Assembly (NCBI GenBank): GCA_026390595.1
Contig: JAPLFQ010000006.1
Span: forward strand, 1 to 64,000
Origin: Ignavibacteriales bacterium
GTDB lineage: Bacteria > Bacteroidota > Ignavibacteria > UBA10030
Length of the DNA stretch: 64,000 bases
Direction of reading: 5' to 3'
Below are positions 1-64,000 of the stretch, in pieces; the first letter of the stretch is position 1; each line of letters opens with the position of its first letter. The notes beneath the pieces are model-generated. The model did no database searches, was not told where the DNA came from, and worked only from the letters and a program-made list of their open reading frames with translations. Both the position numbers and the translations under genes were made by a program.

Positions 1-2
1 AG

Positions 3-101
3 GCGAGAGAAGCTGTCTTGGAAGCAGTCGGAATCTACAACACCGAGCGTCCACACTTGAGTCTTGCAATGATGACACCTGAAATGCGCTTTGCAGCGTG
101 A
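3..101 (+). CDS. IS3-type transposase, C-terminal end (partial)
   Basis: Only the last 32 codons lie inside the window; the gene starts upstream. The frame ends A-V-G-I-Y-N-T-E-R-P-H-L-S-L, then T-P-E-M and a TGA stop. The Y-N-x-x-R-P-H-x-x-L box followed by a T-P motif is the usual C-terminus of the DDE integrase core in IS3-family OrfB transposases. What remains is intact and in frame, so the full element may be functional or may be broken further upstream; this cannot be told here. The right end of the element should lie within the next 40-80 bases, but I cannot fix the terminal repeat without the left end. Confidence 0.75.
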   Translation, partial: AREAVLEAVGIYNTERPHLSLAMMTPEMRFAA

Positions 102-184
102 ACACTAAATCAACTCTGTCAACTTCTGGCCGGACGATACAGAAGACGTGAGACGAGACAGTGGGGGCAGTTGACTGAAATGCG

Positions 185-210
185 AAGGGCCGCTCACTTG
201 AGTGGCCTTT
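185..210 (+). terminator. Intrinsic terminator after transposase
   Basis: An 11-bp stem (185-195 with 200-210, two G-U pairs) closes on an ACTT loop and is followed by CTTGTTTTG. It sits 84 bases after the transposase stop and probably ends that transcript. Confidence 0.6.
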
Positions 211-284
211 CTTGTTTTGTACTGTCAAAGAGTTTCGCACCTACGGCGCTCAATGAGAATTGGAGAGATTTGGTTATTGATATT

Positions 285-690
285 GCACTCCTAACGGAGT
301 GCTGCACCGGGCCTCTATCTCCGTGGTGGCGAAATGCCATTGACCGCGAGACAACACTCAGGTCTCGCCCCTTCGGAGCCTGCAAAGGCTTGCCAAAGCT
401 TGGTCATGCCCGCAACGCTCGTTGCGGAGCGCGCCCGTGGGCCTTGATCGTAAGACTCTCACCTTCAAGCCTACAGGCCCGTAGGGGCGAAATGTTGTTG
501 ACCATGTCATGCCATTTGATCGAGCTCCGTCAGGAGCGGAATTTCATCGATCAACAGATGACCCCCCGTCGTTCTTCACCAAACTCTCAGGTTCGGACCC
601 TGACATGTCCGGCTGCCAGCCCCGTAGGGGCGAGATGTAACTAACCATGACATGAGACTCGATCGAGCTCCGTCAGGAGCGGCATTGCGG
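285..690. repeat. Patch of short palindromic (REP-like) repeats
   Basis: The region holds no credible gene but is full of small hairpins. 285-302 is a perfect 7-bp hairpin with a TAAC loop. 411-426 is a 6-bp hairpin (CGCAAC/GTTGCG). A composite unit of about 70 bases occurs twice as a direct repeat, at 475-545 and 617-687. Each copy has a CCCGTAGGGGCGA-ATGT box, 20-25 spacer bases, then GATCGAGCTCCGTCAGGAGC followed by GG-ATT. Both boxes are miniature hairpins (CCC-gta-GGG and CTCC-gtca-GGAG). Such elements recur in FCB-group genomes. The region after it, to 804, shows nothing else. Confidence 0.7.
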
Positions 691-804
691 CACTTTCGAT
701 CGAGTTCATTCTTCGCCGGAGACGCTCTTGCGGAATCTTCGATATTTTCTGATATTGTTCGTCCATTTCACCGATTCCTCACCTTCACAAACAGGCAAAA
801 TCAT

Positions 805-1266
805 ATGAGAAACATCTGGTCAGTACTGCTCCTGAGTCTGTGTCTCCTTACTATTGGATTTGCAGGCGAGAAGAAATTTGGAAAGAAGATCACACTGAAA
901 GAGAAAACCAAAATCTCCGACATCATGGCCAATCCAGAGAAATTCGACGGCAAGAAGGTCCTTGTTGAAGGCGCAATTGTCGATGTATGCCAGATGAAAG
1001 GGTGCTGGATCAAGATCGGGAGCGACAAGGAATTCGAATCGATGACCTTCAAAGTCGAAGACGGGGTCATCACCTTTCCGATGGATGTGAAAGGGAAATC
1101 TGCACTTGCGCAGGGGATTGTCTCGGCGAAGGTCTACACCGTTGAGCAGTTGATCGAACAGGGGAAAGAGACAGCGAAAGAACAGGGGAAAGAATTCGAC
1201 CCCAAGTCGGTCAAGGGTCCAAAAACCGTCATCCGGATCAACGGTGAGGGTGCGATCGTTCGATGA
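805..1266 (+). CDS. Exported DUF4920-like protein
   Basis: A 153-residue protein with a hydrophobic signal peptide (residues 1-20, ending F-A-G) and a compact domain built around V-L-V-E-G and D-V-C-Q-M-K-G-C-W. The C-x4-C-W pattern and overall length fit the DUF4920 family (OB-fold-like exported proteins of FCB bacteria), whose function is not established. The ATG at 805 was chosen because it gives a clean signal peptide; a longer frame from 652 would put 51 unlikely residues in front, over the repeat patch. No clear Shine-Dalgarno precedes it. Its stop overlaps the next start, so the two are translated together. The two cysteines could bind metal or form a disulfide, which is inference. Confidence 0.75.
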   Translation: MRNIWSVLLLSLCLLTIGFAGEKKFGKKITLKEKTKISDIMANPEKFDGKKVLVEGAIVDVCQMKGCWIKIGSDKEFESMTFKVEDGVITFPMDVKGKSALAQGIVSAKVYTVEQLIEQGKETAKEQGKEFDPKSVKGPKTVIRINGEGAIVR

Positions 1267-1820
1267 ACTGGAGACGCTGGAACAACGTTCTTCACCGGGA
1301 TGTCGGATATTTTCTCGTTGGAATGACCCTGGTCTACAGCATCTCGGGTATCGCGGTCAATCACAGGGCGGACTGGAATCCGAACTATGAGCGCGAGCAG
1401 CAACTACTCGTGATCGAGCCGACATCGAAAACCGCGAGCGATGAAATTCTTGCAGAAACGCTGACGAAGCTTGCGATCGACAAACGTGAAGTGCGAAACT
1501 CGTTTAGGCCCGATGCCGAGACCCTTCAGATTTTTTTAGAGGGGAAGACGTACTCCGTAGATCTTCCAACCGGCCAGGTCCTCGTCGACAAGGTTCATCC
1601 CCGTCCGGTGCTCTTTGAGTTGAATCAACTTCATCTGAATGCCCCCAAGGGAGTCTGGACGTTTATCTCTGACTTCTTTGCGTTGTCGTTGATCCTGATC
1701 GCGATCACGGGGATGTTTGTTCTGAAGGGGCGCAACGGGATCCTGGGGCGGGGGATCTGGTTTGTCGCGGCGGGGATCCTTGTGCCCGTTGCTTATTGGG
1801 TGTATTACCTGAACTTTTGA
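1263..1820 (+). CDS. PepSY-associated membrane protein
   Basis: A 185-residue inner-membrane protein starting with an ATGA overlap on the upstream gene. The N-terminal W-R-R-W-N-N-V-L-H-R-D motif followed by a membrane helix (about residues 16-33, ending in S-G-I-A-V-N-H) is the hallmark of PepSY-TM proteins. A soluble segment of about 90 residues follows, with a PepSY-like stretch, then two C-terminal helices (about 130-150 and 157-180). Family members are linked to iron or copper handling and to reductase-like membrane complexes; this short single-unit form has no assigned role. Coupling to the DUF4920-like gene suggests one periplasm-facing unit. Confidence 0.75.
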   Translation: MNWRRWNNVLHRDVGYFLVGMTLVYSISGIAVNHRADWNPNYEREQQLLVIEPTSKTASDEILAETLTKLAIDKREVRNSFRPDAETLQIFLEGKTYSVDLPTGQVLVDKVHPRPVLFELNQLHLNAPKGVWTFISDFFALSLILIAITGMFVLKGRNGILGRGIWFVAAGILVPVAYWVYYLNF

Positions 1821-2806
1821 ATTGCATGCAGTCAACGTCTGGGTGGGAGAGTCGGCATTGGGGCCGCTCGCCTGCCCGGGCGTTCCTATGTACGATGCGT
1901 CGCGTGCACAAGAATCCTCACCCTTCTGCATTGCTATCCATTATCCGATGAATCCTGATGGGTCTTACGGGCTGCCTCCGGCATGCTCAAGGTGACCGTC
2001 GCCGGCGAAGTCCTGTCCTCATGGTTTTTCTTCACGTTGTTCTCTTCACTTGATCCCCGGAATCCGTCTCAACGACACCTTCGAAGGAGGGTTTGTCATT
2101 CTCGCTTGTTCAAGGTGGATCAGTAGAAGCTGTCACACGAGGAAGTGGTTGCCATCTATGAAGGATGTTTCTGAGTAATTAGCGCGGGTAGCGATTCACT
2201 CAAGGCTGGCTCACCGATTGTCATCCCTCGATGCAGCCGCCTTTTTTTTCTATGCGGTCGACTACGGTGATCCTCGGCTGGCTGCTCCGTTGGAGGTCCC
2301 CAACTGCCGGTATCGCTTCGCGAGGCGAACAGGAAAAGAGTGACGTCCCAGGCAATCTCGCTTGCGAATGACATCGGGGTTTTTTACTTTTTCCAATCCA
2401 ATCGTGCACCGTGCTCCGGCCGCCTAGCCGGTTCTGAGACAGGGAATTTCCAGGATGAACATTCGATAGTCCACTTGTCGGCAGCTGTCCCCTGACGATG
2501 TGATGCGCTGTTCCGCATGCATTCCATCAGTGACAGGTCTTCATCACAAGCGGACAACAATAATTGATTCAAGCCCGACGACGTCATCGACCTCGACGAG
2601 ACGAACGCGTGTCTCAGTGCAGAGGCCTGTTCATGCGTTGCCTCGAGTTCGGGAATCGAACAAGATCTTGACCGGGTGTTGCCATTCGCATCGCCTATTA
2701 ATTCAATGTTCTATCTGTTTTTGCGTGCGGTACTGGGCAGAAGTCCTTCGTCCCCTTTGTCGCAGTAGGAGTGGATGCGCGCATTTCTTCTCGAAAGGCA
2801 GGAAGT
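1821..2806. other. Intergenic region, no gene recognised
   Basis: Nearly 1 kb without a convincing reading frame: the frames present on both strands are short, start without ribosome sites and look like nothing known. No transposase remnant, tRNA or strong hairpin was recognised. It may hold the promoter of the large surface-protein gene downstream and decayed DNA. Confidence 0.5.
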
Positions 2807-5800
2807 ATGAAAGCAATAACGAGAGCTGTCCATCATTTCACGCTTCTCTTCTTGTTCGTTGCCATGCCGTCGCTCGGGCAAACCTCGTCTACGTCCGGTT
2901 GGGAACCGATCGGGCCGGCGGGTGCTGGCCTGGCGGATCTGATACGGTTCCCCGAGACCGGTACACTGTTGGCAGCAACAAACGCAGGTCCTTCACAGAT
3001 CTACAAATCTACTGACGATGGATCCACTTGGACATGGTTCTCAGAGGTCAAAACCCCGGACGGATGGTACTGTGCCTTTGCATCTCTAGTGTATAACCCA
3101 CGCGACACCAATGAAATTGTGGGATTTCCAACTGGGCCAGTGTGGGCTTGGCCCAAGGATCGTTCCATGGACACCAACTGTTGCTTCTTCGCCAGAAGCA
3201 CAGATGGCGGCAAGTCATGGGAGCGGCACAAATTCCGCGGCGAGTTTGGATGGTCATATACACCTGCTCGAATGCGAGTGGATGCATCAGGCGCGATCAC
3301 CATCGCTGGCTATGGTGTCAACGAGTTGGACGCAACATTGGGGAGGCAACCGTTCATCGCAAGATCCACGGACGGGGGCAAGGCCTGGAGCTTTCGAAGA
3401 TATCCGAATTCGCTCATTGGAGAAACAATTATCTACGCTGTTACCGTGGACCCCTCGGACTCGAACATCGTCTACGTGGGGGGGACTCTGTCCCATGGCG
3501 ACGGATCGGCCGAACCAGTGCTCCTCAAAACAACCAACAATGGTGTCACATGGTCAAGCCTCCTCATGTTCCAGGGGACGACGGTGTACGACGTACGGTG
3601 CCATCCACAAACTCCTTCCACGATCTATGTGGCCACGGATGCTGTAACGTTTGTGAGCACCGATCGGGGGATATCATGGAACCCGAAGGTTGCAGGCTGG
3701 TTGAGCAGACCGGCGAGGGATATCGGGCTCGATCCTACAAATTCTTCCGTGGTGTACGCCTATAATTATCGCGAGCGAGTGACACGGAGCACCGATGGTG
3801 GTTCAACCTGGACGGTGCTCGGTACAGTTGCACTTGGGAGCAGTGTTTCAAAAATCATAATACACCCGGCGAAGGGCTACAAGCTCTACGCTGCAACGGC
3901 CGAAGGGTGCTTCAAATCGGAGAATGCTGGACAGAATTGGTATCCAGGGAACGGAGGGTTGTACAGTGCTGAGATCAGAGCCATACGATGTGTGCCGGAT
4001 AATCCGCAGGTTGTGTATCTCTCCAAGTTTGGTACGGGCATATTGCGCACAGCAAACGCGACAGCCCCAGTCGGTAAAGGTGGGCTCACGTGGGAACGAC
4101 TGCCAAATTTTCTCACCGCTGACAACATAGATCACATTGCAGTCACGGGAGGGACATCGCCAACGATCTACACCCTGCAATCCGACAATGGGGGGGCGAA
4201 CGTTGTCACGAAGAGCACGGATGGTGGATACATGTGGCACGAAATTGACCGAACCATCGCAAGCTTCGACATCAATTGTACTCGTTCGCTGTACCTGGCA
4301 GGCGCAGGAGTCTTTCAATCGGAGCCGGTCAAGCGAATGGCATTAAGGTGGAGTTCCGATGATGGCCGCACTTGGCAGCAATCGACGATCCTGGATTCAC
4401 TCAGCGTGGCGAACGCAGTGTTGCCCGACCCTGTAAACGACAGTATAATCTACGTTGGCGGTCTTCAATTCTTTCCTCAACACGTTCGAATAATGAAAAC
4501 CACGGACAAAGGGGCTCACTGGAAAGCAATGGACGCGAACTATCCGCAGCCAACCAGTTGGGTCGTTGCTTTGGTGAGCGACAAAGCCCATCCGAACCGC
4601 ATCATCGCAGGGAGTGCAGGCGAGATATGTCGGTCAACGGATGCCGGGGAGACCTGGTCGATGGTGCGGAGTTTGACATCACTTACCTGCATCGTCAATG
4701 ACAAATCCAACCCGGACTTGATGTATGCGGGATGCCACACGGGCGTGATTGTGCGGTCCACAGATGGTGGAGCGACCTGGAACGATTTCAGCGAAGGTAT
4801 CCGTGGTCTGGACATCACGTCGATGGATCTGGATTCTCAAAACCAGGTACTCTATGCCGGAACACGAACAAACGGTGCCTTTCGGCGGCAGCTGCCGATA
4901 AGTGCAGGTGGCGGAGCCGTTACCCATCGCGTTGCGCTTCCCCCGGGCTGGAACATGATCTCGAGCTATGTCATGCCAAAGGACTCAACTATTGATTCAG
5001 TGATGGTTCACCTTCACACGAAACCACTGGTCATGAAGAACGGTGCCGGCCAGGTATATTGGCCCGCGTTGGGGATCAATACAATCGGCAAGTGGAATTA
5101 TCGTTCAGGGTATCAGCTCTTCATGAACGCACCGGATACGATTGTCATGACCGGTCCAGAAGTCGCCCCCCAGTCGACTCCGATCCCTCTCACAAAAGGA
5201 TGGAGCATGATCAGCTATTTACGTAATAGCCCGATGCGCGCAGACTCTGTTTTTGGCATTCTTCAAGACGCAGGCGTCGTGGTCAAGGATAATGCGGGAG
5301 AAGTCTACTGGGCGGGTATGGGATTCAATACTCTATTTACAGCGAAGCCCGGCCAAGGGTATTGGATCAATGTGCGGTCTGATGTCACGTTCACCTATTC
5401 TCAGAATGCCTGGCCGGCACCGGCGGATCAAGTCTCAAAAAGAGGTACCACTTCGCTTGCCGCAAACGGAAACACAATCCATTACACTCCACCTTCAACC
5501 AGCACAGGTTCAAATGCTCTTCTCGTTGTTCGCGGCGACGAACTGCGCGAGGGGGATGAGATCGCGGTCAGAACGAGGTCTGGCCTCATCGCTGGCAGCG
5601 GCCGGGTCTCCAATGGCAGTGCGCTCGTGACGATCTGGGGAGACGATCCAACGACAGAGAATATCGATGGCGCAATCGCCGAGGAGCCGCTCACACTGGT
5701 ATGTTGGTCCGTGGCCCGTGGCTCTGAACGAATTCCTCAGGTTCAGACTGTTGTGGATGGCCTTGGCACGCAGGAACAACGAGCGCTCAGGTACAGCAAG

Positions 5801-6112
5801 GACGCGGCACTGATTATGACGATCGCGGGGGAAGAAACCGCTCTCCCGCAGAATTTCGAGCTCGGGCAAAATTATCCGAACCCCTTCAATCCATCGACGA
5901 GCATCACGTTCGCGCTTCCTGTGGCGTCCAGCGTCTCCCTCAAGATATTCGATGTACTTGGCAAAGAAGTCGCCACGCTGGTGCAGGAGAGCCGCCAACC
6001 CGGCATTTACACGGAACGGTGGGATGCATCGGCGATGTCCAGCGGCATCTATTTCTATCAACTCCGGGCAGGGAACAACATCGCAATCCGCAAAATGCTC
6101 CTGCTGAAGTGA
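2807..6112 (+). CDS. Secreted Asp-box beta-propeller protein with T9SS sorting domain
   Basis: A 1101-residue exported protein. The signal peptide ends near residue 25 (S-L-G-Q). Residues about 40-690 hold a dozen Asp-box/BNR repeats of the S-T-D-G-G-x-x-W kind, typical of sialidase/VPS10-like beta-propellers; the number suggests two propellers. Residues about 705-865 contain two copies of a module beginning G-W-N-M-I-S or G-W-S-M-I-S and containing A-G-x-V-Y-W. Residues about 890-965 form a 'WGDD' domain shared with the next gene. The last 85 residues are a type A T9SS sorting domain with N-Y-P-N-P-F-N-P, directing secretion and surface attachment. The ATG at 2807 gives the signal peptide; a GTG at 2771 is possible. 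Substrate is unknown; no catalytic residues are recognised. Confidence 0.85.
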   Translation: MKAITRAVHHFTLLFLFVAMPSLGQTSSTSGWEPIGPAGAGLADLIRFPETGTLLAATNAGPSQIYKSTDDGSTWTWFSEVKTPDGWYCAFASLVYNPRDTNEIVGFPTGPVWAWPKDRSMDTNCCFFARSTDGGKSWERHKFRGEFGWSYTPARMRVDASGAITIAGYGVNELDATLGRQPFIARSTDGGKAWSFRRYPNSLIGETIIYAVTVDPSDSNIVYVGGTLSHGDGSAEPVLLKTTNNGVTWSSLLMFQGTTVYDVRCHPQTPSTIYVATDAVTFVSTDRGISWNPKVAGWLSRPARDIGLDPTNSSVVYAYNYRERVTRSTDGGSTWTVLGTVALGSSVSKIIIHPAKGYKLYAATAEGCFKSENAGQNWYPGNGGLYSAEIRAIRCVPDNPQVVYLSKFGTGILRTANATAPVGKGGLTWERLPNFLTADNIDHIAVTGGTSPTIYTLQSDNGGANVVTKSTDGGYMWHEIDRTIASFDINCTRSLYLAGAGVFQSEPVKRMALRWSSDDGRTWQQSTILDSLSVANAVLPDPVNDSIIYVGGLQFFPQHVRIMKTTDKGAHWKAMDANYPQPTSWVVALVSDKAHPNRIIAGSAGEICRSTDAGETWSMVRSLTSLTCIVNDKSNPDLMYAGCHTGVIVRSTDGGATWNDFSEGIRGLDITSMDLDSQNQVLYAGTRTNGAFRRQLPISAGGGAVTHRVALPPGWNMISSYVMPKDSTIDSVMVHLHTKPLVMKNGAGQVYWPALGINTIGKWNYRSGYQLFMNAPDTIVMTGPEVAPQSTPIPLTKGWSMISYLRNSPMRADSVFGILQDAGVVVKDNAGEVYWAGMGFNTLFTAKPGQGYWINVRSDVTFTYSQNAWPAPADQVSKRGTTSLAANGNTIHYTPPSTSTGSNALLVVRGDELREGDEIAVRTRSGLIAGSGRVSNGSALVTIWGDDPTTENIDGAIAEEPLTLVCWSVARGSERIPQVQTVVDGLGTQEQRALRYSKDAALIMTIAGEETALPQNFELGQNYPNPFNPSTSITFALPVASSVSLKIFDVLGKEVATLVQESRQPGIYTERWDASAMSSGIYFYQLRAGNNIAIRKMLLLK

Positions 6113-6247
6113 ACATTGTCGCAGGACTCGCGAGCAACAGGGAGTTCCCTGTTGTGAACAGTTCTGCATCGTCATGTTTTGAACGACCCCCTCATTCGTT
6201 TCATGGGGCGCAATCGATCCTGTGAACAGGAAATACGAAGGCAGCCT

Positions 6248-9200
6248 ATGCGTAACAACCACACCTCGACTTCCATCCTGAAACGCTTCAGTTTGACATG
6301 TGCGTTCTTTCTCAGCCTCATGTCCTCGCTGCACGCCCAGCAGTGGATTTCTTCCTACAAGGAGGCGATTCAGAATGCCGGGGTCATCGTCACGGCAAGT
6401 GTTGGGAAACTTCAATCCGAATGGATCGAAGATGCTCGCGGCAAACACATTTATACCCACGTCGGACTTCGCGTGATGTCCACACTCAAAGGGGAAACAT
6501 CCGGGCAGGATATCGTGCTCACCGTTATCGGCGGCACGGTGGGAGACATCACCGAAGAAGCGATCCCGTCCCCCACGTTCAAGGAGGGGGAGCAATGCAT
6601 GGTCCTTCTCCAGCAAGGGGGAAATGCCCTCGTCAGTGGAGAATTTGGGAAGATCGAGTTCGGTCACGGGGTCGCGTACTGCGAGAATATGGTAGTCTCG
6701 ATCGATGCCCTCACGCAAGCAGTCGAAGAAATCATCCGAACACCTGCCCTTCACGCTTCATTGCGTGAAGTGCTCGAGCAGAAAGTATTGTTATCCACCC
6801 TCCCCATGAACAGCACTCCCCGCCAATCCGGACTTCAGGATGCTGCGCCGGTGATTTCATCGATCACTCCTCCGAAGGCATCGTCAGGGACCTCGACGCT
6901 AGTGACGATCAAAGGAAAGAACTTCCTCACTGCGCAGTCATCCGGCAATGTCACATTCTATGATGTCACCACGGGGGGCACGCTGGGAGAGATCACGGCC
7001 TGGAGTGATACCCAGATTGTGTGCGTGGTCCCGGGTGAGGGAATGATTTGCAGCGGTCCACTGGTCGTGACGAATGGGAACGGAGTGAAGAGCAACGACT
7101 TCAATTTCCTCGTCTCCTTTTCGTACCGCCAGATGAGATGGCCGGGGCTCCAGCCGGTCGTCAAGTACTTTGTCAACCCGAATGCGCCTGATTCAACCGG
7201 ACTCATTGCAGCGGTCAACAGCGCTGCCGCAACATGGAACAAGTTGGGGTCGGCCATGACTCTTAAGTATGGAGGGACTCATACCTCGACTGCGTCGTCT
7301 TTCAATGGTGTCAACGAAGTGTTGTGGGGTGAGCCCCTTCCCGGGGCCACTGCAAGCGTCCTGATCTGGCATCGCGGAGCAGACATCCTTGAAACCGACA
7401 TGACGTTTTCTTCAAAGATGTCGTGGACCACGAACGGCAACGGAACATCAACGGTCGATGTGCAAGCTATCGCACTCCATGAGTTCGGTCATTTCATTGT
7501 CCTCGGAGACTTGTATGGTCGTGTCGGAGACGGGATCAATGATGACGCAAAAACGATGGGAGGCGGTGCTGATTCAGTGTCAACCACTCTCCGCAGCAGG
7601 TCTGTGTTTTCCGATGACGCGGCAGGCTCACTCTGGACCTATGGTCCCCCGGGAAGCATGGTCCCTGCACCTGTTATTGCTCCATCGAGTTTTTCGAATC
7701 AGACCCCATTGAGCATCAAGATGTTCTGCTCGTCACCCGATGTGACGATCCGGTATTCGACGGACGGGAGCGAGCCGACAGCACTTTCTGACGTCTATTA
7801 TGTCCCCATTTCCCTCAATGCCTATGCAGGCGGGACGATCAAAGCGAAGGGGTTCAAGGATGGCTGGGTCGCCAGCCCGACAACTTCGATACAGTTGACT
7901 TCAGCGATGCCGCAACACAAGCCTCAGTTCACCCTCAAGCTGCGCGATACGAGCATCGTGGCAAATCAAAACTTCACGTTCACGTACCGCGCTTCAGATT
8001 CCAACAACGATACTCTCGTATATTCTCTGGTCAATGCACCTTCGGGCTCTTCACTCACCAAGACCGGTATGTTCACGTGGACGCCATCGTACAAGCAATG
8101 GGGGTCATTTCTAATTACGGCTGTGGTGAGCGATGGAAGATGGACCGATACGGCGCGAGCCACGATCACCGTCACAAAAGTGAATCTGAAGCCAACGATC
8201 ATCTCGCGAACGCCTGCTGTCATTGCTCAATCGATCATGAACAAGAGTGTGACGTTTGGTGTGAGCGCGAGCGATCAAAATGGTGACGCACTTGCGTACA
8301 CATGGCGTGTCAACGGGCTCACCGAAAAATCGGGTCTGGATTCAACCTTCTCACGTATGTTCAGTGGAACTGCGGGAGATGCTGAGAATGTGATATGCAT
8401 TGCGACTGATCCGGGGGGCCTGAAGGATTCGACGATCTGGAGTTTTACGCTGATCACGGACACCGTCCTTGCACCCCCGGCAAGCTGGGCATTTCGGTCG
8501 AAGACAGGACGGACCTGCACCATCGCCGCCTACAATGGTATGCGTCCCACTATCGGGACGCGGGCATTCAGAAGCGGCGACGCCGTGGGCGCATTTTTCC
8601 AGCGCAACGATTCTCTCATTTGTGGCGGCTATGGCACATGGCAGGCTCAGAGCACGATTAACCCGCAAGCCGAAAGTGTGGTTATCACAATGTGGGGAGA
8701 TGATGATCAAACGACGATGAAAGACGGTTTTGCGGAAGGGGAAAATATCATCTTCAAGATATGGGATTCGAGAGCGGGTGTTGAATACAAAACCTCGGCC
8801 GCATGGAAGGACCCGTATGCGGCGGGCCCCCCTCAGAATTCCACATTCTCCACAAACGCGGTGTACATGTTTTACCAGTTGGAAACAGTTCTCAATGGTA
8901 AGCCCTCGTTTGTGTCCAAGTTGGGAAACGTTACAGTGGCACAGAATCAGACGCTCAGTTTCACCTACACCGCCACGGATCCAAACAACGATGCCGTGAC
9001 GTTCAGCCTCGTCAATCCCCCTGTCGGTGCCTCCATCACAACCCTTGGTGTCTTCAACTGGAAGCCGACGACATCGCAACTTGGAGGTTATTCAATCATT
9101 GCGGTTGTGAGTGACGGATCGCTGACAGATACCGCACTGGCGACGGTGACGGTGAAGATGCTGAATGTGAAGCCTACATTTGTATTGAAAATGCGGGATA

Positions 9201-10381
9201 CATCGGTTGTGCAGAATCAGACACTCAGCTTCGCCTACACCGCCAGCGATGCGAACAACGATACGCTGAGATACAGCCTGGTCAACCCGCCCCCGGGGGC
9301 GACGATAACGACGGCAGGGGTCTTCAGCTGGAAACCGACAACGACACAACTGGGGGCATATTCTATCGTGGCGGTTGTGAGCGACGGTTTGCTGGCGGAT
9401 ACAACACAAGCAAAGGTGGCAGTGAAGATGTTGAATGTGAAACCGACATTTGTATCGAAGCTGCAGGACACAACGGTAGTGCAGAACCAGACGCTGACAT
9501 TCACTTTCATGGCGACAGATCCGAACGGTGATACGTTGAGATTCAATCTGGTCAACCCTCCGAGCGGAGCAACCCTCACTCCCTTGGGGGTTTTCAGTTG
9601 GAAGCCGACGTCCGACCAGATTGGTGTCCACCCGATCGTAATCATGGTGAGCGACGGAGCACTGGCAGACACGGCCCGGTCAACAGTAACAGTTACAGGT
9701 ATGTCCGTTCCCTCCTCATGGAGTTATGGAAGCAACACTGGCAAGAATTGTACTATTGCAATCAATACATCGATTGACCCGAAGATCGGGTCACAAGCCT
9801 TCCGGATGGGGGATGCTGTAGGAGTATTCTACAAGAGAAACGATTCATTGATCTGCGGGGGTTATGCGGTGTGGATGAGACAGAATGCGGCGATCACGGC
9901 TTGGGGGGATGACAGCCAGACGTCTATAAAAGACGGCTTCTCTGAGGGTGAGGCTCTCACGTTCAAGGTATGGGATTCGAAAGGGGGTAAGATCTTCGAT
10001 GCGACGGTACAGTTCTCGCAGGGCACGCCAACGTACACGACAAACGGGCTCTGCATCCTGAGTTCGCTCGTTGCCTCAACAGCAGTCTTCGTCGAAGACC
10101 AGAATCCTGTGATCCCCGGTTCATTCATCCTCTATCAGAATTATCCTAATCCCTTCAACCCGGCAACATACATTAGCTACGCGGTGGGGGACCGAAGTTC
10201 TGTGTTGATGGAAGTCTTTGATATGCTTGGTAGACGCGTCGCTGTTTTGGTCGATGGAATTGCTCTGCCAGGTGTCCATACCGTGCGCTGGGATGCCACA
10301 TCATCTCCAAGCGGCGTTTACACCTATCGTCTTCGGGCAGGAGAGCTCACTCAATCCAGGCGAATGACGTTGATGAAGTAG
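6248..10381 (+). CDS. Secreted multidomain zinc metalloprotease-like protein with T9SS sorting domain
   Basis: A 1377-residue exported protein. The signal peptide ends near residue 31 (L-H-A-Q). An IPT/TIG domain lies around residues 195-290, followed by a matrixin-like metallopeptidase domain with H-E-F-G-H-x5-G-D at about 411-422, a zinc-binding motif with a plausible third ligand. A chitobiase/hexosaminidase-C-type domain (T-I-R-Y-S-T-D-G-S-E-P-T) follows near 495-515. Several cadherin/Ig-like repeats with V-V-S-D-G-x-x-x-D-T-A run from about 555 to 1150; those in 8900-9700 are nearly identical at DNA level. Two 'WGDD' domains lie around residues 745-840 and 1155-1245. The C-terminus is a T9SS sorting domain. 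GAAGG precedes the ATG at 6248. Likely a surface or secreted hydrolase/adhesin; the substrate is unknown. Confidence 0.85.
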   Translation: MRNNHTSTSILKRFSLTCAFFLSLMSSLHAQQWISSYKEAIQNAGVIVTASVGKLQSEWIEDARGKHIYTHVGLRVMSTLKGETSGQDIVLTVIGGTVGDITEEAIPSPTFKEGEQCMVLLQQGGNALVSGEFGKIEFGHGVAYCENMVVSIDALTQAVEEIIRTPALHASLREVLEQKVLLSTLPMNSTPRQSGLQDAAPVISSITPPKASSGTSTLVTIKGKNFLTAQSSGNVTFYDVTTGGTLGEITAWSDTQIVCVVPGEGMICSGPLVVTNGNGVKSNDFNFLVSFSYRQMRWPGLQPVVKYFVNPNAPDSTGLIAAVNSAAATWNKLGSAMTLKYGGTHTSTASSFNGVNEVLWGEPLPGATASVLIWHRGADILETDMTFSSKMSWTTNGNGTSTVDVQAIALHEFGHFIVLGDLYGRVGDGINDDAKTMGGGADSVSTTLRSRSVFSDDAAGSLWTYGPPGSMVPAPVIAPSSFSNQTPLSIKMFCSSPDVTIRYSTDGSEPTALSDVYYVPISLNAYAGGTIKAKGFKDGWVASPTTSIQLTSAMPQHKPQFTLKLRDTSIVANQNFTFTYRASDSNNDTLVYSLVNAPSGSSLTKTGMFTWTPSYKQWGSFLITAVVSDGRWTDTARATITVTKVNLKPTIISRTPAVIAQSIMNKSVTFGVSASDQNGDALAYTWRVNGLTEKSGLDSTFSRMFSGTAGDAENVICIATDPGGLKDSTIWSFTLITDTVLAPPASWAFRSKTGRTCTIAAYNGMRPTIGTRAFRSGDAVGAFFQRNDSLICGGYGTWQAQSTINPQAESVVITMWGDDDQTTMKDGFAEGENIIFKIWDSRAGVEYKTSAAWKDPYAAGPPQNSTFSTNAVYMFYQLETVLNGKPSFVSKLGNVTVAQNQTLSFTYTATDPNNDAVTFSLVNPPVGASITTLGVFNWKPTTSQLGGYSIIAVVSDGSLTDTALATVTVKMLNVKPTFVLKMRDTSVVQNQTLSFAYTASDANNDTLRYSLVNPPPGATITTAGVFSWKPTTTQLGAYSIVAVVSDGLLADTTQAKVAVKMLNVKPTFVSKLQDTTVVQNQTLTFTFMATDPNGDTLRFNLVNPPSGATLTPLGVFSWKPTSDQIGVHPIVIMVSDGALADTARSTVTVTGMSVPSSWSYGSNTGKNCTIAINTSIDPKIGSQAFRMGDAVGVFYKRNDSLICGGYAVWMRQNAAITAWGDDSQTSIKDGFSEGEALTFKVWDSKGGKIFDATVQFSQGTPTYTTNGLCILSSLVASTAVFVEDQNPVIPGSFILYQNYPNPFNPATYISYAVGDRSSVLMEVFDMLGRRVAVLVDGIALPGVHTVRWDATSSPSGVYTYRLRAGELTQSRRMTLMK
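8890..9690 (+). repeat. Tandem Ig-like repeat units in a coding region
   Basis: Three consecutive units of about 260 bases encode the same Ig/cadherin-like module. Each begins at a K-P-(T/S)-F-V segment, passes through Q-N-Q-T-L-(S/T)-F and G-V-F-(N/S)-W-K-P-T, and ends V-S-D-G. DNA identity between units is visibly high, for example around the AATGTGAAGCC(T/G)ACATTTGTAT junctions near 9166 and 9436. Recent expansion or recombination-driven length change is likely. Confidence 0.75.
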
Positions 10382-10388
10382 AACAGCA

Positions 10389-10415
10389 GAGCGGTCGTGA
10401 CATGCGCGGCCGCTC
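10389..10415 (+). terminator. Hairpin after metalloprotease gene
   Basis: A 9-bp stem (10389-10397 with 10407-10415, one G-U pair) starts 8 bases after the stop codon. It has no good T-run, so it may act as a weak terminator or an mRNA-end hairpin. Confidence 0.45.
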
Positions 10416-10543
10416 CTTGCGGCTCTTCGTTGATTGTCGTCGATAAACGCCCGGGCGGCACATCACGCCGTTCCTGTTACTCTCTCACCGCAAAGCAGCT
10501 TGCACCACAACACATCCTTCCGTACATTACCTTTGAACTTGTT

Positions 10544-10618
10544 CGGGGTGTAGCGCAGTCCGGTTAGCGCACCTGCCTTGGGCGCAGGGGGTCGCAGGTT
10601 CGAATCCTGTCACCCCGA
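10544..10618 (+). tRNA. tRNA-Pro (anticodon UGG)
   Basis: A full cloverleaf can be drawn. The acceptor stem is CGGGGTG with CACCCCG and discriminator A at 10618. The D arm is GCGC...GCGC. The anticodon stem CCTGC/GCAGG encloses C-T-TGG-G-C, and the T arm is GCAGG-TTCGAAT-CCTGT. The anticodon TGG reads proline codons. CCA is not encoded. It stands alone between two plus-strand genes. Confidence 0.95.
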
Positions 10619-10900
10619 CGAAACAGCAATCCGCTTCATGATTCAGTATTGGATAATCCCGCACACCAACGAGAAGGGGAGTCAGATAACTCTGAAAGTG
10701 CCGCTTCTTTGGTTCCGATCACGGCGATCTCCGCATCATTTCACGAGTTCCCACTGTTAAGAATGACATAAATCACGCCTGCGTATTGCCTTTCGCCAAA
10801 GTAATTGATAAGTTTCTCCGTCAAGTTGGCAGAAGCTCAAAAACATGTCTTCCCGGAGAAGACATTGTGGTGTTCTGCAATTTCGGGAGCGGATTATCCA

Positions 10901-11284
10901 GTGAATCAAAAGGCTCTAATCGTCGATGATGAGGATTTCTTCCGCAAGATGGTCGTGATGGGCTTCGAGCGGAATGGGTACACCGTTTTTCAGGCAGACA
11001 ACGGCGAGGATGCCGTCAAGATTGCCGGAGCCGAATTGCCCGATCTCATCCTCCTCGATCTTGTCATGCCCAAACTCCTCGGTTTCGAAGTCTGCCAGAT
11101 GCTGCGCAACGATGACCGGTTCTCGAAAACAGCCATCATCATCATGTCTGCGAAATCGTATCAGCCAGACATGGACAAAGCTGCTGAATTGGGGGCTGAC
11201 GCATATGTCGTCAAGCCATTCGAGCTCAACGACCTGCTGAAGACTGCCAGTGACCACGTGAACAAACGCAAGAACTCGAAATGA
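10901..11284 (+). CDS. Single-domain response regulator (CheY-like receiver)
   Basis: A 127-residue stand-alone receiver domain. The acidic pair is Asp9-Asp10, the phosphoacceptor Asp53 (L-L-D-L-V-M-P), with Ser83 and Lys105 (V-V-K-P-F) completing the active site. There is no output domain. The GTG at 10901 was chosen because it places the first strand (K-A-L-I-V-D-D) at the normal distance and has a GGAG 11 bases upstream; a longer frame from 10805 adds 32 residues unlike the family. Its stop overlaps the start of the metallo-beta-lactamase-fold gene (ATGA), so the two products probably act together. No cognate kinase is adjacent. Confidence 0.85.
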   Translation: MNQKALIVDDEDFFRKMVVMGFERNGYTVFQADNGEDAVKIAGAELPDLILLDLVMPKLLGFEVCQMLRNDDRFSKTAIIIMSAKSYQPDMDKAAELGADAYVVKPFELNDLLKTASDHVNKRKNSK

Positions 11285-12168
11285 TGAAGGTCCGTTTCTG
11301 GGGAACCCGCGGTTCCATTGCAACACCCGGTTCTTCGACGATGCGGTATGGCGGAAATACCTCGTGCGTTGAATTGCGTGCAGGGTCCCACGTCCTCGTG
11401 TTCGATGCCGGCACAGGCATGCGGGAGCTCGGCAACCAACTCATCAAGGAGTTCGCGTCCAAACCGTTGACCGTGCACGTCTTCATCAGCCACACGCACT
11501 GGGATCACATCCAGGGGTTTCCTTTCTTCCTTCCTGCGTACGAAAAGAAAAATACCATCCACCTCTACGGCCCCCCGGGGCGCGACAAGTCGCTCGACAA
11601 GATTCTCACAATTCAGATGGACTCCGATTACTTCCCTGTTGAACTTGGGGCGATGAGCGCAGACCTTCACGTCCACGAATTGCGTGAAGATTTTACCATC
11701 GATGAACTCTCTGTGCGGCACTTCTACCTGAATCATCCTGCACTCTGCCTCGCGTACCGGGTTTCGGACGGGAAATCGAGCGTGGTGTACGCAACCGACA
11801 ACGAGCCGTATCAGGGAACGCTGTTCAAGCATACCCAGAATCCAGCGACCGCGTTGGACTTCCCGACCTACCTTGACGAGAAGTTCGTGGATTTTCTTTC
11901 TGACGCAGACCTTCTGATCGGCGAGGCTCAGTACACATCCGATGAGTACGAAGAGAAACGTGGGTGGGGACATTCCCCGTTGGAATCGGTTGCGCGGTTT
12001 GCCGTCCAGGCCAACGTGAAGAAGTTCGCTCTCTTTCATCACGATCCGCTCCACGACGATGCGTTTGTGGATACCATGGTCAAAGAGGCGGGCCAGATCA
12101 CGAAACACTATAACGGGACGACCGAATGTATCGGCGCCCGCGAGGGACTCGAACTCGATCTCCCGTAA
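11281..12168 (+). CDS. Metallo-beta-lactamase-fold hydrolase
   Basis: A 295-residue cytoplasmic protein of the PhnP/RNase Z-like branch of the MBL fold. Metal ligands are visible as H-T-H-W-D-H (His71, His73, Asp75, His76), with further candidates in Y-A-T-D-N-E-P, and a late H-H-D-P. The N-terminal F-W-G-T-R-G-S and Y-G-G-N-T-S-C motifs mark the subgroup often annotated as phosphodiesterase-like or 3',5'-cyclic-nucleotide-related, but the substrate is not known. It overlaps the receiver gene by four bases. Together they look like a signalling unit in which a phosphorylated receiver controls a hydrolase, which is inference. Confidence 0.85.
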   Translation: MMKVRFWGTRGSIATPGSSTMRYGGNTSCVELRAGSHVLVFDAGTGMRELGNQLIKEFASKPLTVHVFISHTHWDHIQGFPFFLPAYEKKNTIHLYGPPGRDKSLDKILTIQMDSDYFPVELGAMSADLHVHELREDFTIDELSVRHFYLNHPALCLAYRVSDGKSSVVYATDNEPYQGTLFKHTQNPATALDFPTYLDEKFVDFLSDADLLIGEAQYTSDEYEEKRGWGHSPLESVARFAVQANVKKFALFHHDPLHDDAFVDTMVKEAGQITKHYNGTTECIGAREGLELDLP

Positions 12169-12241
12169 GACATCCACGCGCCTCTCCCCGGTTGCAGCAA
12201 ATTCCTGACATCACTCCTTCACTTCGGGGATTTCCATCCTC

Positions 12242-14476
12242 ATGAGAACCTCGCACTCATTTGCAGTTCTTTTTGTGTTCATTCTTGCATCGGACCCTCT
12301 TCCCGCGCAGCTCAAATTCTCGGAACACTCTCTGCTCAGCAGCCCGGAATACGTCAAACACCAGATTCAGATCATCGATGACGCCGGCCTTTTCAACGCG
12401 TTGCGGCTGGATCAGCCGGCGTTGGGGGACGTTGATGCTTCGGTACGGCAGAAGGACTACGCCGGGGCCTTCCGCGCCTGGGGATCATACTGGGACTCCA
12501 AACAGCAGCCGAAGTACGCAACCCAAACCTACCACCTGCTCACCGATACAGAAATGTTGATGGGTTATGAAGATGTCCGGGCTTATGCATCGCGCCATAG
12601 GGACGAGAGCGATACAGTTCTGGTCCGAGCATCGCTCATTCTCAAGAACATTTTCCGGCCATGGGGGGACGTTGTTGTCGAGTTCGGGCCAAAGGTGGAT
12701 TTCAACAGAGAGGTAGGACAATCAGGGAAGTACGGTTTTCACTACTGGGGCTGGTCGAAGGCTCTGATACTCGCTCATCTGAATACCGGCGATCAGCTTT
12801 ATCTCGCCAAGTTTGATGAACTGTTCCATCAATGGTATGAGCAGCGGAACGACATCACGCGGGGTTTTCCCGAACTCGACGTCGTGTACTACGAGCTGGG
12901 ACTGGGTGTCAGGAACAGGATGTTCATCGAGTACTATTTTCTGCCATATGCGCAGCGGTCGACGCGTACCCACGAACGGATGTTGAAGACGATTCTTGCC
13001 GCAGGCCGGTGGCTCTATCAGCTCGAACAATGGGAGGGATATCGCCCCGGAAACTGGCAGATCCACGGGAGCTACATGCTCGCTCAGCTCGGTATGGTGT
13101 TTTCTGAATTCAAGGAATCGCAGGAGTGGCTGAAGCTCGGGCTGCAGAGGCTTGAAGAGCATTTGCGACAGGATTTTTTTGTCGACGGCGGTCACTCGGA
13201 ACGGGCGCCGAGGAACTACACGCAAGCAACATATCTTTCGTATCGCAACCTTTACTATTTGCTCTCAGTCTATCGCAATCGGAAGGACCTCGAGCGGGAA
13301 ATCCGCCAGCGAATGGGAAACACGATCGACTGGTGGATTACCATGCTGGCTCCAACAGGGGAGATTCCGGCGATCAACGACAGCCATCGAGGGCTTTTTC
13401 CGGCCTTTATTCTTCAGGATGGAGCGGAGTTTTATAATAAGCCGTATGTCTATGGTGTCCTGAATAATCTTTTCGGCATCGCCTCCAATGCAGCGGCAAG
13501 CACACTCCCTCCGTTTGCGTCGCGTCATATGCCTGCCTCGGGCTTCACCGTCATGAGAAGTGACTGGACGCGCGATGCGCTCTATATGAACATCAATTAC
13601 GGAAAATGGAACGGCGCTCATACACATAGCGATATGCTCGATGTTGAGATCTACGCGTACGGAAAAGCCTTTGCTGTGGACGCCGGCATTGGACTGACAT
13701 ATGATGACCCTCTCTATATTCCATGGTATAAGTCCTCCCGGGCGCACAATATGGTAACGGTCAACGACAGGAATATGGACCGCGAGGGGATCGAAGGGGA
13801 AAACATCACGTGGAGTGCAAACCCGCTGCTTGAGTATTTCTCAGGCGAACACCGCGGATACGAAACACTTGGAGTGCATCTCCGGCGCCAGATCCTTTTT
13901 GTGAACCATCGCTATTGGGTGGTTCTTGACGAGGCCAGGTGCCGGAAGGGAGGAGATACACTTTCGTGGTACTTCCACACACCGGCAATCCCGGTCCGTG
14001 ACGGTCGGGAGTATTACTGCGCCGGTCAGCCTGGTTTGCTTGTCTATCCGCTTACAGGCGGGGAAACTCCACGCGTCGGTACTTCGATGGCCGCCAGCAC
14101 GCGCGACTTCACGCCGGGAAAGACCGAGCAAATCAATTGGATTGCATTCGATCAGATGTCGAAAGCCGCCAGCACGATGCGGTACAATATTCTTCTCTAT
14201 CCATACCGCAATCAGCGTGCTGCTGTCGAGTATTCCGCAATATCGGAGACACACTTCCGCATCACGTCGCCCGAGGGAACAGACGATCTCTATGTTTCAT
14301 CGGGCCTCACAGGGGACGGGGAGATAGAGACTGATGCCTCGGTGCTGCTCCTTCACCGGGAAGGAAACCAGCCCGTCCGCTACAGTCTTGTCAATGGGAC
14401 GTACCTGCGGGTTCATGGAATGAAGGTGTGGAGTTCAACGCAGCGAGTTGGCGCAGAAGGCATTGTGCCGGATTAG
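12242..14476 (+). CDS. Heparinase II/III family polysaccharide lyase
   Basis: A 744-residue exported protein with a signal peptide to about residue 22 (L-P-A-Q). An alpha/alpha-barrel fills residues about 50-400 and a heparinase II/III-type beta-sandwich follows, the architecture of alginate, heparin and related uronate lyases (PL12/15/17-like). Candidate catalytic residues are N271 and H274 in N-W-Q-I-H-G-S, plus His460/His462 in A-H-T-H-S-D. A-H-N-M-V-T-V-N near residue 503 is also family-like. No lipobox or T9SS tail is present, so a periplasmic location is likely. It stands alone and no sugar-uptake genes flank it, so the substrate cannot be inferred. Confidence 0.85.
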   Translation: MRTSHSFAVLFVFILASDPLPAQLKFSEHSLLSSPEYVKHQIQIIDDAGLFNALRLDQPALGDVDASVRQKDYAGAFRAWGSYWDSKQQPKYATQTYHLLTDTEMLMGYEDVRAYASRHRDESDTVLVRASLILKNIFRPWGDVVVEFGPKVDFNREVGQSGKYGFHYWGWSKALILAHLNTGDQLYLAKFDELFHQWYEQRNDITRGFPELDVVYYELGLGVRNRMFIEYYFLPYAQRSTRTHERMLKTILAAGRWLYQLEQWEGYRPGNWQIHGSYMLAQLGMVFSEFKESQEWLKLGLQRLEEHLRQDFFVDGGHSERAPRNYTQATYLSYRNLYYLLSVYRNRKDLEREIRQRMGNTIDWWITMLAPTGEIPAINDSHRGLFPAFILQDGAEFYNKPYVYGVLNNLFGIASNAAASTLPPFASRHMPASGFTVMRSDWTRDALYMNINYGKWNGAHTHSDMLDVEIYAYGKAFAVDAGIGLTYDDPLYIPWYKSSRAHNMVTVNDRNMDREGIEGENITWSANPLLEYFSGEHRGYETLGVHLRRQILFVNHRYWVVLDEARCRKGGDTLSWYFHTPAIPVRDGREYYCAGQPGLLVYPLTGGETPRVGTSMAASTRDFTPGKTEQINWIAFDQMSKAASTMRYNILLYPYRNQRAAVEYSAISETHFRITSPEGTDDLYVSSGLTGDGEIETDASVLLLHREGNQPVRYSLVNGTYLRVHGMKVWSSTQRVGAEGIVPD

Positions 14477-14889
14477 GCGGGGTGGTTCTTCCTTCAACTG
14501 AGCGGGGGGCTGCTCTTCCACACTTCTGCATTCAAAGTTCAATTGTTCGGTGTTCGATGTTTTTCTGAACATCCGATATCGAACTCTGAATGTTAAAGGT
14601 GGCGTCAGGTATGCAGCGCCTCTCTAGTGTTGTGTCTCGGAAGGACCTTGAAGAAGTTCACACCAAGTCCGAGAGATCAAGGGAGAGATCAACGTAAACT
14701 CTCATGCAAAAAACACACACCCCTCGGTCCCCTCTCGCGCCCCACGTCCCCGCACACGAGAGGGGACGTGTGATTCCTTGGTTCAAGCCTGCATTTGATC
14801 TTTTTCGAAGTTTGAACAGTCCCCTCTGTGCGGTTGCTTGTGTGTCAGGGAGAGGGGATGTATGGGGTGTGTGCTTTTTCAGCAGTCTT
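14477..14889. repeat. Nested inverted-repeat element between convergent genes
   Basis: A 413-base gap between two gene 3' ends. From 14708 to 14879 it is a set of inverted repeats. The outer arms (14708-14723 and 14864-14879) match at 15 of 16 positions. Inside are 14727-14737 with 14757-14767 (11 bp perfect), the overlapping alternative 14743-14751 with 14762-14770 (9 bp), and 14820-14827 with 14851-14858 (8 bp). Upstream, near 14550-14595, a separate GTTCGAT/ATCGAAC palindrome is present. No credible protein is encoded. It could be a miniature transposable element, a bidirectional terminator or a structured RNA. Confidence 0.65.
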
Positions 14890-15696
14890 CTACAGCCCGG
14901 TGAGCCGTGCACTGATCTCCCACAATCGCGCGCGGAGGGGAGCATCATGGGTGACCGGCGATGACGGTGATTCCTGTCTCTCCTGGAAGTACTTCCCTGT
15001 CACTCCGTCGACCTCCGGTGAGGTGACCAGATAGAGGAGAGTCTCAGCCCCATCCGCTGTGCTCGCACCGGTGATATTGAACCCGGTCCTCAGGAGCTTC
15101 GTTCCTATGACGCCTGGGTGGAGACAATTGGATGTGACGCCGGTGCCTGCGAGCGCGTCGGCAAGTCCATATGTGAACAGCACGTTTGCGAGTTTTGAAA
15201 GAGCATACGAGCTGTACCCGCCGAAGCTTTTCTCAGCCTGAAGATTATCGAAGTCCAGTTTCCCCCTTGTGTGAGCCACAGAGCTGACGGTGACGACGCG
15301 CGCCGGAGCGCTCTTTTTGAGGAGATCGAGAAGCAGGTTTGTCAGGAGAAATGGGGCGAGGTGATTCACAGCGAAGGTTGTTTCAAATCCTTCTGCGGTC
15401 AATCGTTTCTCGTTCATGAAGACGCCCGCATTGTTGACCAGGGTGTGGAGTACCGCGTGGCGCTGTTTCACTTCGGCAGCAAGCTGACGGACATTGGCCA
15501 TCGAAGAAAAATCTGCGATGAACAGTTCAACGTTCTTGTTCCCGGTTGCAGAGCGAATCTCTTCGACGACATTCTCCCCGCGGCGGGCATCTCGGCCGTG
15601 GACCAGGACCGTCGCCCCTAATGCTGCAAGCTCGAGCGCCGCCTGCCGGCCGATCCCATCGGTAGAGCCTGTGATAAGGATGGTCTTATCCTTCAT
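14890..15696 (-). CDS. Short-chain dehydrogenase/reductase
   Basis: A 268-residue classical-type SDR. The nucleotide-binding T-G-x3-G-I-G lies at residues 9-16, N-N-A-G at 88-91, Ser138/Ser139 in the catalytic-Ser position, and the Tyr164-x3-Lys168 pair (Y-A-L-S-K). Best resemblance is to the retinol-dehydrogenase/WWOX-like SDRs. H-G-R-D after strand 2 suggests NADP(H). It is convergent with the lyase gene and shares no obvious operon, so the substrate is unknown. Confidence 0.85.
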   Translation of the reverse strand: MKDKTILITGSTDGIGRQAALELAALGATVLVHGRDARRGENVVEEIRSATGNKNVELFIADFSSMANVRQLAAEVKQRHAVLHTLVNNAGVFMNEKRLTAEGFETTFAVNHLAPFLLTNLLLDLLKKSAPARVVTVSSVAHTRGKLDFDNLQAEKSFGGYSSYALSKLANVLFTYGLADALAGTGVTSNCLHPGVIGTKLLRTGFNITGASTADGAETLLYLVTSPEVDGVTGKYFQERQESPSSPVTHDAPLRARLWEISARLTGL

Positions 15697-15838
15697 GTAC
15701 TACCTGCTTTCAATGACAACCAGAAGAGAACTCAAAGGTCTATTCGAGCGACAGGATCTCGGCGAGCCAGAGGGCGGTGTATCACACCGCCGGCATCGCC
15801 GACGGTGAATATACAGGAGGATGATGGAAACAGCAAGA

Positions 15839-15878
15839 GGCGGGCCGGACCAAGAGAATTCTCTGATCCGGTCCCGCC
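15839..15878 (-). terminator. Terminator-like hairpin after Spy-like gene
   Basis: On the minus strand a GC-rich stem (15867-15878 with 15839-15849, one bulged base) lies about 30 bases past the stop of the 15906-16292 gene. It probably ends that transcript. Confidence 0.55.
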
Positions 15879-15905
15879 CCCAGTAGAACGTCAACAGTGA
15901 TTACA

Positions 15906-16292
15906 TCAATTGCGCGGCGGACGACCCATCCCTCGCTGCTGCTGTTGTTTTAGGATTTCATCGTACTTCGTTGCTTGTTCTTTTGTCAGCAAAGCTTTGA
16001 TGTCCTTGGTCTGATTGTCGCGGAGCTCTGTCATGGCCGCGCGCATGGCATCCATATCGCCCTGGAGTTCGTTTCTCTTGTCCATCATTACCTTCTGGTA
16101 TTTTTCCATGACGGCAGCTACTTTGGCAATCGTTGCAGTATCGAGTGAAAGCTGTTTCCCAAGTGTATCTGCGCGCTGCTTTGGAGACATCCTCATGCCT
16201 TGTCCCTGTGGCTGGGCAAATGCGACCTGCATCAAGCCGGCGATGATAACCATGACCGCAAGGGTAAAGAGGCGGTGTGTGAGTGATTTCAT
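15906..16292 (-). CDS. Spy/CpxP-like periplasmic protein
   Basis: A 128-residue exported helical protein. The signal peptide (about residues 1-28) ends V-A-F-A-Q. The mature part has charged helices, L-T-K-E-Q (an LTxxQ-like box) and a glutamine-rich tail. This matches small periplasmic chaperone or metal-stress proteins of the Spy/CpxP type, or FCB proteins of that general shape. The start at 16292 gives a normal signal peptide; an upstream in-frame ATG at 16346 would add 18 residues. Function is only inferred from shape. Confidence 0.7.
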   Translation of the reverse strand: MKSLTHRLFTLAVMVIIAGLMQVAFAQPQGQGMRMSPKQRADTLGKQLSLDTATIAKVAAVMEKYQKVMMDKRNELQGDMDAMRAAMTELRDNQTKDIKALLTKEQATKYDEILKQQQQRGMGRPPRN

Positions 16293-16424
16293 ATGTGTGC
16301 TCCGTTCTAGATGGTTGTAGAATGTGTGAATTAAAAGTACGAACAATACAGGAAAGACTTCAAACAGGTTGTGAAATTATGACTTCGATTCAGCCTAGGA
16401 AGATCCTGAAAAACGAAAGAAGAC

Positions 16425-16562
16425 CGCCACGAAGACACCAAGTCACAAATTCAATTATTGTGAAACGGCTTCGTGCTTCCGGAATTGAAACTTCTTGATT
16501 CAAACCCTTCCAGTCTTTTACGCCAGAGGCGCATGAGCCTTTTGCTCAGTGCCTTTGTGGCG
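16425..16562. repeat. MITE-like inverted repeat (CGCCAC-type)
   Basis: Left arm CGCCACGAAGACAC (from 16425) and right arm GTGCCTTTGTGGCG (to 16562) are inverted copies matching at 12 of 14 positions. The 138-base unit lies between two minus-strand genes and encodes nothing. Degenerate relatives occur at 38755-38893 and 52676-52762. Confidence 0.6.
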
Positions 16563-16590
16563 AAAGAAATCGGTTTTTCCGCACCCTGCT

Positions 16591-17433
16591 CTAGTTCGGA
16601 AATGTAAGGTGCACGATCAGCCAGTGCTTGAGAGGTTCCGGTGCGTCTCCGCCCAGGCTGCTCGAACTTTGCCCGCCCCCCCCGCGTCCGCCTCTGCCGC
16701 CACCGCCCGAGCCGCCAGACGCACGCCCCGCTCCGCTCATTTGAGCCCGCATCGCGTCAGAATATTCCCCCGTCTCCACGCCGATCGTGAGCGGGTTGAG
16801 CGGGTTTGCGCCAACCGCGTACGGATGGTCAGCAGATTTCTGCAAAGGGATTTTCAACTCATACGTGAGCGTGCCGTTGGTGTAGCCGAGATGCACATCG
16901 ATTCCTTTGTCCTGCTTGTCAGTCATCCGATGGCGTTCACCTTCGCCGGGACCGACGATGTCATATTGCCGCTGCGCTGCTTCAATGAGTCGCTTCAAAT
17001 CCTCCGGGTTTTGCTGTACCGGAAACCTGCGTCCCTGCATCAGCCCGCTCACCGGAAAGTCGATACCGAACATCTTGCTCTTTCTTCCTGACGTATCAAA
17101 CCACACCGACGTTCCAAGCGCAAGCATCTGCATCTGTGTCATACGATTGGAGGTGCTCAGGCAAAGATACAGGTTCTCTTTGTCGTTTTTGACCCCGACA
17201 AAAACCTGGGGTCCTGCGAGCAATGTCGTCGCATCCTTCCAATCTTCCCCGGTGCCGTTGATTCTCAGCTCCTGGTTGGTCCATCGACTGGTCAGTTCGA
17301 CGGTTTTGCTGCAACCGGAGAATACAATTCCTGCGAGAAGAACAACGAAAGACAAGAGAAAGTTTGAGAGCCCGTTACTGGTTTCATGTGCGGTGCCGGT
17401 CAAACGACACTCCATCGAACGATGCAAAATCAT
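16591..17433 (-). CDS. Lipoprotein with a CBM9-like domain
   Basis: A 280-residue predicted lipoprotein. The signal segment ends in a lipobox-like V-F-S-G-C near residue 41. The body has an I-N-G-x-G-x-D-W opening and a V-K-N-D-K-E-N-L-Y-L-C segment, patterns seen in carbohydrate-binding-module-9-like or DOMON-like domains; sequence similarity alone is too weak to be firm. A glycine/arginine/serine-rich linker of about 25 residues precedes the C-terminal strand. A GGAGG sits upstream of the ATG at 17433, which supports that start although the n-region is long. Function unknown. Confidence 0.6.
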   Translation of the reverse strand: MILHRSMECRLTGTAHETSNGLSNFLLSFVVLLAGIVFSGCSKTVELTSRWTNQELRINGTGEDWKDATTLLAGPQVFVGVKNDKENLYLCLSTSNRMTQMQMLALGTSVWFDTSGRKSKMFGIDFPVSGLMQGRRFPVQQNPEDLKRLIEAAQRQYDIVGPGEGERHRMTDKQDKGIDVHLGYTNGTLTYELKIPLQKSADHPYAVGANPLNPLTIGVETGEYSDAMRAQMSGAGRASGGSGGGGRGGRGGGGQSSSSLGGDAPEPLKHWLIVHLTFPN

Positions 17434-17584
17434 GAACAGTTTCCTCCATCAATGCATAAGTCAAGTCGGGCGGTCAATCAGGACAAGATACCAAGATCCC
17501 TACTGACAATATAGGACGAACGAAACCCTGTTTTGTCTCGCTCTTTCTCATTGTTTTAGCAGGTTGAAGGGGGGGGGGATAATG

Positions 17585-17626
17585 AAAAAGGGAGCACAAG
17601 AACGAGCTGCTAAGCTCTGTGCTCCC
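17585..17626 (-). terminator. Terminator of the efflux operon
   Basis: Read on the minus strand, a perfect 9-bp stem (17618-17626 with 17590-17598) is followed by TTTTT (17589-17585). It lies about 50 bases after the RND gene's stop. A run of ten G/C pairs follows at about 17569-17578. Confidence 0.75.
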
Positions 17627-17674
17627 CTTCCTAAGAGTGGGAAATCCTCGGTCTCTATCGGATCAACCGTCGCC

Positions 17675-20600
17675 TTACGCCGGCTCGCTTCCTTCTTGGG
17701 AATCCCTGAAGCGTGCGAAGAACCGGGAAATTTTGTTGGTCCACTGATCGAACAATGAATAGACAGTCGGCACGATCACCAGCGTGAGGAATGTGGAAAT
17801 CGTCAGACCAAAAATGATGGTGACTGCCAGCGGGCGCCAGAATTCTGCGCTCTCTGCGCCAATGATAAAATGCAGCTCGCGCCAGTCGAAATCGATTCCC
17901 GTCGCCAGAGGCAGAATGCCCAGCACAGTTGCGGCGGCGGTCAGAACCACAGGACGCAGACGAATTCTCCCTGCTTCCAGCAGCGCATCCTCGAGCGAGT
18001 GTCCGCCTTCTCCGAGCTTATGCTTCACGAAGTCGAGGAGCACGATGCCGTTGCGAACGACAATCCCCGCAAGTGCCACCACGCCGACACCTGTCATGAC
18101 AACGCTCGCCGGCGTCCGCGTGATCACGAGACCCAGCATCACACCGATCAACGAGAGGACAACGGAGATCAGAATGACAAACGGCACTTTGAGTGAGTTA
18201 AACTCCGCGACCATGATCAGGAAGATCAGCAGCAACGTAATGATGAATGCCTTGCCGAGGAAGTCCGAGGCTTTCTGTTGTTCCTCCTGCGATCCCGTCA
18301 TCTTGATACCGTACCCGGCAGGAAGCGCCAATCCAGCGAGGCGAGCCCTGACATCGTTGATCACATCCGATTGGACCCGTCCCTCGACGTCACCAGACAC
18401 GGTGATGACCCGCTTCTGGTCCTTTCGCTTGATGTCCGACACGGCCGTTGTCCGTTTCAGGTTGGCGACCGACGTCAGCGGGATCGAAAGCAGTTGTCCG
18501 CGACGGTTCATGAACGTAATGCGCAGATTCTCAAGGTCCGTCGGCGATGTGCGCTGGTCTTCCTTCAAACGAACGCGGATGTTGTACTGGTCCTCGCCAA
18601 CCCGGTATTTGGATGCATCGACACCGGCGATGGCAGCACGGACCGTTGAAGCGATTTGACCCGTGCTTGTGTAGTACATGCCCGCCTTCTCGCGATCGAT
18701 CCTTATTTCAACCTCGGGGCGTCCGGTGTTGTAATCATCCTTGAGATCGACGAGGCCGGAAATGTCTTTGATCTTTTCACGCACAAGCAGACTGAGAGAC
18801 GCGAGCTGGCCATAGTCCTCGCCCGAGATCTCGACGCTGACCGGTGACCCGACCGGCGGACCCATCTGCTGTTTCGCAACGCGAAGGTCAGCACCTGCGA
18901 TGCCCACCGTGGTCTTGCGCACCTCGTCGAGCGTCTCAAATGTGCTCTGTACGCGCAATTTCTTCTCATAGAAATTGATGGCCACCTGGGCCTTGTTGGG
19001 AGTACCCTGGCCGCCGAAATCAAACGCATTGTCGGATGTTCCGACGCTCGACGCGATGAATTCGATGTCCTTCCGTCCAGGGATCTGCTGGAGACGTTCC
19101 TCCATGACCTGCGCGAGGCTATTGGTGACGTCGAGCGATGTTCCGGCGGGCATCTCGATGTTCATCGTCACCTGGGATGGCTGAGTATTCGGAAAGAAAT
19201 CGACTCCCTTGTTAAACAACCCGAACAACACCATGATGAGGAGCAGCAAACCGAAGGATATTCCCATCGTCAGCCCCTTGTTGTCGAGTGTCCATTTCAG
19301 GGTCTTCACGTATTCGGTTTGAAGCCATGGGAAAGCAACTCCGTCCACCTTGTGGTACAAAATCGTAAAGGGATTGTACTTCTTGTACCAATGGGGATGC
19401 TCGAGGTTCTCTCTTGCTTTCTTGATATCACGCTTGTAGTTGATCCACCTTGCAGCCTGCACGGGGCTGATCACATACGCCACGAACAGGGATGCTGTAA
19501 GAGTGATGATCAGGGTGTACGGGAAGTACTTCATGAAGTCTCCCACGATCCCAGGCCAGAATGCCAGCGGGAGAAAAGCCGACATCGTCGTGATTGTGGA
19601 CGTGAGAACAGGGATGAACACTTCTCCCGCTGCCTTTTTTGCCGCAATTTCGGGATGTTCTCCGTATTCCTGCTGATGCCTGTATGTGTTTTCAATGACG
19701 ACGATAGCATCATCGACCAGGATTCCGAGCACCAACACCAGGGAGAACAACACAACCACGTTCAGCGTGATGCCAAGCGCAGACAGCACGACGAATCCCA
19801 CGAACATTGAGAGCGGAATAGCCGTGGAGATCAGAATTGAATTCTTGAAACCGAAGAACATGAAGAGAGACATGACGACCAGGAACATGCCGGTCAAGAC
19901 GCTGTTTTCGAGTTCTTTGACCATTCTTGTCACGAACTTCGACTGATCATTCGAAATATCGATGTTGATGCCCTGTGGCAACTGCGTGCGCTTTTGCTGG
20001 ACGATGTTCTTCACTTCATCCGCGATGCGGAGAAGATTTTCGCCGGCGCGCTTCCGCACATGAATCGATACGACCTCTTTCGAGTTCAATCGGGCATAGG
20101 TCTTGCGGTCTTCAAAGGAGTAATTGACCGACGCGACATCGCGCAGGTAAATTGGCTTGTTGTTCTGCATCTTCAGGACGAGGTCCTCCAGGGGCCGCAC
20201 CTCTTTGAATTCCCCCGGTATGCGAATCGTCAGGTTCTTTTCTTTCGTGTCAATGGAACCACCGGGGATGGAGAGGTTCTCCGCCCGGATGGCGTTCGCG
20301 ATGTCGTCAAAGCTGATCTGGTATGCGTTCATCCGGTAGACATCGGCATTGACCTGCACCTCCGGTTCAAGTCCGCCCGCGATGTCTGCCCCGATGACGC
20401 CGGGGATGGCTTCGATTTCATCTCCCAGATCATCCGCGATCTTCTTCAACCTTGCCAAACCAACCTGCCCGCTCACGTTGATGTACATGATGGGGAATTC
20501 GCTGATGTTGATTTCGTTGATGACCGGATCCAGGATGTCGTTGGGAAGCTGAGACCGGGACGAATTGACCTTGTCGCGGACACGCCGGAGCCCTTCGTCA

Positions 20601-20902
20601 AGATCGATGCCGGTGTTGAATTCCACCTGGATTGTGGAAAGTCCCTCTTTGGAGACCGAAGTGATATGTTTGATATCTTTAAGGCCCTTGAGTTCTTTCT
20701 CAAGCGGCTGCGTTATCAATCCTTCGATATCGACGGGAGACACGCCGATATAGGGCGTCGCCACGATGATCAATGGGATCTTCACATCGGGAGCGGCCTC
20801 GCGTGGAAGGGCGTTGTAGGAGCTCCAGCCGAACATCACGATGAGGACCATCAGGATGTAGACCGCGGCTTTGTTGTCAACAGCTATACTCCAGATTTTC
20901 AT
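17675..20902 (-). CDS. RND multidrug efflux permease (HAE-1/AcrB-type)
   Basis: A 1075-residue inner-membrane pump of normal length for AcrB-like RND proteins, with 12 helices arranged in two repeated halves and two large periplasmic loops. The proton-relay pair is Asp397-Asp398 in transmembrane helix 4 (G-I-L-V-D-D-A-I-V-V). P-R-E-A-A-P-D is at the first periplasmic loop. It forms a tripartite complex with the adjacent membrane-fusion lipoprotein and TolC-like protein, all in the same direction. Whether it exports drugs, solvents or fatty acids cannot be read from sequence. The gene is last in the operon and followed by a terminator. Confidence 0.9.
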   Translation of the reverse strand: MKIWSIAVDNKAAVYILMVLIVMFGWSSYNALPREAAPDVKIPLIIVATPYIGVSPVDIEGLITQPLEKELKGLKDIKHITSVSKEGLSTIQVEFNTGIDLDEGLRRVRDKVNSSRSQLPNDILDPVINEINISEFPIMYINVSGQVGLARLKKIADDLGDEIEAIPGVIGADIAGGLEPEVQVNADVYRMNAYQISFDDIANAIRAENLSIPGGSIDTKEKNLTIRIPGEFKEVRPLEDLVLKMQNNKPIYLRDVASVNYSFEDRKTYARLNSKEVVSIHVRKRAGENLLRIADEVKNIVQQKRTQLPQGINIDISNDQSKFVTRMVKELENSVLTGMFLVVMSLFMFFGFKNSILISTAIPLSMFVGFVVLSALGITLNVVVLFSLVLVLGILVDDAIVVIENTYRHQQEYGEHPEIAAKKAAGEVFIPVLTSTITTMSAFLPLAFWPGIVGDFMKYFPYTLIITLTASLFVAYVISPVQAARWINYKRDIKKARENLEHPHWYKKYNPFTILYHKVDGVAFPWLQTEYVKTLKWTLDNKGLTMGISFGLLLLIMVLFGLFNKGVDFFPNTQPSQVTMNIEMPAGTSLDVTNSLAQVMEERLQQIPGRKDIEFIASSVGTSDNAFDFGGQGTPNKAQVAINFYEKKLRVQSTFETLDEVRKTTVGIAGADLRVAKQQMGPPVGSPVSVEISGEDYGQLASLSLLVREKIKDISGLVDLKDDYNTGRPEVEIRIDREKAGMYYTSTGQIASTVRAAIAGVDASKYRVGEDQYNIRVRLKEDQRTSPTDLENLRITFMNRRGQLLSIPLTSVANLKRTTAVSDIKRKDQKRVITVSGDVEGRVQSDVINDVRARLAGLALPAGYGIKMTGSQEEQQKASDFLGKAFIITLLLIFLIMVAEFNSLKVPFVILISVVLSLIGVMLGLVITRTPASVVMTGVGVVALAGIVVRNGIVLLDFVKHKLGEGGHSLEDALLEAGRIRLRPVVLTAAATVLGILPLATGIDFDWRELHFIIGAESAEFWRPLAVTIIFGLTISTFLTLVIVPTVYSLFDQWTNKISRFFARFRDSQEGSEPA

Positions 20903-20915
20903 GGTCAGGTCTCCG

Positions 20916-21962
20916 CTATTGCGTAACGATAACTAGTGAACCGTTGATCACTTTTTGGTAGCCGGTGACAATGAGATGATCTCCCGGATTCAATCCCTCG
21001 AGAACCTCGATCATGATTCCCTGGCGCGCGCCGAGTTTCAATTTCCGTTCTTCCGCCTTGCCGCCATTTTCAACAAACACGATTGTACGATCTCTGTCAA
21101 CAAGCTGGACAATGTTCTCGCTGACGAGAAGCGCATTGGGTTTCGTTATGCGGAGCACCCTGACTTTTGCCACCATTTCGGATTTGATCTTCCGGTATGG
21201 ATTGGTGACAACGACTTCCACCTGCAACGCACGGTTTGCCGCCGACACAGTCGATCCGACAAAACTCACCTTACCGCGGAGGGTGTCACCCGGAAGCGCG
21301 TCAAACGTGATGATGGTAGGGCAGCCGACAGGAACTGAACCGGAATAGAGTTCGGGAATGTCCGCCTGGATCTTGACGATCGATGTATTGACAATCCTCG
21401 CGGCTGGGACTCCGGGAGGTGCGAAATCACCCACGTTCGGTCCGATATTGTCCACAACTCCGTCGAAGGGCGCCCGAAGCTGCGTCCGCTCCCAGCGGGC
21501 TTTCATCAGATCAGCATTCGCTTTGGCGGCATCCCGGCCGTACTCCAGGTTTTTCAACTGAAGTTCGCTGATACCCTGCTCGTCGAACACCTTCTTCTGT
21601 TTCTCGAGATTGAGTTCGGCCATCTTGTACTGTGCGTTTGTTGCATCGTACCCGGCTTTGATCACCTCGTCCCTGAGTGTGATAATCAGGTCGCCTTTCT
21701 TCACGCTCTGGCCCTTTGAGGCTTTCCACTCCTTGACAACTCCGCCTTCTTCCGGGCTCAGGTTCGCGTCTTCGGATGCCTTGACTGTGCCGGCAACCTG
21801 GATGGCATCGACAAGGCGTGAAGGCTTGAGGATCTCAATCCGGACATTGACCGGCTGGATCTTTGTGGTATCGTTGGGTTTCTCCTGCTTGCCGCATGAG
21901 GAGAGAAACAGGGCGGTCACCATCATCAAAAATGCCGCAAGAAATCGTGTTATGCTGGTCAT
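20916..21962 (-). CDS. RND efflux membrane-fusion lipoprotein
   Basis: A 348-residue periplasmic adaptor. The signal peptide carries a lipobox with Cys23 (F-L-S-S-C), so it is anchored in a membrane by lipid. A barrel-sandwich (lipoyl-like) half around G-G-V-V-K-E-W, a coiled-coil hairpin (about residues 105-165) and R-A-P-F-D-G-V-V-D mark the HlyD/AcrA family. It bridges the RND pump and the outer-membrane channel. It ends 13 bases before the RND start. Confidence 0.9.
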   Translation of the reverse strand: MTSITRFLAAFLMMVTALFLSSCGKQEKPNDTTKIQPVNVRIEILKPSRLVDAIQVAGTVKASEDANLSPEEGGVVKEWKASKGQSVKKGDLIITLRDEVIKAGYDATNAQYKMAELNLEKQKKVFDEQGISELQLKNLEYGRDAAKANADLMKARWERTQLRAPFDGVVDNIGPNVGDFAPPGVPAARIVNTSIVKIQADIPELYSGSVPVGCPTIITFDALPGDTLRGKVSFVGSTVSAANRALQVEVVVTNPYRKIKSEMVAKVRVLRITKPNALLVSENIVQLVDRDRTIVFVENGGKAEERKLKLGARQGIMIEVLEGLNPGDHLIVTGYQKVINGSLVIVTQ

Positions 21963-21981
21963 GGTGTATTCCTTCAGTAGT

Positions 21982-23400
21982 TTACTTTTCTTCAGTTTCG
22001 AGGAGATAGCTGGGAAGCCGTCCGATCAAATGATCCAAATCCGCAGAAGCAACCAAGTAATCGTAGATTGCCTGGACGCGGTTGACCTTTGCCTGTGTCA
22101 GCGCGAGTTGCGCGTCATTCACTTCGAGTTGTGTCGCCGAGTTGTTCAGAAATCGCGTTGTCACAATTTTGTAACCGCGCTCGGCCATCTCCACCGTCTT
22201 GCCTTGCGCTGCAACGCGTTTACGTGCCTGCTGCAGGTTCCCGAGTATGGAGTGAAGCCCGGTTTGCAGCGTTCTCTCGAGGTTCACCCGCTGTTCTTCG
22301 CTCTTGCGCTGTTCGAGCTGTGCCTGTTCGACGCGTGCGTATGTCTGAAAACCCTGAAAGAGGTTCATGGAAAGCGAGAGCCCAAAGGTTGATCCCTTGT
22401 AAAAGTCGTTCGTCGAAAAGTTGAATTGATTCTTCGCTGCCTGATACTGATACTGCCCGAACGCGACAATCGTCGGGAGATAGTTCGACCGCTCGGCATT
22501 GATAATCGCACCATTGAGCTCGATCTGCCGTTTGACCGCGCTCAGGCCTGGGTTCATTTCCATGACAAGTGTTTCCGCCCGTTTGAGAATCTCCTCATCA
22601 ATCGATTGGAATGCGAGGCTGTCTGTGAGAACGAACTCTTCCTTGTTGGTTACGCCTACCGTATTGCGGAGATTATCGATCGCAAGGCTGAAATTTGTCT
22701 CGCTCTGAATGACCATGGGGCGCACGTTTTCCACGCCCACCGAGGCGCGCAGTTCATCGTACTCAGAAACGATTCCCTGTTTCGCCATCACGCGGACATT
22801 CTTGAGATTGTCCTCTGCGTTTTGGAGGCTTGAGCGCATCATGTTCAATGCTTCCTGGGCAAGGAGCGCACCATAGTAAGCTTTGCTCACCTTTGTCGCC
22901 GTCTCTACCTGTTTTGCCTGGTAGAGGTCACGTGCCAGGTGCGAGTAGATGCCCGCCGCACCGACACCGATAAAGACGGCGCCGTTGAAGAGGATCTGCC
23001 GCACGTTCAGCGTTGCGCTTGCCGAAAAACCTGGTGCAAAGGAAACAGGGACCAGCTGTCCTGTCGGTTTCGGAATTGTGGAATCAATATCCTTCATGAA
23101 GCTGTAGAGGAAGACGTCCGGAAAGAACGTGACCGGCTTGTCGATCATATGGGTGTATTGGCCCGAGACGTCGACCGCCGGGAGAGCGTTCCCCCATGCC
23201 TCAAGAACCCGCGCATCGGAGCGCTTGACCTCAAGCCGTGCCGACGTGAGGTCCGGGTTGTGTTTCATAGCCAGACGCACCGCGTCATGAAGCGAAAGGC
23301 GTTGTGGAAGTGTGTTCTGAGATTCTGCCGGCGTCGTCTTGAGTACGACCGCAAGCGCGAGGCAGAATGCAATCAATGGTAATCTATGATGCAGATTCAT
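21982..23400 (-). CDS. TolC-like outer-membrane efflux channel
   Basis: A 472-residue protein with a signal peptide and the long alternating helices of the TolC/OprM family, in two repeats (L-S-L-H-D-A-V-R-L-A-M-K-H-N-P-D-L near the mature N-terminus is characteristic). No lipobox is seen. It lies between the regulator and the fusion protein in one operon and would form the outer-membrane exit duct. Confidence 0.9.
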   Translation of the reverse strand: MNLHHRLPLIAFCLALAVVLKTTPAESQNTLPQRLSLHDAVRLAMKHNPDLTSARLEVKRSDARVLEAWGNALPAVDVSGQYTHMIDKPVTFFPDVFLYSFMKDIDSTIPKPTGQLVPVSFAPGFSASATLNVRQILFNGAVFIGVGAAGIYSHLARDLYQAKQVETATKVSKAYYGALLAQEALNMMRSSLQNAEDNLKNVRVMAKQGIVSEYDELRASVGVENVRPMVIQSETNFSLAIDNLRNTVGVTNKEEFVLTDSLAFQSIDEEILKRAETLVMEMNPGLSAVKRQIELNGAIINAERSNYLPTIVAFGQYQYQAAKNQFNFSTNDFYKGSTFGLSLSMNLFQGFQTYARVEQAQLEQRKSEEQRVNLERTLQTGLHSILGNLQQARKRVAAQGKTVEMAERGYKIVTTRFLNNSATQLEVNDAQLALTQAKVNRVQAIYDYLVASADLDHLIGRLPSYLLETEEK

Positions 23401-23419
23401 GTATCCCTCGATGAGATGT

Positions 23420-24094
23420 TCAGTGGTTCGCTGCTGCTGTGATCATTGTTCTTCCGTGTTCGGTACAAATTGCATCAAACAACAGGTTGTTGGTGAGCTT
23501 CAATGTCTGTGACAGATCGATATGGAAGGTTTCTTTCCACATCGCATACTCGCTGTCGATCCGAAGCATCAGGGCCGTGGCGCTCGACCAGAGAATAATG
23601 CCGACTTCAGCCGGATTGAGATTCTTGCGCAGGATACCTTCATCAATGCAGCGCTGAAGGATCGCGGTTACCGGCTCCCACACCTGTCGGTTCAGGATGC
23701 CGCAACTCTGCTTCATTTCTACGGTAACCTGTTTGTGGAACTGCGGAGACTGCAGAAAGTGCACCATCCTGAAGTACTCACGATGGTCGTTGAAGTAGGA
23801 CAAGTATGCATCGCCGAGCGCCACCAGCATGCCGGCGGTAGATGTATCGCTCTGCGTCACCTTCGAGAACAAATCTCGCAGAATTTCCATACCGCGCATC
23901 ATCACAGCGAGATAAAGATCTTCTTTGCTCTTATAGTAGAGATACAATGTTCCCTTGCTGAGTTCCGCTTTCTCCGCGATCTCGTCCATCGTGGCGACGT
24001 GCAGTCCCTTTTCAAAAAACACCTTCTGCGCAGCGTCAAGAATCTCTTCCCTGCGGTGGCCCTTCTCCCGTTCTTTACGCTCTTGGATTCCCAT
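23420..24094 (-). CDS. TetR/AcrR family repressor
   Basis: A 224-residue regulator. The N-terminal helix-turn-helix contains M-D-E-I-A-E-K-A-E-L-S-K-G-T-L-Y-L-Y-Y and is followed by the K-S-K-E-D-L-Y segment of the family. The rest is an all-helical ligand-binding domain of usual size. It is the first gene of the efflux operon and a palindrome lies 20 bases upstream of its start, so it most likely represses the operon and itself. The ligand is unknown. Confidence 0.9.
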   Translation of the reverse strand: MGIQERKEREKGHRREEILDAAQKVFFEKGLHVATMDEIAEKAELSKGTLYLYYKSKEDLYLAVMMRGMEILRDLFSKVTQSDTSTAGMLVALGDAYLSYFNDHREYFRMVHFLQSPQFHKQVTVEMKQSCGILNRQVWEPVTAILQRCIDEGILRKNLNPAEVGIILWSSATALMLRIDSEYAMWKETFHIDLSQTLKLTNNLLFDAICTEHGRTMITAAANH

Positions 24095-24113
24095 TTCTGA
24101 CTCTCGTATAGTT

Positions 24114-24130
24114 AATGACTGATGGTCATT
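24114..24130. promoter_or_regulatory. Candidate TetR operator palindrome
   Basis: AATGAC-TGATG-GTCATT: two perfect 6-base arms around a 5-base spacer, in the 218-base gap between divergent tetR and the histidine kinase gene. Size and the TGAC/GTCA core resemble AcrR/TetR operators. Position fits repression of the efflux operon. Confidence 0.6.
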
Positions 24131-24219
24131 TAATACGTATGAGTTTAGGAAAAAGTTCCGTCCGGTTCAACTTTTTTCGAATCTCATCTATGGTGCACCA
24201 GTATTGAAGTTGGCGAGAT

Positions 24220-24242
24220 GGCATGAGAGCCGTTCTCATGCC
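24220..24242. promoter_or_regulatory. Perfect 9-bp palindrome upstream of kinase gene
   Basis: GGCATGAGA and TCTCATGCC flank GCCGT. It lies 71-93 bases upstream of the histidine kinase start. It may be a binding site for a dimeric regulator, for instance the NtrC-type partner, or an mRNA hairpin. Confidence 0.5.
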
Positions 24243-24312
24243 GGAAGTCATTGGAAAATAAGGCGTTTTGAGCTTTTGCCTTTCGGGCGAAAAATGAATA
24301 CTATTTGCTGAA

Positions 24313-26211
24313 ATGAGCAGTCTTCGCTATAAAATCGGATTCAGCTATTTCCTTCTGGTGTGCGTGACACTTGCCTCCAGCGTGGTGGCCCTGTATAACT
24401 TCCTCGAGATCCAGAGTTCCGTGGGTCAGATGATGCGGGAAAACTACCAGGGGGTGCTCGCCGCACAGCAAATGTCAAAGGCACTCGACCAACAGCAGCA
24501 AGCCCAAGAAGCGCTGATCTACGTGAGCGTGCCGCTCCAGCTTGGAGGGGAGCCAGTTCAGACCAGTTGGAAAGATGAACTCACTTCTGCACACAACGTT
24601 TTTGTAAAGAACCGGGATGATTTCATTCTCTCGTTTCGTACGGCAACAGAGAGTGTGCTGGTAGCACCCAAGTCGCCCGTACTCGATACCATTTTCGTGG
24701 CATACAGGATCTACCTCAATAATTCCGATTCGCTCTTCAAGATTCTCGAAGCAAGTAGCAGAAGGCGTGTCGCACGCGGATACTATGAGAGAACTCTCAA
24801 ACCCCTCGTGCAGACGTTAGCAGGGGAATGTTCACGCTTTCTGCAATTCAACCAGACGGCTGTTGCCTCGGCAGACATAAGGGCAAGGGAAGCATCGAAC
24901 AGCGCGGCCTTCGCCGTGTTCTTCACATCGATCTTCGCTATAGTTCTGATCCTGGTCGCCAGCGTGCAGATTTCCAGGACTATCATCAGGCCGGCAGAAA
25001 AACTTACAGAGGCCGCCCGCAGGATTGGCCAGGGCCAGTTGAACCAGAAAATTGATATCACGACGAACGACGAAATCGGCGAACTCGGCATGGAGTTCAA
25101 CAAGATGACGGAGCGGTTGAGGACGTATGAGGAGATGAACGTCTCTCAGCTTATCGGCGAGAAAAAGAAATCGGAAGCTATTGTCGCGAGCATTCCCGAT
25201 CCCGTCATCATGGTGGATCAGGGAAACAACGTGCTGCTGATGAACCAGGCAGCGCTCAGGCTTCTGCAAGTTCATGGAACAGATTGGCAGGGGAAGCCAC
25301 TTGATCAGATTGTGACCGATGAACGGTGGTTGACGCTCCTGCGCGGCGGCGAAGGGGATGAGCTGGCGAAGCAGGACGCCATTCTTTCCATCCATCGCAC
25401 CGGACAACAGGCTCTCTATTTCCGTCCGCGTCAGACAACCATCATCGATGAATCGAAAAACATGCTTGGCGTTGTCACGCTTCTGCAGGACGTCACGCGT
25501 TTCAAGAATCTCGATCGTATGAAGTCGGAGTTCATCGCCACCGTCTCCCATGAGCTGCGCACGCCACTGACGTCCATCAACATGGCGGTCGACATCTTAT
25601 CACAAGAGGTCCTCGGGAAAGTCAACGATCCGCAACGCGACATGTTGGCAACGGCAAAGGATGACTGTGAGCGGCTCACCAAGCTCGTGAAAGAACTTCT
25701 CGACATGTCCCGGCTGGAATCCGGAAAATACGAGCTCAAGAGCGAGCAGATCAACCTGCGATTGGTTGTCGAGGAAGCATTGAAACCACTTCGTCTGCAA
25801 TTCCGTGAAAAGGCTATTCACCTGGACACAGACATCGCGTTGAGTACACCCGAAGTTCCCGGCGACAAGCAACAGCTCTCCTGGGTCATAGCGAACCTTG
25901 TCAGCAATGCCCTGCGGTACACGCCAACAGACGGGACTGTCACGATTCACTCAGATCTCTTCGAGGATTCGGTTCGTATTTCGGTGAAGGATTCGGGGCG
26001 GGGGATTCCGCCAGACGCTGTGGAGGTCATATTTGACAAGTTCGTGCAGATAAAGCAATCAAACGATGCAACCCCCGGGAGTGTGGGACTCGGCCTCGCC
26101 ATTGCGAAGGAAGTTGTTGAGGCGCACGGGGGGAAGATCTGGGTTGAGAGCAGTGTGGGGCAGGGAAGCACGTTCTTCTTCACCATTCCGCGATCGGAGA
26201 GAAATTCCTGA
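24313..26211 (+). CDS. Membrane sensor histidine kinase (KinB-like)
   Basis: A 632-residue kinase. An N-terminal membrane helix (about 7-28) and a second near 195-218 enclose a periplasmic helical sensor, followed by HAMP (about 220-275), a PAS-like domain (about 290-395), HisKA with phosphoacceptor His413 (S-H-E-L-R-T-P), then HATPase_c with an N box in N-L-V-S-N-A-L-R-Y and a G-L-G-L-A-I G box. The domain order matches KinB of Pseudomonas; the ligand is unknown. Its stop overlaps the start of the response-regulator gene by one base, so they form a coupled pair. Confidence 0.9.
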   Translation: MSSLRYKIGFSYFLLVCVTLASSVVALYNFLEIQSSVGQMMRENYQGVLAAQQMSKALDQQQQAQEALIYVSVPLQLGGEPVQTSWKDELTSAHNVFVKNRDDFILSFRTATESVLVAPKSPVLDTIFVAYRIYLNNSDSLFKILEASSRRRVARGYYERTLKPLVQTLAGECSRFLQFNQTAVASADIRAREASNSAAFAVFFTSIFAIVLILVASVQISRTIIRPAEKLTEAARRIGQGQLNQKIDITTNDEIGELGMEFNKMTERLRTYEEMNVSQLIGEKKKSEAIVASIPDPVIMVDQGNNVLLMNQAALRLLQVHGTDWQGKPLDQIVTDERWLTLLRGGEGDELAKQDAILSIHRTGQQALYFRPRQTTIIDESKNMLGVVTLLQDVTRFKNLDRMKSEFIATVSHELRTPLTSINMAVDILSQEVLGKVNDPQRDMLATAKDDCERLTKLVKELLDMSRLESGKYELKSEQINLRLVVEEALKPLRLQFREKAIHLDTDIALSTPEVPGDKQQLSWVIANLVSNALRYTPTDGTVTIHSDLFEDSVRISVKDSGRGIPPDAVEVIFDKFVQIKQSNDATPGSVGLGLAIAKEVVEAHGGKIWVESSVGQGSTFFFTIPRSERNS

Positions 26212-27539
26212 TGACGCAATCGAATCCAAAAGTTCTTGTTGTCGATGACGAAGCGAACATCCTGAAGACGATGGGGGTATGTTTCAACGCGATCGGTTAT
26301 CAGACGCAGCTATTTTCCAAGCCGCAGGAGGCCCTTGAAGCCCTCCACAGGGAGGCTTTCGACCTGGCATTCGTCGATCTCAAGATGGCGCCGATCGACG
26401 GCATGGAAGTGCTCGCGGAGATCAAAAAATTCTCACCGGACACGACCGTCATTATTGTCACAGCCCATGGTTCAATCGATAGTGCCATTGAAGCGGTGAA
26501 ACGCGGCGCGTACCACTATCTGCAGAAACCGTTTGATTTCAAGGAGCTTCAGCTTTTTGCGCAAAGGGCGTGGGAATATCACCAGCTCGCGCACGAAGTA
26601 CGGGAGCTGCGCAGTCAGCTTAGCCGGGAACAGGGAACAGGCGATCTGATCACGCGCAACCGCGAGATGCTCGCTCAGATTGATCTGGCCGGGCGCGTGG
26701 CGGACAGTACGATCTCGGTGCTCATCGAGGGGGAGAGCGGGACCGGAAAGGAACTCTTCGCGCACTTCATTCACGGAAAGAGTTCGCGATCGCAATTGCC
26801 GTTAGTGAAGGTGAATTGCGCCGCCATACCCGAACAGCTTCTGGAAAGTGAGTTGTTTGGTCATGTGCGTGGAGCATTCACGGGAGCGGTAAAGGATCGT
26901 CAGGGGAGATTTGATCTGGCGAACGGGGGAACCATTTTTCTCGATGAAATCGGGGATCTCTCACCGGGGATCCAGGGGAAGCTGCTCCGCGTTCTGCAGA
27001 GCAAGGAATTTGAACGTCTCGGCGAAAGTGTTTCCCAGAAAGTGGATGTCCGGGTTATCGCGGCGACGAACAGAAACCTCGAAGAGGCAATGAAAGAAGG
27101 GACGTTCCGTGAAGATTTGTTCTATCGGCTCAATGCTGTTCGGATGAAGCTCGTTCCTCTGCGCGAGCGTCCAGAGGACTTGCCGCTCCTCATCCAGCAT
27201 TTTCTGAAGAAGTTCTCGAAGGAATCTTCAGTGGATCTTTCTCCGGATGCGATGAAGGCTCTCCGTTCTTACCGTTGGATGGGCAATGTGCGCGAGCTCG
27301 AACACGCCATCGAGCGATCCGTCCTGCTTGCCCAAAACGGAATGGTGGAACTGATCCATTTGCCTGAAGAGGTCCGGTCCGCGCTGGAACAGCCGGGGGA
27401 CACGCGCTCGCTGGAAGAAATGGAAAAGGTGCACATCAAGAGAGTTCTGCAGCAGGCGAAGGACTATGACGATGCTGCGAGGATTCTGGGAATTGATCCG
27501 GCTACGCTTTGGAGAAAGAGAAAGAAATTCGGCCTTTGA
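26211..27539 (+). CDS. Sigma-54-dependent response regulator (NtrC/AlgB-like)
   Basis: A 442-residue activator. The receiver has Asp12-Asp13 and phosphoacceptor Asp56 (F-V-D-L-K-M). The AAA+ domain has Walker A G-E-S-G-T-G-K at 174-180, the sigma-54-contacting G-A-F-T-G-A loop at 221-226, and Walker B with F-L-D-E. A Fis-type helix-turn-helix closes the protein (A-A-R-I-L-G-I-D-P-A-T-L-W-R-K-R-K). It is the partner of the overlapping kinase and should activate sigma-54 promoters. Targets are not evident in the window. Confidence 0.92.
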   Translation: MTQSNPKVLVVDDEANILKTMGVCFNAIGYQTQLFSKPQEALEALHREAFDLAFVDLKMAPIDGMEVLAEIKKFSPDTTVIIVTAHGSIDSAIEAVKRGAYHYLQKPFDFKELQLFAQRAWEYHQLAHEVRELRSQLSREQGTGDLITRNREMLAQIDLAGRVADSTISVLIEGESGTGKELFAHFIHGKSSRSQLPLVKVNCAAIPEQLLESELFGHVRGAFTGAVKDRQGRFDLANGGTIFLDEIGDLSPGIQGKLLRVLQSKEFERLGESVSQKVDVRVIAATNRNLEEAMKEGTFREDLFYRLNAVRMKLVPLRERPEDLPLLIQHFLKKFSKESSVDLSPDAMKALRSYRWMGNVRELEHAIERSVLLAQNGMVELIHLPEEVRSALEQPGDTRSLEEMEKVHIKRVLQQAKDYDDAARILGIDPATLWRKRKKFGL

Positions 27540-27808
27540 TCTTCCGCTCCACCCGTGCATTCTGCAATGCGATCCAACTGCTTATCAAAAAACAACTTAT
27601 AGTCGTTACGCCTCGTTCTTCGGGAATGACAGTGCATAATACAACTTTTGCCCTTCTGTGCGAAGTCATGGACCCCGTGAGGGGGCGATTCGAGCCAGAA
27701 TTCGCCGGTTTACTTGGCATAGTCATTGCCCTCCTCTGCGATGAATAATCAACCGGACCCCGGTACAGTGCTGGGCGTTCACCCCGAACACTAGATGTGG
27801 GAGGAGGT

Positions 27809-28150
27809 ATGGCAGTCAAAGTTACTACCATGAACAATCTGGAAATTGCCGTCATTGAACCGCGTGGATCGCTCATTGGCGGTGAGGAGACGGACGAACT
27901 CAAAGCCAAGGCCCGCGATCTGCTGGAGCAGGGGAATCGGAAGCTTGTGCTGGATTTGGGGGGTGTCTCCTATATCAACAGCTCCGGAATCGGCGCTCTG
28001 GTTGGGATTCACACGATGTATACGAAGGCAGGCGGCAAGATCAAGTTGTGCGAAATGGGTAAGGGTGTTCAAAATGTTTTTGTCATCACGCGTCTGGCAA
28101 GCGTCTTCGATCTCGAAGAAACCCGTGATGCGGCAGTGAAAAAGTTCTAG
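27809..28150 (+). CDS. STAS-domain anti-sigma factor antagonist
   Basis: A 113-residue single STAS domain of the SpoIIAA/RsbV type. The conserved phospho-serine region is Y-I-N-S-S-G-I-G-A-L, with Ser58 the likely phosphorylation site; Asn replaces the usual Asp before it. The ATG at 27809 directly follows a GGAGGAGG sequence that is rather close, so an ATG at 27830 is a possible alternative. Related proteins relieve anti-sigma kinases in partner-switching modules. No anti-sigma kinase or sigma factor gene is adjacent. Confidence 0.85.
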   Translation: MAVKVTTMNNLEIAVIEPRGSLIGGEETDELKAKARDLLEQGNRKLVLDLGGVSYINSSGIGALVGIHTMYTKAGGKIKLCEMGKGVQNVFVITRLASVFDLEETRDAAVKKF

Positions 28151-28200
28151 CATCATGTACCTGTAGTCGTTCACTCACCACATACTCAAAAGGAGTACAT

Positions 28201-28938
28201 ATGAAACAAGGTGTCTTCATCTCAGTCGTTCTGGTTCTCGCATTGGTAGCCTCGTATTTTATCTTTGAATACGGACTTCCCGATTACATTCGGGACGGTG
28301 GTCCGCTGGTGATCGGTTTGATCGCGATGACGATTATGGTCGTCACGTTCATTTTCGAGCGTATTTTCTCTCTGCGCAAAGCCCAGGGTCGCGGCTCGCT
28401 GGCAGTCTTCCTGAAAAACGTTACGCAGGAAATCAACAAGAGCAACATCGAAGGTGCCATTGCCGCATGCGACAAGCAGCGGGGATCCTGCGCCAACATC
28501 ATCCGCACGGGCCTTGACAGGTACAAACAGCTCATGCACGAAGGCGATGTGAAGGGACAAAAGGAGATCATGGCGGAAGTTCAGCGCGCCATCGAAGAAG
28601 CTATGCTGCTTGAAGTACCATTGCTCGAAAAGAACCTCGTTGCGCTGTCGACGATCGCATCGGTCGCCACGATGTGGGGTCTGCTCGGCACGGTCATCGG
28701 TATGATTCGTGCATTCCGCGTGATGTCCAAGGGAACGCCGGATCCAATCCAGCTGGCCCTCGGTATCTCTGAAGCGCTTGTGAATACGGCGGGTGGTTTG
28801 ATAGCGGCTATTTTCGGTATTCTCGCGTACAACTTCTTCACCACCAAGGTTGACAACTTCACCTATATGATTGACGAAGCCAGCTATTCGATCGTTCAGT
28901 CACTGGCAGAGAAAGTCCCTGCTGGTAAATCCAAGTAA
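28201..28938 (+). CDS. exbB: MotA/TolQ/ExbB proton channel
   Basis: A 245-residue inner-membrane protein with the ExbB/TolQ topology: one N-terminal helix pair (about 5-22 and 37-56), a cytoplasmic domain, then two helices (about 140-170 and 190-220) with T-M-W-G-L-L-G-T-V-I-G and N-T-A-G-G-L motifs. It forms the proton channel of the TonB energy-transducing complex with the ExbD proteins. AAAGGAG precedes the start. First gene of the operon running to 34725. Confidence 0.9.
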   Translation: MKQGVFISVVLVLALVASYFIFEYGLPDYIRDGGPLVIGLIAMTIMVVTFIFERIFSLRKAQGRGSLAVFLKNVTQEINKSNIEGAIAACDKQRGSCANIIRTGLDRYKQLMHEGDVKGQKEIMAEVQRAIEEAMLLEVPLLEKNLVALSTIASVATMWGLLGTVIGMIRAFRVMSKGTPDPIQLALGISEALVNTAGGLIAAIFGILAYNFFTTKVDNFTYMIDEASYSIVQSLAEKVPAGKSK

Positions 28939-28952
28939 AGTGAGGGCACGCC

Positions 28953-29417
28953 ATGCCAAAAATCAAGAAAAAACGCATCGGTTTTAAGATTGATATGACG
29001 CCGATGGTGGACGTGGCCATGTTGCTGCTCACGTTCTTCATGATGACAACGGTGTTTCGTCCGGACGAAGCGACAGCGATCGATCTGCCATCTTCCCATG
29101 CTCCCTTCAAGATGCCCGAAACGGACGTCATGATCGTGACCGTCAACAGGGTAGGGCGTACCTACCTGGGAGTGGATTCTCAGAAGCTTCGTGCACAGCT
29201 TTTTGGCGAAGCCAACAAGCTGGCGACTGCTGTCGAGGTTGATCGGAAGCAGCTGCATGACCTTCTTATTCAGGCTCGGATTTCGAATCCGAAGCTGCGA
29301 ACGCTCGTCAAGGCGGACAAGGATTCGCCGTTTGGTCCAGTTGAGGACATCCTCGACATCCTGCGTCAAGTAAAAATAACAAGGTTCAACCTTGTCACCG
29401 AAATGGATAAATCCTAA
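28953..29417 (+). CDS. exbD: ExbD/TolR biopolymer transport protein 1
   Basis: A 154-residue protein with one membrane helix and a periplasmic domain. The proton-carrying aspartate lies in I-D-M-T-P-M-V-D-V-A, the first residues of the helix. It starts 15 bases after exbB. It is one of two ExbD paralogues that follow each other, as is usual in Bacteroidota TonB operons. Confidence 0.9.
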   Translation: MPKIKKKRIGFKIDMTPMVDVAMLLLTFFMMTTVFRPDEATAIDLPSSHAPFKMPETDVMIVTVNRVGRTYLGVDSQKLRAQLFGEANKLATAVEVDRKQLHDLLIQARISNPKLRTLVKADKDSPFGPVEDILDILRQVKITRFNLVTEMDKS

Positions 29418-29433
29418 TTAATGGAGTCTGGTT

Positions 29434-29940
29434 ATGTCAGCACTTGACAGTGGTGGAGAATCGAAAAGTCATGCTCGCGGAGGAAAGAAGCACAAGAAAA
29501 AACGCCGCCTGAGCATACGGATTGACATGACGCCGATGGTGGACGTTGCGTTTCTGTTGTTGACGTTCTTCATGCTCACGACATACTTCAGCAAGCCTCA
29601 GACGATGGAGTTGAACCTTCCGCCGGACGAGAAGTCGCAGGTAGAGGTCGCTGAGTCGAACCTGATGACGCTGCGTGCAGCTTCTGACGGCGTGGTGTTC
29701 TGGAACATCGGAACTGAGCCCGCAAATCGCGTCGAAATGAAGGATCTGAAAAAGTTTCTGGAAGACAAGAACAAAGAGAATCCGAAACTGATCACCCTTC
29801 TGAAGATCGACCGGGAGGGCAAGTACCACATGATGATCAAACTGATGGACGTCATTGCCATCGCCAAAGTAACGCGATTTAGTCTGGCGCCGATGAATGA
29901 GTACGACAAGCGCCAGATCCAAAAAGCAAGGGCATCGTAA
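29434..29940 (+). CDS. exbD: ExbD/TolR biopolymer transport protein 2
   Basis: A 168-residue ExbD paralogue, again with I-D-M-T-P-M-V-D-V-A at the helix start. A lysine/arginine-rich N-terminus of about 28 residues precedes the helix. The two ExbD proteins differ strongly in their periplasmic parts, so they may form a heteromeric stator. Confidence 0.9.
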   Translation: MSALDSGGESKSHARGGKKHKKKRRLSIRIDMTPMVDVAFLLLTFFMLTTYFSKPQTMELNLPPDEKSQVEVAESNLMTLRAASDGVVFWNIGTEPANRVEMKDLKKFLEDKNKENPKLITLLKIDREGKYHMMIKLMDVIAIAKVTRFSLAPMNEYDKRQIQKARAS

Positions 29941-29950
29941 GGGAAGGAGC

Positions 29951-30682
29951 ATGCCTATGGAACAATTCGAAATAAAATATAAAACCGACTACGGTGCGGC
30001 CGAGCTGAAAAAGATCTACCGAAAGTACCTGTCGATAGCGCTCATCATCGGACTGGCTTTCCATTTTCTGGGAATCGGTGCGTATTGGGGAGCGATCTAT
30101 ATGGCGCAGGAGAACGAGCCGGCGGGCACCGTGAAGTTGATTATGAAGTACAGCGATCTGGGACCACCCCCCTCCATGACTGACGCTATGGCCGCATCTG
30201 TAACGGCTGCGAGCGCCGGCGTGAAGCCGAGTGTTGGCATCCCGGTTCCTGTGCCTGATGCAGAAGTAAGCCCGGAACAAACGATCGCCACACAGGCGGA
30301 AATGAGCGCCCAGACGGCGCCGATCGATCAGGGTCCGGGAGGTGGAGCCGGTGACAAGGAAATCAAGATCGAGGAAGACGAAGCACCTCCGGCAGACTAC
30401 GTCCCATACGAGAAAGCCCCCGAAGCCGTGAAGCAGATTCAGCCGAAGTATCCTGATCTTGCGACGCGCGCCGGTCTGGAAGGCACCGTGTGGGTGAAGA
30501 TCTGGGTCGATAAGGAAGGCAAGCCGAAGAAGGCGGTTGTTCAGAAGAGCGATGCTGAGATCTTCAACCAGCCTGCGACGGAAGCAGCCATGCAGTGGAT
30601 CTTCACGCCGGCAATGATGAAGAACGGCCCGGTTTCAGTCTGGGTCTCGATTCCATTCCGGTTTAAGCTGCAGGGGAAGTAA
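29951..30682 (+). CDS. tonB: TonB energy transducer
   Basis: A 243-residue protein: a cytoplasmic N-terminus of about 35 residues, a membrane helix (about 36-57), a proline/alanine-rich linker and a C-terminal TonB domain (about 150-243) with P-K-Y-P-D-L-A and G-L-E-G-T-V-W-V-K-I. It transmits the proton-motive force from ExbB/ExbD to outer-membrane receptors. GGGAAGGAG sits upstream of the ATG at 29951, which is why that start is preferred over one at 29897. Confidence 0.9.
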   Translation: MPMEQFEIKYKTDYGAAELKKIYRKYLSIALIIGLAFHFLGIGAYWGAIYMAQENEPAGTVKLIMKYSDLGPPPSMTDAMAASVTAASAGVKPSVGIPVPVPDAEVSPEQTIATQAEMSAQTAPIDQGPGGGAGDKEIKIEEDEAPPADYVPYEKAPEAVKQIQPKYPDLATRAGLEGTVWVKIWVDKEGKPKKAVVQKSDAEIFNQPATEAAMQWIFTPAMMKNGPVSVWVSIPFRFKLQGK

Positions 30683-30685
30683 GCG

Positions 30686-30898
30686 TTGAAGTTGGCTGAT
30701 GTGTCAACGATCATGGGCTATGGCATGTCCGGGATCATGGGAGTCGCAGGTGTTCTCGTCTTAAGCGGCGTTCTCATGAACCAGGGGGTGTCAACGCAGA
30801 TTCGAGTGAGCTTCGGGCTCGTTCTGGTTCTGTACAGTGTCTATCGTTTCATGATGACACGGACGCGCTCCAAAAAAGCTGAAAGCCCCGAAGAATGA
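30686..30898 (+). CDS. Small membrane protein in the tonB operon
   Basis: A 70-residue protein with two predicted membrane helices (about 12-32 and 38-57) and a basic, charged tail. The start is TTG at 30686, 3 bases after the tonB stop, with GGGGAAG upstream; an ATG at 30713 is the alternative. Its stop overlaps the next ATG. No family recognised; position suggests an accessory component of the TonB complex or the PstS-like protein. Confidence 0.65.
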   Translation: MKLADVSTIMGYGMSGIMGVAGVLVLSGVLMNQGVSTQIRVSFGLVLVLYSVYRFMMTRTRSKKAESPEE

Positions 30899-31821
30899 AA
30901 CCCGCGATCCTGTTCTCAGTCATTGTTGTCTTCAGTCTTGCTGGATGTACGATGCGGCAGGGGTCAGATATTCGAAACGGGACGCTGCATGTCCTGGCGA
31001 CGGAATCACACCTGCCGCTCGTACAACAGCTCGTGAATGATTATCAGAGTATCTATCCCGGTGTGTCGCTGACTGTCGGCGGTGCGACCACGCGGGGTGC
31101 GATTGTTGAGCTTGTCAATGACAGTGTGCACTGCATCATGGTTGACCGCCGGCTGAACGACGAAGAGAGACGGGTAGCGCACGACGCCAAGCTCATCATC
31201 GGAGAATCAGAAGTTGCACGCGACGCCCTGGTTGTGCTGGTTCACCCGCAGAACAAGCTGGCGTCGCTTTCGACATCGGAGCTTGGTTCGATTCTCTCAG
31301 GGCAAACGACCCTGTGGAGCAAGTTTCCCGGCTCGAAGCTCCATGGTGTCATCGAGCTATGCCTGACCGGCAGGAATTCAGGCTTGTATGAAATGGTGAC
31401 GCATCGCTTCTTCTCGATTCAGAACGATGTGCCTCTTGCAGCCGTCGCAGCGTCACAGGACAGTGTGCTGCACTATGTAGCGGCAAACCCGGAAGCGCTT
31501 GGGGTTATTTCGTTCGCCGTGTGGAAGGATACCACACTCGAGGCTTCCCAGCGCTGGAAGAAAAACATCCGAGCTTTAGACCTGCTGGGAAAGAACGAAG
31601 ACGGGGCTGTCACGGCGGTGAAAGCAACGCAGCGCAGCATATACGACCAGGTTTATCCATTGACGTACTCCCTCTATATCTACACATCGGAGAAAACGCC
31701 GGGCACAGCGTATGGGTTCAGCGCATTTGTTTCAGAGGATATCGGACAGAGAGTCTTTTTGTACGCTGGACTCGTTCCCAAAACCATGCCATATCGGACT
31801 ATACAACTTACACAGGAGTAG
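30895..31821 (+). CDS. PstS-like substrate-binding lipoprotein
   Basis: A 308-residue lipoprotein (Cys18 in F-S-L-A-G-C) with a periplasmic binding-protein fold of the PstS type, including G-G-A-T-T-R-G-A near the phosphate-binding loop and a T-G-R-N-S-G-L-Y-E motif. ATGA overlap with the small gene before it. Genes of this type recur directly after tonB in Bacteroidota operons; its ligand there is not established and no ABC permease is present, so phosphate uptake should not be assumed. Confidence 0.8.
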   Translation: MKPAILFSVIVVFSLAGCTMRQGSDIRNGTLHVLATESHLPLVQQLVNDYQSIYPGVSLTVGGATTRGAIVELVNDSVHCIMVDRRLNDEERRVAHDAKLIIGESEVARDALVVLVHPQNKLASLSTSELGSILSGQTTLWSKFPGSKLHGVIELCLTGRNSGLYEMVTHRFFSIQNDVPLAAVAASQDSVLHYVAANPEALGVISFAVWKDTTLEASQRWKKNIRALDLLGKNEDGAVTAVKATQRSIYDQVYPLTYSLYIYTSEKTPGTAYGFSAFVSEDIGQRVFLYAGLVPKTMPYRTIQLTQE

Positions 31822-31828
31822 GTGTAGA

Positions 31829-33511
31829 ATGAAAAAGCTCATAGCTGGCGTCATTGTCTTATGTGCCGTTTTTGTGTCGGGGCTCTCGGCACAAGTACAG
31901 ATTGACAACGCAAAAGAGCTGCTCAAACAAGGCAAGGCAAAAGAAGCCATTGGCCTTGTTCGTCAGGTGCTTGAGACCGCGCCGAAGAACATAGAGGCGT
32001 GGCATACGCTCGCGGATGCATACCTCAAGCTTCCCAATATTGATTCTGCGAAGATCGCTGGTCAACGCATGATCTCAATCGATGAGAAGAACTATAATGG
32101 ATATCTCATCGTTGCAAAGATCGAAGAATCGCAGAAGGACATCAAAGGCGCCTACGCGACATTGACAACCGGCCTGCAGGAAAAGAAGGGAGAGGCACAA
32201 CTCCTGATCGCTCTCGGAGGATTGTTGTTGCGGGCAGATTCTGTCGACCGGGCCATTGTCGTTCTGAGCCAGGCAAAGGAAGCCGCTCCCAATTCTGCCG
32301 TGATTTTCGACAACCTCGGGGATGCGTACAACAAGCAGGGAGTTCCGAGCTTCGCTCTCACCCAGTATGAGAAAGCTGTCGAGTTGGATTCCATGAAGAC
32401 AGATATTTACATCAAACTGGGGAAGCTCTATTATAAGGAGCGCCGGTACAACGACGCCGCGAAAGCCTATGCGCGTGTCGTGACCCTGGACCAGAACAAT
32501 AAAGAGATCCTGTTGGAGCTGTGCAGGATGTACATGGCATCCAGGCCGAAACAATTTGACAACGCTTCGAAATATCTGAAATTGTATACACAACGTTTCC
32601 CAAAAGAAACCGAACCATGGGGAATGTACACTGAAGCACTGTTCAACTTGCGGCAGTTCCCCGAGGCGCTGGATGCAGCGGCTCAGGTCCTGAAGGCCGA
32701 CCCGAAAAACGGAAAGGCGCTGCGTTACCAGGCGACGTCGCTGTTTGTTCTCAAGAAATACAAGGAGAGCATTGATTCGTTCAAGAAGCTGCAAGCGGTC
32801 GACACGATGAAGGTGGACGACAATATGAGGTTGGGCGATGCGAATATGGAATTGAAGCAGACGCAGGCGGCCATGACAGCATACGAAGAAGTTCTTAAGC
32901 TCGATCCAAACAAGAAAGACGTGTTCAGCAAAGCCGGAATGGCCTTCATGTCTGAGGGCAAGTACGCTCAGGCGGCTCCCTTGTTCCAACGAAGGTTCAG
33001 CGTTGATTCTTCAACGGCGGCATTGAGCTCGTACCTCAACTATGCCAACTGTAAGATTGCGCTGAAGGAATACGACTCAGCACGCGTGGCTTACCGTGCA
33101 TTTATCGCCAGGAAAGCAGATTATCCGGCAGCGTGGATAGGCCTTGCGCACGCCCTCCTCCTGATGTCTCCCGATTCGCTGCAACGTGCGAAAAGCGCAT
33201 ACGAGGAATGGCTGAAGCTGATTCCTCCCGCCGAAGAGGCGAAATACAAGAAAGACCTTGCAGAAGCATACAAGAATATTGGTGTCGCATTTCTTGTGGA
33301 TAAAAAATATGAGCAGGCTATTGCACCGTTGAAGAAATCGTTGCAATATATTGACAATGATGATGATACGCACCTCCGGTTGGGTCAGGCGTACGCCATG
33401 ACAAGCAATAAAGAGGAAGCGATCAAGGCATACCAGAAAGCGTTCAAACTCAATCCGAAGAACAAAGATGCCAAGAAGGGTCTCGAACTGCTCGGTATTC
33501 CTGTTGATTAA
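31829..33511 (+). CDS. TPR-repeat protein
   Basis: A 560-residue exported protein with a signal peptide (about residues 1-21, ending L-S-A) and tetratricopeptide repeats through nearly the whole length (for example the A-Y-N-K-Q-G-V and K-A-F-K-L-N-P segments). The ATG at 31829 has an AGGAG upstream; a frame from 31712 would overlap the previous gene. It is a probable scaffold of the TonB/PstS-like unit in the periplasm. Confidence 0.85.
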   Translation: MKKLIAGVIVLCAVFVSGLSAQVQIDNAKELLKQGKAKEAIGLVRQVLETAPKNIEAWHTLADAYLKLPNIDSAKIAGQRMISIDEKNYNGYLIVAKIEESQKDIKGAYATLTTGLQEKKGEAQLLIALGGLLLRADSVDRAIVVLSQAKEAAPNSAVIFDNLGDAYNKQGVPSFALTQYEKAVELDSMKTDIYIKLGKLYYKERRYNDAAKAYARVVTLDQNNKEILLELCRMYMASRPKQFDNASKYLKLYTQRFPKETEPWGMYTEALFNLRQFPEALDAAAQVLKADPKNGKALRYQATSLFVLKKYKESIDSFKKLQAVDTMKVDDNMRLGDANMELKQTQAAMTAYEEVLKLDPNKKDVFSKAGMAFMSEGKYAQAAPLFQRRFSVDSSTAALSSYLNYANCKIALKEYDSARVAYRAFIARKADYPAAWIGLAHALLLMSPDSLQRAKSAYEEWLKLIPPAEEAKYKKDLAEAYKNIGVAFLVDKKYEQAIAPLKKSLQYIDNDDDTHLRLGQAYAMTSNKEEAIKAYQKAFKLNPKNKDAKKGLELLGIPVD

Positions 33512-33544
33512 TCCATAAAGTCTTTCACTGAAGGGGATTTGTGT

Positions 33545-33676
33545 ATGGCAGATCAAGAAATGGGACAGAAGAGTGAAGGCCGCCCTGTCACGGGGTACTA
33601 CGTCTTCATGGGTTTGGTTCTTGTCGTGCTGGTAATCATCGTAGGATACGTAGTTCAATCATATCTTGTCCGTTGA
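33545..33676 (+). CDS. 43-residue single-helix membrane protein
   Basis: A small frame starting M-A-D-Q-E-M-G-Q-K, with one hydrophobic helix (about residues 18-38) and a short basic tail ending S-Y-L-V-R. It has GAAGGGG upstream, follows the TPR gene by 33 bases and precedes the next lipoprotein gene by 44. Length, helix and operon position support it being real. No family recognised. Confidence 0.6.
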   Translation: MADQEMGQKSEGRPVTGYYVFMGLVLVVLVIIVGYVVQSYLVR

Positions 33677-33720
33677 GAGAATACACTCACACCTCATCTC
33701 ACAAAGAAAGGGCGCATACG

Positions 33721-34725
33721 ATGAAGCACAGATTGCTCGGCATTGCAATGATTTTCATTCTTGGGCTGACAGGATGTGCCAAGAAGGAACCACTGCCACC
33801 GATCAAGGAGTGGGACAGGAATCAGGATCCGTACTTCAAGGTGCAGTTCGATTATCCGAAGGGATGGTCCAAAGGAGGAGAATCTGGAAAGATGACCTTC
33901 ACGTCCTCCAACGAGGCGGTGGGCAAGTTTTTCGATCCTACTTCTAAGGAAGCACCAGACGGCGCTCAGATCATGGTGAGCTATGAGAAAGAAGACACGT
34001 TGAAGACGCTGGACGGATTTCTGCAGGAAGAGCGGACGGATCTGGGTGCTTCCGGATTTGACCTGAAGCCCGCAGAGCCCGTCACGGTCGACGGTACTCC
34101 CGCGATGAAATTCAGTTATAGCGGCCGCTACAACAACAAGACCGTCATCGCTGCGACACGGGTGTTCATTCTGAAGGACTCTGTGCTTTTCAAGGCAACC
34201 TTCTGGGCATTCAATGACTACTTTGAGCCTTACAAAGCTGCTCTCGATACGTTTATTGCGACCGCCCGGCTGCCAAAAGCGAAAGGTGTCAAGGTTGACG
34301 AGTCCATTCCGTCGTCAACCTATGAGACTTTGAAGAACGACGTCCTCGAAATCGCCTATCCGAGCAATTTCAATCCGGTACAGCCTGCACCGAAAGGAGA
34401 AGTGACGTTCACCTTGATGCTTCAGGGCTACAGGAACGATTCCAATGTCCTTATCGATGTGCGTCCGGCGAAGAAACTGACGCTCGAAAAGGTGATCGAG
34501 CAGAATACGAAGTTCTACAAGCCGACCTCTACCGGCCAGGCAACGATTGACGGCAACAAGACGACGTACCTCAGTTACTCGACGACGAAGGACGTTGCGA
34601 GCAGGGCTTATTTTGTTGTCAAGAACGACAAGATCTATCGTGTTATCATCAATTATTACAAGCCCTCGGAGAAGGACTTCCTCCCTGCATTCGAAAAATC
34701 TGTTGCGTCACTTCGCATAAAGTAG
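33721..34725 (+). CDS. Lipoprotein with DcrB/PsbP-like segments
   Basis: A 334-residue lipoprotein (Cys19 in G-L-T-G-C). Two similar halves each contain F-x-Y-P-x-G/N-F and later aromatic beta-strand motifs, recalling the DcrB/PsbP-like fold. It is the last gene before a strong terminator and presumably part of the TonB operon. Function unknown. Confidence 0.7.
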   Translation: MKHRLLGIAMIFILGLTGCAKKEPLPPIKEWDRNQDPYFKVQFDYPKGWSKGGESGKMTFTSSNEAVGKFFDPTSKEAPDGAQIMVSYEKEDTLKTLDGFLQEERTDLGASGFDLKPAEPVTVDGTPAMKFSYSGRYNNKTVIAATRVFILKDSVLFKATFWAFNDYFEPYKAALDTFIATARLPKAKGVKVDESIPSSTYETLKNDVLEIAYPSNFNPVQPAPKGEVTFTLMLQGYRNDSNVLIDVRPAKKLTLEKVIEQNTKFYKPTSTGQATIDGNKTTYLSYSTTKDVASRAYFVVKNDKIYRVIINYYKPSEKDFLPAFEKSVASLRIK

Positions 34726-34749
34726 TAAGATAGTCCCGCCTCTGGACGG

Positions 34750-34786
34750 AAAGCCGGGGTAGCGATACTCCGGCTTTCTCTTTTCT
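34750..34786 (+). terminator. Intrinsic terminator of the tonB operon
   Basis: A 12-bp stem (34750-34761 with 34766-34777, one G-U pair) on a GCGA tetraloop, followed by CTCTTTTCTT. It lies 24 bases after the last lipoprotein stop and only 28 bases before the next gene's start. A similar hairpin precedes the duplicate permease gene. Confidence 0.9.
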
Positions 34787-34805
34787 TCAGCAATGAGCAT
34801 GTGCG

Positions 34806-36563
34806 TTGTCTTCTGAAAGTGTTGACATCTCATCGACTCCTCACGGAGTCGCCCGACTAGCGACCAGCCGTCCACGCGTTCTCGGTTGGCTCCGAAGTGC
34901 CGCCATCCTCGATGGAGATTGGGGTACGAGCGTCGCCTATGTCATGGGCATCGGGTTTGCCCTGGCTGGGTACAGCAGTTTCTGGCACCTCTCGGCAATG
35001 ATGGGGCTGACCTCTCTCGTCGCCATCAACTACATCACGATCTGCCGTTTGTACCCCAATGGCGGCGGTGTCTATGGGTCTGTCTACCATCGGTCACAAC
35101 TCCTCGCCGTAGTCGGAGCGCTCCTTCTCGCAGCAGATTACATTATCACGATGGCCTTGTCGATCCTGGACGCGTGCCATTATTTTGGCGTTGAAAGCCC
35201 CGTTCTGTGGGCGATTGTCATTATTTGTGTAATTGCCGCTCTCAACTGGTTTGGCCCGAAGCACTCCGGCGGACTCGCGTTACTGATCACGGCGATCACA
35301 GTCATTGCGCTCCTCGTTATCGTAGTCATGTCTGCACCCGCAGCACTTTCTTCTCCGAGAATCGACCTGCCGAAGGGAGGATTCCTCCACAACTGGGGAA
35401 TATTCACCGGGTTTATTCTGAGCCTTTCCGGCATCGAGGCTATCTCAAACATGACGGGTTTGATGAAGGATCCGACGAGAGACTCGCGAAGAGCCATTCT
35501 TTCGGTTCTCATGAAGGTTCTCATCGTGAATGGCTTCCTCGGACTTGCAATGCTCGCCGTTCAGGGTTTGACGCCGGGGGATCATCTTGAGGACATGATC
35601 CGGTTTCTCGGTGAACACTACGTTGGTGAATGGTTCGGATGGGTCATCGCAGCGTCTTTGGGCGTCCTTCTGATCTCAGCAGGAAACACGGCGTTGAACG
35701 GACTCATCTCTGTGCAGTTCCTCATGTCGGTCGATAGTGAGCTGCCGCCATCGCTCAGAATTCTGAACCGGCACGGTGTCCCCATTGTCCCGCTTCTCCT
35801 GTCCACCGCAATCCCAATCGTGGTGTTGCTCCTGGTCGGGAATGTTGAAACGCTGTCCCATCTCTATGCAATCGGGCTGGTCGGAGCGATGACAATCAAC
35901 CTCGGATCGACGGCCACGGACAAATCCATCAAGCTCCGCACTATGGTGCGGGTGTTCATGGCAATCTCTGCAACCGTGCTCCTGCTTATTGAAATCTCGA
36001 TCGCAGTCAACAAGGTCCAGGCTGCGTTGTTTGCGTCCGCTATTCTTGTTACAGGTCTGAGCGCCCGTGCGATCGTGAAGGCCCGTGCGAAGATTCCGGT
36101 GCCGGCAGTGGAAGCAGTGCCGGAGGCCGCGGCACCTGCCCGGCGGCGACGCCGATCTATCCCCAGCAGGAAATATTTGCTGGCGCTGAAAGACGTCAAT
36201 GAAAAACTGATCAGGTTCGCGATTGACGAGGCCAAGGCGCGTAATGCATTCCTGTTCATCCTTCGAGTGAAGGAAATAGCTGTTGGTACGTTGCCGGCAC
36301 AGTTGGAGATGCCGACGAACGGTCAGGAGAAGTTGATCGACCGTATTTGTGCGGAAGCCGGGCTCGATTATCAATCTGTCCAGATCCCAAGTTATGACGT
36401 GGGCTATACGATCGCCGAGCAGGCAGCGACCTTCGGTGTTGAGCGGGTCATCATCGGAGCGCAACAGCGGAGCCGGCTTGAGTATGTGCTGAAGGGAAGT
36501 GTCATGCGCGCTTTGAACAGCCTTCTCCCGGAGGATGTTCAACTTGTCATCTATGGCGGTTAG
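34806..36563 (+). CDS. APC-type permease fused to a UspA-like domain, copy 1
   Basis: A 585-residue protein: an APC-superfamily amino-acid/cation transporter (about 11-12 helices, residues about 40-430) joined through an arginine-rich linker to a C-terminal universal-stress-protein domain (about 455-585). The latter keeps the G-x2-x-R...G-S-V-M nucleotide-binding pattern. The start is TTG with no Shine-Dalgarno: no in-frame ATG or GTG exists before the first helix, and the paralogue's N-terminus matches from this codon. Codons 11-15 include a GACTCC-tcac-GGAGTC hairpin. UspA tails often sense ATP or cyclic di-AMP; substrate and ligand are unknown here. Confidence 0.85.
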   Translation: MSSESVDISSTPHGVARLATSRPRVLGWLRSAAILDGDWGTSVAYVMGIGFALAGYSSFWHLSAMMGLTSLVAINYITICRLYPNGGGVYGSVYHRSQLLAVVGALLLAADYIITMALSILDACHYFGVESPVLWAIVIICVIAALNWFGPKHSGGLALLITAITVIALLVIVVMSAPAALSSPRIDLPKGGFLHNWGIFTGFILSLSGIEAISNMTGLMKDPTRDSRRAILSVLMKVLIVNGFLGLAMLAVQGLTPGDHLEDMIRFLGEHYVGEWFGWVIAASLGVLLISAGNTALNGLISVQFLMSVDSELPPSLRILNRHGVPIVPLLLSTAIPIVVLLLVGNVETLSHLYAIGLVGAMTINLGSTATDKSIKLRTMVRVFMAISATVLLLIEISIAVNKVQAALFASAILVTGLSARAIVKARAKIPVPAVEAVPEAAAPARRRRRSIPSRKYLLALKDVNEKLIRFAIDEAKARNAFLFILRVKEIAVGTLPAQLEMPTNGQEKLIDRICAEAGLDYQSVQIPSYDVGYTIAEQAATFGVERVIIGAQQRSRLEYVLKGSVMRALNSLLPEDVQLVIYGG

Positions 36564-36823
36564 CACGAAAAAGGTCACGATATTCCACATCGCAATGATC
36601 ATTCTGACTGATTTTCGAATAATTGTACTTCAAGAAATCATCCTCGCCCCCATTGTCTGACTCCCGAGATCTGCCTGGCTTCCATTGAGATACGAATGAC
36701 GAAATCGCCAAACGGCCAAATCTATTTGATTTGATGGCCGAAAATGGTCGATTTTCGCCGGTTCTTCAATTACTTATTGCGGAATAAGAGATAATAATGT
36801 AAGATAGACCCGCCTCAGGAAGG

Positions 36824-36861
36824 AAGGCCGGGGTATCAAAACCCTGGCTTTCCTATTTTTA
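36824..36861 (+). terminator. Terminator-like hairpin before permease copy 2
   Basis: An 11-bp stem (36824-36834 with 36841-36851, two G-U pairs) and TCCTATTTTTAT. The surrounding TAAGATAG-x-CCCGCCTC bases match those after the tonB operon, so the hairpin appears duplicated with the gene. It may act as a terminator of copy 1 or as leader attenuator of copy 2. The rest of the 36564-36873 gap shows nothing else. Confidence 0.75.
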
Positions 36862-36879
36862 TAGTATTTCGCATTGACG

Positions 36880-38637
36880 TTGTCCTCTGAAAGTTCTGAC
36901 ATCTCATCGACTCCACACGGAGTCACCCGTCTAGCAACCAGCCGTCCGCGCGTTCTCGGCTGGCTTCGCAGCGCCGCCATTCTTGATGGAGATTGGGGTA
37001 CCAGCGTTGCCTATGTTATGGGCATCGGGTTTGCTCTGGCTGGCTATAGCAGCTTCTGGCATCTCTCTGCAATGATGGCACTGACATCTCTCGTCGCCAT
37101 CAATTACATCACCATTTGCCGGCTTTATCCCAATGGCGGAGGAGTGTATAGCTCCGTCTACCACAGGTCGAAACTTCTGGCTGTTGTTGGAGCCCTTCTT
37201 CTCGCTGCCGACTACATTGTCACAATGGCGCTTTCGGTTCTGGACGCCTGCCACTATTTCGGGCTTGAGAACCCGGTTCTGTGGGCTATTGTCGTCATCC
37301 TGGCCATCGGGGCGTTGAACTGGTTTGGTCCAAAGCATTCAGGAGGATTGGCTCTTCTCATCACCGCGTTCACTCTCGTAACCCTTTTCGTCGTGATCGT
37401 TGCGTCTGCACCTACTGCAATCGCATCCGCCAGAATCGATGCTCCCCAGGGTGGACTCATGCATAACTGGGGGATTTTCACAGGGTTCATTCTGAGCCTC
37501 TCGGGAATTGAAGCAATTTCCAACATGACGGGCTTGATGAAAGACCCGACCCGGGATTCTCGCAAGGCCATACTGGCGATACTTGTGAAGGTTTTGATCG
37601 TCAACGCGTTTCTTGGGTTGGCGATGCTTGCCATTCAGGGATTAAAACCTGGAGACTACCTCGAAGACATGATCAGGTTCCTTGCAGAACACTATGTCGG
37701 GAAGTGGTTTGGTTTGGTTATCGCCTCGTCACTGGGGGTATTGCTCATCTCGGCTGGCAATACAGCACTCAACGACCTGATCTCCATACAGTTCCTGATG
37801 TCGGTAGACAAGGAGCTGCCTTCTTCGTTGAGGATTCTCAATCGACATGGCGTCCCGATTGTTCCACTTGCTGTCGCGACGCTCGTTCCCATCATAGTCC
37901 TTCTCGTAATCGGCAACATCGAAATGCTCTCCCACCTGTATGCGATCGGTCTCGTGGGGGCCATGACGATCAATCTTGGTTCGACGGCTACTGACAAGAG
38001 CATCAAGCTGAAATCACTGGTTCGCGGATTCATGATGGTTTCAGCGACCGTCCTTCTTCTCATCGAAGTTTCCATCGCGATCAACAAGACGCAGGCTGTG
38101 ATTTTCGCTTCCTCCATTCTTGTCGTCGGTCTGGGGGCGCGCACTCTTGCCAGGCGCCGCTACCGTGAAATCCCAACCGTACCCGAGGTCGCCGAAGTCT
38201 CCGCCCCACGGCCGATGCGCAAGCCAAGGAAGATACCGAGCACCCGGTACCTCCTGGCGATGAAAGAGTTGAACGAGAAACTTCTTCGATTTGCGATCGA
38301 AGAAGCCGAATCGCGCAACGCGTTCCTGTTTGTTCTCAGGGTCAAGGAAATCGCCGTCGGTGCATTGCCGGCTCAGTTAGAGATGCCAACGAACGGACAG
38401 GAACAGAAGATCGAGCAGATCTGCTACGATGCAGGGATCGATTACCGGTCTGTCAGGATCCCCAGTTACGATGTCGGGTATACGATCGCCGAACAAGCGG
38501 CGACATTCGGCGTCGAACGGGTCATCATTGGTGCTGAACAACGGAGCAGGCTTGAGTATGCGCTGAAGGGAAGCGTCATGAGATCGCTCAGCAACCTGTT
38601 ACCTGAAGATGTTCAGCTTGTCATTTTTGGCGGCTGA
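36880..38637 (+). CDS. APC-type permease fused to a UspA-like domain, copy 2
   Basis: A 585-residue paralogue of the gene at 34806, collinear over its whole length, with the same transporter body and UspA-like tail (G-A-E-Q-R-S-R near the nucleotide loop). The start is taken as TTG at 36880, the position equivalent to copy 1; a TTG at 36874 would add two residues. The N-terminal hairpin (GACTCC-acac-GGAGTC) is conserved. Differences are mostly third-base and conservative. It is unclear whether the two copies have different substrates. Confidence 0.85.
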   Translation: MSSESSDISSTPHGVTRLATSRPRVLGWLRSAAILDGDWGTSVAYVMGIGFALAGYSSFWHLSAMMALTSLVAINYITICRLYPNGGGVYSSVYHRSKLLAVVGALLLAADYIVTMALSVLDACHYFGLENPVLWAIVVILAIGALNWFGPKHSGGLALLITAFTLVTLFVVIVASAPTAIASARIDAPQGGLMHNWGIFTGFILSLSGIEAISNMTGLMKDPTRDSRKAILAILVKVLIVNAFLGLAMLAIQGLKPGDYLEDMIRFLAEHYVGKWFGLVIASSLGVLLISAGNTALNDLISIQFLMSVDKELPSSLRILNRHGVPIVPLAVATLVPIIVLLVIGNIEMLSHLYAIGLVGAMTINLGSTATDKSIKLKSLVRGFMMVSATVLLLIEVSIAINKTQAVIFASSILVVGLGARTLARRRYREIPTVPEVAEVSAPRPMRKPRKIPSTRYLLAMKELNEKLLRFAIEEAESRNAFLFVLRVKEIAVGALPAQLEMPTNGQEQKIEQICYDAGIDYRSVRIPSYDVGYTIAEQAATFGVERVIIGAEQRSRLEYALKGSVMRSLSNLLPEDVQLVIFGG

Positions 38638-38754
38638 TCCACACTCTTCATCCCATCTTCTTCCCCTCAGTTCAAATTCCTCTTGGACATTCGCATAATA
38701 ATTGGTATCGTTTTCGATCAGAACCGTGGAAGCTTGGAGGAAGACCTCATTCTT

Positions 38755-38893
38755 GCCACAAAGTCACCCCGCCAGAACGCGTAGCCTGCCCGCCTCTGGT
38801 GGCTCCAACTGGCAGGCGGGCGGGCTGGCTGGCAAGCCACGAAGGATTCGATGTCGATTCTTCTACTCTTTGCGCTTCTTTGAGTCTTGTGGC
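38755..38893. repeat. Degenerate MITE-like element
   Basis: A left end GCCACAAAGTCAC (38755) faces a right end whose complement starts GCCACAAGACTCA (to 38893). In the centre is an 8-bp palindrome of GCCCGCCT and AGGCGGGC. The 38638-38980 gap otherwise carries nothing recognised. Confidence 0.5.
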
Positions 38894-38980
38894 ATGACTT
38901 TCCGCCCACATCTCTAAGATTTGCAGTTGTTCCATCGCTGTCGAAATTCTCAAATCCCCACCAACAAAGCGGGACACGGA

Positions 38981-40513
38981 ATGGCGATTCAGATATTTCG
39001 CAGAAAGACCCTCGACCGCATTGCTGAAGATGCGGAGCGTTCGACCGAAACACACCTTAAGCGAACGTTAGGCGCTCTCGATCTCGTGTCGCTCGGCATC
39101 GGAGCGATCATCGGCACCGGCATTTTCGCTGTCATCGGCACGGCGGCGGCCGGCGGGCCGAGCCACCTCGGTGCCGGCCCCGGCGTCATGCTCTCCTTCA
39201 TCATCACGGCACTTGCGTGCGGGTTTTGCGCGCTCTGTTATGCGGAGTTTGCCGCTCTTGTCCCCATCTCCGGGAGCGCGTACACGTATTCGTACGCGAC
39301 ACTTGGCGAGATCGTTGCGTGGATCATTGGATGGGACCTGATTATCGAATACGCAGTTGGCAATGTGGCTGTGGCTATTGCATGGGCTGCGTATTTTCAT
39401 CAACTCTTTGCCGGACTGGGTGTGCACATCCCGGCCTGGCTCGCTGTAGACTTTCGTTCTGCCCACCAGGCGGCGGACGCGGTCGCTGCGGCCGGAGGTA
39501 CCGTTTCCCTTGACCTCGTACTCCCCTTCGAGGCATGGCAGACCCATCCCACGATTTTTGGCGTTCCTGTGATTTTCAATTTCCTTGCGATCGGGATCGT
39601 CGCGCTCGTGACGTGGATTCTTGTCATCGGCGTCAAGGAGTCTTCCCGTGCGAACAACATCATGGTGGCCCTGAAACTGGTCATCCTTGTATTCTTCATC
39701 GGGGTTGGGGCATTCTATGTGAAGCCAGCCAACTGGACCCCGTTCATGCCCAATGGATTTGCAGGAGTGTGGACGGGCGCGAGTCTCATCTTCTTCGCCT
39801 TCATCGGGTTCGATGCAATCTCCACCGCGGCAGAGGAATGCAAGAATCCAGGAAGGGACATGCCGATTGGGATCATCGGTTCACTCATCGTCTGTACCTT
39901 CATCTATATAGCAACGGCAGCTGTCCTTACCGGTATGGAACCATGGAATCAGCTTGGTGTCGCTGACCCCCTCGCGGCTGTCTTCGCACGCCTCGGACTC
40001 AATTGGGCGGCAGGCATTGTTTCCCTCGGAGCCGTAATTTCGATGACTGCAGTGCTGCTTGTTTTCCAGCTCGGTCAACCGAGAATCTTCTTCTCGATGT
40101 CGCGGGATGGCTTATTGCCGAAATATTTCGCGAAAGTGCATCCAAAATATCAGACACCGCATGTGACAACCATTTGGACCGGCGTTGTTGTCGCTGTCGT
40201 CGCGTCGATCGCCAATATCAATGAAATCGTTGAACTCACGAACATCGGAACTCTCTTCGCATTCGTGCTCGTCTGTGCCGGCATCATCATCTTGCGACGC
40301 ACCGATCCTGATCGTCCGCGCGTGTTCAGAACGCCCTTTGTCCCGTGGGTACCGCTGCTCGGTATCGCCATGTGTCTTTACCTGATGATGGGATTGCCTC
40401 TCATCACCTGGATCCGCTTCGGCATCTGGCTGCTGGTGGGTATGGTTCTCTACTTCACCTATGGGTTCTGGAAAAGCAGGATTCGAATTCATGAAGAGGG
40501 GATACAGAAATGA
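38981..40513 (+). CDS. CAT-type APC amino-acid permease, pair 1
   Basis: A 510-residue integral membrane protein with about 12-14 helices. The broken first helix carries G-I-G-A-I-I-G-T-G-I-F, and the G-F-D-A-I-S-T-A-A-E-E and R-I-F-F-S-M-S-R-D-G-L-L-P motifs are typical of the cationic-amino-acid-transporter branch of the APC superfamily. The start ATG at 38981 is the first giving a normal N-terminus. Substrate cannot be assigned. Its stop overlaps the next gene's start (ATGA). Confidence 0.9.
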   Translation: MAIQIFRRKTLDRIAEDAERSTETHLKRTLGALDLVSLGIGAIIGTGIFAVIGTAAAGGPSHLGAGPGVMLSFIITALACGFCALCYAEFAALVPISGSAYTYSYATLGEIVAWIIGWDLIIEYAVGNVAVAIAWAAYFHQLFAGLGVHIPAWLAVDFRSAHQAADAVAAAGGTVSLDLVLPFEAWQTHPTIFGVPVIFNFLAIGIVALVTWILVIGVKESSRANNIMVALKLVILVFFIGVGAFYVKPANWTPFMPNGFAGVWTGASLIFFAFIGFDAISTAAEECKNPGRDMPIGIIGSLIVCTFIYIATAAVLTGMEPWNQLGVADPLAAVFARLGLNWAAGIVSLGAVISMTAVLLVFQLGQPRIFFSMSRDGLLPKYFAKVHPKYQTPHVTTIWTGVVVAVVASIANINEIVELTNIGTLFAFVLVCAGIIILRRTDPDRPRVFRTPFVPWVPLLGIAMCLYLMMGLPLITWIRFGIWLLVGMVLYFTYGFWKSRIRIHEEGIQK

Positions 40514-41958
40514 GTGATCCTATCACCCCTGGAGCAGCGAAATCGGGGCCTCCTCAATTGCTTCGTGTCCTTGGATTGCGCGAAGGCATTTCGATCCATA
40601 TGGGAGTGATCATCGGCTCGGGTATCTTCATCGTCCCCGCCACCATTGCCGGCCATCTTCACGCGATGGGCCCGATCATGCTCGTGTGGGTAGTGGCAGG
40701 GATGCTGACGCTCTTTGGTGCTTTGACACTGGCAGAGTTGAGTTCGGTATTACCACAGGCAGGGGGACCGTACATCTATCTCAAGCACAGCTTTGGTCGC
40801 GTGTGGGGATTCCTCTTCAGCTGGAACGACTATTTCATCAACAAAGCCGGCTCGGCTGCTGCCATCGCTGTGGCATTTGCCACGTATCTTGGCTATTTCA
40901 TTCCCGCCTTAAGTCCTGCCAACACCATGCTGAAAGGGGAGTGGTCCCTCTTCGGCCACCCCATGGAGTTCTCGTTCGGCTGGATTCAAATAGTGGCCAT
41001 TGGGACGATAGCACTCGTTACGTTTATCAACGTGCGTGGCGTGAAGTTTGGCGGATGGGTGATGAATATCTTCACCAGCGCGAAAGTCCTGGCTCTCATA
41101 GGACTTATTCTGGCGGTCGTTTTCGCGGGTAAAGGGAGCAGTTCAAACTACCTTCCGTGGTGGCCCGAAGAGTGGACAAGCCATATGACAGCGGCATTCG
41201 GGCTTGCCATGATATCGGCACTGTGGGCTTATGACGGCTGGATTGACGTGACGCTCACGGCCGGAGAGTTTAAAAACCCGGAACGCAACGTCCCGATGTC
41301 TCTGTTGATCGGGACAGTCGCAGTGATCGTGCTCTACATTTCAGCGAATCTGGCATTTGCCTATGTGATCCCCATTGATTCGATGGCCGGTTCTCCCCGC
41401 ATCGCTGCCGAAGTGGCGCAGACTGTGCTGGGTCCGGTTGGCGCCTCGCTGATTGTCATCGGCATCATGTGCTCCACGTTCGGAACAACGAACGGCATGC
41501 TGCTCGGAGGTCCGCGCTCGATCTACGCTGCCGGATCAGACGGCACATTTTCGAAATCGTTTGGAAAGGTGCATCCGCAATATCACAGCCCTTACATAGC
41601 AATCATCTCGCTCGGTGTCTGGGGATCTCTCCTTACATTCAGCGGAACCTATGAGCAGATCACCTCCTACGTTGTCTTCGGCTCGTGGGCTTTCTATGCA
41701 ATGACTGCCGTGAGCGTGATCGTTTTGCGGCGCAAGATGCCAAACGCTGCCAGACCTTACAAAGCGTGGGGGTATCCGTATGCAACGCTTCTGTTCGTTG
41801 GAATTGCCACCTGGTTTATCTACAACACCCTGGTCGAGGATACGAGAAACGCCGTGATCGGCATTGTTCTTCTTCTCGTTTCTCTTCCTTTCTATTATTA
41901 CTGGACACGTACCACACGGCCGGCCGACGGCGCGGGGGATACAACCTCTTCCACATAG
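40510..41958 (+). CDS. LAT-type APC amino-acid permease, pair 1
   Basis: A 482-residue permease with about 12 helices; the first helix carries G-V-I-I-G-S-G-I-F and the later A-Y-D-G-W and G-E-F-K-N-P-E-R motifs belong to the LAT/AAT branch of the APC superfamily. ATGA overlap with the CAT-type gene before it makes the two a coupled pair. A similar pair lies at 45674-48739. Confidence 0.9.
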   Translation: MSDPITPGAAKSGPPQLLRVLGLREGISIHMGVIIGSGIFIVPATIAGHLHAMGPIMLVWVVAGMLTLFGALTLAELSSVLPQAGGPYIYLKHSFGRVWGFLFSWNDYFINKAGSAAAIAVAFATYLGYFIPALSPANTMLKGEWSLFGHPMEFSFGWIQIVAIGTIALVTFINVRGVKFGGWVMNIFTSAKVLALIGLILAVVFAGKGSSSNYLPWWPEEWTSHMTAAFGLAMISALWAYDGWIDVTLTAGEFKNPERNVPMSLLIGTVAVIVLYISANLAFAYVIPIDSMAGSPRIAAEVAQTVLGPVGASLIVIGIMCSTFGTTNGMLLGGPRSIYAAGSDGTFSKSFGKVHPQYHSPYIAIISLGVWGSLLTFSGTYEQITSYVVFGSWAFYAMTAVSVIVLRRKMPNAARPYKAWGYPYATLLFVGIATWFIYNTLVEDTRNAVIGIVLLLVSLPFYYYWTRTTRPADGAGDTTSST

Positions 41959-41999
41959 CTGCCAAGGCTGTGAGTGCTACCTCAGATGAGTGAATCACA

Positions 42000-43211
42000 A
42001 TGAAACTCCCAAAACTATCGCTGACTCAATGGATCTTCGTGGGAATGGCATCCGGCCTGCTCATCGGCTGGCTTGCCCCGGAATTTGCCGTTGAACTTCG
42101 TCCCTTCAGCACCGTATTTCTCAGGCTCATCAAGTCGATTGTCGCTCCGCTGATTTTCGCTACGCTCGTCGTCGGCATCGCCGGGCATGGCGATTTGAAA
42201 CAGGTGGGAAGAATGGGAGTGAAGGCAATTGTGTACTTTGAAGTTGTAACCACACTTGCCCTGATCATCGGACTTGTTGTTGTCAATGTCATCAAGCCGG
42301 GAGTGGGGGCATCACTCCAGGCGGCATCGGGCGTGGGTGAGCTCGTTGCCAAGAAGCAGACGTTTGGGGATGTTCTCACGCATGTGTTTCCGCAGAGCTT
42401 TTTCGAAGCTGCCGCGAACGGAGAAGTGCTGCAAGTCGTGGTGTTCACGCTGATTTTCAGCATTGCTCTTGCGATGATTGCGAAGGAAAAACGGGAAGTC
42501 ATACTGCAGTTCTGTGATTCGCTGGCCGAGACGATGTTCAAGTTCACAAACATCGTGATGAAATATGCGCCGGTCGGTGTTGCTGCGGCGATCGCCGTGA
42601 CGGTTGGTAACAAGGGGCTCTCTGTTCTTGTCAATCTCGGACTCCTGGTGCTTTCCTTGTATCTTGCGCTCACGATCTTCGTCGTCTTTGTTTTCGGCGG
42701 CGTTGCGTTGATGTTCAGAATACCGATCCGCAGATTTTTCAACGCGGTCAAAGAACCGGCTCTCATTGCATTTTCCACAACCAGTTCGGAGGCGGCGCTC
42801 CCAAAGGCGATGCTTGCAATGGAGGCGCTCGGCGTCCCGCGACGGATCGTCTCGTTCGTCATACCAACGGGGTACAGTTTCAACCTTGACGGATCGTCGC
42901 TGTATCTCTCGCTCGCGGCCATGTTCGTTGCACAAGCAGCAGGCATCGATCTCTCCATTGGCCAGCAATGTGTGATCGTGTTGACTCTTATGCTGACAAG
43001 CAAAGGCGTCGCAGGTGTCTCGCGGGCTGCTCTTGTTGTTCTTGCGGGCACGCTGGCCAGCTTCGGGTTGCCCCTGGAGGGAGTGGCAGTGCTTCTGGGC
43101 GTTGATCAATTGATGGATATGGGACGGACGATGGTCAACGTTGTGGGCAACTGTCTGGCGACCGTGGTTGTTGCAAAGTGGGAGGGGGAGTTCAAACTGT
43201 CCGAGTCATGA
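42000..43211 (+). CDS. Dicarboxylate/amino-acid:cation symporter (DAACS)
   Basis: A 403-residue GltP/GltPh-like carrier, slightly shorter than average. Diagnostic stretches are visible: a serine-rich hairpin (S-T-T-S-S-E-A-A-L-P), G-Y-S-F-N-L-D-G-S in helix 7 and the later M-G-R-T-M-V-N-V-V-G-N in helix 8. The usual N-M-D-G-T is N-L-D-G-S. Likely substrates are glutamate, aspartate or C4-dicarboxylates with Na+ or H+. Confidence 0.9.
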   Translation: MKLPKLSLTQWIFVGMASGLLIGWLAPEFAVELRPFSTVFLRLIKSIVAPLIFATLVVGIAGHGDLKQVGRMGVKAIVYFEVVTTLALIIGLVVVNVIKPGVGASLQAASGVGELVAKKQTFGDVLTHVFPQSFFEAAANGEVLQVVVFTLIFSIALAMIAKEKREVILQFCDSLAETMFKFTNIVMKYAPVGVAAAIAVTVGNKGLSVLVNLGLLVLSLYLALTIFVVFVFGGVALMFRIPIRRFFNAVKEPALIAFSTTSSEAALPKAMLAMEALGVPRRIVSFVIPTGYSFNLDGSSLYLSLAAMFVAQAAGIDLSIGQQCVIVLTLMLTSKGVAGVSRAALVVLAGTLASFGLPLEGVAVLLGVDQLMDMGRTMVNVVGNCLATVVVAKWEGEFKLSES

Positions 43212-43334
43212 GGATTCTGCAATTTTCCCGATTTTGGGATTTCGAGTTGGTAAAGTATTTTGTAAATTACTCCCGCCTACTTTACGATTACCCCCCTACG
43301 TACACCATTTGTAAGAAAGGATACAGAGGGATAT

Positions 43335-45500
43335 ATGGAATTGTATCTCGTTCTTGGCATTAGTGTCCTCGGGCTTCTGTTTGCGCTGTACCTGATGCGC
43401 GATGTGCTGCGGCGCGACGTTGGAACAGAACGGATGAGAGAGATCTCAGACGCGATCAAGGCGGGCGCAGAAGCGTTTCTCCGGCGCCAAAACCGGACGA
43501 TCGCGATTCTCGCTTTCGCACTTGCCGCCCTTATTTACATCCTGTACGCCTTTGTTCGAACGCCGACTGTGCATGATCCGGCGGGTCCCGCAGCGCTCGC
43601 ATTTTGGACAACGCTCTCATTTGTTCTCGGCGCTACGTGCTCCGTCGCCGCCGGTTACATGGGAATGTGGATCTCGATTCGCAGCAATATCAGGACTGCA
43701 TCTGAAGCACTGAAGGGCATCAACGGTGCTCTCCAGACGGCGTTGCGCGGAGGAGCAGTATCGGGATTCTTTGTCGTCGCGATGAGCTTGCTTGGTGTTG
43801 CCGGACTTTTCGCCATTGTAAGCTACTACGACGTGACAAAAGACCTTTCGAAGATCCCGCTTCTCATCGTCGGATATGGATTTGGGGCGAGCTTTGTGGC
43901 GCTCTTTGCCCAGCTCGGCGGGGGAATCTACACCAAGGCAGCCGATGTCGGCGCTGATCTTGTCGGCAAGGTGGAGGCTGGAATTCCCGAAGATGACCCG
44001 CGCAATCCGGCGGTGATCGCGGACCTCGTCGGTGACAATGTCGGAGATTGTGCGGGCCGCGGTGCTGACCTTTTCGAATCGACTGCTGCAGAAAATATCG
44101 GTGCGATGATTCTGGCTGCGGGACTCTACACATCGAACGCGAGCTATTTCGAGAGCCGTGGTATGACTCTTGTCAGCGTTCTTCTGTTCCCGCTGGTTGC
44201 CCGTGCGTTTGGCATTATCGCATCGGCAGTTGGAATCATGGTTGTGAAGACGAACGAACAGGAAGATCCGATGCAGGCCCTGAACCGCGGGTACTACGTT
44301 GCCGCGGGACTCGCGATGGTCGGGTTCTTCTTCTCCTCGCGGTGGCTGCTGGGAAGCGAATACTACTTCAACTTCTTCCTCTGCGGAGTCATCGGCGTGC
44401 TGACCTCGATTGCGTTCGTTTACATCACGCAGTACTACACCGACTATACACATCGCCCCGCGATCTCCATTGCGGAAGCCTCACAGACCGGACCGGCCAC
44501 GACGATCATTTCTGGTCTGGCGGTTGGGATGGAATCGACGGGGTTGCCGGTACTTGTCATCGGCGCTGCGATTGTCTCCACATATTATCTCGGCCAGTTT
44601 TCGGGCTTGATGCACGCAGGATTGTTCGGGACTGCAGTTGGGACCATGGGCATGCTGGGAACAGCCGCATATATTCTCGCGATGGACACGTTCGGACCCA
44701 TCACGGACAATGCGGGCGGCATCGTTGAAATGAGTCAGCAGTCCGAGGAAGTCCGCAAGAAGACAGACCGCCTGGATGCAGTCGGCAACACGACAAAGGC
44801 CTTGACGAAAGGATACGCTGTCGGTTCAGCCGGTCTTGCTGCATTCCTGTTGTTCAGCGCGTTTTTCGATGAAGTGCGCAACTACGGATTCGACTTGCGG
44901 GGTATCGACCTGTCGAAACCTGCAGTGTTTGTCGGTGCGATGTTGGGGGCAATGCTCGTCTTCCTTTTCTCTTCGCTGGCTATTCGTGCTGTCGGACGAG
45001 CGGCGTATGCGGTCATTAATAATGTCCGTGAGCAGTTCAGGAACAATCCAGGCATCATGCAGGGAACATCGAAGCCCGACTACGGTCAGTGTGTCGATAT
45101 CGTGACGAAATCGGCATTGAAGGAAATGATCCTTCCAGGTCTCCTCGTTGTCTTTATGACGCTCGCGGTTGGAATCGGTTTCCGATGGCTTTATGTGCTG
45201 ACAGGCAGCCCAGCTGACGGTGCGACGGGCGCAGAAGTGATAGGGGGCTATCTGATGGTCGCCACGATCACAGGAATCCTCATGGCACTGTTCATGAACA
45301 ACGGCGGTGGCGCATGGGACAACGCAAAGAAGCTCATAGAAACCGGAATGTTCGGCGGCAAACGGTCAGAAGCTCACAAAGCTGCGGTCGTCGGCGACAC
45401 GGTCGGTGATCCATTCAAGGACACAGCAGGCCCATCGCTCCACGTTCTGATCAAATTGCTGAGCACGATCACACTTGTTCTCGCTCCGTTGTTCATCTAG
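43335..45500 (+). CDS. hppA: Membrane proton-pumping pyrophosphatase (K+-independent type)
   Basis: A 721-residue membrane PPase with about 16 helices. The signature [11 protein letters not shown] and the D-N-V-G-D-C-A-G catalytic motif are intact, as is [11 protein letters not shown] near the end. The cation determinant region reads [10 protein letters not shown]: Lys488 and Thr491 where K+-dependent enzymes have Ala and Gly/Ala. By established family rules this predicts a K+-independent H+ pump. It couples PPi hydrolysis to proton export between two permease pairs. A terminator follows. Confidence 0.92.
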
Positions 45501-45531
45501 ACCAGAAGCTCAGAAGGAAATTCGAATGAGA

Positions 45532-45562
45532 AAGCCGTCCCGAGAATTACTCGGGGCGGCTT
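45532..45562 (+). terminator. Hairpin after the membrane pyrophosphatase gene
   Basis: A 13-bp stem (45532-45544 with 45550-45562, one G-U pair) on an AATTA loop, 31 bases after the stop. The following CGCTGTTTCC has only a weak T-run, so termination may be partial. Confidence 0.65.
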
Positions 45563-45673
45563 CGCTGTTTCCAGGGGCAGTATTCGCTTGTTTCCGAGTG
45601 CAAAAACAATTAGAATTGACAATTGAATTCTCCCATTTGACCAGCTTTTTCATCAACAAAGGAGGTTCGTCGT

Positions 45674-47227
45674 ATGAGTAATCGGAGTCCTTGGTTATCT
45701 CGTCTCTTGGTCAACAAGCCGCTCGATGTATTGCTCAAAGAGTCGCAGGAAAGCGGTGAGCACAGCCTGAAGCGCGTTCTTGGACCGGTCAATCTCATTA
45801 CACTCGGCATCGGAGCGATCATCGGCGCAGGGATTTTCGTCCTGACTGGTTCAGCTGCCGCAAACTACGCCGGCCCCGCGATTGTTCTCTCATTTGTGCT
45901 TGCAGGCACGGCCTGCCTGTTCGCGGGCTTGTGCTACGCCGAGTTTGCGTCGCTCATACCCATTGCTGGTTCGGCCTACACCTACGGTTATGCAACCCTG
46001 GGCGAGTTGTTCGCGTGGATAATCGGGTGGGACCTGATTCTCGAATATGCTTTCGGCGCCGCAACAGTTTCCTCGGGATGGAGCGGATATTTCCTCAGTT
46101 TCATGAGCGATATTGGTGTCCACATTCCAGCTGCATTGACCGCTTCACCCGGAACTGCGCTGGTTCAATACAACGGAAACTGGGAGCACCTGGCGCGCAT
46201 GCAGAATACCTTTCAAACGCTCGGTATCGATGCCGCAACGCTCCCGCAGATGACGGCCTCCTTCAATCTCGTTGCATTCATCGCTGTACTTGCCGTTACA
46301 ACGATCCTCGTCATCGGCATCAAAGAATCAGCCAACTTCAATTCGGCAATTGTGATTGTGAAGGTTGGTATCGTGCTGGTGTTTATCGCCATTGCCGGTG
46401 CATATGTTATCCAGCATCCGGATACAACGATAAATGTGAACTGGAAGAATTTCATTCCACCCAACACAGGTGATTGGGGAAGTTTCGGTTGGTCAGGAAT
46501 TGCACGTGCGGCCAGCGTTATCTTCTTTGCTTATATTGGCTTCGACGCAGTCTCGACGGCGGCTCAGGAAGCGAAGAATCCTCAGAAAGACATGCCGATC
46601 GGCATCATGGGATCGCTGCTTATCTGTACGATTCTCTACATCGTAGTCTCCGGACTTCTCACAGCGATTGTTCCATACTCAAGCTTGAATGTCGCAGAGC
46701 CGGTCGCAGTCGGGATCGATGCAACAGGCGTGAAGTGGGGAAGCTATCTCGTCAAGGTCGGGGCGATCTTCGGACTGGGCACGGTCATGCTCGTTATGCT
46801 TCTCGGTCAATCGAGGGTGTTCTACTCGATGTCGCGTGATGGTCTGCTTCCGAGGTGGGCTGGCAAAGTGCATCCAAAGTTCCGGACTCCGTATGTTTCC
46901 ACAATCCTCGTCGGAGTCTTCGTAGCGTTCTTTGGCGCATTGCTGCCGATCAACATCCTTGGAGAACTGGTGAGTATCGGCACGCTCCTGGCGTTTGTTA
47001 TCGTCTGTGCAGGAATCTTGATTCTCAGGAAACGCCGGCCAGATTTACACCGACCATTCAAGACTCCCTGGGTACCATTCGTGCCAATCATGGGGATCGT
47101 GATCTCGGGTCTGTTGATGTTGAGTTTGCCATTCGATACCTGGCTTCGCTTGATCATTTGGCTGGTGATTGGGCTCATCATCTACTTCTCATACGGGCGT
47201 CATCACAGCGTCCATCAAAAAGCGTAG
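45674..47227 (+). CDS. CAT-type APC amino-acid permease, pair 2
   Basis: A 517-residue paralogue of the permease at 38981, with G-I-G-A-I-I-G-A-G-I-F, G-F-D-A-V-S-T-A-A-Q-E and R-V-F-Y-S-M-S-R-D-G-L-L-P. The start has a strong AAAGGAGG. It carries a longer extracellular loop (about residues 140-200) than copy 1. Substrate unknown. Confidence 0.9.
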   Translation: MSNRSPWLSRLLVNKPLDVLLKESQESGEHSLKRVLGPVNLITLGIGAIIGAGIFVLTGSAAANYAGPAIVLSFVLAGTACLFAGLCYAEFASLIPIAGSAYTYGYATLGELFAWIIGWDLILEYAFGAATVSSGWSGYFLSFMSDIGVHIPAALTASPGTALVQYNGNWEHLARMQNTFQTLGIDAATLPQMTASFNLVAFIAVLAVTTILVIGIKESANFNSAIVIVKVGIVLVFIAIAGAYVIQHPDTTINVNWKNFIPPNTGDWGSFGWSGIARAASVIFFAYIGFDAVSTAAQEAKNPQKDMPIGIMGSLLICTILYIVVSGLLTAIVPYSSLNVAEPVAVGIDATGVKWGSYLVKVGAIFGLGTVMLVMLLGQSRVFYSMSRDGLLPRWAGKVHPKFRTPYVSTILVGVFVAFFGALLPINILGELVSIGTLLAFVIVCAGILILRKRRPDLHRPFKTPWVPFVPIMGIVISGLLMLSLPFDTWLRLIIWLVIGLIIYFSYGRHHSVHQKA

Positions 47228-47260
47228 CACGAAAAGCACACAACAGTAACCGACGGAGTC

Positions 47261-48739
47261 ATGCCAAACCAGGAACTGCCGCGTGAGTTCAAGCACGGAC
47301 TTGGACTGCTCGATTCCACCATGATCGTCATTGGTTCGATGATCGGATCGGGCATCTTTATTGTCAGCGCTGACATTGCGCGGACCGTAGGTTCCCCCGG
47401 GCTTCTCCTGCTTGTCTGGCTCATCACAGGTGTGATCACAGTAATCGGCGCGCTCAGCTACGGGGAGCTCGCCGGGATGATGCCTCACGCAGGAGGACAG
47501 TACGTCTATCTGCGCGAGGCATATAATCCGCTCGTTGGATTCCTATACGGATGGACCTCGTTTCTTGTTATTCAAACCGGCACCATAGCTGCTGTTGCGG
47601 TTGCCTTCGCCAGATTCACCGCGGTCCTTATTCCCGGTCTCGGTGAAAACAACACCCTTCTTCACCTGTTCGGCCTTCGTATCTCGGCTGCCCAGGTGCT
47701 TGCCATCGCCTGCATCGCGCTGCTGACGTTTATCAATTCGCGGGGTCTCCGCGAAGGAAAGATTGTCCAGAATGTCTTTACGATTGCGAAAACGGCGGCG
47801 CTCGTCGGATTGATTCTGCTTGGCATTATCGTGGGGCGCAATGCCCACGCGATCGATGCCAACCTGGCCAACTTCTGGGCGGGAACATGGACGCATGTCT
47901 CAAGCGGCAAGATCGTCTCTGTGGAATCTCTCTCCGGATTTATGCTGCTCGCCGCCATCGGGACCTCGATGGTGGGCTCCCTGTTCTCGAGCGATGCCTG
48001 GAACAACATTACATTCACTGCCGGAGAAGTCATTAATCCAAAGCGCAATATCCCTCTCAGCCTCGCGCTCGGAACGGGAGTGGTAACAGTTCTCTATCTT
48101 CTTGCGAATGTCGCCTATATTCTCGTGCTGCCGGTAGTCGGTTCGCCGGATGCGGCAGACCTGGTCGGGAAGGGGATTCAGTATGCCAGTTCGGACCGGG
48201 TTGGGACCGCTGCTGTGACGATGGTCTTTGGTGAGCCCGCTGCAGTCATCATGGCAGTGCTTATCATGGTCTCCACGTTCGGATGCAGCAACGGGCTCAT
48301 TCTCGCAGGTGCGCGTGTATATTATGCCATGGCGAAAGACGGGGTCTTTTTCACCAAGGTCGGCACACTCAGCAGCAGGTCTGTTCCCACGACGGCCCTT
48401 GTCGTTCAGGGAATTTGGGCAAGCCTCCTGTGCCTCTCGGGTACCTACGGTGACCTTCTCGATTACGTGATCTTCGCGGTTCTGATCTTCTATGTTCTCA
48501 CGGTGATCGGCATATTCATACTCAGGAAGAAACGCCCTGACGTGGAGAGGCCGTACAAAGCATTTGGCTATCCGATCCTGCCGGGTCTGTACATTTTGTG
48601 CGCCTCCGCGATTGCCATCGATCTTCTGATCTACAAGACCGAGTACTCGGGGTCCGGACTGGTCATCGTTCTTCTCGGAATTCCGGCGTTCTATCTCTGG
48701 AAGATGTTCTCCGGTTCAAACAAAAGGCAACCACTGTGA
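47261..48739 (+). CDS. LAT-type APC amino-acid permease, pair 2
   Basis: A 492-residue permease of the LAT/AAT branch, with G-S-M-I-G-S-G-I-F in the first helix and G-E-V-I-N-P-K-R-N later. It follows the CAT-type gene after 33 bases, so the pair order at 38981-41958 is repeated here. Its stop codon overlaps the GTG start of the soluble pyrophosphatase gene. Confidence 0.9.
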   Translation: MPNQELPREFKHGLGLLDSTMIVIGSMIGSGIFIVSADIARTVGSPGLLLLVWLITGVITVIGALSYGELAGMMPHAGGQYVYLREAYNPLVGFLYGWTSFLVIQTGTIAAVAVAFARFTAVLIPGLGENNTLLHLFGLRISAAQVLAIACIALLTFINSRGLREGKIVQNVFTIAKTAALVGLILLGIIVGRNAHAIDANLANFWAGTWTHVSSGKIVSVESLSGFMLLAAIGTSMVGSLFSSDAWNNITFTAGEVINPKRNIPLSLALGTGVVTVLYLLANVAYILVLPVVGSPDAADLVGKGIQYASSDRVGTAAVTMVFGEPAAVIMAVLIMVSTFGCSNGLILAGARVYYAMAKDGVFFTKVGTLSSRSVPTTALVVQGIWASLLCLSGTYGDLLDYVIFAVLIFYVLTVIGIFILRKKRPDVERPYKAFGYPILPGLYILCASAIAIDLLIYKTEYSGSGLVIVLLGIPAFYLWKMFSGSNKRQPL

Positions 48740-49290
48740 ATCTGAAATACCTCCCGATTGGTGACGAATCTCCCCGCGTCGTCAATGCTGTTGTTGAGCT
48801 TCCCAAGGGGAGTCGGAACAAGTACGAATACAACATGGACCTGGGCGTCTTTCAGCTGGATCGTGTTCTCTATTCATCCATGCATTATCCTGAGGCCTAC
48901 GGGTTTATTCCCAGCACGTTGTACGAAGATGGAGATCCCATGGATGTGCTGATCGTTATCGACCAGCCATTGCAGACCGGGATCATGATCGAAGTGCGCC
49001 CGATTGGTATCCTGAAGATGGAAGACGAAAAAGGAACCGATGACAAAGTCATTTCTGTCGCGAAAGGGGATCCGACGTATTCCACGATCAGGTCGGTAAA
49101 AGAATTGCCGCGTCATACACTGATTGAGATCGAGCATTTCTTCACAAGCTACAAAGAGCTCGAAGGGAAACATGTCAAGAGTTTTGGCTGGCACGGAGTG
49201 GTGGAGGCGCGTCGGGCGGTCACAAGGGCCTCGAAAGCCTTCTCAAAGACCGTGCAGCTGAAATACCGCGACGGCGAGCCGGGACGTTGA
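48736..49290 (+). CDS. ppa: Soluble inorganic pyrophosphatase, family I
   Basis: A 184-residue cytoplasmic enzyme hydrolysing PPi to phosphate. The start is GTG at 48736, which overlaps the permease stop (GTGA) and lets N-L-K-Y-L-P-I-G-D begin the fold. The metal-binding D-G-D-P-M-D-V-L motif, K-G-S-R-N-K-Y-E-Y at the substrate pocket and Y-G-F-I-P are intact. Translational coupling to an amino-acid permease is unusual; the gene would share PPi with the membrane PPase. Confidence 0.9.
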   Translation: MNLKYLPIGDESPRVVNAVVELPKGSRNKYEYNMDLGVFQLDRVLYSSMHYPEAYGFIPSTLYEDGDPMDVLIVIDQPLQTGIMIEVRPIGILKMEDEKGTDDKVISVAKGDPTYSTIRSVKELPRHTLIEIEHFFTSYKELEGKHVKSFGWHGVVEARRAVTRASKAFSKTVQLKYRDGEPGR

Positions 49291-49392
49291 CCGTGATGTG
49301 CCTTTTGAATTTTAACGAGATGTTCATGCGCCAATTCTCATCGTCTCAAACGGCAGACCTATCCCCGCACCGGACTGGAGCGAACTGAAGCC

Positions 49393-50319
49393 ATGGTTCC
49401 GGCCACACCTCTTCTGTACTTTATATTCACGGTCTTCATCATCGCCCTCTTGCTGGTCGACCTCGGACTATTCCAGCGCAAGGAACGTGAAATCAAGATC
49501 AAAGAAGCGCTCGGCTGGAGCGCCGTGTGGATTTCACTGGCACTTCTCTTCAATGTGGGGCTGTACATCTGGCATGGCAGGGAACCCGCGCTTCAGTTTT
49601 TGACGGGGTACCTGATCGAGCTTTCGCTGAGCGTCGACAATCTCTTCGTGTTTCTCCTCATCTTCATGTATTTCAAGGTACCCATGCAGTACCAGCACAA
49701 GGTCCTGTTTTGGGGAATTGTCGGCGCGCAGGTGATGAGAGGACTCCTCATCGGACTCGGTGTCACGCTGATCATGAAATTCCATTGGGTCTTGTATCTC
49801 TTTGGGATCTTTCTTGTGTTCACGGGTGTCAAGATGGCTTTCCAGGACGAGGCGGCAGAGATCAAACCGGAGCGTAATATCCTTGTCCGTCTATTCAGGA
49901 AATTTGTCCCGGTCACTTCAGGCTATCATGGTTCCCGGTTTTTCCTCAAGATCGAGGGACGCCGCTACGCGACACTGCTCTTCATTGTTGTTCTCGTCGT
50001 AGAAACCACCGATCTTCTCTTTGCGCTCGATTCCATTCCTGCGATTTTTGCGATCACCACCGACCCTTTCATTGTCTACACTTCGAACATCTTCGCGATT
50101 CTTGGACTTCGCTCGCTCTATTTTGCCCTCGCGGGGCTTATGAACCTCTTTCATTATCTCCGGATTGGCTTGGCGATCGTCCTGTCATTCGTTGGATTGA
50201 AGATGCTCCTTGCGGAAGTGTTTCCGATTCCAATTGCCATTACCCTTCTCATCGTCGGAGGCGTGATTGCCCTGTCGGTCGCCGCGTCCTTGATGTGGCC
50301 CAAAACGGAACAACCCTGA
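49393..50319 (+). CDS. TerC-family membrane protein
   Basis: A 308-residue integral membrane protein with about 8-9 helices. S-L-S-V-D-N-L-F-V-F in the third helix and A-L-D-S-I-P-A-I-F-A-I-T later, with their conserved aspartates, mark the TerC/Alx family. Members are linked to tellurite resistance or, in recent work on close relatives, to manganese export. It is separated from the pyrophosphatase gene by about 100 bases. Confidence 0.85.
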   Translation: MVPATPLLYFIFTVFIIALLLVDLGLFQRKEREIKIKEALGWSAVWISLALLFNVGLYIWHGREPALQFLTGYLIELSLSVDNLFVFLLIFMYFKVPMQYQHKVLFWGIVGAQVMRGLLIGLGVTLIMKFHWVLYLFGIFLVFTGVKMAFQDEAAEIKPERNILVRLFRKFVPVTSGYHGSRFFLKIEGRRYATLLFIVVLVVETTDLLFALDSIPAIFAITTDPFIVYTSNIFAILGLRSLYFALAGLMNLFHYLRIGLAIVLSFVGLKMLLAEVFPIPIAITLLIVGGVIALSVAASLMWPKTEQP

Positions 50320-50639
50320 TACTGTGCGGCAATGGAGCTTTGCACCGCTTCGTTGTACATTGCGACTGGGGCGCTATAATTCACACAATTCTTCTTCTTC
50401 TCCCTGATCCTTGCCACCGTCAACTATCGAGTATTCGAATCGCTCCCAGACCTGGCCGGGGGCTTCGAATCCAAGGGCAAGTCTGCCGGCTATCAGGCGT
50501 CTCTGCTGACTCCGCATTCAGAAAAACACTTCCAATTCAGGCTGTTTTATGTTAATTTTACGTTATTGTTTTTTTCAGGATGTGATGTGCGGCACTTTGG
50601 GCACATGCATACCTTCTTTGTGCTCAGCGAGAAAGTCTG
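50320..50639. other. Intergenic region, nothing recognised
   Basis: About 320 bases between TerC and the first PAP2 gene. No RNA gene, repeat or clear hairpin was recognised. It probably holds the promoter for the PAP2 genes. Confidence 0.4.
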
Positions 50640-51617
50640 ATGAGACGTCGAAGTGAGAGCCGCATCGTGGGAAGATTCATGCTTTGTTGTTTCTTTTTTT
50701 TCATGCACACCGTGGCATGGTCTCAGCAACAACCCGTTGATTCATTCAAGAAACCCGCTGATACTCTTCTGGCGACAGGCCGTCAGGCGGTAGTAATTTC
50801 TCCGGCAGACTCAACGACGCTTCCGTTGCAGCAGCCGACCCTGAAATGGCACAGCATGATTACCAACCTGCCAGGCGATTGGAAGCAATACTTCACGCTC
50901 AAGTTTCAGACGAACAGAATCCCGGAGTTTGTCGGCTTGGGTGTCCTGACTGCGGGTTTGATTGTAACCGATGCCGCGACGTACGAGGTGTCCGACCGCT
51001 GGTACAAGAACTCCCAGACGGTTTCCGATGTCAGCAATTTTTTTGTGAGCCTCGGTGACGGAAAGTCGCAATTCGCATTGGCGGGCGCGTTTGCCGCATA
51101 CGGATTGTTGAAAGATGACAATCGTGCTCTGCGGACAGGCAGCCAGATTGTACAAGCCGTTCTTGCTTCCGGCGCGGTGGTACAGGTTCTGAAGCACATC
51201 ACGGGACGCGAGAGCCCTTTTGTCCGGACATCGCCCCTGGGCACGTGGCGGTTCTTCCCGGACCAGATTGACTACCACAAGCGCGTCCCGGCGTACGATG
51301 CGTTTCCTTCGGGACACATCTGCACAGCACTGGCGACCGTGATTGTCATAGCAGAGAATTACCCGGAGACGACATGGATCAGGCCTGTCGGATACATCAT
51401 CAGCGGCCTTGTCGGTGTCGGAATGGTGAACCGCGGAATCCATTGGTATAGTGACTATCCACTTGGATTGGCGATTGGGTATGCGTTCGGCATGATTGCC
51501 GCACATCCGGAGGGAATTCTCTCGGCCGGTCCCGTGAACGAGAATGCTCCCCATGTGAGCATTGCTCCCGCGGTCAATGGAAATGGTGTAGGTTTGTCAA
51601 TGGCGATTGTTTTCTGA
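50640..51617 (+). CDS. PAP2-family phosphatase 1
   Basis: A 325-residue exported or membrane-linked protein with a signal peptide (about 1-27, W-S-Q). The acid-phosphatase motifs are present: K-x3-G-R-E-S-P around residue 190, P-S-G-H at about 223, and N-R-G-I-H-W-Y-S-D near 265. The family dephosphorylates lipid phosphates or undecaprenyl-PP-type substrates. The gene is followed 59 bases later by a paralogue. Confidence 0.85.
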   Translation: MRRRSESRIVGRFMLCCFFFFMHTVAWSQQQPVDSFKKPADTLLATGRQAVVISPADSTTLPLQQPTLKWHSMITNLPGDWKQYFTLKFQTNRIPEFVGLGVLTAGLIVTDAATYEVSDRWYKNSQTVSDVSNFFVSLGDGKSQFALAGAFAAYGLLKDDNRALRTGSQIVQAVLASGAVVQVLKHITGRESPFVRTSPLGTWRFFPDQIDYHKRVPAYDAFPSGHICTALATVIVIAENYPETTWIRPVGYIISGLVGVGMVNRGIHWYSDYPLGLAIGYAFGMIAAHPEGILSAGPVNENAPHVSIAPAVNGNGVGLSMAIVF

Positions 51618-51676
51618 GCAGCGGGGCTGGGAGCGGAGAGAGCGTACTTTCATTCAATTCAATCCCCACGAACACT

Positions 51677-52657
51677 ATGATCCTTGCGACAGCTTCTTTT
51701 ACGCTCGTCCGGATTTTCTCCATCACGCTCCTCGTGATCGCACTCACGCATGCCTGCATGAGCCAGGAGTTTGAGCGGCAGCCGGTGTTCTTCGATGACG
51801 ATCTCCAGCAGATCAACCTGAACCTTCCGCTTGAGCAGCAACTCAATCTTGACATTCTCAACCGGCAGGAACCACTACGGTGGCACAGCATGTTCACGCA
51901 GCTGCCGAACAACTGGGCACGCAGCGCGGGCATATCACTGAAGATGGAGAGCGTTCCCGCCCTCGCCGGCATCGGTGTGTTGACGTTTTCGCTGATTCAA
52001 ACAGATGAACACACATGGAGAAGCACTCGCAGACTCTACCGAACGTCGGAGACATTCTGCGAAGCGAGCGATTATGCCGTTGCGCTGGGGGATGGTCGGG
52101 TGCACCTGGGGATCGCGACAGCGTTTGCGGGATACGGATTGCTGGGGGATGATCCGAAAGCACTTCGTGTTGCCAGCCAGACTGTCGAAGCATTTCTTGC
52201 CACCGGGATTGCAGTACAGATCTTGAAACGTGTTACCGGCAGGGAAAGCCCCGCTGCCGCCTCAGCACACCGCACGGGCCGATGGAAATTCTTCCCACAC
52301 CCCAGTAATTACGAGAGTTCCCCGCCCAGCTATTATGCTTTTCCATCGGGACACATCTCAACGACGATGGCCACGCTGACTGTCATTGCCGAGAACTATC
52401 CACAGGCACGGTGGATCAAGCCCGTTGGCTATACGCTCGTCGCCGTTCTCGGAGTGGGCCTGGTTGCAAAGGGCATGCATTGGTACAGCGATCTGCCGCT
52501 GGGTATTGCGCTTGGGTATATCTTCGGTAAGGTTGCCGCAAATCCTTCAATCCCCGACTTTGTGAAGGGACCGAATGAAAAAGGTGTCGATATTTCGATA
52601 ACACCTCTTCTGGATGGAATGGGGGGCGGAGGGGTTCACCTCGCTATGGCATTCTAG
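51677..52657 (+). CDS. PAP2-family phosphatase 2
   Basis: A 326-residue paralogue, again exported, with K-R-V-T-G-R-E-S-P, F-P-S-G-H and K-G-M-H-W-Y-S-D. In the third motif a lysine stands where the usual S-R pair has arginine (A-K-G-M-H in place of N-R-G-I-H), which may alter activity. Both copies start their core with the same W-H-S-M-x-T-x-L-P segment, showing tandem duplication. Confidence 0.85.
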   Translation: MILATASFTLVRIFSITLLVIALTHACMSQEFERQPVFFDDDLQQINLNLPLEQQLNLDILNRQEPLRWHSMFTQLPNNWARSAGISLKMESVPALAGIGVLTFSLIQTDEHTWRSTRRLYRTSETFCEASDYAVALGDGRVHLGIATAFAGYGLLGDDPKALRVASQTVEAFLATGIAVQILKRVTGRESPAAASAHRTGRWKFFPHPSNYESSPPSYYAFPSGHISTTMATLTVIAENYPQARWIKPVGYTLVAVLGVGLVAKGMHWYSDLPLGIALGYIFGKVAANPSIPDFVKGPNEKGVDISITPLLDGMGGGGVHLAMAF

Positions 52658-52675
52658 CATCAACATCAAAGCAAT

Positions 52676-52762
52676 ACCACGAAGTCACGAAGACGCCGAG
52701 GTTCGGGTAAATCCTACATGTGCAGATGTTTCTCGTGATGCCGCGGTGCCTTTGTTGCTCAC
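52676..52762. repeat. Degenerate MITE-like element between convergent genes
   Basis: A left CCACGAAGTCACGAAG stretch (from 52677) faces GTGCCTTTGTTGC on the right, a further degenerate relative of the units at 16425 and 38755. It lies in the 52658-52836 gap between the PAP2 gene and the minus-strand redox operon. Confidence 0.45.
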
Positions 52763-52836
52763 TGCGGGTCTTCATCTACGCTTCCAGCCAACGTTTTTCG
52801 CTTCCGAATCCCGCTTCTTCATCAGCCGCGCCCGCG

Positions 52837-55800
52837 CTATATCCTGATCAATTTCATCTGAGCAGTCATACGTGCGTCAATTTCCAGGACCTGCGGCGTA
52901 TCCGCACTGAAGGAAAGACTCTGATCCGAGTAGAGGACGAAATGGGCCTTGCCATCGGGAGTGGGGAATGAACCGTGATTGCGGGCGGATGACTCGTTCA
53001 GACTGATGAATGATTGCAGTTCCTCGTTGACACCGTCGGCGGAGTGAACCTGCCCGGCGTATCCCATCAGACCGGAGAGTCTATCAATGATGTCGAGTGT
53101 CCGCATACCGTTGGCGGGATCACCAATCGGGTTTGTTCGCTGCTGCAAACCAAACCAGTTTGTCAGGTGACCTTCGGATTCCATGTATGCCGAGAGGGGC
53201 AGGAAGACATCCGCTGCCTGCGCTGTCTCCGTGAGAAACATGTCTGCGACGACGAGAAATTCCAGATTGCTGACGAAGTGATGATAGTCTGGTGCAATCG
53301 ACGGATTCTCACCCACGATTACCGCAGCGCGTATCTTGTCTTCGCGAATCTTGCGACCGATGTTCGTACCGGATGTCCCGAACAATTTCTTCATGTCCGT
53401 CTTCCAGAGTTTTCCCGCCGCATCTGCAATCTGATCACTCTCTATCGGCCCGCCACCGGGCAGGAGGCGTTTGTCGAACCCCGCAAGACGCATGCCAGCA
53501 TTGTTGCACTGACTCGAGGTGAGTGCCAGGCCGGAGCCTTCCGTGCCGATCTTCCCGAGTGAGAGCATCAGCGTGGCCAGAGCCCTCAGGTCATTCGCCG
53601 ACCGGTCTATCCGGCTTTCCACATTGTAGCATGCCACGATCTTCTTGGACGGATCGGACAACAGCTCGACAATTTTCAGGATGTTGTCGATTGCGACGCC
53701 TGTTACAGCGGAGACCTCAGCCAGATCATGCTTTGCAAGGCTGGCAAGCACCTGCTCGGAATTCACAGTGTTTTCGAGGAGGAACTGCTGGTTGAGTTTG
53801 TTCCGCCGCGCCAGTTCCGCAATCACGCCGTTCAGAAGCGTCGTCGCGGTCCCGCGCCGCGGATCTGCCCACACTGTCGCATATCCCGTCACATCGATTT
53901 GACCCGAGTTAATGACGATCGCCTGCGTGCCTTTCTTGATGCGGCGCTTTATCTGCCAGCCGAGCACCGGATTTTCCGATGTCGGGTTGCCGCCGAGAAC
54001 TATAAACAGGTCCGCCGACTCGATATCCTTCGCGCCAACTGTTGACGCCGTGGAACCGAGCATCGCATCCAGGGCATGATAATCTGCTTCGTTGACCATG
54101 CGGTGGAATGAAGCGATGTTGTTTGTACCTATGGCGGCCCGGGCATACTTGCCGGCGAGGTACAACTCTTCGTTGCTCAACTTCGGAGAGGCGGAGACGA
54201 GAATATGATCCGGGCTGTGGTCTTCGATGACCTTTGCCAGGCCTGCTCTCACCGCTTCGAATGCCGCTTCCCATGATGCCTGCCGGAGTTTTCCGTCCTT
54301 GCGGACCATCGGCTGCAGACGGCGTGATCCATCGAGGTAATGCTCGTATCCGAAACGTCCCCGCACACAGAGTTCGCCGCGGTTGGGTCCAACGTCCGGC
54401 GGAGCTCCGGAGACATAATACAGATCTGGTGTCTTGACCATGAACGTGATGTTGCAGCCCACTCCGCAGTAATTGCAGACATTGTTCACGGGGTCCATGT
54501 GCCAGGGCCCGCTCCGGCGGAATGGCATTTTCTCGACCAGGGCGCCGGTCGGGCACACGTCGATGCAATTTCCGCAGGAGACGCAGTTCGTTTCGTGCAG
54601 CGCCTTTTCCATGGCCGGCTTGACAATCGTGCGGAATCCACGATTGACAAATCCGAGCGCTGCGACATTCAGAATCTCGGAGCATGTGTTCACGCACCGT
54701 CCGCAGCGGATGCACTTGTTCATGTCAATCTTGACGAACGGATGGCGCGTATCGACCTTGTACCGGTTGAATGCCCCGACAAACCGTTCCTGGTCGACAC
54801 CGTACTCCGTGCAGTAGTCCTGCAAGGCGCATGAGAGACCGACATCGCATCCGCATTCCGCACAGCGGAGGGCTTCGACTCGCGCCGTCTCATCGGTGTA
54901 CGCCTGTTCGACTTCATTGAACCCGAGAATGCGCTCGATGACGGGCACTTCATCAGGGTGATGACGATGCACAGGCTCCAGCGGTGGGATGTCCTGCGGT
55001 GCGAGCTTATGGAACGCATCCCGCCGGCTCTCGAACCGCGGAACAAGAGGTTCGACGACCCCGGTCTGGAGATACTTGTCGATCGCACGGGCGGCCTTGC
55101 GTCCCGCTGCGATCGCGTCAATGGCGTCGGCCGGCCCGGTTACCACATCTCCGCCGGCGAAAACGCCCGGTCGGGAGGTATCGAACGTGCCCGATTTGGC
55201 GTCGATCGTCTTCCACTTTGTGACTTTGATGTGCGTTCCGCCGTCCACGCCGTCGAGGTTCGCTTCCTGTCCAATCGCCGAAATGACCCAGTCGCATTGC
55301 AGCGAGTATTCAGATCCCTTCATCGGCACCGGTCTGCGCCGCCCGCTTGAGTCCGGCTCGCCCAGCTCCATCTTAATACACTCGACGGACGTCATTCGTC
55401 CATGTTCGACGTTTACTCGAACGGGGGCCGCGAGATACTGAAGTTCAACGCCTTCCTGCTCGGCGGCTTCGATCTCGACATGATTTGCCGGCATTTCCTG
55501 GCGCGTCCGGCGATAGAGAAGAATGACCTTGTCCGCTCCAAGACGAAGAGAGGTTCTCGCTGCATCAATGGCAGTGTTGCCGCCGCCGACCACGACGACG
55601 CGTCCTTTTACGGGCGGATTGGTTTTCATCTCAACCTGTTTCAGGAGCTCGACTCCACTGAGGACGCCTTCCGCTTCCTCGTTCTCTACCTGCATCGGTT
55701 TGCCAACCTGAGCGCCAAGACCAACAAAGATGGACTTGAAACCCTGATCGAACAAGCTGTCAAGCGTGAAGTCCTTGCCTAATGTGCGGCCTGTATGGAC

Positions 55801-56571
55801 TTCGACGCCGAGGTCAGTGATCCACTTGATCTCCTTATCCAAAACCTCCTTGGGAAGCCTGTATTCCGGAATGCCGTACCGGAGCATGCCGCCCATTGCC
55901 GGCAGTGCTTCGAAAATTGCAGGCTGATATCCTTCGGTGACAAGATAGTACGCGCAGGTAAGTCCTGCTGGTCCGCCGCCAATGATTGCTACACGGTTGC
56001 CATTCGACGGTTTCACTTCGGGCTTCCACATCTCGCCGATCATGTCCTGGTCTGCAACATAGCGTTTCAGGAAATCAATCCCGACCGGTTCGTCAATCAT
56101 TGACCGACGGCAGTTCACTTCACATTTTCGCGTGCAGACGCGGCCGCAGACTGACGGAAGAGGATTCTTCTCTTTGATGAGAGCAATCGCCTCCTTGAAT
56201 TTGCCGAGGTGGATGAGCGACATATATCCCTGGATATCGACATCGGCAGGACAATTCAGGCGGCATGGTCCGAAACAGTCGGCATAGTGATCCGAGAGGA
56301 GCAATTCCAGACACGTTTTTCTTGCACGCTTGACTTTTTCTGACCGCGTGTGGATCTTCATTCCGCCGGCGACCTTGGTGGCGCAGGAAGGGAACAGCCT
56401 GGTCTGCCCCTCGAGCTCGACCACGCAGAGGAAGCACGAGCCGAACGGAGGGAGCTTCTCATCGTGACAGAGCGTCGGGATGGTGTCGAGCTTTTGCTCC
56501 CTGCAGACTTCAAGAATCGTCTTTTCAGGCGATGCGGTGATTTGTTGTCCGTTGATTTCGAGAGTCACCAT
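52837..56571 (-). CDS. Chimeric flavin/Fe-S/molybdopterin-like oxidoreductase, NuoG-GltD-FdhA fusion
   Basis: A 1244-residue cytoplasmic fusion. Residues about 1-75 form a NuoG-type 2Fe-2S domain (Cys in G-S-C-F-L-C). About 95-180 is the GltD/NfnB Fe-S domain (C-F-G-P-C-R-L-N-C). About 190-520 is the FAD and NAD(P)H module with G-G-G-P-A-G and V-V-G-G-G-N-T-A, followed by L-L-Y-R-R-T suited to NADP(H). About 650-720 carry two 4Fe-4S motifs, then C-x2-C-x3-C plus L-C-V-R-G-R-F of a molybdopterin Fe4S4 domain. The molybdopterin part lacks the catalytic Cys/Sec: the region after G-T-N-N has R-M-V-N-E. The C-terminal dinucleotide-binding domain is missing, so formate dehydrogenase activity is unlikely. 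Partner of NuoF and NuoE upstream. Confidence 0.85.
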   Translation of the reverse strand: MVTLEINGQQITASPEKTILEVCREQKLDTIPTLCHDEKLPPFGSCFLCVVELEGQTRLFPSCATKVAGGMKIHTRSEKVKRARKTCLELLLSDHYADCFGPCRLNCPADVDIQGYMSLIHLGKFKEAIALIKEKNPLPSVCGRVCTRKCEVNCRRSMIDEPVGIDFLKRYVADQDMIGEMWKPEVKPSNGNRVAIIGGGPAGLTCAYYLVTEGYQPAIFEALPAMGGMLRYGIPEYRLPKEVLDKEIKWITDLGVEVHTGRTLGKDFTLDSLFDQGFKSIFVGLGAQVGKPMQVENEEAEGVLSGVELLKQVEMKTNPPVKGRVVVVGGGNTAIDAARTSLRLGADKVILLYRRTRQEMPANHVEIEAAEQEGVELQYLAAPVRVNVEHGRMTSVECIKMELGEPDSSGRRRPVPMKGSEYSLQCDWVISAIGQEANLDGVDGGTHIKVTKWKTIDAKSGTFDTSRPGVFAGGDVVTGPADAIDAIAAGRKAARAIDKYLQTGVVEPLVPRFESRRDAFHKLAPQDIPPLEPVHRHHPDEVPVIERILGFNEVEQAYTDETARVEALRCAECGCDVGLSCALQDYCTEYGVDQERFVGAFNRYKVDTRHPFVKIDMNKCIRCGRCVNTCSEILNVAALGFVNRGFRTIVKPAMEKALHETNCVSCGNCIDVCPTGALVEKMPFRRSGPWHMDPVNNVCNYCGVGCNITFMVKTPDLYYVSGAPPDVGPNRGELCVRGRFGYEHYLDGSRRLQPMVRKDGKLRQASWEAAFEAVRAGLAKVIEDHSPDHILVSASPKLSNEELYLAGKYARAAIGTNNIASFHRMVNEADYHALDAMLGSTASTVGAKDIESADLFIVLGGNPTSENPVLGWQIKRRIKKGTQAIVINSGQIDVTGYATVWADPRRGTATTLLNGVIAELARRNKLNQQFLLENTVNSEQVLASLAKHDLAEVSAVTGVAIDNILKIVELLSDPSKKIVACYNVESRIDRSANDLRALATLMLSLGKIGTEGSGLALTSSQCNNAGMRLAGFDKRLLPGGGPIESDQIADAAGKLWKTDMKKLFGTSGTNIGRKIREDKIRAAVIVGENPSIAPDYHHFVSNLEFLVVADMFLTETAQAADVFLPLSAYMESEGHLTNWFGLQQRTNPIGDPANGMRTLDIIDRLSGLMGYAGQVHSADGVNEELQSFISLNESSARNHGSFPTPDGKAHFVLYSDQSLSFSADTPQVLEIDARMTAQMKLIRI

Positions 56572-56579
56572 TGCTGTCC

Positions 56580-58337
56580 TCAGTCTTTCGTTACGGCATC
56601 AAAGCGGCACACCGTGTAACACTTCTCGCATCTGATACATTTGTCCTGATCGATGAAATGGATCTCGCGCTTCTTGCCTGTAATGGCTCCCGTGGGGCAG
56701 GCGCGGGCGCACACCATGCAACCGGGGCACTTGTCGTTGATCGTGAATGTCAGGAGAGGGGCACACACGTGCGCCGGGCACTTTTTCTTCTCGATGTGCG
56801 TAACATATTCGTCCCGGAAGTACTTCAACGTCGTGATAACAGGGTTCGGTGCCGATTGACCGAGCCCGCACAGGGAGGCGTTCCGGATCTGATCGCTCAG
56901 TTCGCTGAGGTTGTCGAGATCCTCCATCGTTCCTTCACCGATCGTGATACGTTCGAGGATTTCAAGCATGCGTTTCGTGCCGATGCGGCAGAACGTACAC
57001 TTCCCGCACGACTCAGCCTGTGTGAAGGTGAGAAAGAATTTCGCCACATCGACCATGCATGTGGTCTCATCCATCACGATGAGGCCGCCCGAACCCATGA
57101 TAGCGCCGGTCTTCGGGATTTGCTGGTAGTCGATCGGCGTGTCGCTCATTGATGCCGGGATGCAGCCGCCCGACGGGCCCCCCATCTGCACGGCCTTGAA
57201 TTCCTTGTCGTGCATGATGCCGCCGCAGACGTCGAAGATGAGGGACTTGATGGAGATTCCCATCGGCACTTCAACGAGGCCGGTCCGTTTCACCTTGCCC
57301 GCCATCGCGAACACTTTGGTCCCTTTGCTGTCGGCCGTTCCGTACTTCGCGAACGCCGCTCCTCCGTTCATCACAATCCAAGGTACGTTTGCGAAGGTCT
57401 CGACATTGTTGATATTCGTCGGTTTGCCCCAGAGGCCGGAATTCGCAGGAAAGGGGGGACGGAACCGGGGCATTCCACGACGACCTTCGATCGAGGCCAT
57501 CAGAGCGGTTTCTTCGCCGCAAACGAACGCGCCGGCCCCTTCTTTGATAGTAAGCTCGAAATTGAATGATGTCCCGAGAATGTTCTGTCCGAGGAACCCG
57601 TTTTTGCGGGCCTGCCCGATCGCCTGCCTGAGCCGGGTAACAGCCTTCGGATATTCGGCCCGGCAGTAGATATATCCAAAATCGGCCCCGATGGCGTAGC
57701 CGGCGATGATCATTCCTTCCAGAACCGCATGAGGATCGCTCTCCAGGACTGAGCGGTCCATGAACGCTCCTGGATCTCCTTCATCGGCATTGCAGACGAC
57801 ATATTTCTTGCTGCAGGCTGCAGCCCTTGTAAGCTTCCACTTGGTTCCGGTCGGAAAGCCCGCGCCGCCGCGGCCTCGCAGGCCGGAGAGAACCACTTCG
57901 TTCACGACGCCGTCGGGCGTCATGCCCGTCAGCGCTTTCCTGATTGCCTGATAGCCGCCCTGCTCTCTATACTCGTCGATCGAGCCCGGGTCGATTTTGC
58001 CGCAGTTGCGCAGGACGATGCGTACCTGGTTTTCAAAGAACCCGACTTCCTTGCCCTCGCCGGACACAAGCCAATCGGCAATCGGACGGTCGTTCAGCAC
58101 GTCTTCTTCGACAATCTTACCTACCCTGTCCGGCGTGACCTCGCCGTAGAGCCGCGGGCTTCCGTTTCCGTTGCCGATTTCGACGAGGACTTCGCGGTAG
58201 CACATCCCGACGCAGCCGGTCTCTTTGAGAAGAAATGCATCAGGGCGTTCCTTCAATTCTTCCTGGAATGCCTTATAGACCTTCTCACCGCCAGCGGAGA
58301 TGCCGCATGTTCCCAATCCGATGGATACAGTTTTCAT
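56580..58337 (-). CDS. NuoF/HydB-like NADH-binding flavoprotein
   Basis: A 585-residue subunit with an N-terminal thioredoxin-like 2Fe-2S domain (T-C-G-I-S-A-G-G, then C-V-G-M-C), the NADH/FMN core (G-R-G-G-A-G-F-P-T-G-x-K-W and E-G-D-P-G-A-F-M-D), the 4Fe-4S site S-C-G-K-C-T-F-C-R, and two C-terminal 4Fe-4S motifs (C-P-G-C-M-V-C, C-I-R-C-E-K-C). This matches HydB/HndC/StnB proteins of bifurcating complexes rather than plain complex I NuoF. An ATG at 58337 has GAGGT upstream and is preferred; an ATG at 58349 overlaps the NuoE stop. It ends 8 bases before the fusion gene. Confidence 0.92.
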   Translation of the reverse strand: MKTVSIGLGTCGISAGGEKVYKAFQEELKERPDAFLLKETGCVGMCYREVLVEIGNGNGSPRLYGEVTPDRVGKIVEEDVLNDRPIADWLVSGEGKEVGFFENQVRIVLRNCGKIDPGSIDEYREQGGYQAIRKALTGMTPDGVVNEVVLSGLRGRGGAGFPTGTKWKLTRAAACSKKYVVCNADEGDPGAFMDRSVLESDPHAVLEGMIIAGYAIGADFGYIYCRAEYPKAVTRLRQAIGQARKNGFLGQNILGTSFNFELTIKEGAGAFVCGEETALMASIEGRRGMPRFRPPFPANSGLWGKPTNINNVETFANVPWIVMNGGAAFAKYGTADSKGTKVFAMAGKVKRTGLVEVPMGISIKSLIFDVCGGIMHDKEFKAVQMGGPSGGCIPASMSDTPIDYQQIPKTGAIMGSGGLIVMDETTCMVDVAKFFLTFTQAESCGKCTFCRIGTKRMLEILERITIGEGTMEDLDNLSELSDQIRNASLCGLGQSAPNPVITTLKYFRDEYVTHIEKKKCPAHVCAPLLTFTINDKCPGCMVCARACPTGAITGKKREIHFIDQDKCIRCEKCYTVCRFDAVTKD

Positions 58338-58345
58338 TCGAGACC

Positions 58346-58852
58346 TCATTCTTCGACTGCTTTGGAGACAGCGCCGACGCGGCGTTTTTCATCGCGAATC
58401 ACTTTTCGTGTTTTTCCGGAGTCAAGCCGCCCGTGTGTCTCGCCGTTAATCGTAATGACGGGAGCAAGTGAGCAGCAACCAAGGCATGCTACCGAGAGAA
58501 GAGAAAAATTTCCGTCGTCGGTCGTTTCATCATACGTAATCTGGAGTTCATCCTGCACCGTGTCATAGACCGTCTTGGCACCGTTCACGTGACAGGCCGT
58601 CCCGTTGCAGATCTTGACCACATTCCTGCCGAGCGGCTTCGTCCGGAACTGTGCATAGAAGGTCACGACTCCGTAGATCTCAGCGGCGGGTATTCCGGTA
58701 ACGTGGCTGATGTGGTCGATCGCTTTCTCTGAGACATATCCGTAGGTATTCTGGGCCGATTGCAGAAGCGGAATGAGGGCGCCTGCGTGGCCATCATACT
58801 TCCAGAGATCGAGATTGAAAGTTTTGAATTCGTCTATGAGCGGTTCTGCCAT
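58346..58852 (-). CDS. NuoE-like 2Fe-2S subunit
   Basis: A 168-residue thioredoxin-fold subunit with four ligand cysteines in I-C-N-G-T-A-C and A-C-L-G-C-C; the N-terminal helical part (Y-G-Y-V-S-E-K-A, G-V-V-T-F-Y-A-Q-F) is typical. It docks on NuoF. Its stop abuts the NuoF start region, so the two are translated as a unit. Established complexes of this type are HydA-C, Hnd and Stn. Confidence 0.93.
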   Translation of the reverse strand: MAEPLIDEFKTFNLDLWKYDGHAGALIPLLQSAQNTYGYVSEKAIDHISHVTGIPAAEIYGVVTFYAQFRTKPLGRNVVKICNGTACHVNGAKTVYDTVQDELQITYDETTDDGNFSLLSVACLGCCSLAPVITINGETHGRLDSGKTRKVIRDEKRRVGAVSKAVEE

Positions 58853-58862
58853 GGCTCAAACC

Positions 58863-59423
58863 TCAGAGTTGTTTCAGATTGATAACACGATCCTGTTTCA
58901 GCCGGAGGACGCCATCGATCGGGCGTATCTTTTCGTTGATTGTTCTGTCAATCGATTGAAACGTATTGCCGTTGACGGCCGCAATGACCTCGCCGCCATC
59001 CTCGTCCGAAGAACAGAAAGAAACCTCTTGCATTGAAGCGAGACGATCACGGACGAAAGCGAGCTTGCCATCTTCCACCTCGAGGAACACGAAGGAGTAG
59101 CACATGGCGGGGTTGCACAAGAACGTGCCGGATTCGTCAGAAAGTCCGATGACATGAATATCCTGGACGCCGCCGAGGCTGCGAATCTGTTCGAGCAGCG
59201 CGGTTGGGGGAGCGCTGAGTTTTGCGACAAGGTCGACATGACCATCGACTGCGTTCCAGCATTCCACGATGTCGGAGTTCTCGAGGAACTCGGCAGCCGG
59301 AACGAGTATTTCGGGATCCAAAAGCCGCGCAAGAAGAAGAGATCCAGGGCTCATGAGTGCGAACTCCTTTGCGATGTTTCGTGAGACTTTTGACCGAACG
59401 TCTAGAGGGGCGATGTAAGACAA
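58863..59423 (-). CDS. Protein with two RAM-like (Lrp ligand-binding) domains
   Basis: A 186-residue protein. Residues about 45-105 and 115-185 each resemble the Lrp/AsnC C-terminal regulatory domain: A-V-D-G-H-V-D-L-V-A-K-L ending S-L-G-G-V-Q-D-I-H-V-I, and V-I-A-A-V-N-G-N-T-F ending I-D-G-V-L-R-L. No helix-turn-helix is seen, so it cannot be a plain DNA-binding Lrp. A NapD-like assembly protein is another possibility because the fold is similar. It sits at the head of the NuoE-NuoF-fusion operon with a 10-base gap, which suggests an accessory or regulatory role for that complex. Start choice is tentative; M-S-P-G-S further in is an alternative. Confidence 0.55.
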   Translation of the reverse strand: MSYIAPLDVRSKVSRNIAKEFALMSPGSLLLARLLDPEILVPAAEFLENSDIVECWNAVDGHVDLVAKLSAPPTALLEQIRSLGGVQDIHVIGLSDESGTFLCNPAMCYSFVFLEVEDGKLAFVRDRLASMQEVSFCSSDEDGGEVIAAVNGNTFQSIDRTINEKIRPIDGVLRLKQDRVINLKQL

Positions 59424-59508
59424 ACCGCAAAGGGCGCCACGGACCGCAAAGAAGTTATTCGGATCTTTTCATCCGCCCCAAAACTCAAATACTTGGCGCT
59501 CTTGTTTA

Positions 59509-59565
59509 CCCCGACGCTCTTTGTCGGGGGCGGCCTTGCTTTCCCCGAACGATGTTGGTTCGGGG
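59509..59565. terminator. Tandem GC-rich hairpins
   Basis: Two perfect hairpins stand side by side: CCCCGAC/GTCGGGG (59509-59529) and CCCCGAAC/GTTCGGGG (59543-59565). On the minus strand they lie just after the ferredoxin stop and before the redox operon. They probably end the ferredoxin transcript or attenuate read-through; no T-run follows. Confidence 0.5.
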
Positions 59566-59605
59566 GAGGTTCATCGTTGTCTCTCAACTGGGATTTCAAC
59601 AACCG

Positions 59606-59845
59606 CTAGAATGGCTCGCCGTCGTCTTTGATGCAGTTCATCGGGCAGAGTTCTATGGCCCGACGGATATCATCTTCCTCTCTCGGATCGGCAGGCTGCT
59701 GATAGAGATAGTAGTACGACGAGTCATTACTGTACATGAAATTCTGCAAGGCAAACGAGAAGCAAATCCCGCATCCATTGCATGCGCTTGTAACGAAGTA
59801 CTTACCAGGTGCGTTTTCCTGAAGCCTGACCGCGATCGTCTGCAT
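59606..59845 (-). CDS. Small 4Fe-4S ferredoxin
   Basis: A 79-residue ferredoxin. Cys22, Cys25, Cys28 (C-N-G-C-G-I-C) and a late C-P-M-N-C-I (Cys67 as the fourth ligand) bind one 4Fe-4S cluster. The start at 59845 has GGAGG upstream; a longer frame from 59890 is less likely. Its position upstream of the NuoE/NuoF/fusion genes makes it a candidate electron partner. It stands behind the tandem hairpins, so cotranscription is not certain. Confidence 0.85.
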   Translation of the reverse strand: MQTIAVRLQENAPGKYFVTSACNGCGICFSFALQNFMYSNDSSYYYLYQQPADPREEDDIRRAIELCPMNCIKDDGEPF

Positions 59846-60111
59846 GCATCTCTCCTCCGGCTGAAAAGTCAAAACCCCTTGTGGCATCATAACTTGACAA
59901 GGATTGTGCCACGGAAATGGCGTTCCAGGGGTGTTGAACTGGCGAGTCCCTCGTCACATATCAACAGAAAACCAGAAGTATTCCTATTTCTGAAAGCAAC
60001 ATTCCAATATGTGGAAATGAACGGGGTGGAGTCGGGATTGGGAGGCCGTGAAATCAAATCGGCCTCCAACGGAGATTGGAAGCCGATTGTACGGTGGTCC
60101 TGGAAACATTG

Positions 60112-61440
60112 CTACATTTTTCTCAGTGCCTGTTCCAGATCTCGGATAATATCTTCCGCTTTCTCGAGCCCGATCGAAAGCCTTATTCCTCCCGGATCAA
60201 TACCGCGCTTGAGCTGCTCTTCCGGCGGAATGCTGGAATGTGTCATTGATCCCGGATGCTCGATCAGTGTTCGGATGTTCCCCAGGCTGACTGCGAGTGT
60301 CATCGTGTACGAATTGTCGGCGATGTAATTCACCATTCGGTTCGCTTTGCGATGACGGTCAGCGGGAGACTTCCCCTTCGGTATGAAGTACATCAATACA
60401 CCAGGAGAAAACTCTCCATCGTAGTTGCGCATCTGGTCCCGGGCGAGCGACCGTTGCCGGAACGAATCAAGGCCCGGGTAGCTTACCATGCCGATTCGCT
60501 TGTCGTCTTCCAGGAACTCTGCCACCTTCTGCGCCGTCTGGATCTGCTGCCTGAATCGGACGGCAAGAGAGGGCAATCCGTAGACAAGTATGGGCCATGC
60601 GCTTTTTGCGCTGAGCACTCCCCCGAAATCCTTCCGATAGAGAAGCAGCTGATCGTAACTCCATGAGGGTCCGAGCACGACACCTCCCATATCCGTGCCG
60701 AAACCGCAAATTCCTTTCGTCAATGACTCCACAACGAAGTCCATGCCGAGCGTTAAAGGGCGCTGGCAGTACGGTGTGGCGAACGTATTGTCAACGGCGG
60801 CATAGATCCTGTTCGGCTTACTCCGATTGCGATTGTGGCGTTTCGTAATCTCCGCGATGCCCTGAATGTCGATGAGGTCCATGGTGGGGTTCACTGGAGT
60901 CTCAAAATACAGCAACCGGGTGCGCGGCGAGATCGCGTTGCTGACGGCTTTCAGGTCCTTGAAATCGACCCATTTCACGTTGATGCCGTAGCGCGGAAAC
61001 CAGTTCTTGAACAAAGAATATGTGCAGCCATACAACATCTGGTGTGCGATGATTTCGCTGCCGGTGCCGAGAAGAATGCCGCAGAGAGCAGACTCGGCAG
61101 CCATCCCTGTTGAATATGTCACGGCGCATTCCCCTTGCTCCGCAGTCTTGAGATTTTCCTCGAGCAGATCCTTGTTTGGCTCACCCAAACGGTCATAGAT
61201 ATAGATCGGGGCCTTCGACTCGACGTTCAGGTCCCCGGCATGATGTGCAAACTCAATGAATCCTTTCGCTCCGCGCTTCGTCGTGGAAAGGCGAAATGTG
61301 GACGAGGAGGAGATGGGCGGGATGACGTGATGACTATAGTCCCACTTCGGTGTGAACGATTCTCCCCAAATCAGGCGGGTTTCCGGCGCGTAGGAACCCT
61401 TCCTGACCTTTACTTTGCTGCCCGCCGTTTTCTTTGCCAT
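60112..61440 (-). CDS. Cys/Met-metabolism PLP-dependent enzyme
   Basis: A 442-residue fold-type I PLP enzyme of the trans-sulfuration family (cystathionine gamma-synthase/gamma-lyase or methionine gamma-lyase-like). Y-S-T-G-M-A-A near the cofactor phosphate, D-N-T-F-A-T-P-Y, and the Schiff-base Lys in S-L-T-K-G are visible. The usual T-K-Y-x2-G-H after the lysine is T-K-G-I-C-G, which may reflect altered specificity. It starts 8 bases after the preceding P-loop gene ends, so it belongs to the carbamoyl cluster operon. Reaction direction cannot be fixed. Confidence 0.8.
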   Translation of the reverse strand: MAKKTAGSKVKVRKGSYAPETRLIWGESFTPKWDYSHHVIPPISSSSTFRLSTTKRGAKGFIEFAHHAGDLNVESKAPIYIYDRLGEPNKDLLEENLKTAEQGECAVTYSTGMAAESALCGILLGTGSEIIAHQMLYGCTYSLFKNWFPRYGINVKWVDFKDLKAVSNAISPRTRLLYFETPVNPTMDLIDIQGIAEITKRHNRNRSKPNRIYAAVDNTFATPYCQRPLTLGMDFVVESLTKGICGFGTDMGGVVLGPSWSYDQLLLYRKDFGGVLSAKSAWPILVYGLPSLAVRFRQQIQTAQKVAEFLEDDKRIGMVSYPGLDSFRQRSLARDQMRNYDGEFSPGVLMYFIPKGKSPADRHRKANRMVNYIADNSYTMTLAVSLGNIRTLIEHPGSMTHSSIPPEEQLKRGIDPGGIRLSIGLEKAEDIIRDLEQALRKM

Positions 61441-61448
61441 GGTGCATT

Positions 61449-62786
61449 CTATCCTTTCAATGAAGCAACGAACTTGCCGAGGATCGACTTCAGATCAGGG
61501 GTTCCGATTTCTTCCAGTTCGTACGAAATCCGAACCGCCGGTTTGTTGAGTTTAACGATCCGCGCAAGGTTGATGGGAGTTCCGATGATGACCGTGTCAC
61601 AAGGGACCTTGTTGATCGTCTCCTCGAGATCCTTCACCTGTTTCTCGCTGTATCCCATTGCCGGAAGCAGGATCCCGATGCCGGGATAGCTATCAAATGT
61701 CTTTTTGATTTCACCTGAGCAGTACGGCCTCGGGTCAATGATCTCCGACGCGCCGAATTTATGAGCTGCTACAGTACCTGCGCCGAACTTCATTTCGCCG
61801 TGGGTCAGTGTCGGTCCGTCTTCGATGACGAGCACTTTCTTTCCGGTGATAAGGCCGCTCTGATCCGCATAGATCGGGGACGCAGCTTCGATGATCTGTG
61901 TCGTCTTGTTGACCTTACGGATATTTTCGCGCAGAGTAAAGACCGCCTGCGGGTCGGCGGAATCAACTTTGTTGATGATAACAACATCCGCCATGCGCAG
62001 GTTGGTTTCGCTCGGATAGTAGGAGAGTTCGTTTCCGACACGGAGCGGATCGGCGACGACGATGGAAAGATCCGGTTTGTAAAACGATGTGTCGTTGTTG
62101 CCGCCGTCCCACACTATCACATCGGCTTCCTGCTCCGCGCTATCGAGTATCGCCTTATAATCCACCCCGGCGTAGATGATCGTTCCGTTGACGATATGCG
62201 GCTCATACTCTTCCATCTCCTCGATCGTGCATTGGTGCTTCTGAAGGTCTTCGATGGAAGCGTATCGCTGGACTTTCTGCTTCTCGAGGTCGCCGTAGGG
62301 CATCGGGTGTCGAACCGCTGCGACTTTGAGGCCGAGCTCGGCGAGCAGGCGGGAGACTTTTCGACATGTCTGGCTCTTGCCGCTTCCCGTGCGTACGGCG
62401 CAGATCGAAACCACCGGTTTCTTGCTTGGGATCATCGTTTGTGGTGCGCTCGGCAGCTTGAAATGCGCACCAGCCATCGAAGCGCGTGAAGCGAGGCTCA
62501 TCACATGCTGGTAGGACACATCGCTGTAAGAAAACACGACTTCCTCAATCGCATGTCGCCTGATCAGGTCCTCCAGATCCTTCTCCTCATAGATTGGAAT
62601 CCCGTCGGGATAGAGTTTGCCCGCGAGGGCAGCCGGGTATTTCCGTCCGGCGATGTTCGGGATTTGGGTTGCGGTGAATGCGACGACATTGTAGGGCTCA
62701 TTGTCTCGATACATGACATTGAAATTGTGGAAATCGCGTCCAGCGGCACCGATAATGATAGTGTTGATGCGTTTCATTCCTGCCAT
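61449..62786 (-). CDS. Cyclic-2,3-diphosphoglycerate-synthetase-like P-loop protein
   Basis: A 445-residue protein with an N-terminal Rossmann-like part and a P-loop (R-T-G-S-G-K-S-Q-T) followed by an I-I-N-K-V-D-like N-K-x-D motif, suggesting a GTPase-like nucleotide site. The overall layout fits the family named after cyclic 2,3-diphosphoglycerate synthetase of methanogens. Bacterial members next to carbamate kinase genes have no proven role, and cyclic diphosphoglycerate is not expected here. The start ATG at 62786 has AAGGAG with 5 bases spacing. Confidence 0.8.
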   Translation of the reverse strand: MAGMKRINTIIIGAAGRDFHNFNVMYRDNEPYNVVAFTATQIPNIAGRKYPAALAGKLYPDGIPIYEEKDLEDLIRRHAIEEVVFSYSDVSYQHVMSLASRASMAGAHFKLPSAPQTMIPSKKPVVSICAVRTGSGKSQTCRKVSRLLAELGLKVAAVRHPMPYGDLEKQKVQRYASIEDLQKHQCTIEEMEEYEPHIVNGTIIYAGVDYKAILDSAEQEADVIVWDGGNNDTSFYKPDLSIVVADPLRVGNELSYYPSETNLRMADVVIINKVDSADPQAVFTLRENIRKVNKTTQIIEAASPIYADQSGLITGKKVLVIEDGPTLTHGEMKFGAGTVAAHKFGASEIIDPRPYCSGEIKKTFDSYPGIGILLPAMGYSEKQVKDLEETINKVPCDTVIIGTPINLARIVKLNKPAVRISYELEEIGTPDLKSILGKFVASLKG

Positions 62787-62878
62787 ACAAACTCCTTCTG
62801 TGATGTTGCCGTGTGTGATTGCGGTTGGAGAGTCGTAACAATTCCGTTGACGGCGGCGCATGCCTCGTCAAGACCATC

Positions 62879-63796
62879 TCATTCTTCATCGAAGAGCATC
62901 GTAAGCAGCGCCATCCTTACAAAGAGACCGTTTTGTGACTGACGGAAATACGCCGCGCGATGATCCCGGTCGACTGCAGCATCGATTTCCACCGAGCGCG
63001 GCAGCGGATGCATAATAATTGTGTTGGATCTTATCTGGTGCAGCATCGCGGGATTGATGTTGTATTGCGAGAGGGCGACATCCTGCCTCTTGAGGCGTTC
63101 ACGATCGATGCGCGTTTGATACACCACGTCTACGGAGGGCAATACCTCGGCCGGGTCGGAGCTGAGCTGGTACCAGACGTCGCGTTCCTCAAGGTGGTCG
63201 ATAATATCCTGCTTGATCTGAAGCTCAGGAGGAGCGAGGAAGTACAGTTTTACCCGTTCGAATTTGCTGAGCAGGTAGGCGAGAGATCGGACTGTCCTGC
63301 CGGTGTCCAGTGCGCCTATCAGAGCGACGGAAAGGCCGTTGAGCGTGTTGCACTCATTGTAGATTGTGTAGAGGTCGAGCAGTGCCTGTGTGGGGTGCTG
63401 GCCGCCTTCCCCGTCGCCGGCGTTGATAATGGGAATGGGGGAGACCGCTGCTGCTCGTTTTGCTCCTCCTTCTTCGTTATGCCGAAGCACGATGACGTCG
63501 CAGTAGTTGGCTATGATCCTGATGGTGTCCTCGAGCTGCTCTCCTTCCACCACGGAGGAGAACGCTTTCGCGGATTCGGTGGAGAGCACCCGACCGCCAA
63601 GACGGTACATTGCAGCTTCAAACGAAAAACGGGTTCGTGTCGATGGCTTGTAGAACAGCGTGGCCATGATGCGGTTTTCGTAATCGCGCGTGCCGCCGCG
63701 CTGAACGATCCGTTCCATCTGACGGGTTCGGCCGAACAGCTCCATCAGGTTCGGGACTGAAAACTGCTGCGATTCGATGACATGTTGTAGTTTCAT
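62879..63796 (-). CDS. Aspartate-carbamoyltransferase-like enzyme with altered acceptor site
   Basis: A 305-residue protein aligning with ATCase catalytic chains almost in register. Ser52-Thr53-Arg54-Thr55, Arg105, His134, Gln137, Arg167 and Arg229 are all present. The 80s loop, however, reads S-V-V-E-G-E, so position 84 is Glu in place of the catalytic Lys; position 231 is Asp in place of Gln (T-R-I-D). Both contact aspartate in E. coli ATCase. Closest overall look is to plant/bacterial PyrB. Carbamoyl-phosphate binding looks intact, but the acceptor may not be aspartate. It overlaps the carbamate kinase stop (ATGA). Confidence 0.85.
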   Translation of the reverse strand: MKLQHVIESQQFSVPNLMELFGRTRQMERIVQRGGTRDYENRIMATLFYKPSTRTRFSFEAAMYRLGGRVLSTESAKAFSSVVEGEQLEDTIRIIANYCDVIVLRHNEEGGAKRAAAVSPIPIINAGDGEGGQHPTQALLDLYTIYNECNTLNGLSVALIGALDTGRTVRSLAYLLSKFERVKLYFLAPPELQIKQDIIDHLEERDVWYQLSSDPAEVLPSVDVVYQTRIDRERLKRQDVALSQYNINPAMLHQIRSNTIIMHPLPRSVEIDAAVDRDHRAAYFRQSQNGLFVRMALLTMLFDEE

Positions 63797-64000
63797 TCTT
63801 CCTGCCCGTGATCTAGTGCTGCCGTGATATGCGTACCTGCTTTGCCGCGGACTGCTTCGACCAACTGGTCGCACGAGGTGATGAACACATCGCGCCCCCC
63901 ATTGCGGACAAAACGAACGGCCGCTTCAACTTTTGGCCCCATGCTGCCGGCTGCAAACTGATTCTCGTTCAGATAGTGCTCCATGAGATCTGCAGTTGCC
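63793..64000 (-). CDS. arcC: Carbamate kinase, C-terminal part (partial)
   Basis: The last 68 codons of a gene that begins outside the window. N-Q-F-A-A-G-S-M-G-P-K-V-E-A-A and the following G-T-H segment are typical of ArcC carbamate kinases, which interconvert carbamoyl phosphate plus ADP with carbamate plus ATP. The frame is open to the window edge (A-T-A-D-L-M-E-H). It overlaps the carbamoyltransferase start by four bases, so the two enzymes are translationally coupled. Confidence 0.85.
   Translation of the reverse strand, partial: ATADLMEHYLNENQFAAGSMGPKVEAAVRFVRNGGRDVFITSCDQLVEAVRGKAGTHITAALDHGQEE

Follow-up and report, generated by a model that had tools for sequence, protein, structure and literature searches.

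The 64,000-nt window (the whole stretch analysed, positions 1 to 64,000 of contig JAPLFQ010000006.1 from an Ignavibacteriales bacterium) contains two neighbouring genes, copies 1 and 2, that encode KUP/KimA-like transporters. They follow a row of tonB, PstS-like and TPR genes of which a PsbP_2-like gene is the last member. The features discussed here are:

33673..34725, forward strand: PsbP_2-like lipoprotein gene (open reading frame; PF18933, E 1.6e-10; gene order common to relatives)
34703..34731, forward strand: predicted promoter of copy 1, TTGCGT-17 nt-TAAGAT (orthologue pattern match)
34732..34742, forward strand: C-rich discriminator and predicted transcription start region of copy 1 (orthologue base profile)
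34748..34788, forward strand: terminator-like hairpin and T-rich tail before copy 1 (terminator scan, folding, covariation)
34806..36563, forward strand: copy 1, KUP/KimA-like APC transporter with a C-terminal UspA domain, TTG start
36777..36805, forward strand: predicted promoter of copy 2, TTGCGG-17 nt-TAAGAT (orthologue pattern match)
36806..36816, forward strand: C-rich discriminator and start region of copy 2 (orthologue base profile)
36821..36864, forward strand: terminator-like hairpin with T tract before copy 2 (terminator scan, folding)
36880..38637, forward strand: copy 2, transporter with 80% amino-acid identity to copy 1

The first junction is compact. The PsbP stop codon, TAG (34723-34725), adjoins the predicted -10 box of copy 1, the -35 element lies within the final PsbP codons, and the predicted start region offers a purine at 34738. 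Only 80 nt separate the PsbP stop from the TTG of copy 1, and both genes are co-directional. The copy 1 hairpin begins 22 nt past the upstream stop and ends 26 nt before the start codon, while that of copy 2 lies 257 nt downstream of the end of copy 1 and 25 nt before its own start codon.

The original prediction described a shared stretch, TAAGATAG-x-CCCGCCTC, followed by a stable hairpin with a T-rich tail and a TTG start lacking a Shine-Dalgarno sequence. This arrangement is present at both genes, and we agree on the missing Shine-Dalgarno sequence, as judged by eye only. The 17-mer TAAGATAGNCCCGCCTC occurs without mismatch at 34726-34742 and 36800-36816; no further match was found in the window with up to three mismatches (on average 0.28 matches per shuffle, two being reached in 3 of 100), nor a third across the 4.77-Mb genome with up to two. 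The TTG starts are credible: an in-frame TTG stands 18-20 codons before a conserved TSRPR-like motif in 19 of 22 host-family loci, as tallied by hand from the loci listed, the exceptions being G020 (GTG), G016 (ATG) and G021 (no start codon at that position). The start of copy 2 at 36880 was set by alignment; another TTG in the same frame, at 36874, could also serve.

The encoded proteins are KUP/KimA-like, and potassium uptake is their predicted function. The best sequence-profile match in the PDB is KimA (6s3k, E 7.6e-16), and the top three Foldseek matches to a model with pLDDT 75.8 are the KimA/KUP structures 6s3k, 8b70 and 8b71; overall identity to KimA is 18%. Seven residues equivalent to K+-site or proton-coupling positions of KimA (D36, Y43, T121, S125, E233, N237 and Y377, here D38, Y45, T115, S119, E211, N215 and Y354, mapped by eye on the alignment) are invariant in 12 homologues, and D117 (here D111) is almost so. 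KimA T230, in contrast, corresponds to S208, and the C-terminal domain here scores as UspA. The first transmembrane segment reads LDGDWGTS (LYGDWGTS in Verrucomicrobia homologues), close to the VFGD/IYGD motif that PMC6994465 describes as present in KUP members and missing from KimA. One paralogue, the second copy of relative G003, adjoins kdpC and kdpA, which bears on K+ uptake only indirectly.

The pair had been interpreted as a tandem duplication whose unit carried the terminator along. Two copies do lie side by side and share promoter and leader, but simple recent tandem copying is ruled out by a protein tree that places copy 2 beside the dispersed paralogue of G003 (100/100) and joins copy 1 to G004 and G001 (34 rows; L042, L044, L046, the G067 pair and G011, which is cut at a contig end, were left out). 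Between the copies, the leader and first ~270 coding bases are 75-92% alike, whereas later 60-base stretches are mostly 60-82% alike, with the linker down to 37%. The promoter and leader that they share may just as well stem from gene conversion or recombination as from simple copying.

The stretch before each copy, first taken for a conserved leader motif, is most plausibly a promoter of the form TTGCG[T/G]-N17-TAAGAT plus a C-rich discriminator, on the strength of its recurrence in relatives. The pattern TTG-N20-TANN[AC]T occurs in 11 of the 14 orthologue leaders away from a PsbP stop (13 loci with no PsbP gene upstream, plus G017, where it lies further off), against a mean of 0.53 and a maximum of 3 in 500 shuffles and none on the reverse strand, and in 13 of 17 PsbP-linked loci. 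G067 has a tandem pair of its own, and the pattern is present at both of its members. The strict pattern fails in G021, G016, G034 and four PsbP-linked loci, and G015 reads CATGCT, a point against a promoter. These counts, which like the later ones come from few lineages and carry no correction for kinship, leave out G011; anchoring failed for L043, and L040 duplicates G063. Since the -35 element of copy 1 lies in protein-constrained codons, its conservation there is not independent.

The promoter pattern is linked to the transporter gene. Of 17 genomes, from few lineages, in which the permease comes next and has no other promoter, 16 have TANNNT directly after the PsbP stop, against none of three in which the permease was lost (G002), moved (G021) or has its own promoter further down (G017; Fisher p 0.0035, uncorrected for kinship). 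With G030 included, where the gene is mostly deleted and TATTAT is kept, the comparison is 16/17 versus 1/4 (p 0.012, likewise uncorrected). In G028 another APC transporter replaces the permease and TACTAT is kept. It is improbable that the junction instead yields a separate RNA of ~50 nt, a small RNA derived from the PsbP 3' UTR, with the transporter reached secondarily by read-through: the distance from predicted start to hairpin tail is only ~45-50 nt in most junctions, as such an RNA would need, but the -10 box follows the downstream transporter gene rather than the PsbP gene and the sequence between start and hairpin varies among genera.

A base profile of 31 orthologue promoter sites, counted from the first base of the -10 box as 0, has C at 55-65% in positions 9-12 and T at 55-81% in positions 15-17 (G016 and G034 left out; G015, G020, G021, G025 and G026 kept despite failing the strict pattern). 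The consensus TTGAC-N18-TATNAT is in use in the bacterium's own genome, with 20 matches versus one for the reversed pattern. We rejected TATNAT-N3-6-CCC[AG][CT]TTTT as a regulon motif: it has one match in the own genome, upstream of what we take from its sequence to be elongation factor P, versus one for the reversed control, and four matches in three of eight relatives versus eight, one of the four being the G038 permease promoter. A literature search on Ignavibacteria promoters found nothing relevant.

Alternatively, there may be no promoter before the hairpin, TANNNT reflecting chance or a preference of terminator flanks and read-through from the tonB row supplying the transporter transcript. 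The closeness and shared direction of the genes would allow this, and the promoter match overlaps coding sequence in part. We consider it quite improbable, because the pattern recurs, far above shuffles, beside divergent upstream genes. Divergent neighbours lie upstream of the G003 second copy (kdpC, kdpA) and of the permeases of G021 (a TetR gene), L040 (a histidine kinase gene) and G043 (a similar ORF).

The hairpins themselves have the form of intrinsic terminators. Their stems (34748-34779 and 36821-36854) comprise 14 pairs each, with folding energies of -23.0 kcal/mol for copy 1 and -25.0 kcal/mol for copy 2, and run into the tails CTTTTCTTC and ATTTTTATAG. Among 14 terminator-like sites in a 9-kb scan (9.0 expected in shuffles) these two have the most pairs, and both join a GC-rich stable hairpin to a T-rich tail. 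The proposal that the hairpins differ in sequence yet keep pairing under selection is supported by covariation in an alignment of 21 sequences: copy 2 together with 20 of 23 PsbP 3' flanks, the other three (G017, G019 and G027) having a hairpin that is unrelated or in another place. Both sides have changed in 9 of 14 pairs, and the covariation score of 0.349, versus 0.217 in shuffles, was reached by none of 500; the number of further pair types (21 versus 19.0) was matched by 80 of 500 shuffles and is not above chance.

Terminator shape goes with a nearby upstream gene end. Of 18 junctions (copy 2 of the window and 17 between PsbP and permease), 10 have a terminator-shaped site, as do the PsbP 3' flanks of 3 of 6 genomes in which the permease does not come directly next, 13 of 24 combined. 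The 15 permease leaders that are not at the PsbP junction have none: 0/3 among the displaced leaders of the family (G017, G021 and the second copy of G003), 0/10 f3 leaders and 0/2 others (G016 and G034). G016 lacks such a site even though its upstream gene is co-directional. A stable hairpin between predicted promoter and start codon is nonetheless found in all 17 PsbP-permease junctions and before copy 2. As 8 of these 18 junctions fall short of the full terminator shape, the terminator reading is not uniform. Hairpins also persist behind PsbP genes with no adjoining permease (G002, G021, G028 and G030, and G024 up to the contig end). The displaced leaders retain weaker hairpins (G021 -14.7, G017 -12.2 and G003 second copy -11.2 kcal/mol), which means that displacement does not entail hairpin loss.

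The copy 1 hairpin, whose place at the end of the tonB-PsbP row we confirm, is most likely the terminator of that row and also falls within copy 1's own predicted 5' UTR. The copy 2 hairpin is probably the terminator of copy 1 and likewise falls within the 5' UTR predicted for copy 2; it is as strong as that of copy 1 though its upstream gene is 257 nt off, and a leader function would also fit. Protection of the transporter mRNA 5' end against decay, in place of termination, could draw on the position of the hairpin, in most junctions ~10 nt into the predicted transcript, and on the lack of the required T tract or stem in 8/18 junctions and all three displaced leaders. The T-rich tails in 10/18 junctions, the hairpins remaining behind PsbP genes without a permease and the f3 orthologues, which manage without a terminator-shaped site, make such protection very doubtful.

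Could the hairpin be a conditional attenuator, at which transcription from the nested promoter halts unless a signal such as K+, c-di-AMP or a protein favours read-through? The conserved hairpin between promoter and start, its weaker form in displaced leaders and the selection on pairing are all consistent with one, and PMC10284832 places kimA of B. subtilis under c-di-AMP riboswitch control. An Rfam search of the whole window at gathering score returned tRNA only, with no riboswitch or cis-regulatory RNA, and at E values up to 5 nothing credible at 34690-36960, where two sRNA families scored far under their cut-offs. In a test of upstream pairing, between the start region and the 5' arm of the terminator, 22 of 23 leaders did no better than shuffles at p 0.05, the exception being G003a (p 0.032). 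An antiterminator formed by the C-rich stretch and a G-rich arm (copies 1 and 2 and G001) was rejected since shuffled leaders pair as well. The terminator hairpin appeared in the consensus fold of each of three leader sets, and two of the folds also had a hairpin close to the start codon; in genus g9 an extra stem surrounds the terminator but does not compete with it.

The lack of an Rfam match and of an antiterminator signal leaves a sensing leader unsupported. An attenuator would moreover keep its terminator regardless of the preceding gene, which none of the 15 leaders away from the PsbP junction does; the one example that agrees with an attenuator is copy 2 of the window, and the f3 orthologues, together with the G067 tandem pair, have the promoter without a terminator-shaped site (0/10). 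The proposed attenuator or riboswitch is therefore unlikely. Somewhat more doubtful still is that a neighbour's terminator has been captured as a regulatory gate, the promoter being nested between stop codon and terminator and the C-rich start region or a protein setting RNA polymerase passage with K+ or nucleotide supply.

We consider it probable, instead, that each copy has its own promoter nested in the junction and that the hairpin is mainly the terminator of the preceding gene. Each KUP/KimA-like copy would be driven by a sigma-70-type promoter (the TTGCG[T/G]-N17-TAAGAT element with its C-rich discriminator) that travels with the gene. In the host's family the gene usually lies directly behind the PsbP-like gene, so the -10 box follows the PsbP stop codon and the hairpin of the upstream transcript falls ~10 nt into the transporter transcript. 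The hairpin would be kept mainly as an intrinsic terminator, of the PsbP gene before copy 1 and of copy 1 before copy 2, and transporter transcripts would have to cross it. Our guess is that partial, unregulated read-through and a non-ATG start combine to give modest expression. The locus is, on this evidence, a compact but ordinary gene junction and not a new RNA switch.

This layout, with a promoter staying with its gene while a neighbour's terminator sits in the 5' UTR, could mislead automatic attenuator screens, and natural losses, moves and replacements of the permease allow promoter and terminator signals to be told apart. It also points to a group of Ignavibacteria KUP/KimA-like transporters in which TM1 carries a Kup-like motif and the C-terminus a UspA domain. 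Regulated read-through, if present, would be of wider interest. We found no literature on overlapping promoter-terminator junctions.

The predicted promoters resemble rRNA-type promoters: the genome's own rRNA promoter, TTGACT-N17-TATATT-GTAAACCCCGC, has the same spacing and a C-rich stretch after the -10 box, whereas other promoter-like sites in the genome are less C-rich (CCC in 2/20 versus 12/31 transporter sites). In E. coli, rRNA-type promoters with GC-rich discriminators are under growth-rate and ppGpp control. As in the conserved 5' terminators and attenuators screened in PMC2965389, a terminator lies near a transporter start codon. By the distance-ratio rule of that paper, copy 2 would be a candidate (25 nt to start, 257 nt from the upstream stop) and copy 1 would be discarded (26 nt and 22 nt), and the leaders here differ from attenuators of that type in having no antiterminator signal. 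Intrinsic (Rho-independent) terminators are matched in the GC-rich stem and T-rich tail at a gene end and in pairing kept through sequence change. The hairpins here differ from them in that 8/18 junctions depart from the strict form, in that several tails start with C (CCCTTTTG), and in lying downstream of the next gene's predicted promoter and thus within that gene's 5' UTR.

The 4.77-Mb genome carries two permease-UspA genes in a row, downstream of a tonB / PstS-like / TPR / PsbP-like row (the first three labels were assigned from ORFs) and upstream of two further APC permeases. Ahead of each gene, TAAGATAG-x-CCCGCCTC is followed by a hairpin of 14 pairs with its T-rich tail, and then by a TTG start.

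33673-34725, PsbP_2-like lipoprotein gene (PsbP), last of the upstream row
34726-34742 and 36800-36816, 17-mer ahead of each hairpin
34748-34779 and 36821-36854, hairpins
34806-36563, + strand, permease-UspA copy 1
36880-38637, + strand, permease-UspA copy 2

With up to 2 mismatches allowed, the 17-mer matches this genome only at these two places. Downstream of copy 2, before the following permease, a GC-rich palindromic stretch seen by eye (38786-38825, CCCGCCTC...GGCGGGCGGG) may be a dispersed repeat; in the related genome G004 (locus L033), upstream of the permease (~190 nt), an insert, repeat-like by eye, separates the permease start from the hairpin.

Comparison across relatives suggests that the leader probably joins two predicted elements, a promoter of the transporter and a terminator of the upstream gene. 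The TAAGATAG-x-CCCGCCTC stretch is the predicted promoter, with TTGCG[T/G], 17 nt and TAAGAT in both copies. Among 14 orthologue leaders that do not abut the PsbP stop codon (13 from loci lacking an upstream PsbP, and that of G017, in which PsbP is more distant), the pattern TTG-N20-TANN[AC]T occurs in 11 (absent from G021, G016 and G034), versus a mean of 0.53 and a maximum of 3 in 500 dinucleotide shuffles and 0 on the reverse strand. It is also present at 13 of the 17 PsbP-linked loci, being absent from G020, G015, G025 and G026. In the host genome itself, TTGAC-N18-TATNAT has 20 matches versus 1 for the reversed pattern. Downstream of the -10 box, C is found at 55-65% of the 31 orthologue sites in positions 9-12, and T at 55-81% in positions 15-17; CCC occurs in 12/31 versus 2/20 of the genome-wide promoter matches. 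Such a C-rich discriminator is at home in this genome: ahead of its only 16S match, the promoter reads TTGACT-N17-TATATT-GTAAACCCCGC. In E. coli, GC-rich discriminators confer stringent control. A promoter with a C-rich discriminator, A and five T also lies near position 1500 of L120 (G000, the host genome, C25:317220-317240), as the one match in that genome to a pattern whose reversed control likewise had 1 match; the protein downstream is presumably elongation factor P, judging from its sequence.

Judged by sequence conservation, the -10 box goes with the transporter gene. PsbP was found in 23/32 genomes of the family, and one 3' flank was read per genome. TANNNT directly follows the PsbP stop in 16 of the 17 genomes with the permease next (exception G015, CATGCT). 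The same place reads CGATCG in G017, whose permease has its own promoter (-35 located 91 nt past the stem of a separate terminator), AAGTTG in G021, where the permease is elsewhere, and TACGAC in G002, which lost it. In G028 (L089 6557-8584), a different APC transporter (PF13520) replaces the permease directly behind the PsbP terminator, and the -10 box is kept (TACTAT). G030, with the permease gene mostly deleted, reads TATTAT, and G024, where the contig ends after PsbP, reads TATACT. With few lineages and kinship uncorrected, Fisher tests gave p 0.0035 for 16/17 versus 0/3 and p 0.012 with G030 moved to the other side (16/17 versus 1/4).

By the same kind of comparison, the terminator tracks the end of the upstream gene. 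All 23 flanks have a stable hairpin 3' of PsbP, with exceptions in form: it is further down in G019 and G027, unrelated in G017 and only -12.7 kcal/mol in G021. A single terminator criterion (that of the 9-kb window scan), applied to all leaders alike, picked out terminator-shaped sites in 10/18 junctions (17 PsbP-permease intervals plus that of window copy 2), in 3/6 PsbP flanks where the permease is not the adjacent gene, and in 0/15 other permease leaders. The latter comprise three leaders of displaced family members (G003 second copy, G021, G017), 10 from f3, an orthologue group outside the family (two of these being the members of another tandem pair, in G067), G016 and G034. In the displaced leaders a weaker hairpin persists without a T tract (-14.7 kcal/mol in G021, -12.2 in G017 and -11.2 at the G003 second copy). 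Divergent upstream neighbors were seen at the G003 second copy (kdpC, kdpA), at G021 (TetR gene) and, in f3, at the two loci inspected, L040 (histidine kinase gene) and G043 (an ORF resembling that of L040). Despite a co-directional DsbD-like gene upstream, the G016 leader showed neither the promoter pattern nor the terminator shape. At L085 (4796-9546), a transporter paralogue lies divergent beside kdpC and kdpA.

The original prediction of selection for hairpin structure held: in an alignment of 21 sequences, 88.7% of cells pair and 9/14 pairs carry changes in both partners; the covariation score was 0.349 versus 0.217 in shuffles (0/500 reached 0.349) and 0.100-0.152 in slid controls. The hairpin's 21 further pair types were reached by 80/500 shuffles. 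Because the hairpin is tied to the preceding gene, this structure is probably mainly that of a terminator.

A transcription start is predicted ~10 nt ahead of the hairpin, so transporter transcripts would have to read through it. We favor unregulated partial read-through, which would fit the imperfect tails at many junctions; the conserved non-ATG start may reduce transporter output. Alternatively, the leader could be a true attenuator. However, the suggested attenuator or riboswitch was not borne out: Rfam returned no match, and pairing between start region and terminator arm exceeded shuffles in 1/23 leaders (G003a, p 0.032), leaving a true attenuator improbable. Consensus folds of three leader sets gave the terminator; two of the sets also formed a hairpin close to the start codon, and genus g9 an additional stem enclosing the terminator.

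In g9, G006 and G009 (L067, L070, L071, L072, L074, L073, L066, L065), the terminator tail is immediately followed by a recurrent stretch close to TTGAACTCGGAA; in g9, the predicted fold pairs this stretch with the start region, enclosing the terminator. A second hairpin lies within the first permease codons (34835-34850). Over the 48-base stretch there, 7/22 family loci beat dinucleotide shuffles at p < 0.05 (L009, L014, L008, L035, L012, L037, L011; mostly 7-11 bp stems of differing sequence), and the window copies fell short of this level (p 0.13 and 0.10).

In the protein tree, the nearest neighbor of copy 1 is G004 (100/99), with G001 next (99/98); that of copy 2 is the dispersed G003 copy (100/100). 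G004 shares 94-95% protein identity with copy 1, yet its junction differs and is close to that of G005; the 17-mer is nearly intact in both copies and G001. This mismatch between tree and junction likely reflects recombination or gene conversion in the leader region.

Pfam assigned AA_permease and Usp to copy 1 and Usp alone to copy 2. A PDB profile search placed KimA first (6s3k, E 7.6e-16); a single-sequence PDB search returned nothing at E 0.01. The top three Foldseek hits (model pLDDT 75.8) were all KimA entries (E 1.8e-18 to 1.1e-16, TM 0.60-0.61), with a whole-chain rmsd near 16 that we attribute to domain arrangement. The transporter may take up K+. The K+-site and proton-coupling residues of KimA, as named in PMC6994465, are preserved, with T230 replaced by Ser. 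In Verrucomicrobia homologues, the TM1 motif is LYGDWGTS (TM1-motif loci L041, L042 and L043). Both this form and the transporter's own TM1 motif, LDGDWGTS (copy 1, 34908-34931), resemble the VFGD/IYGD motif of KUP proteins, which KimA lacks.
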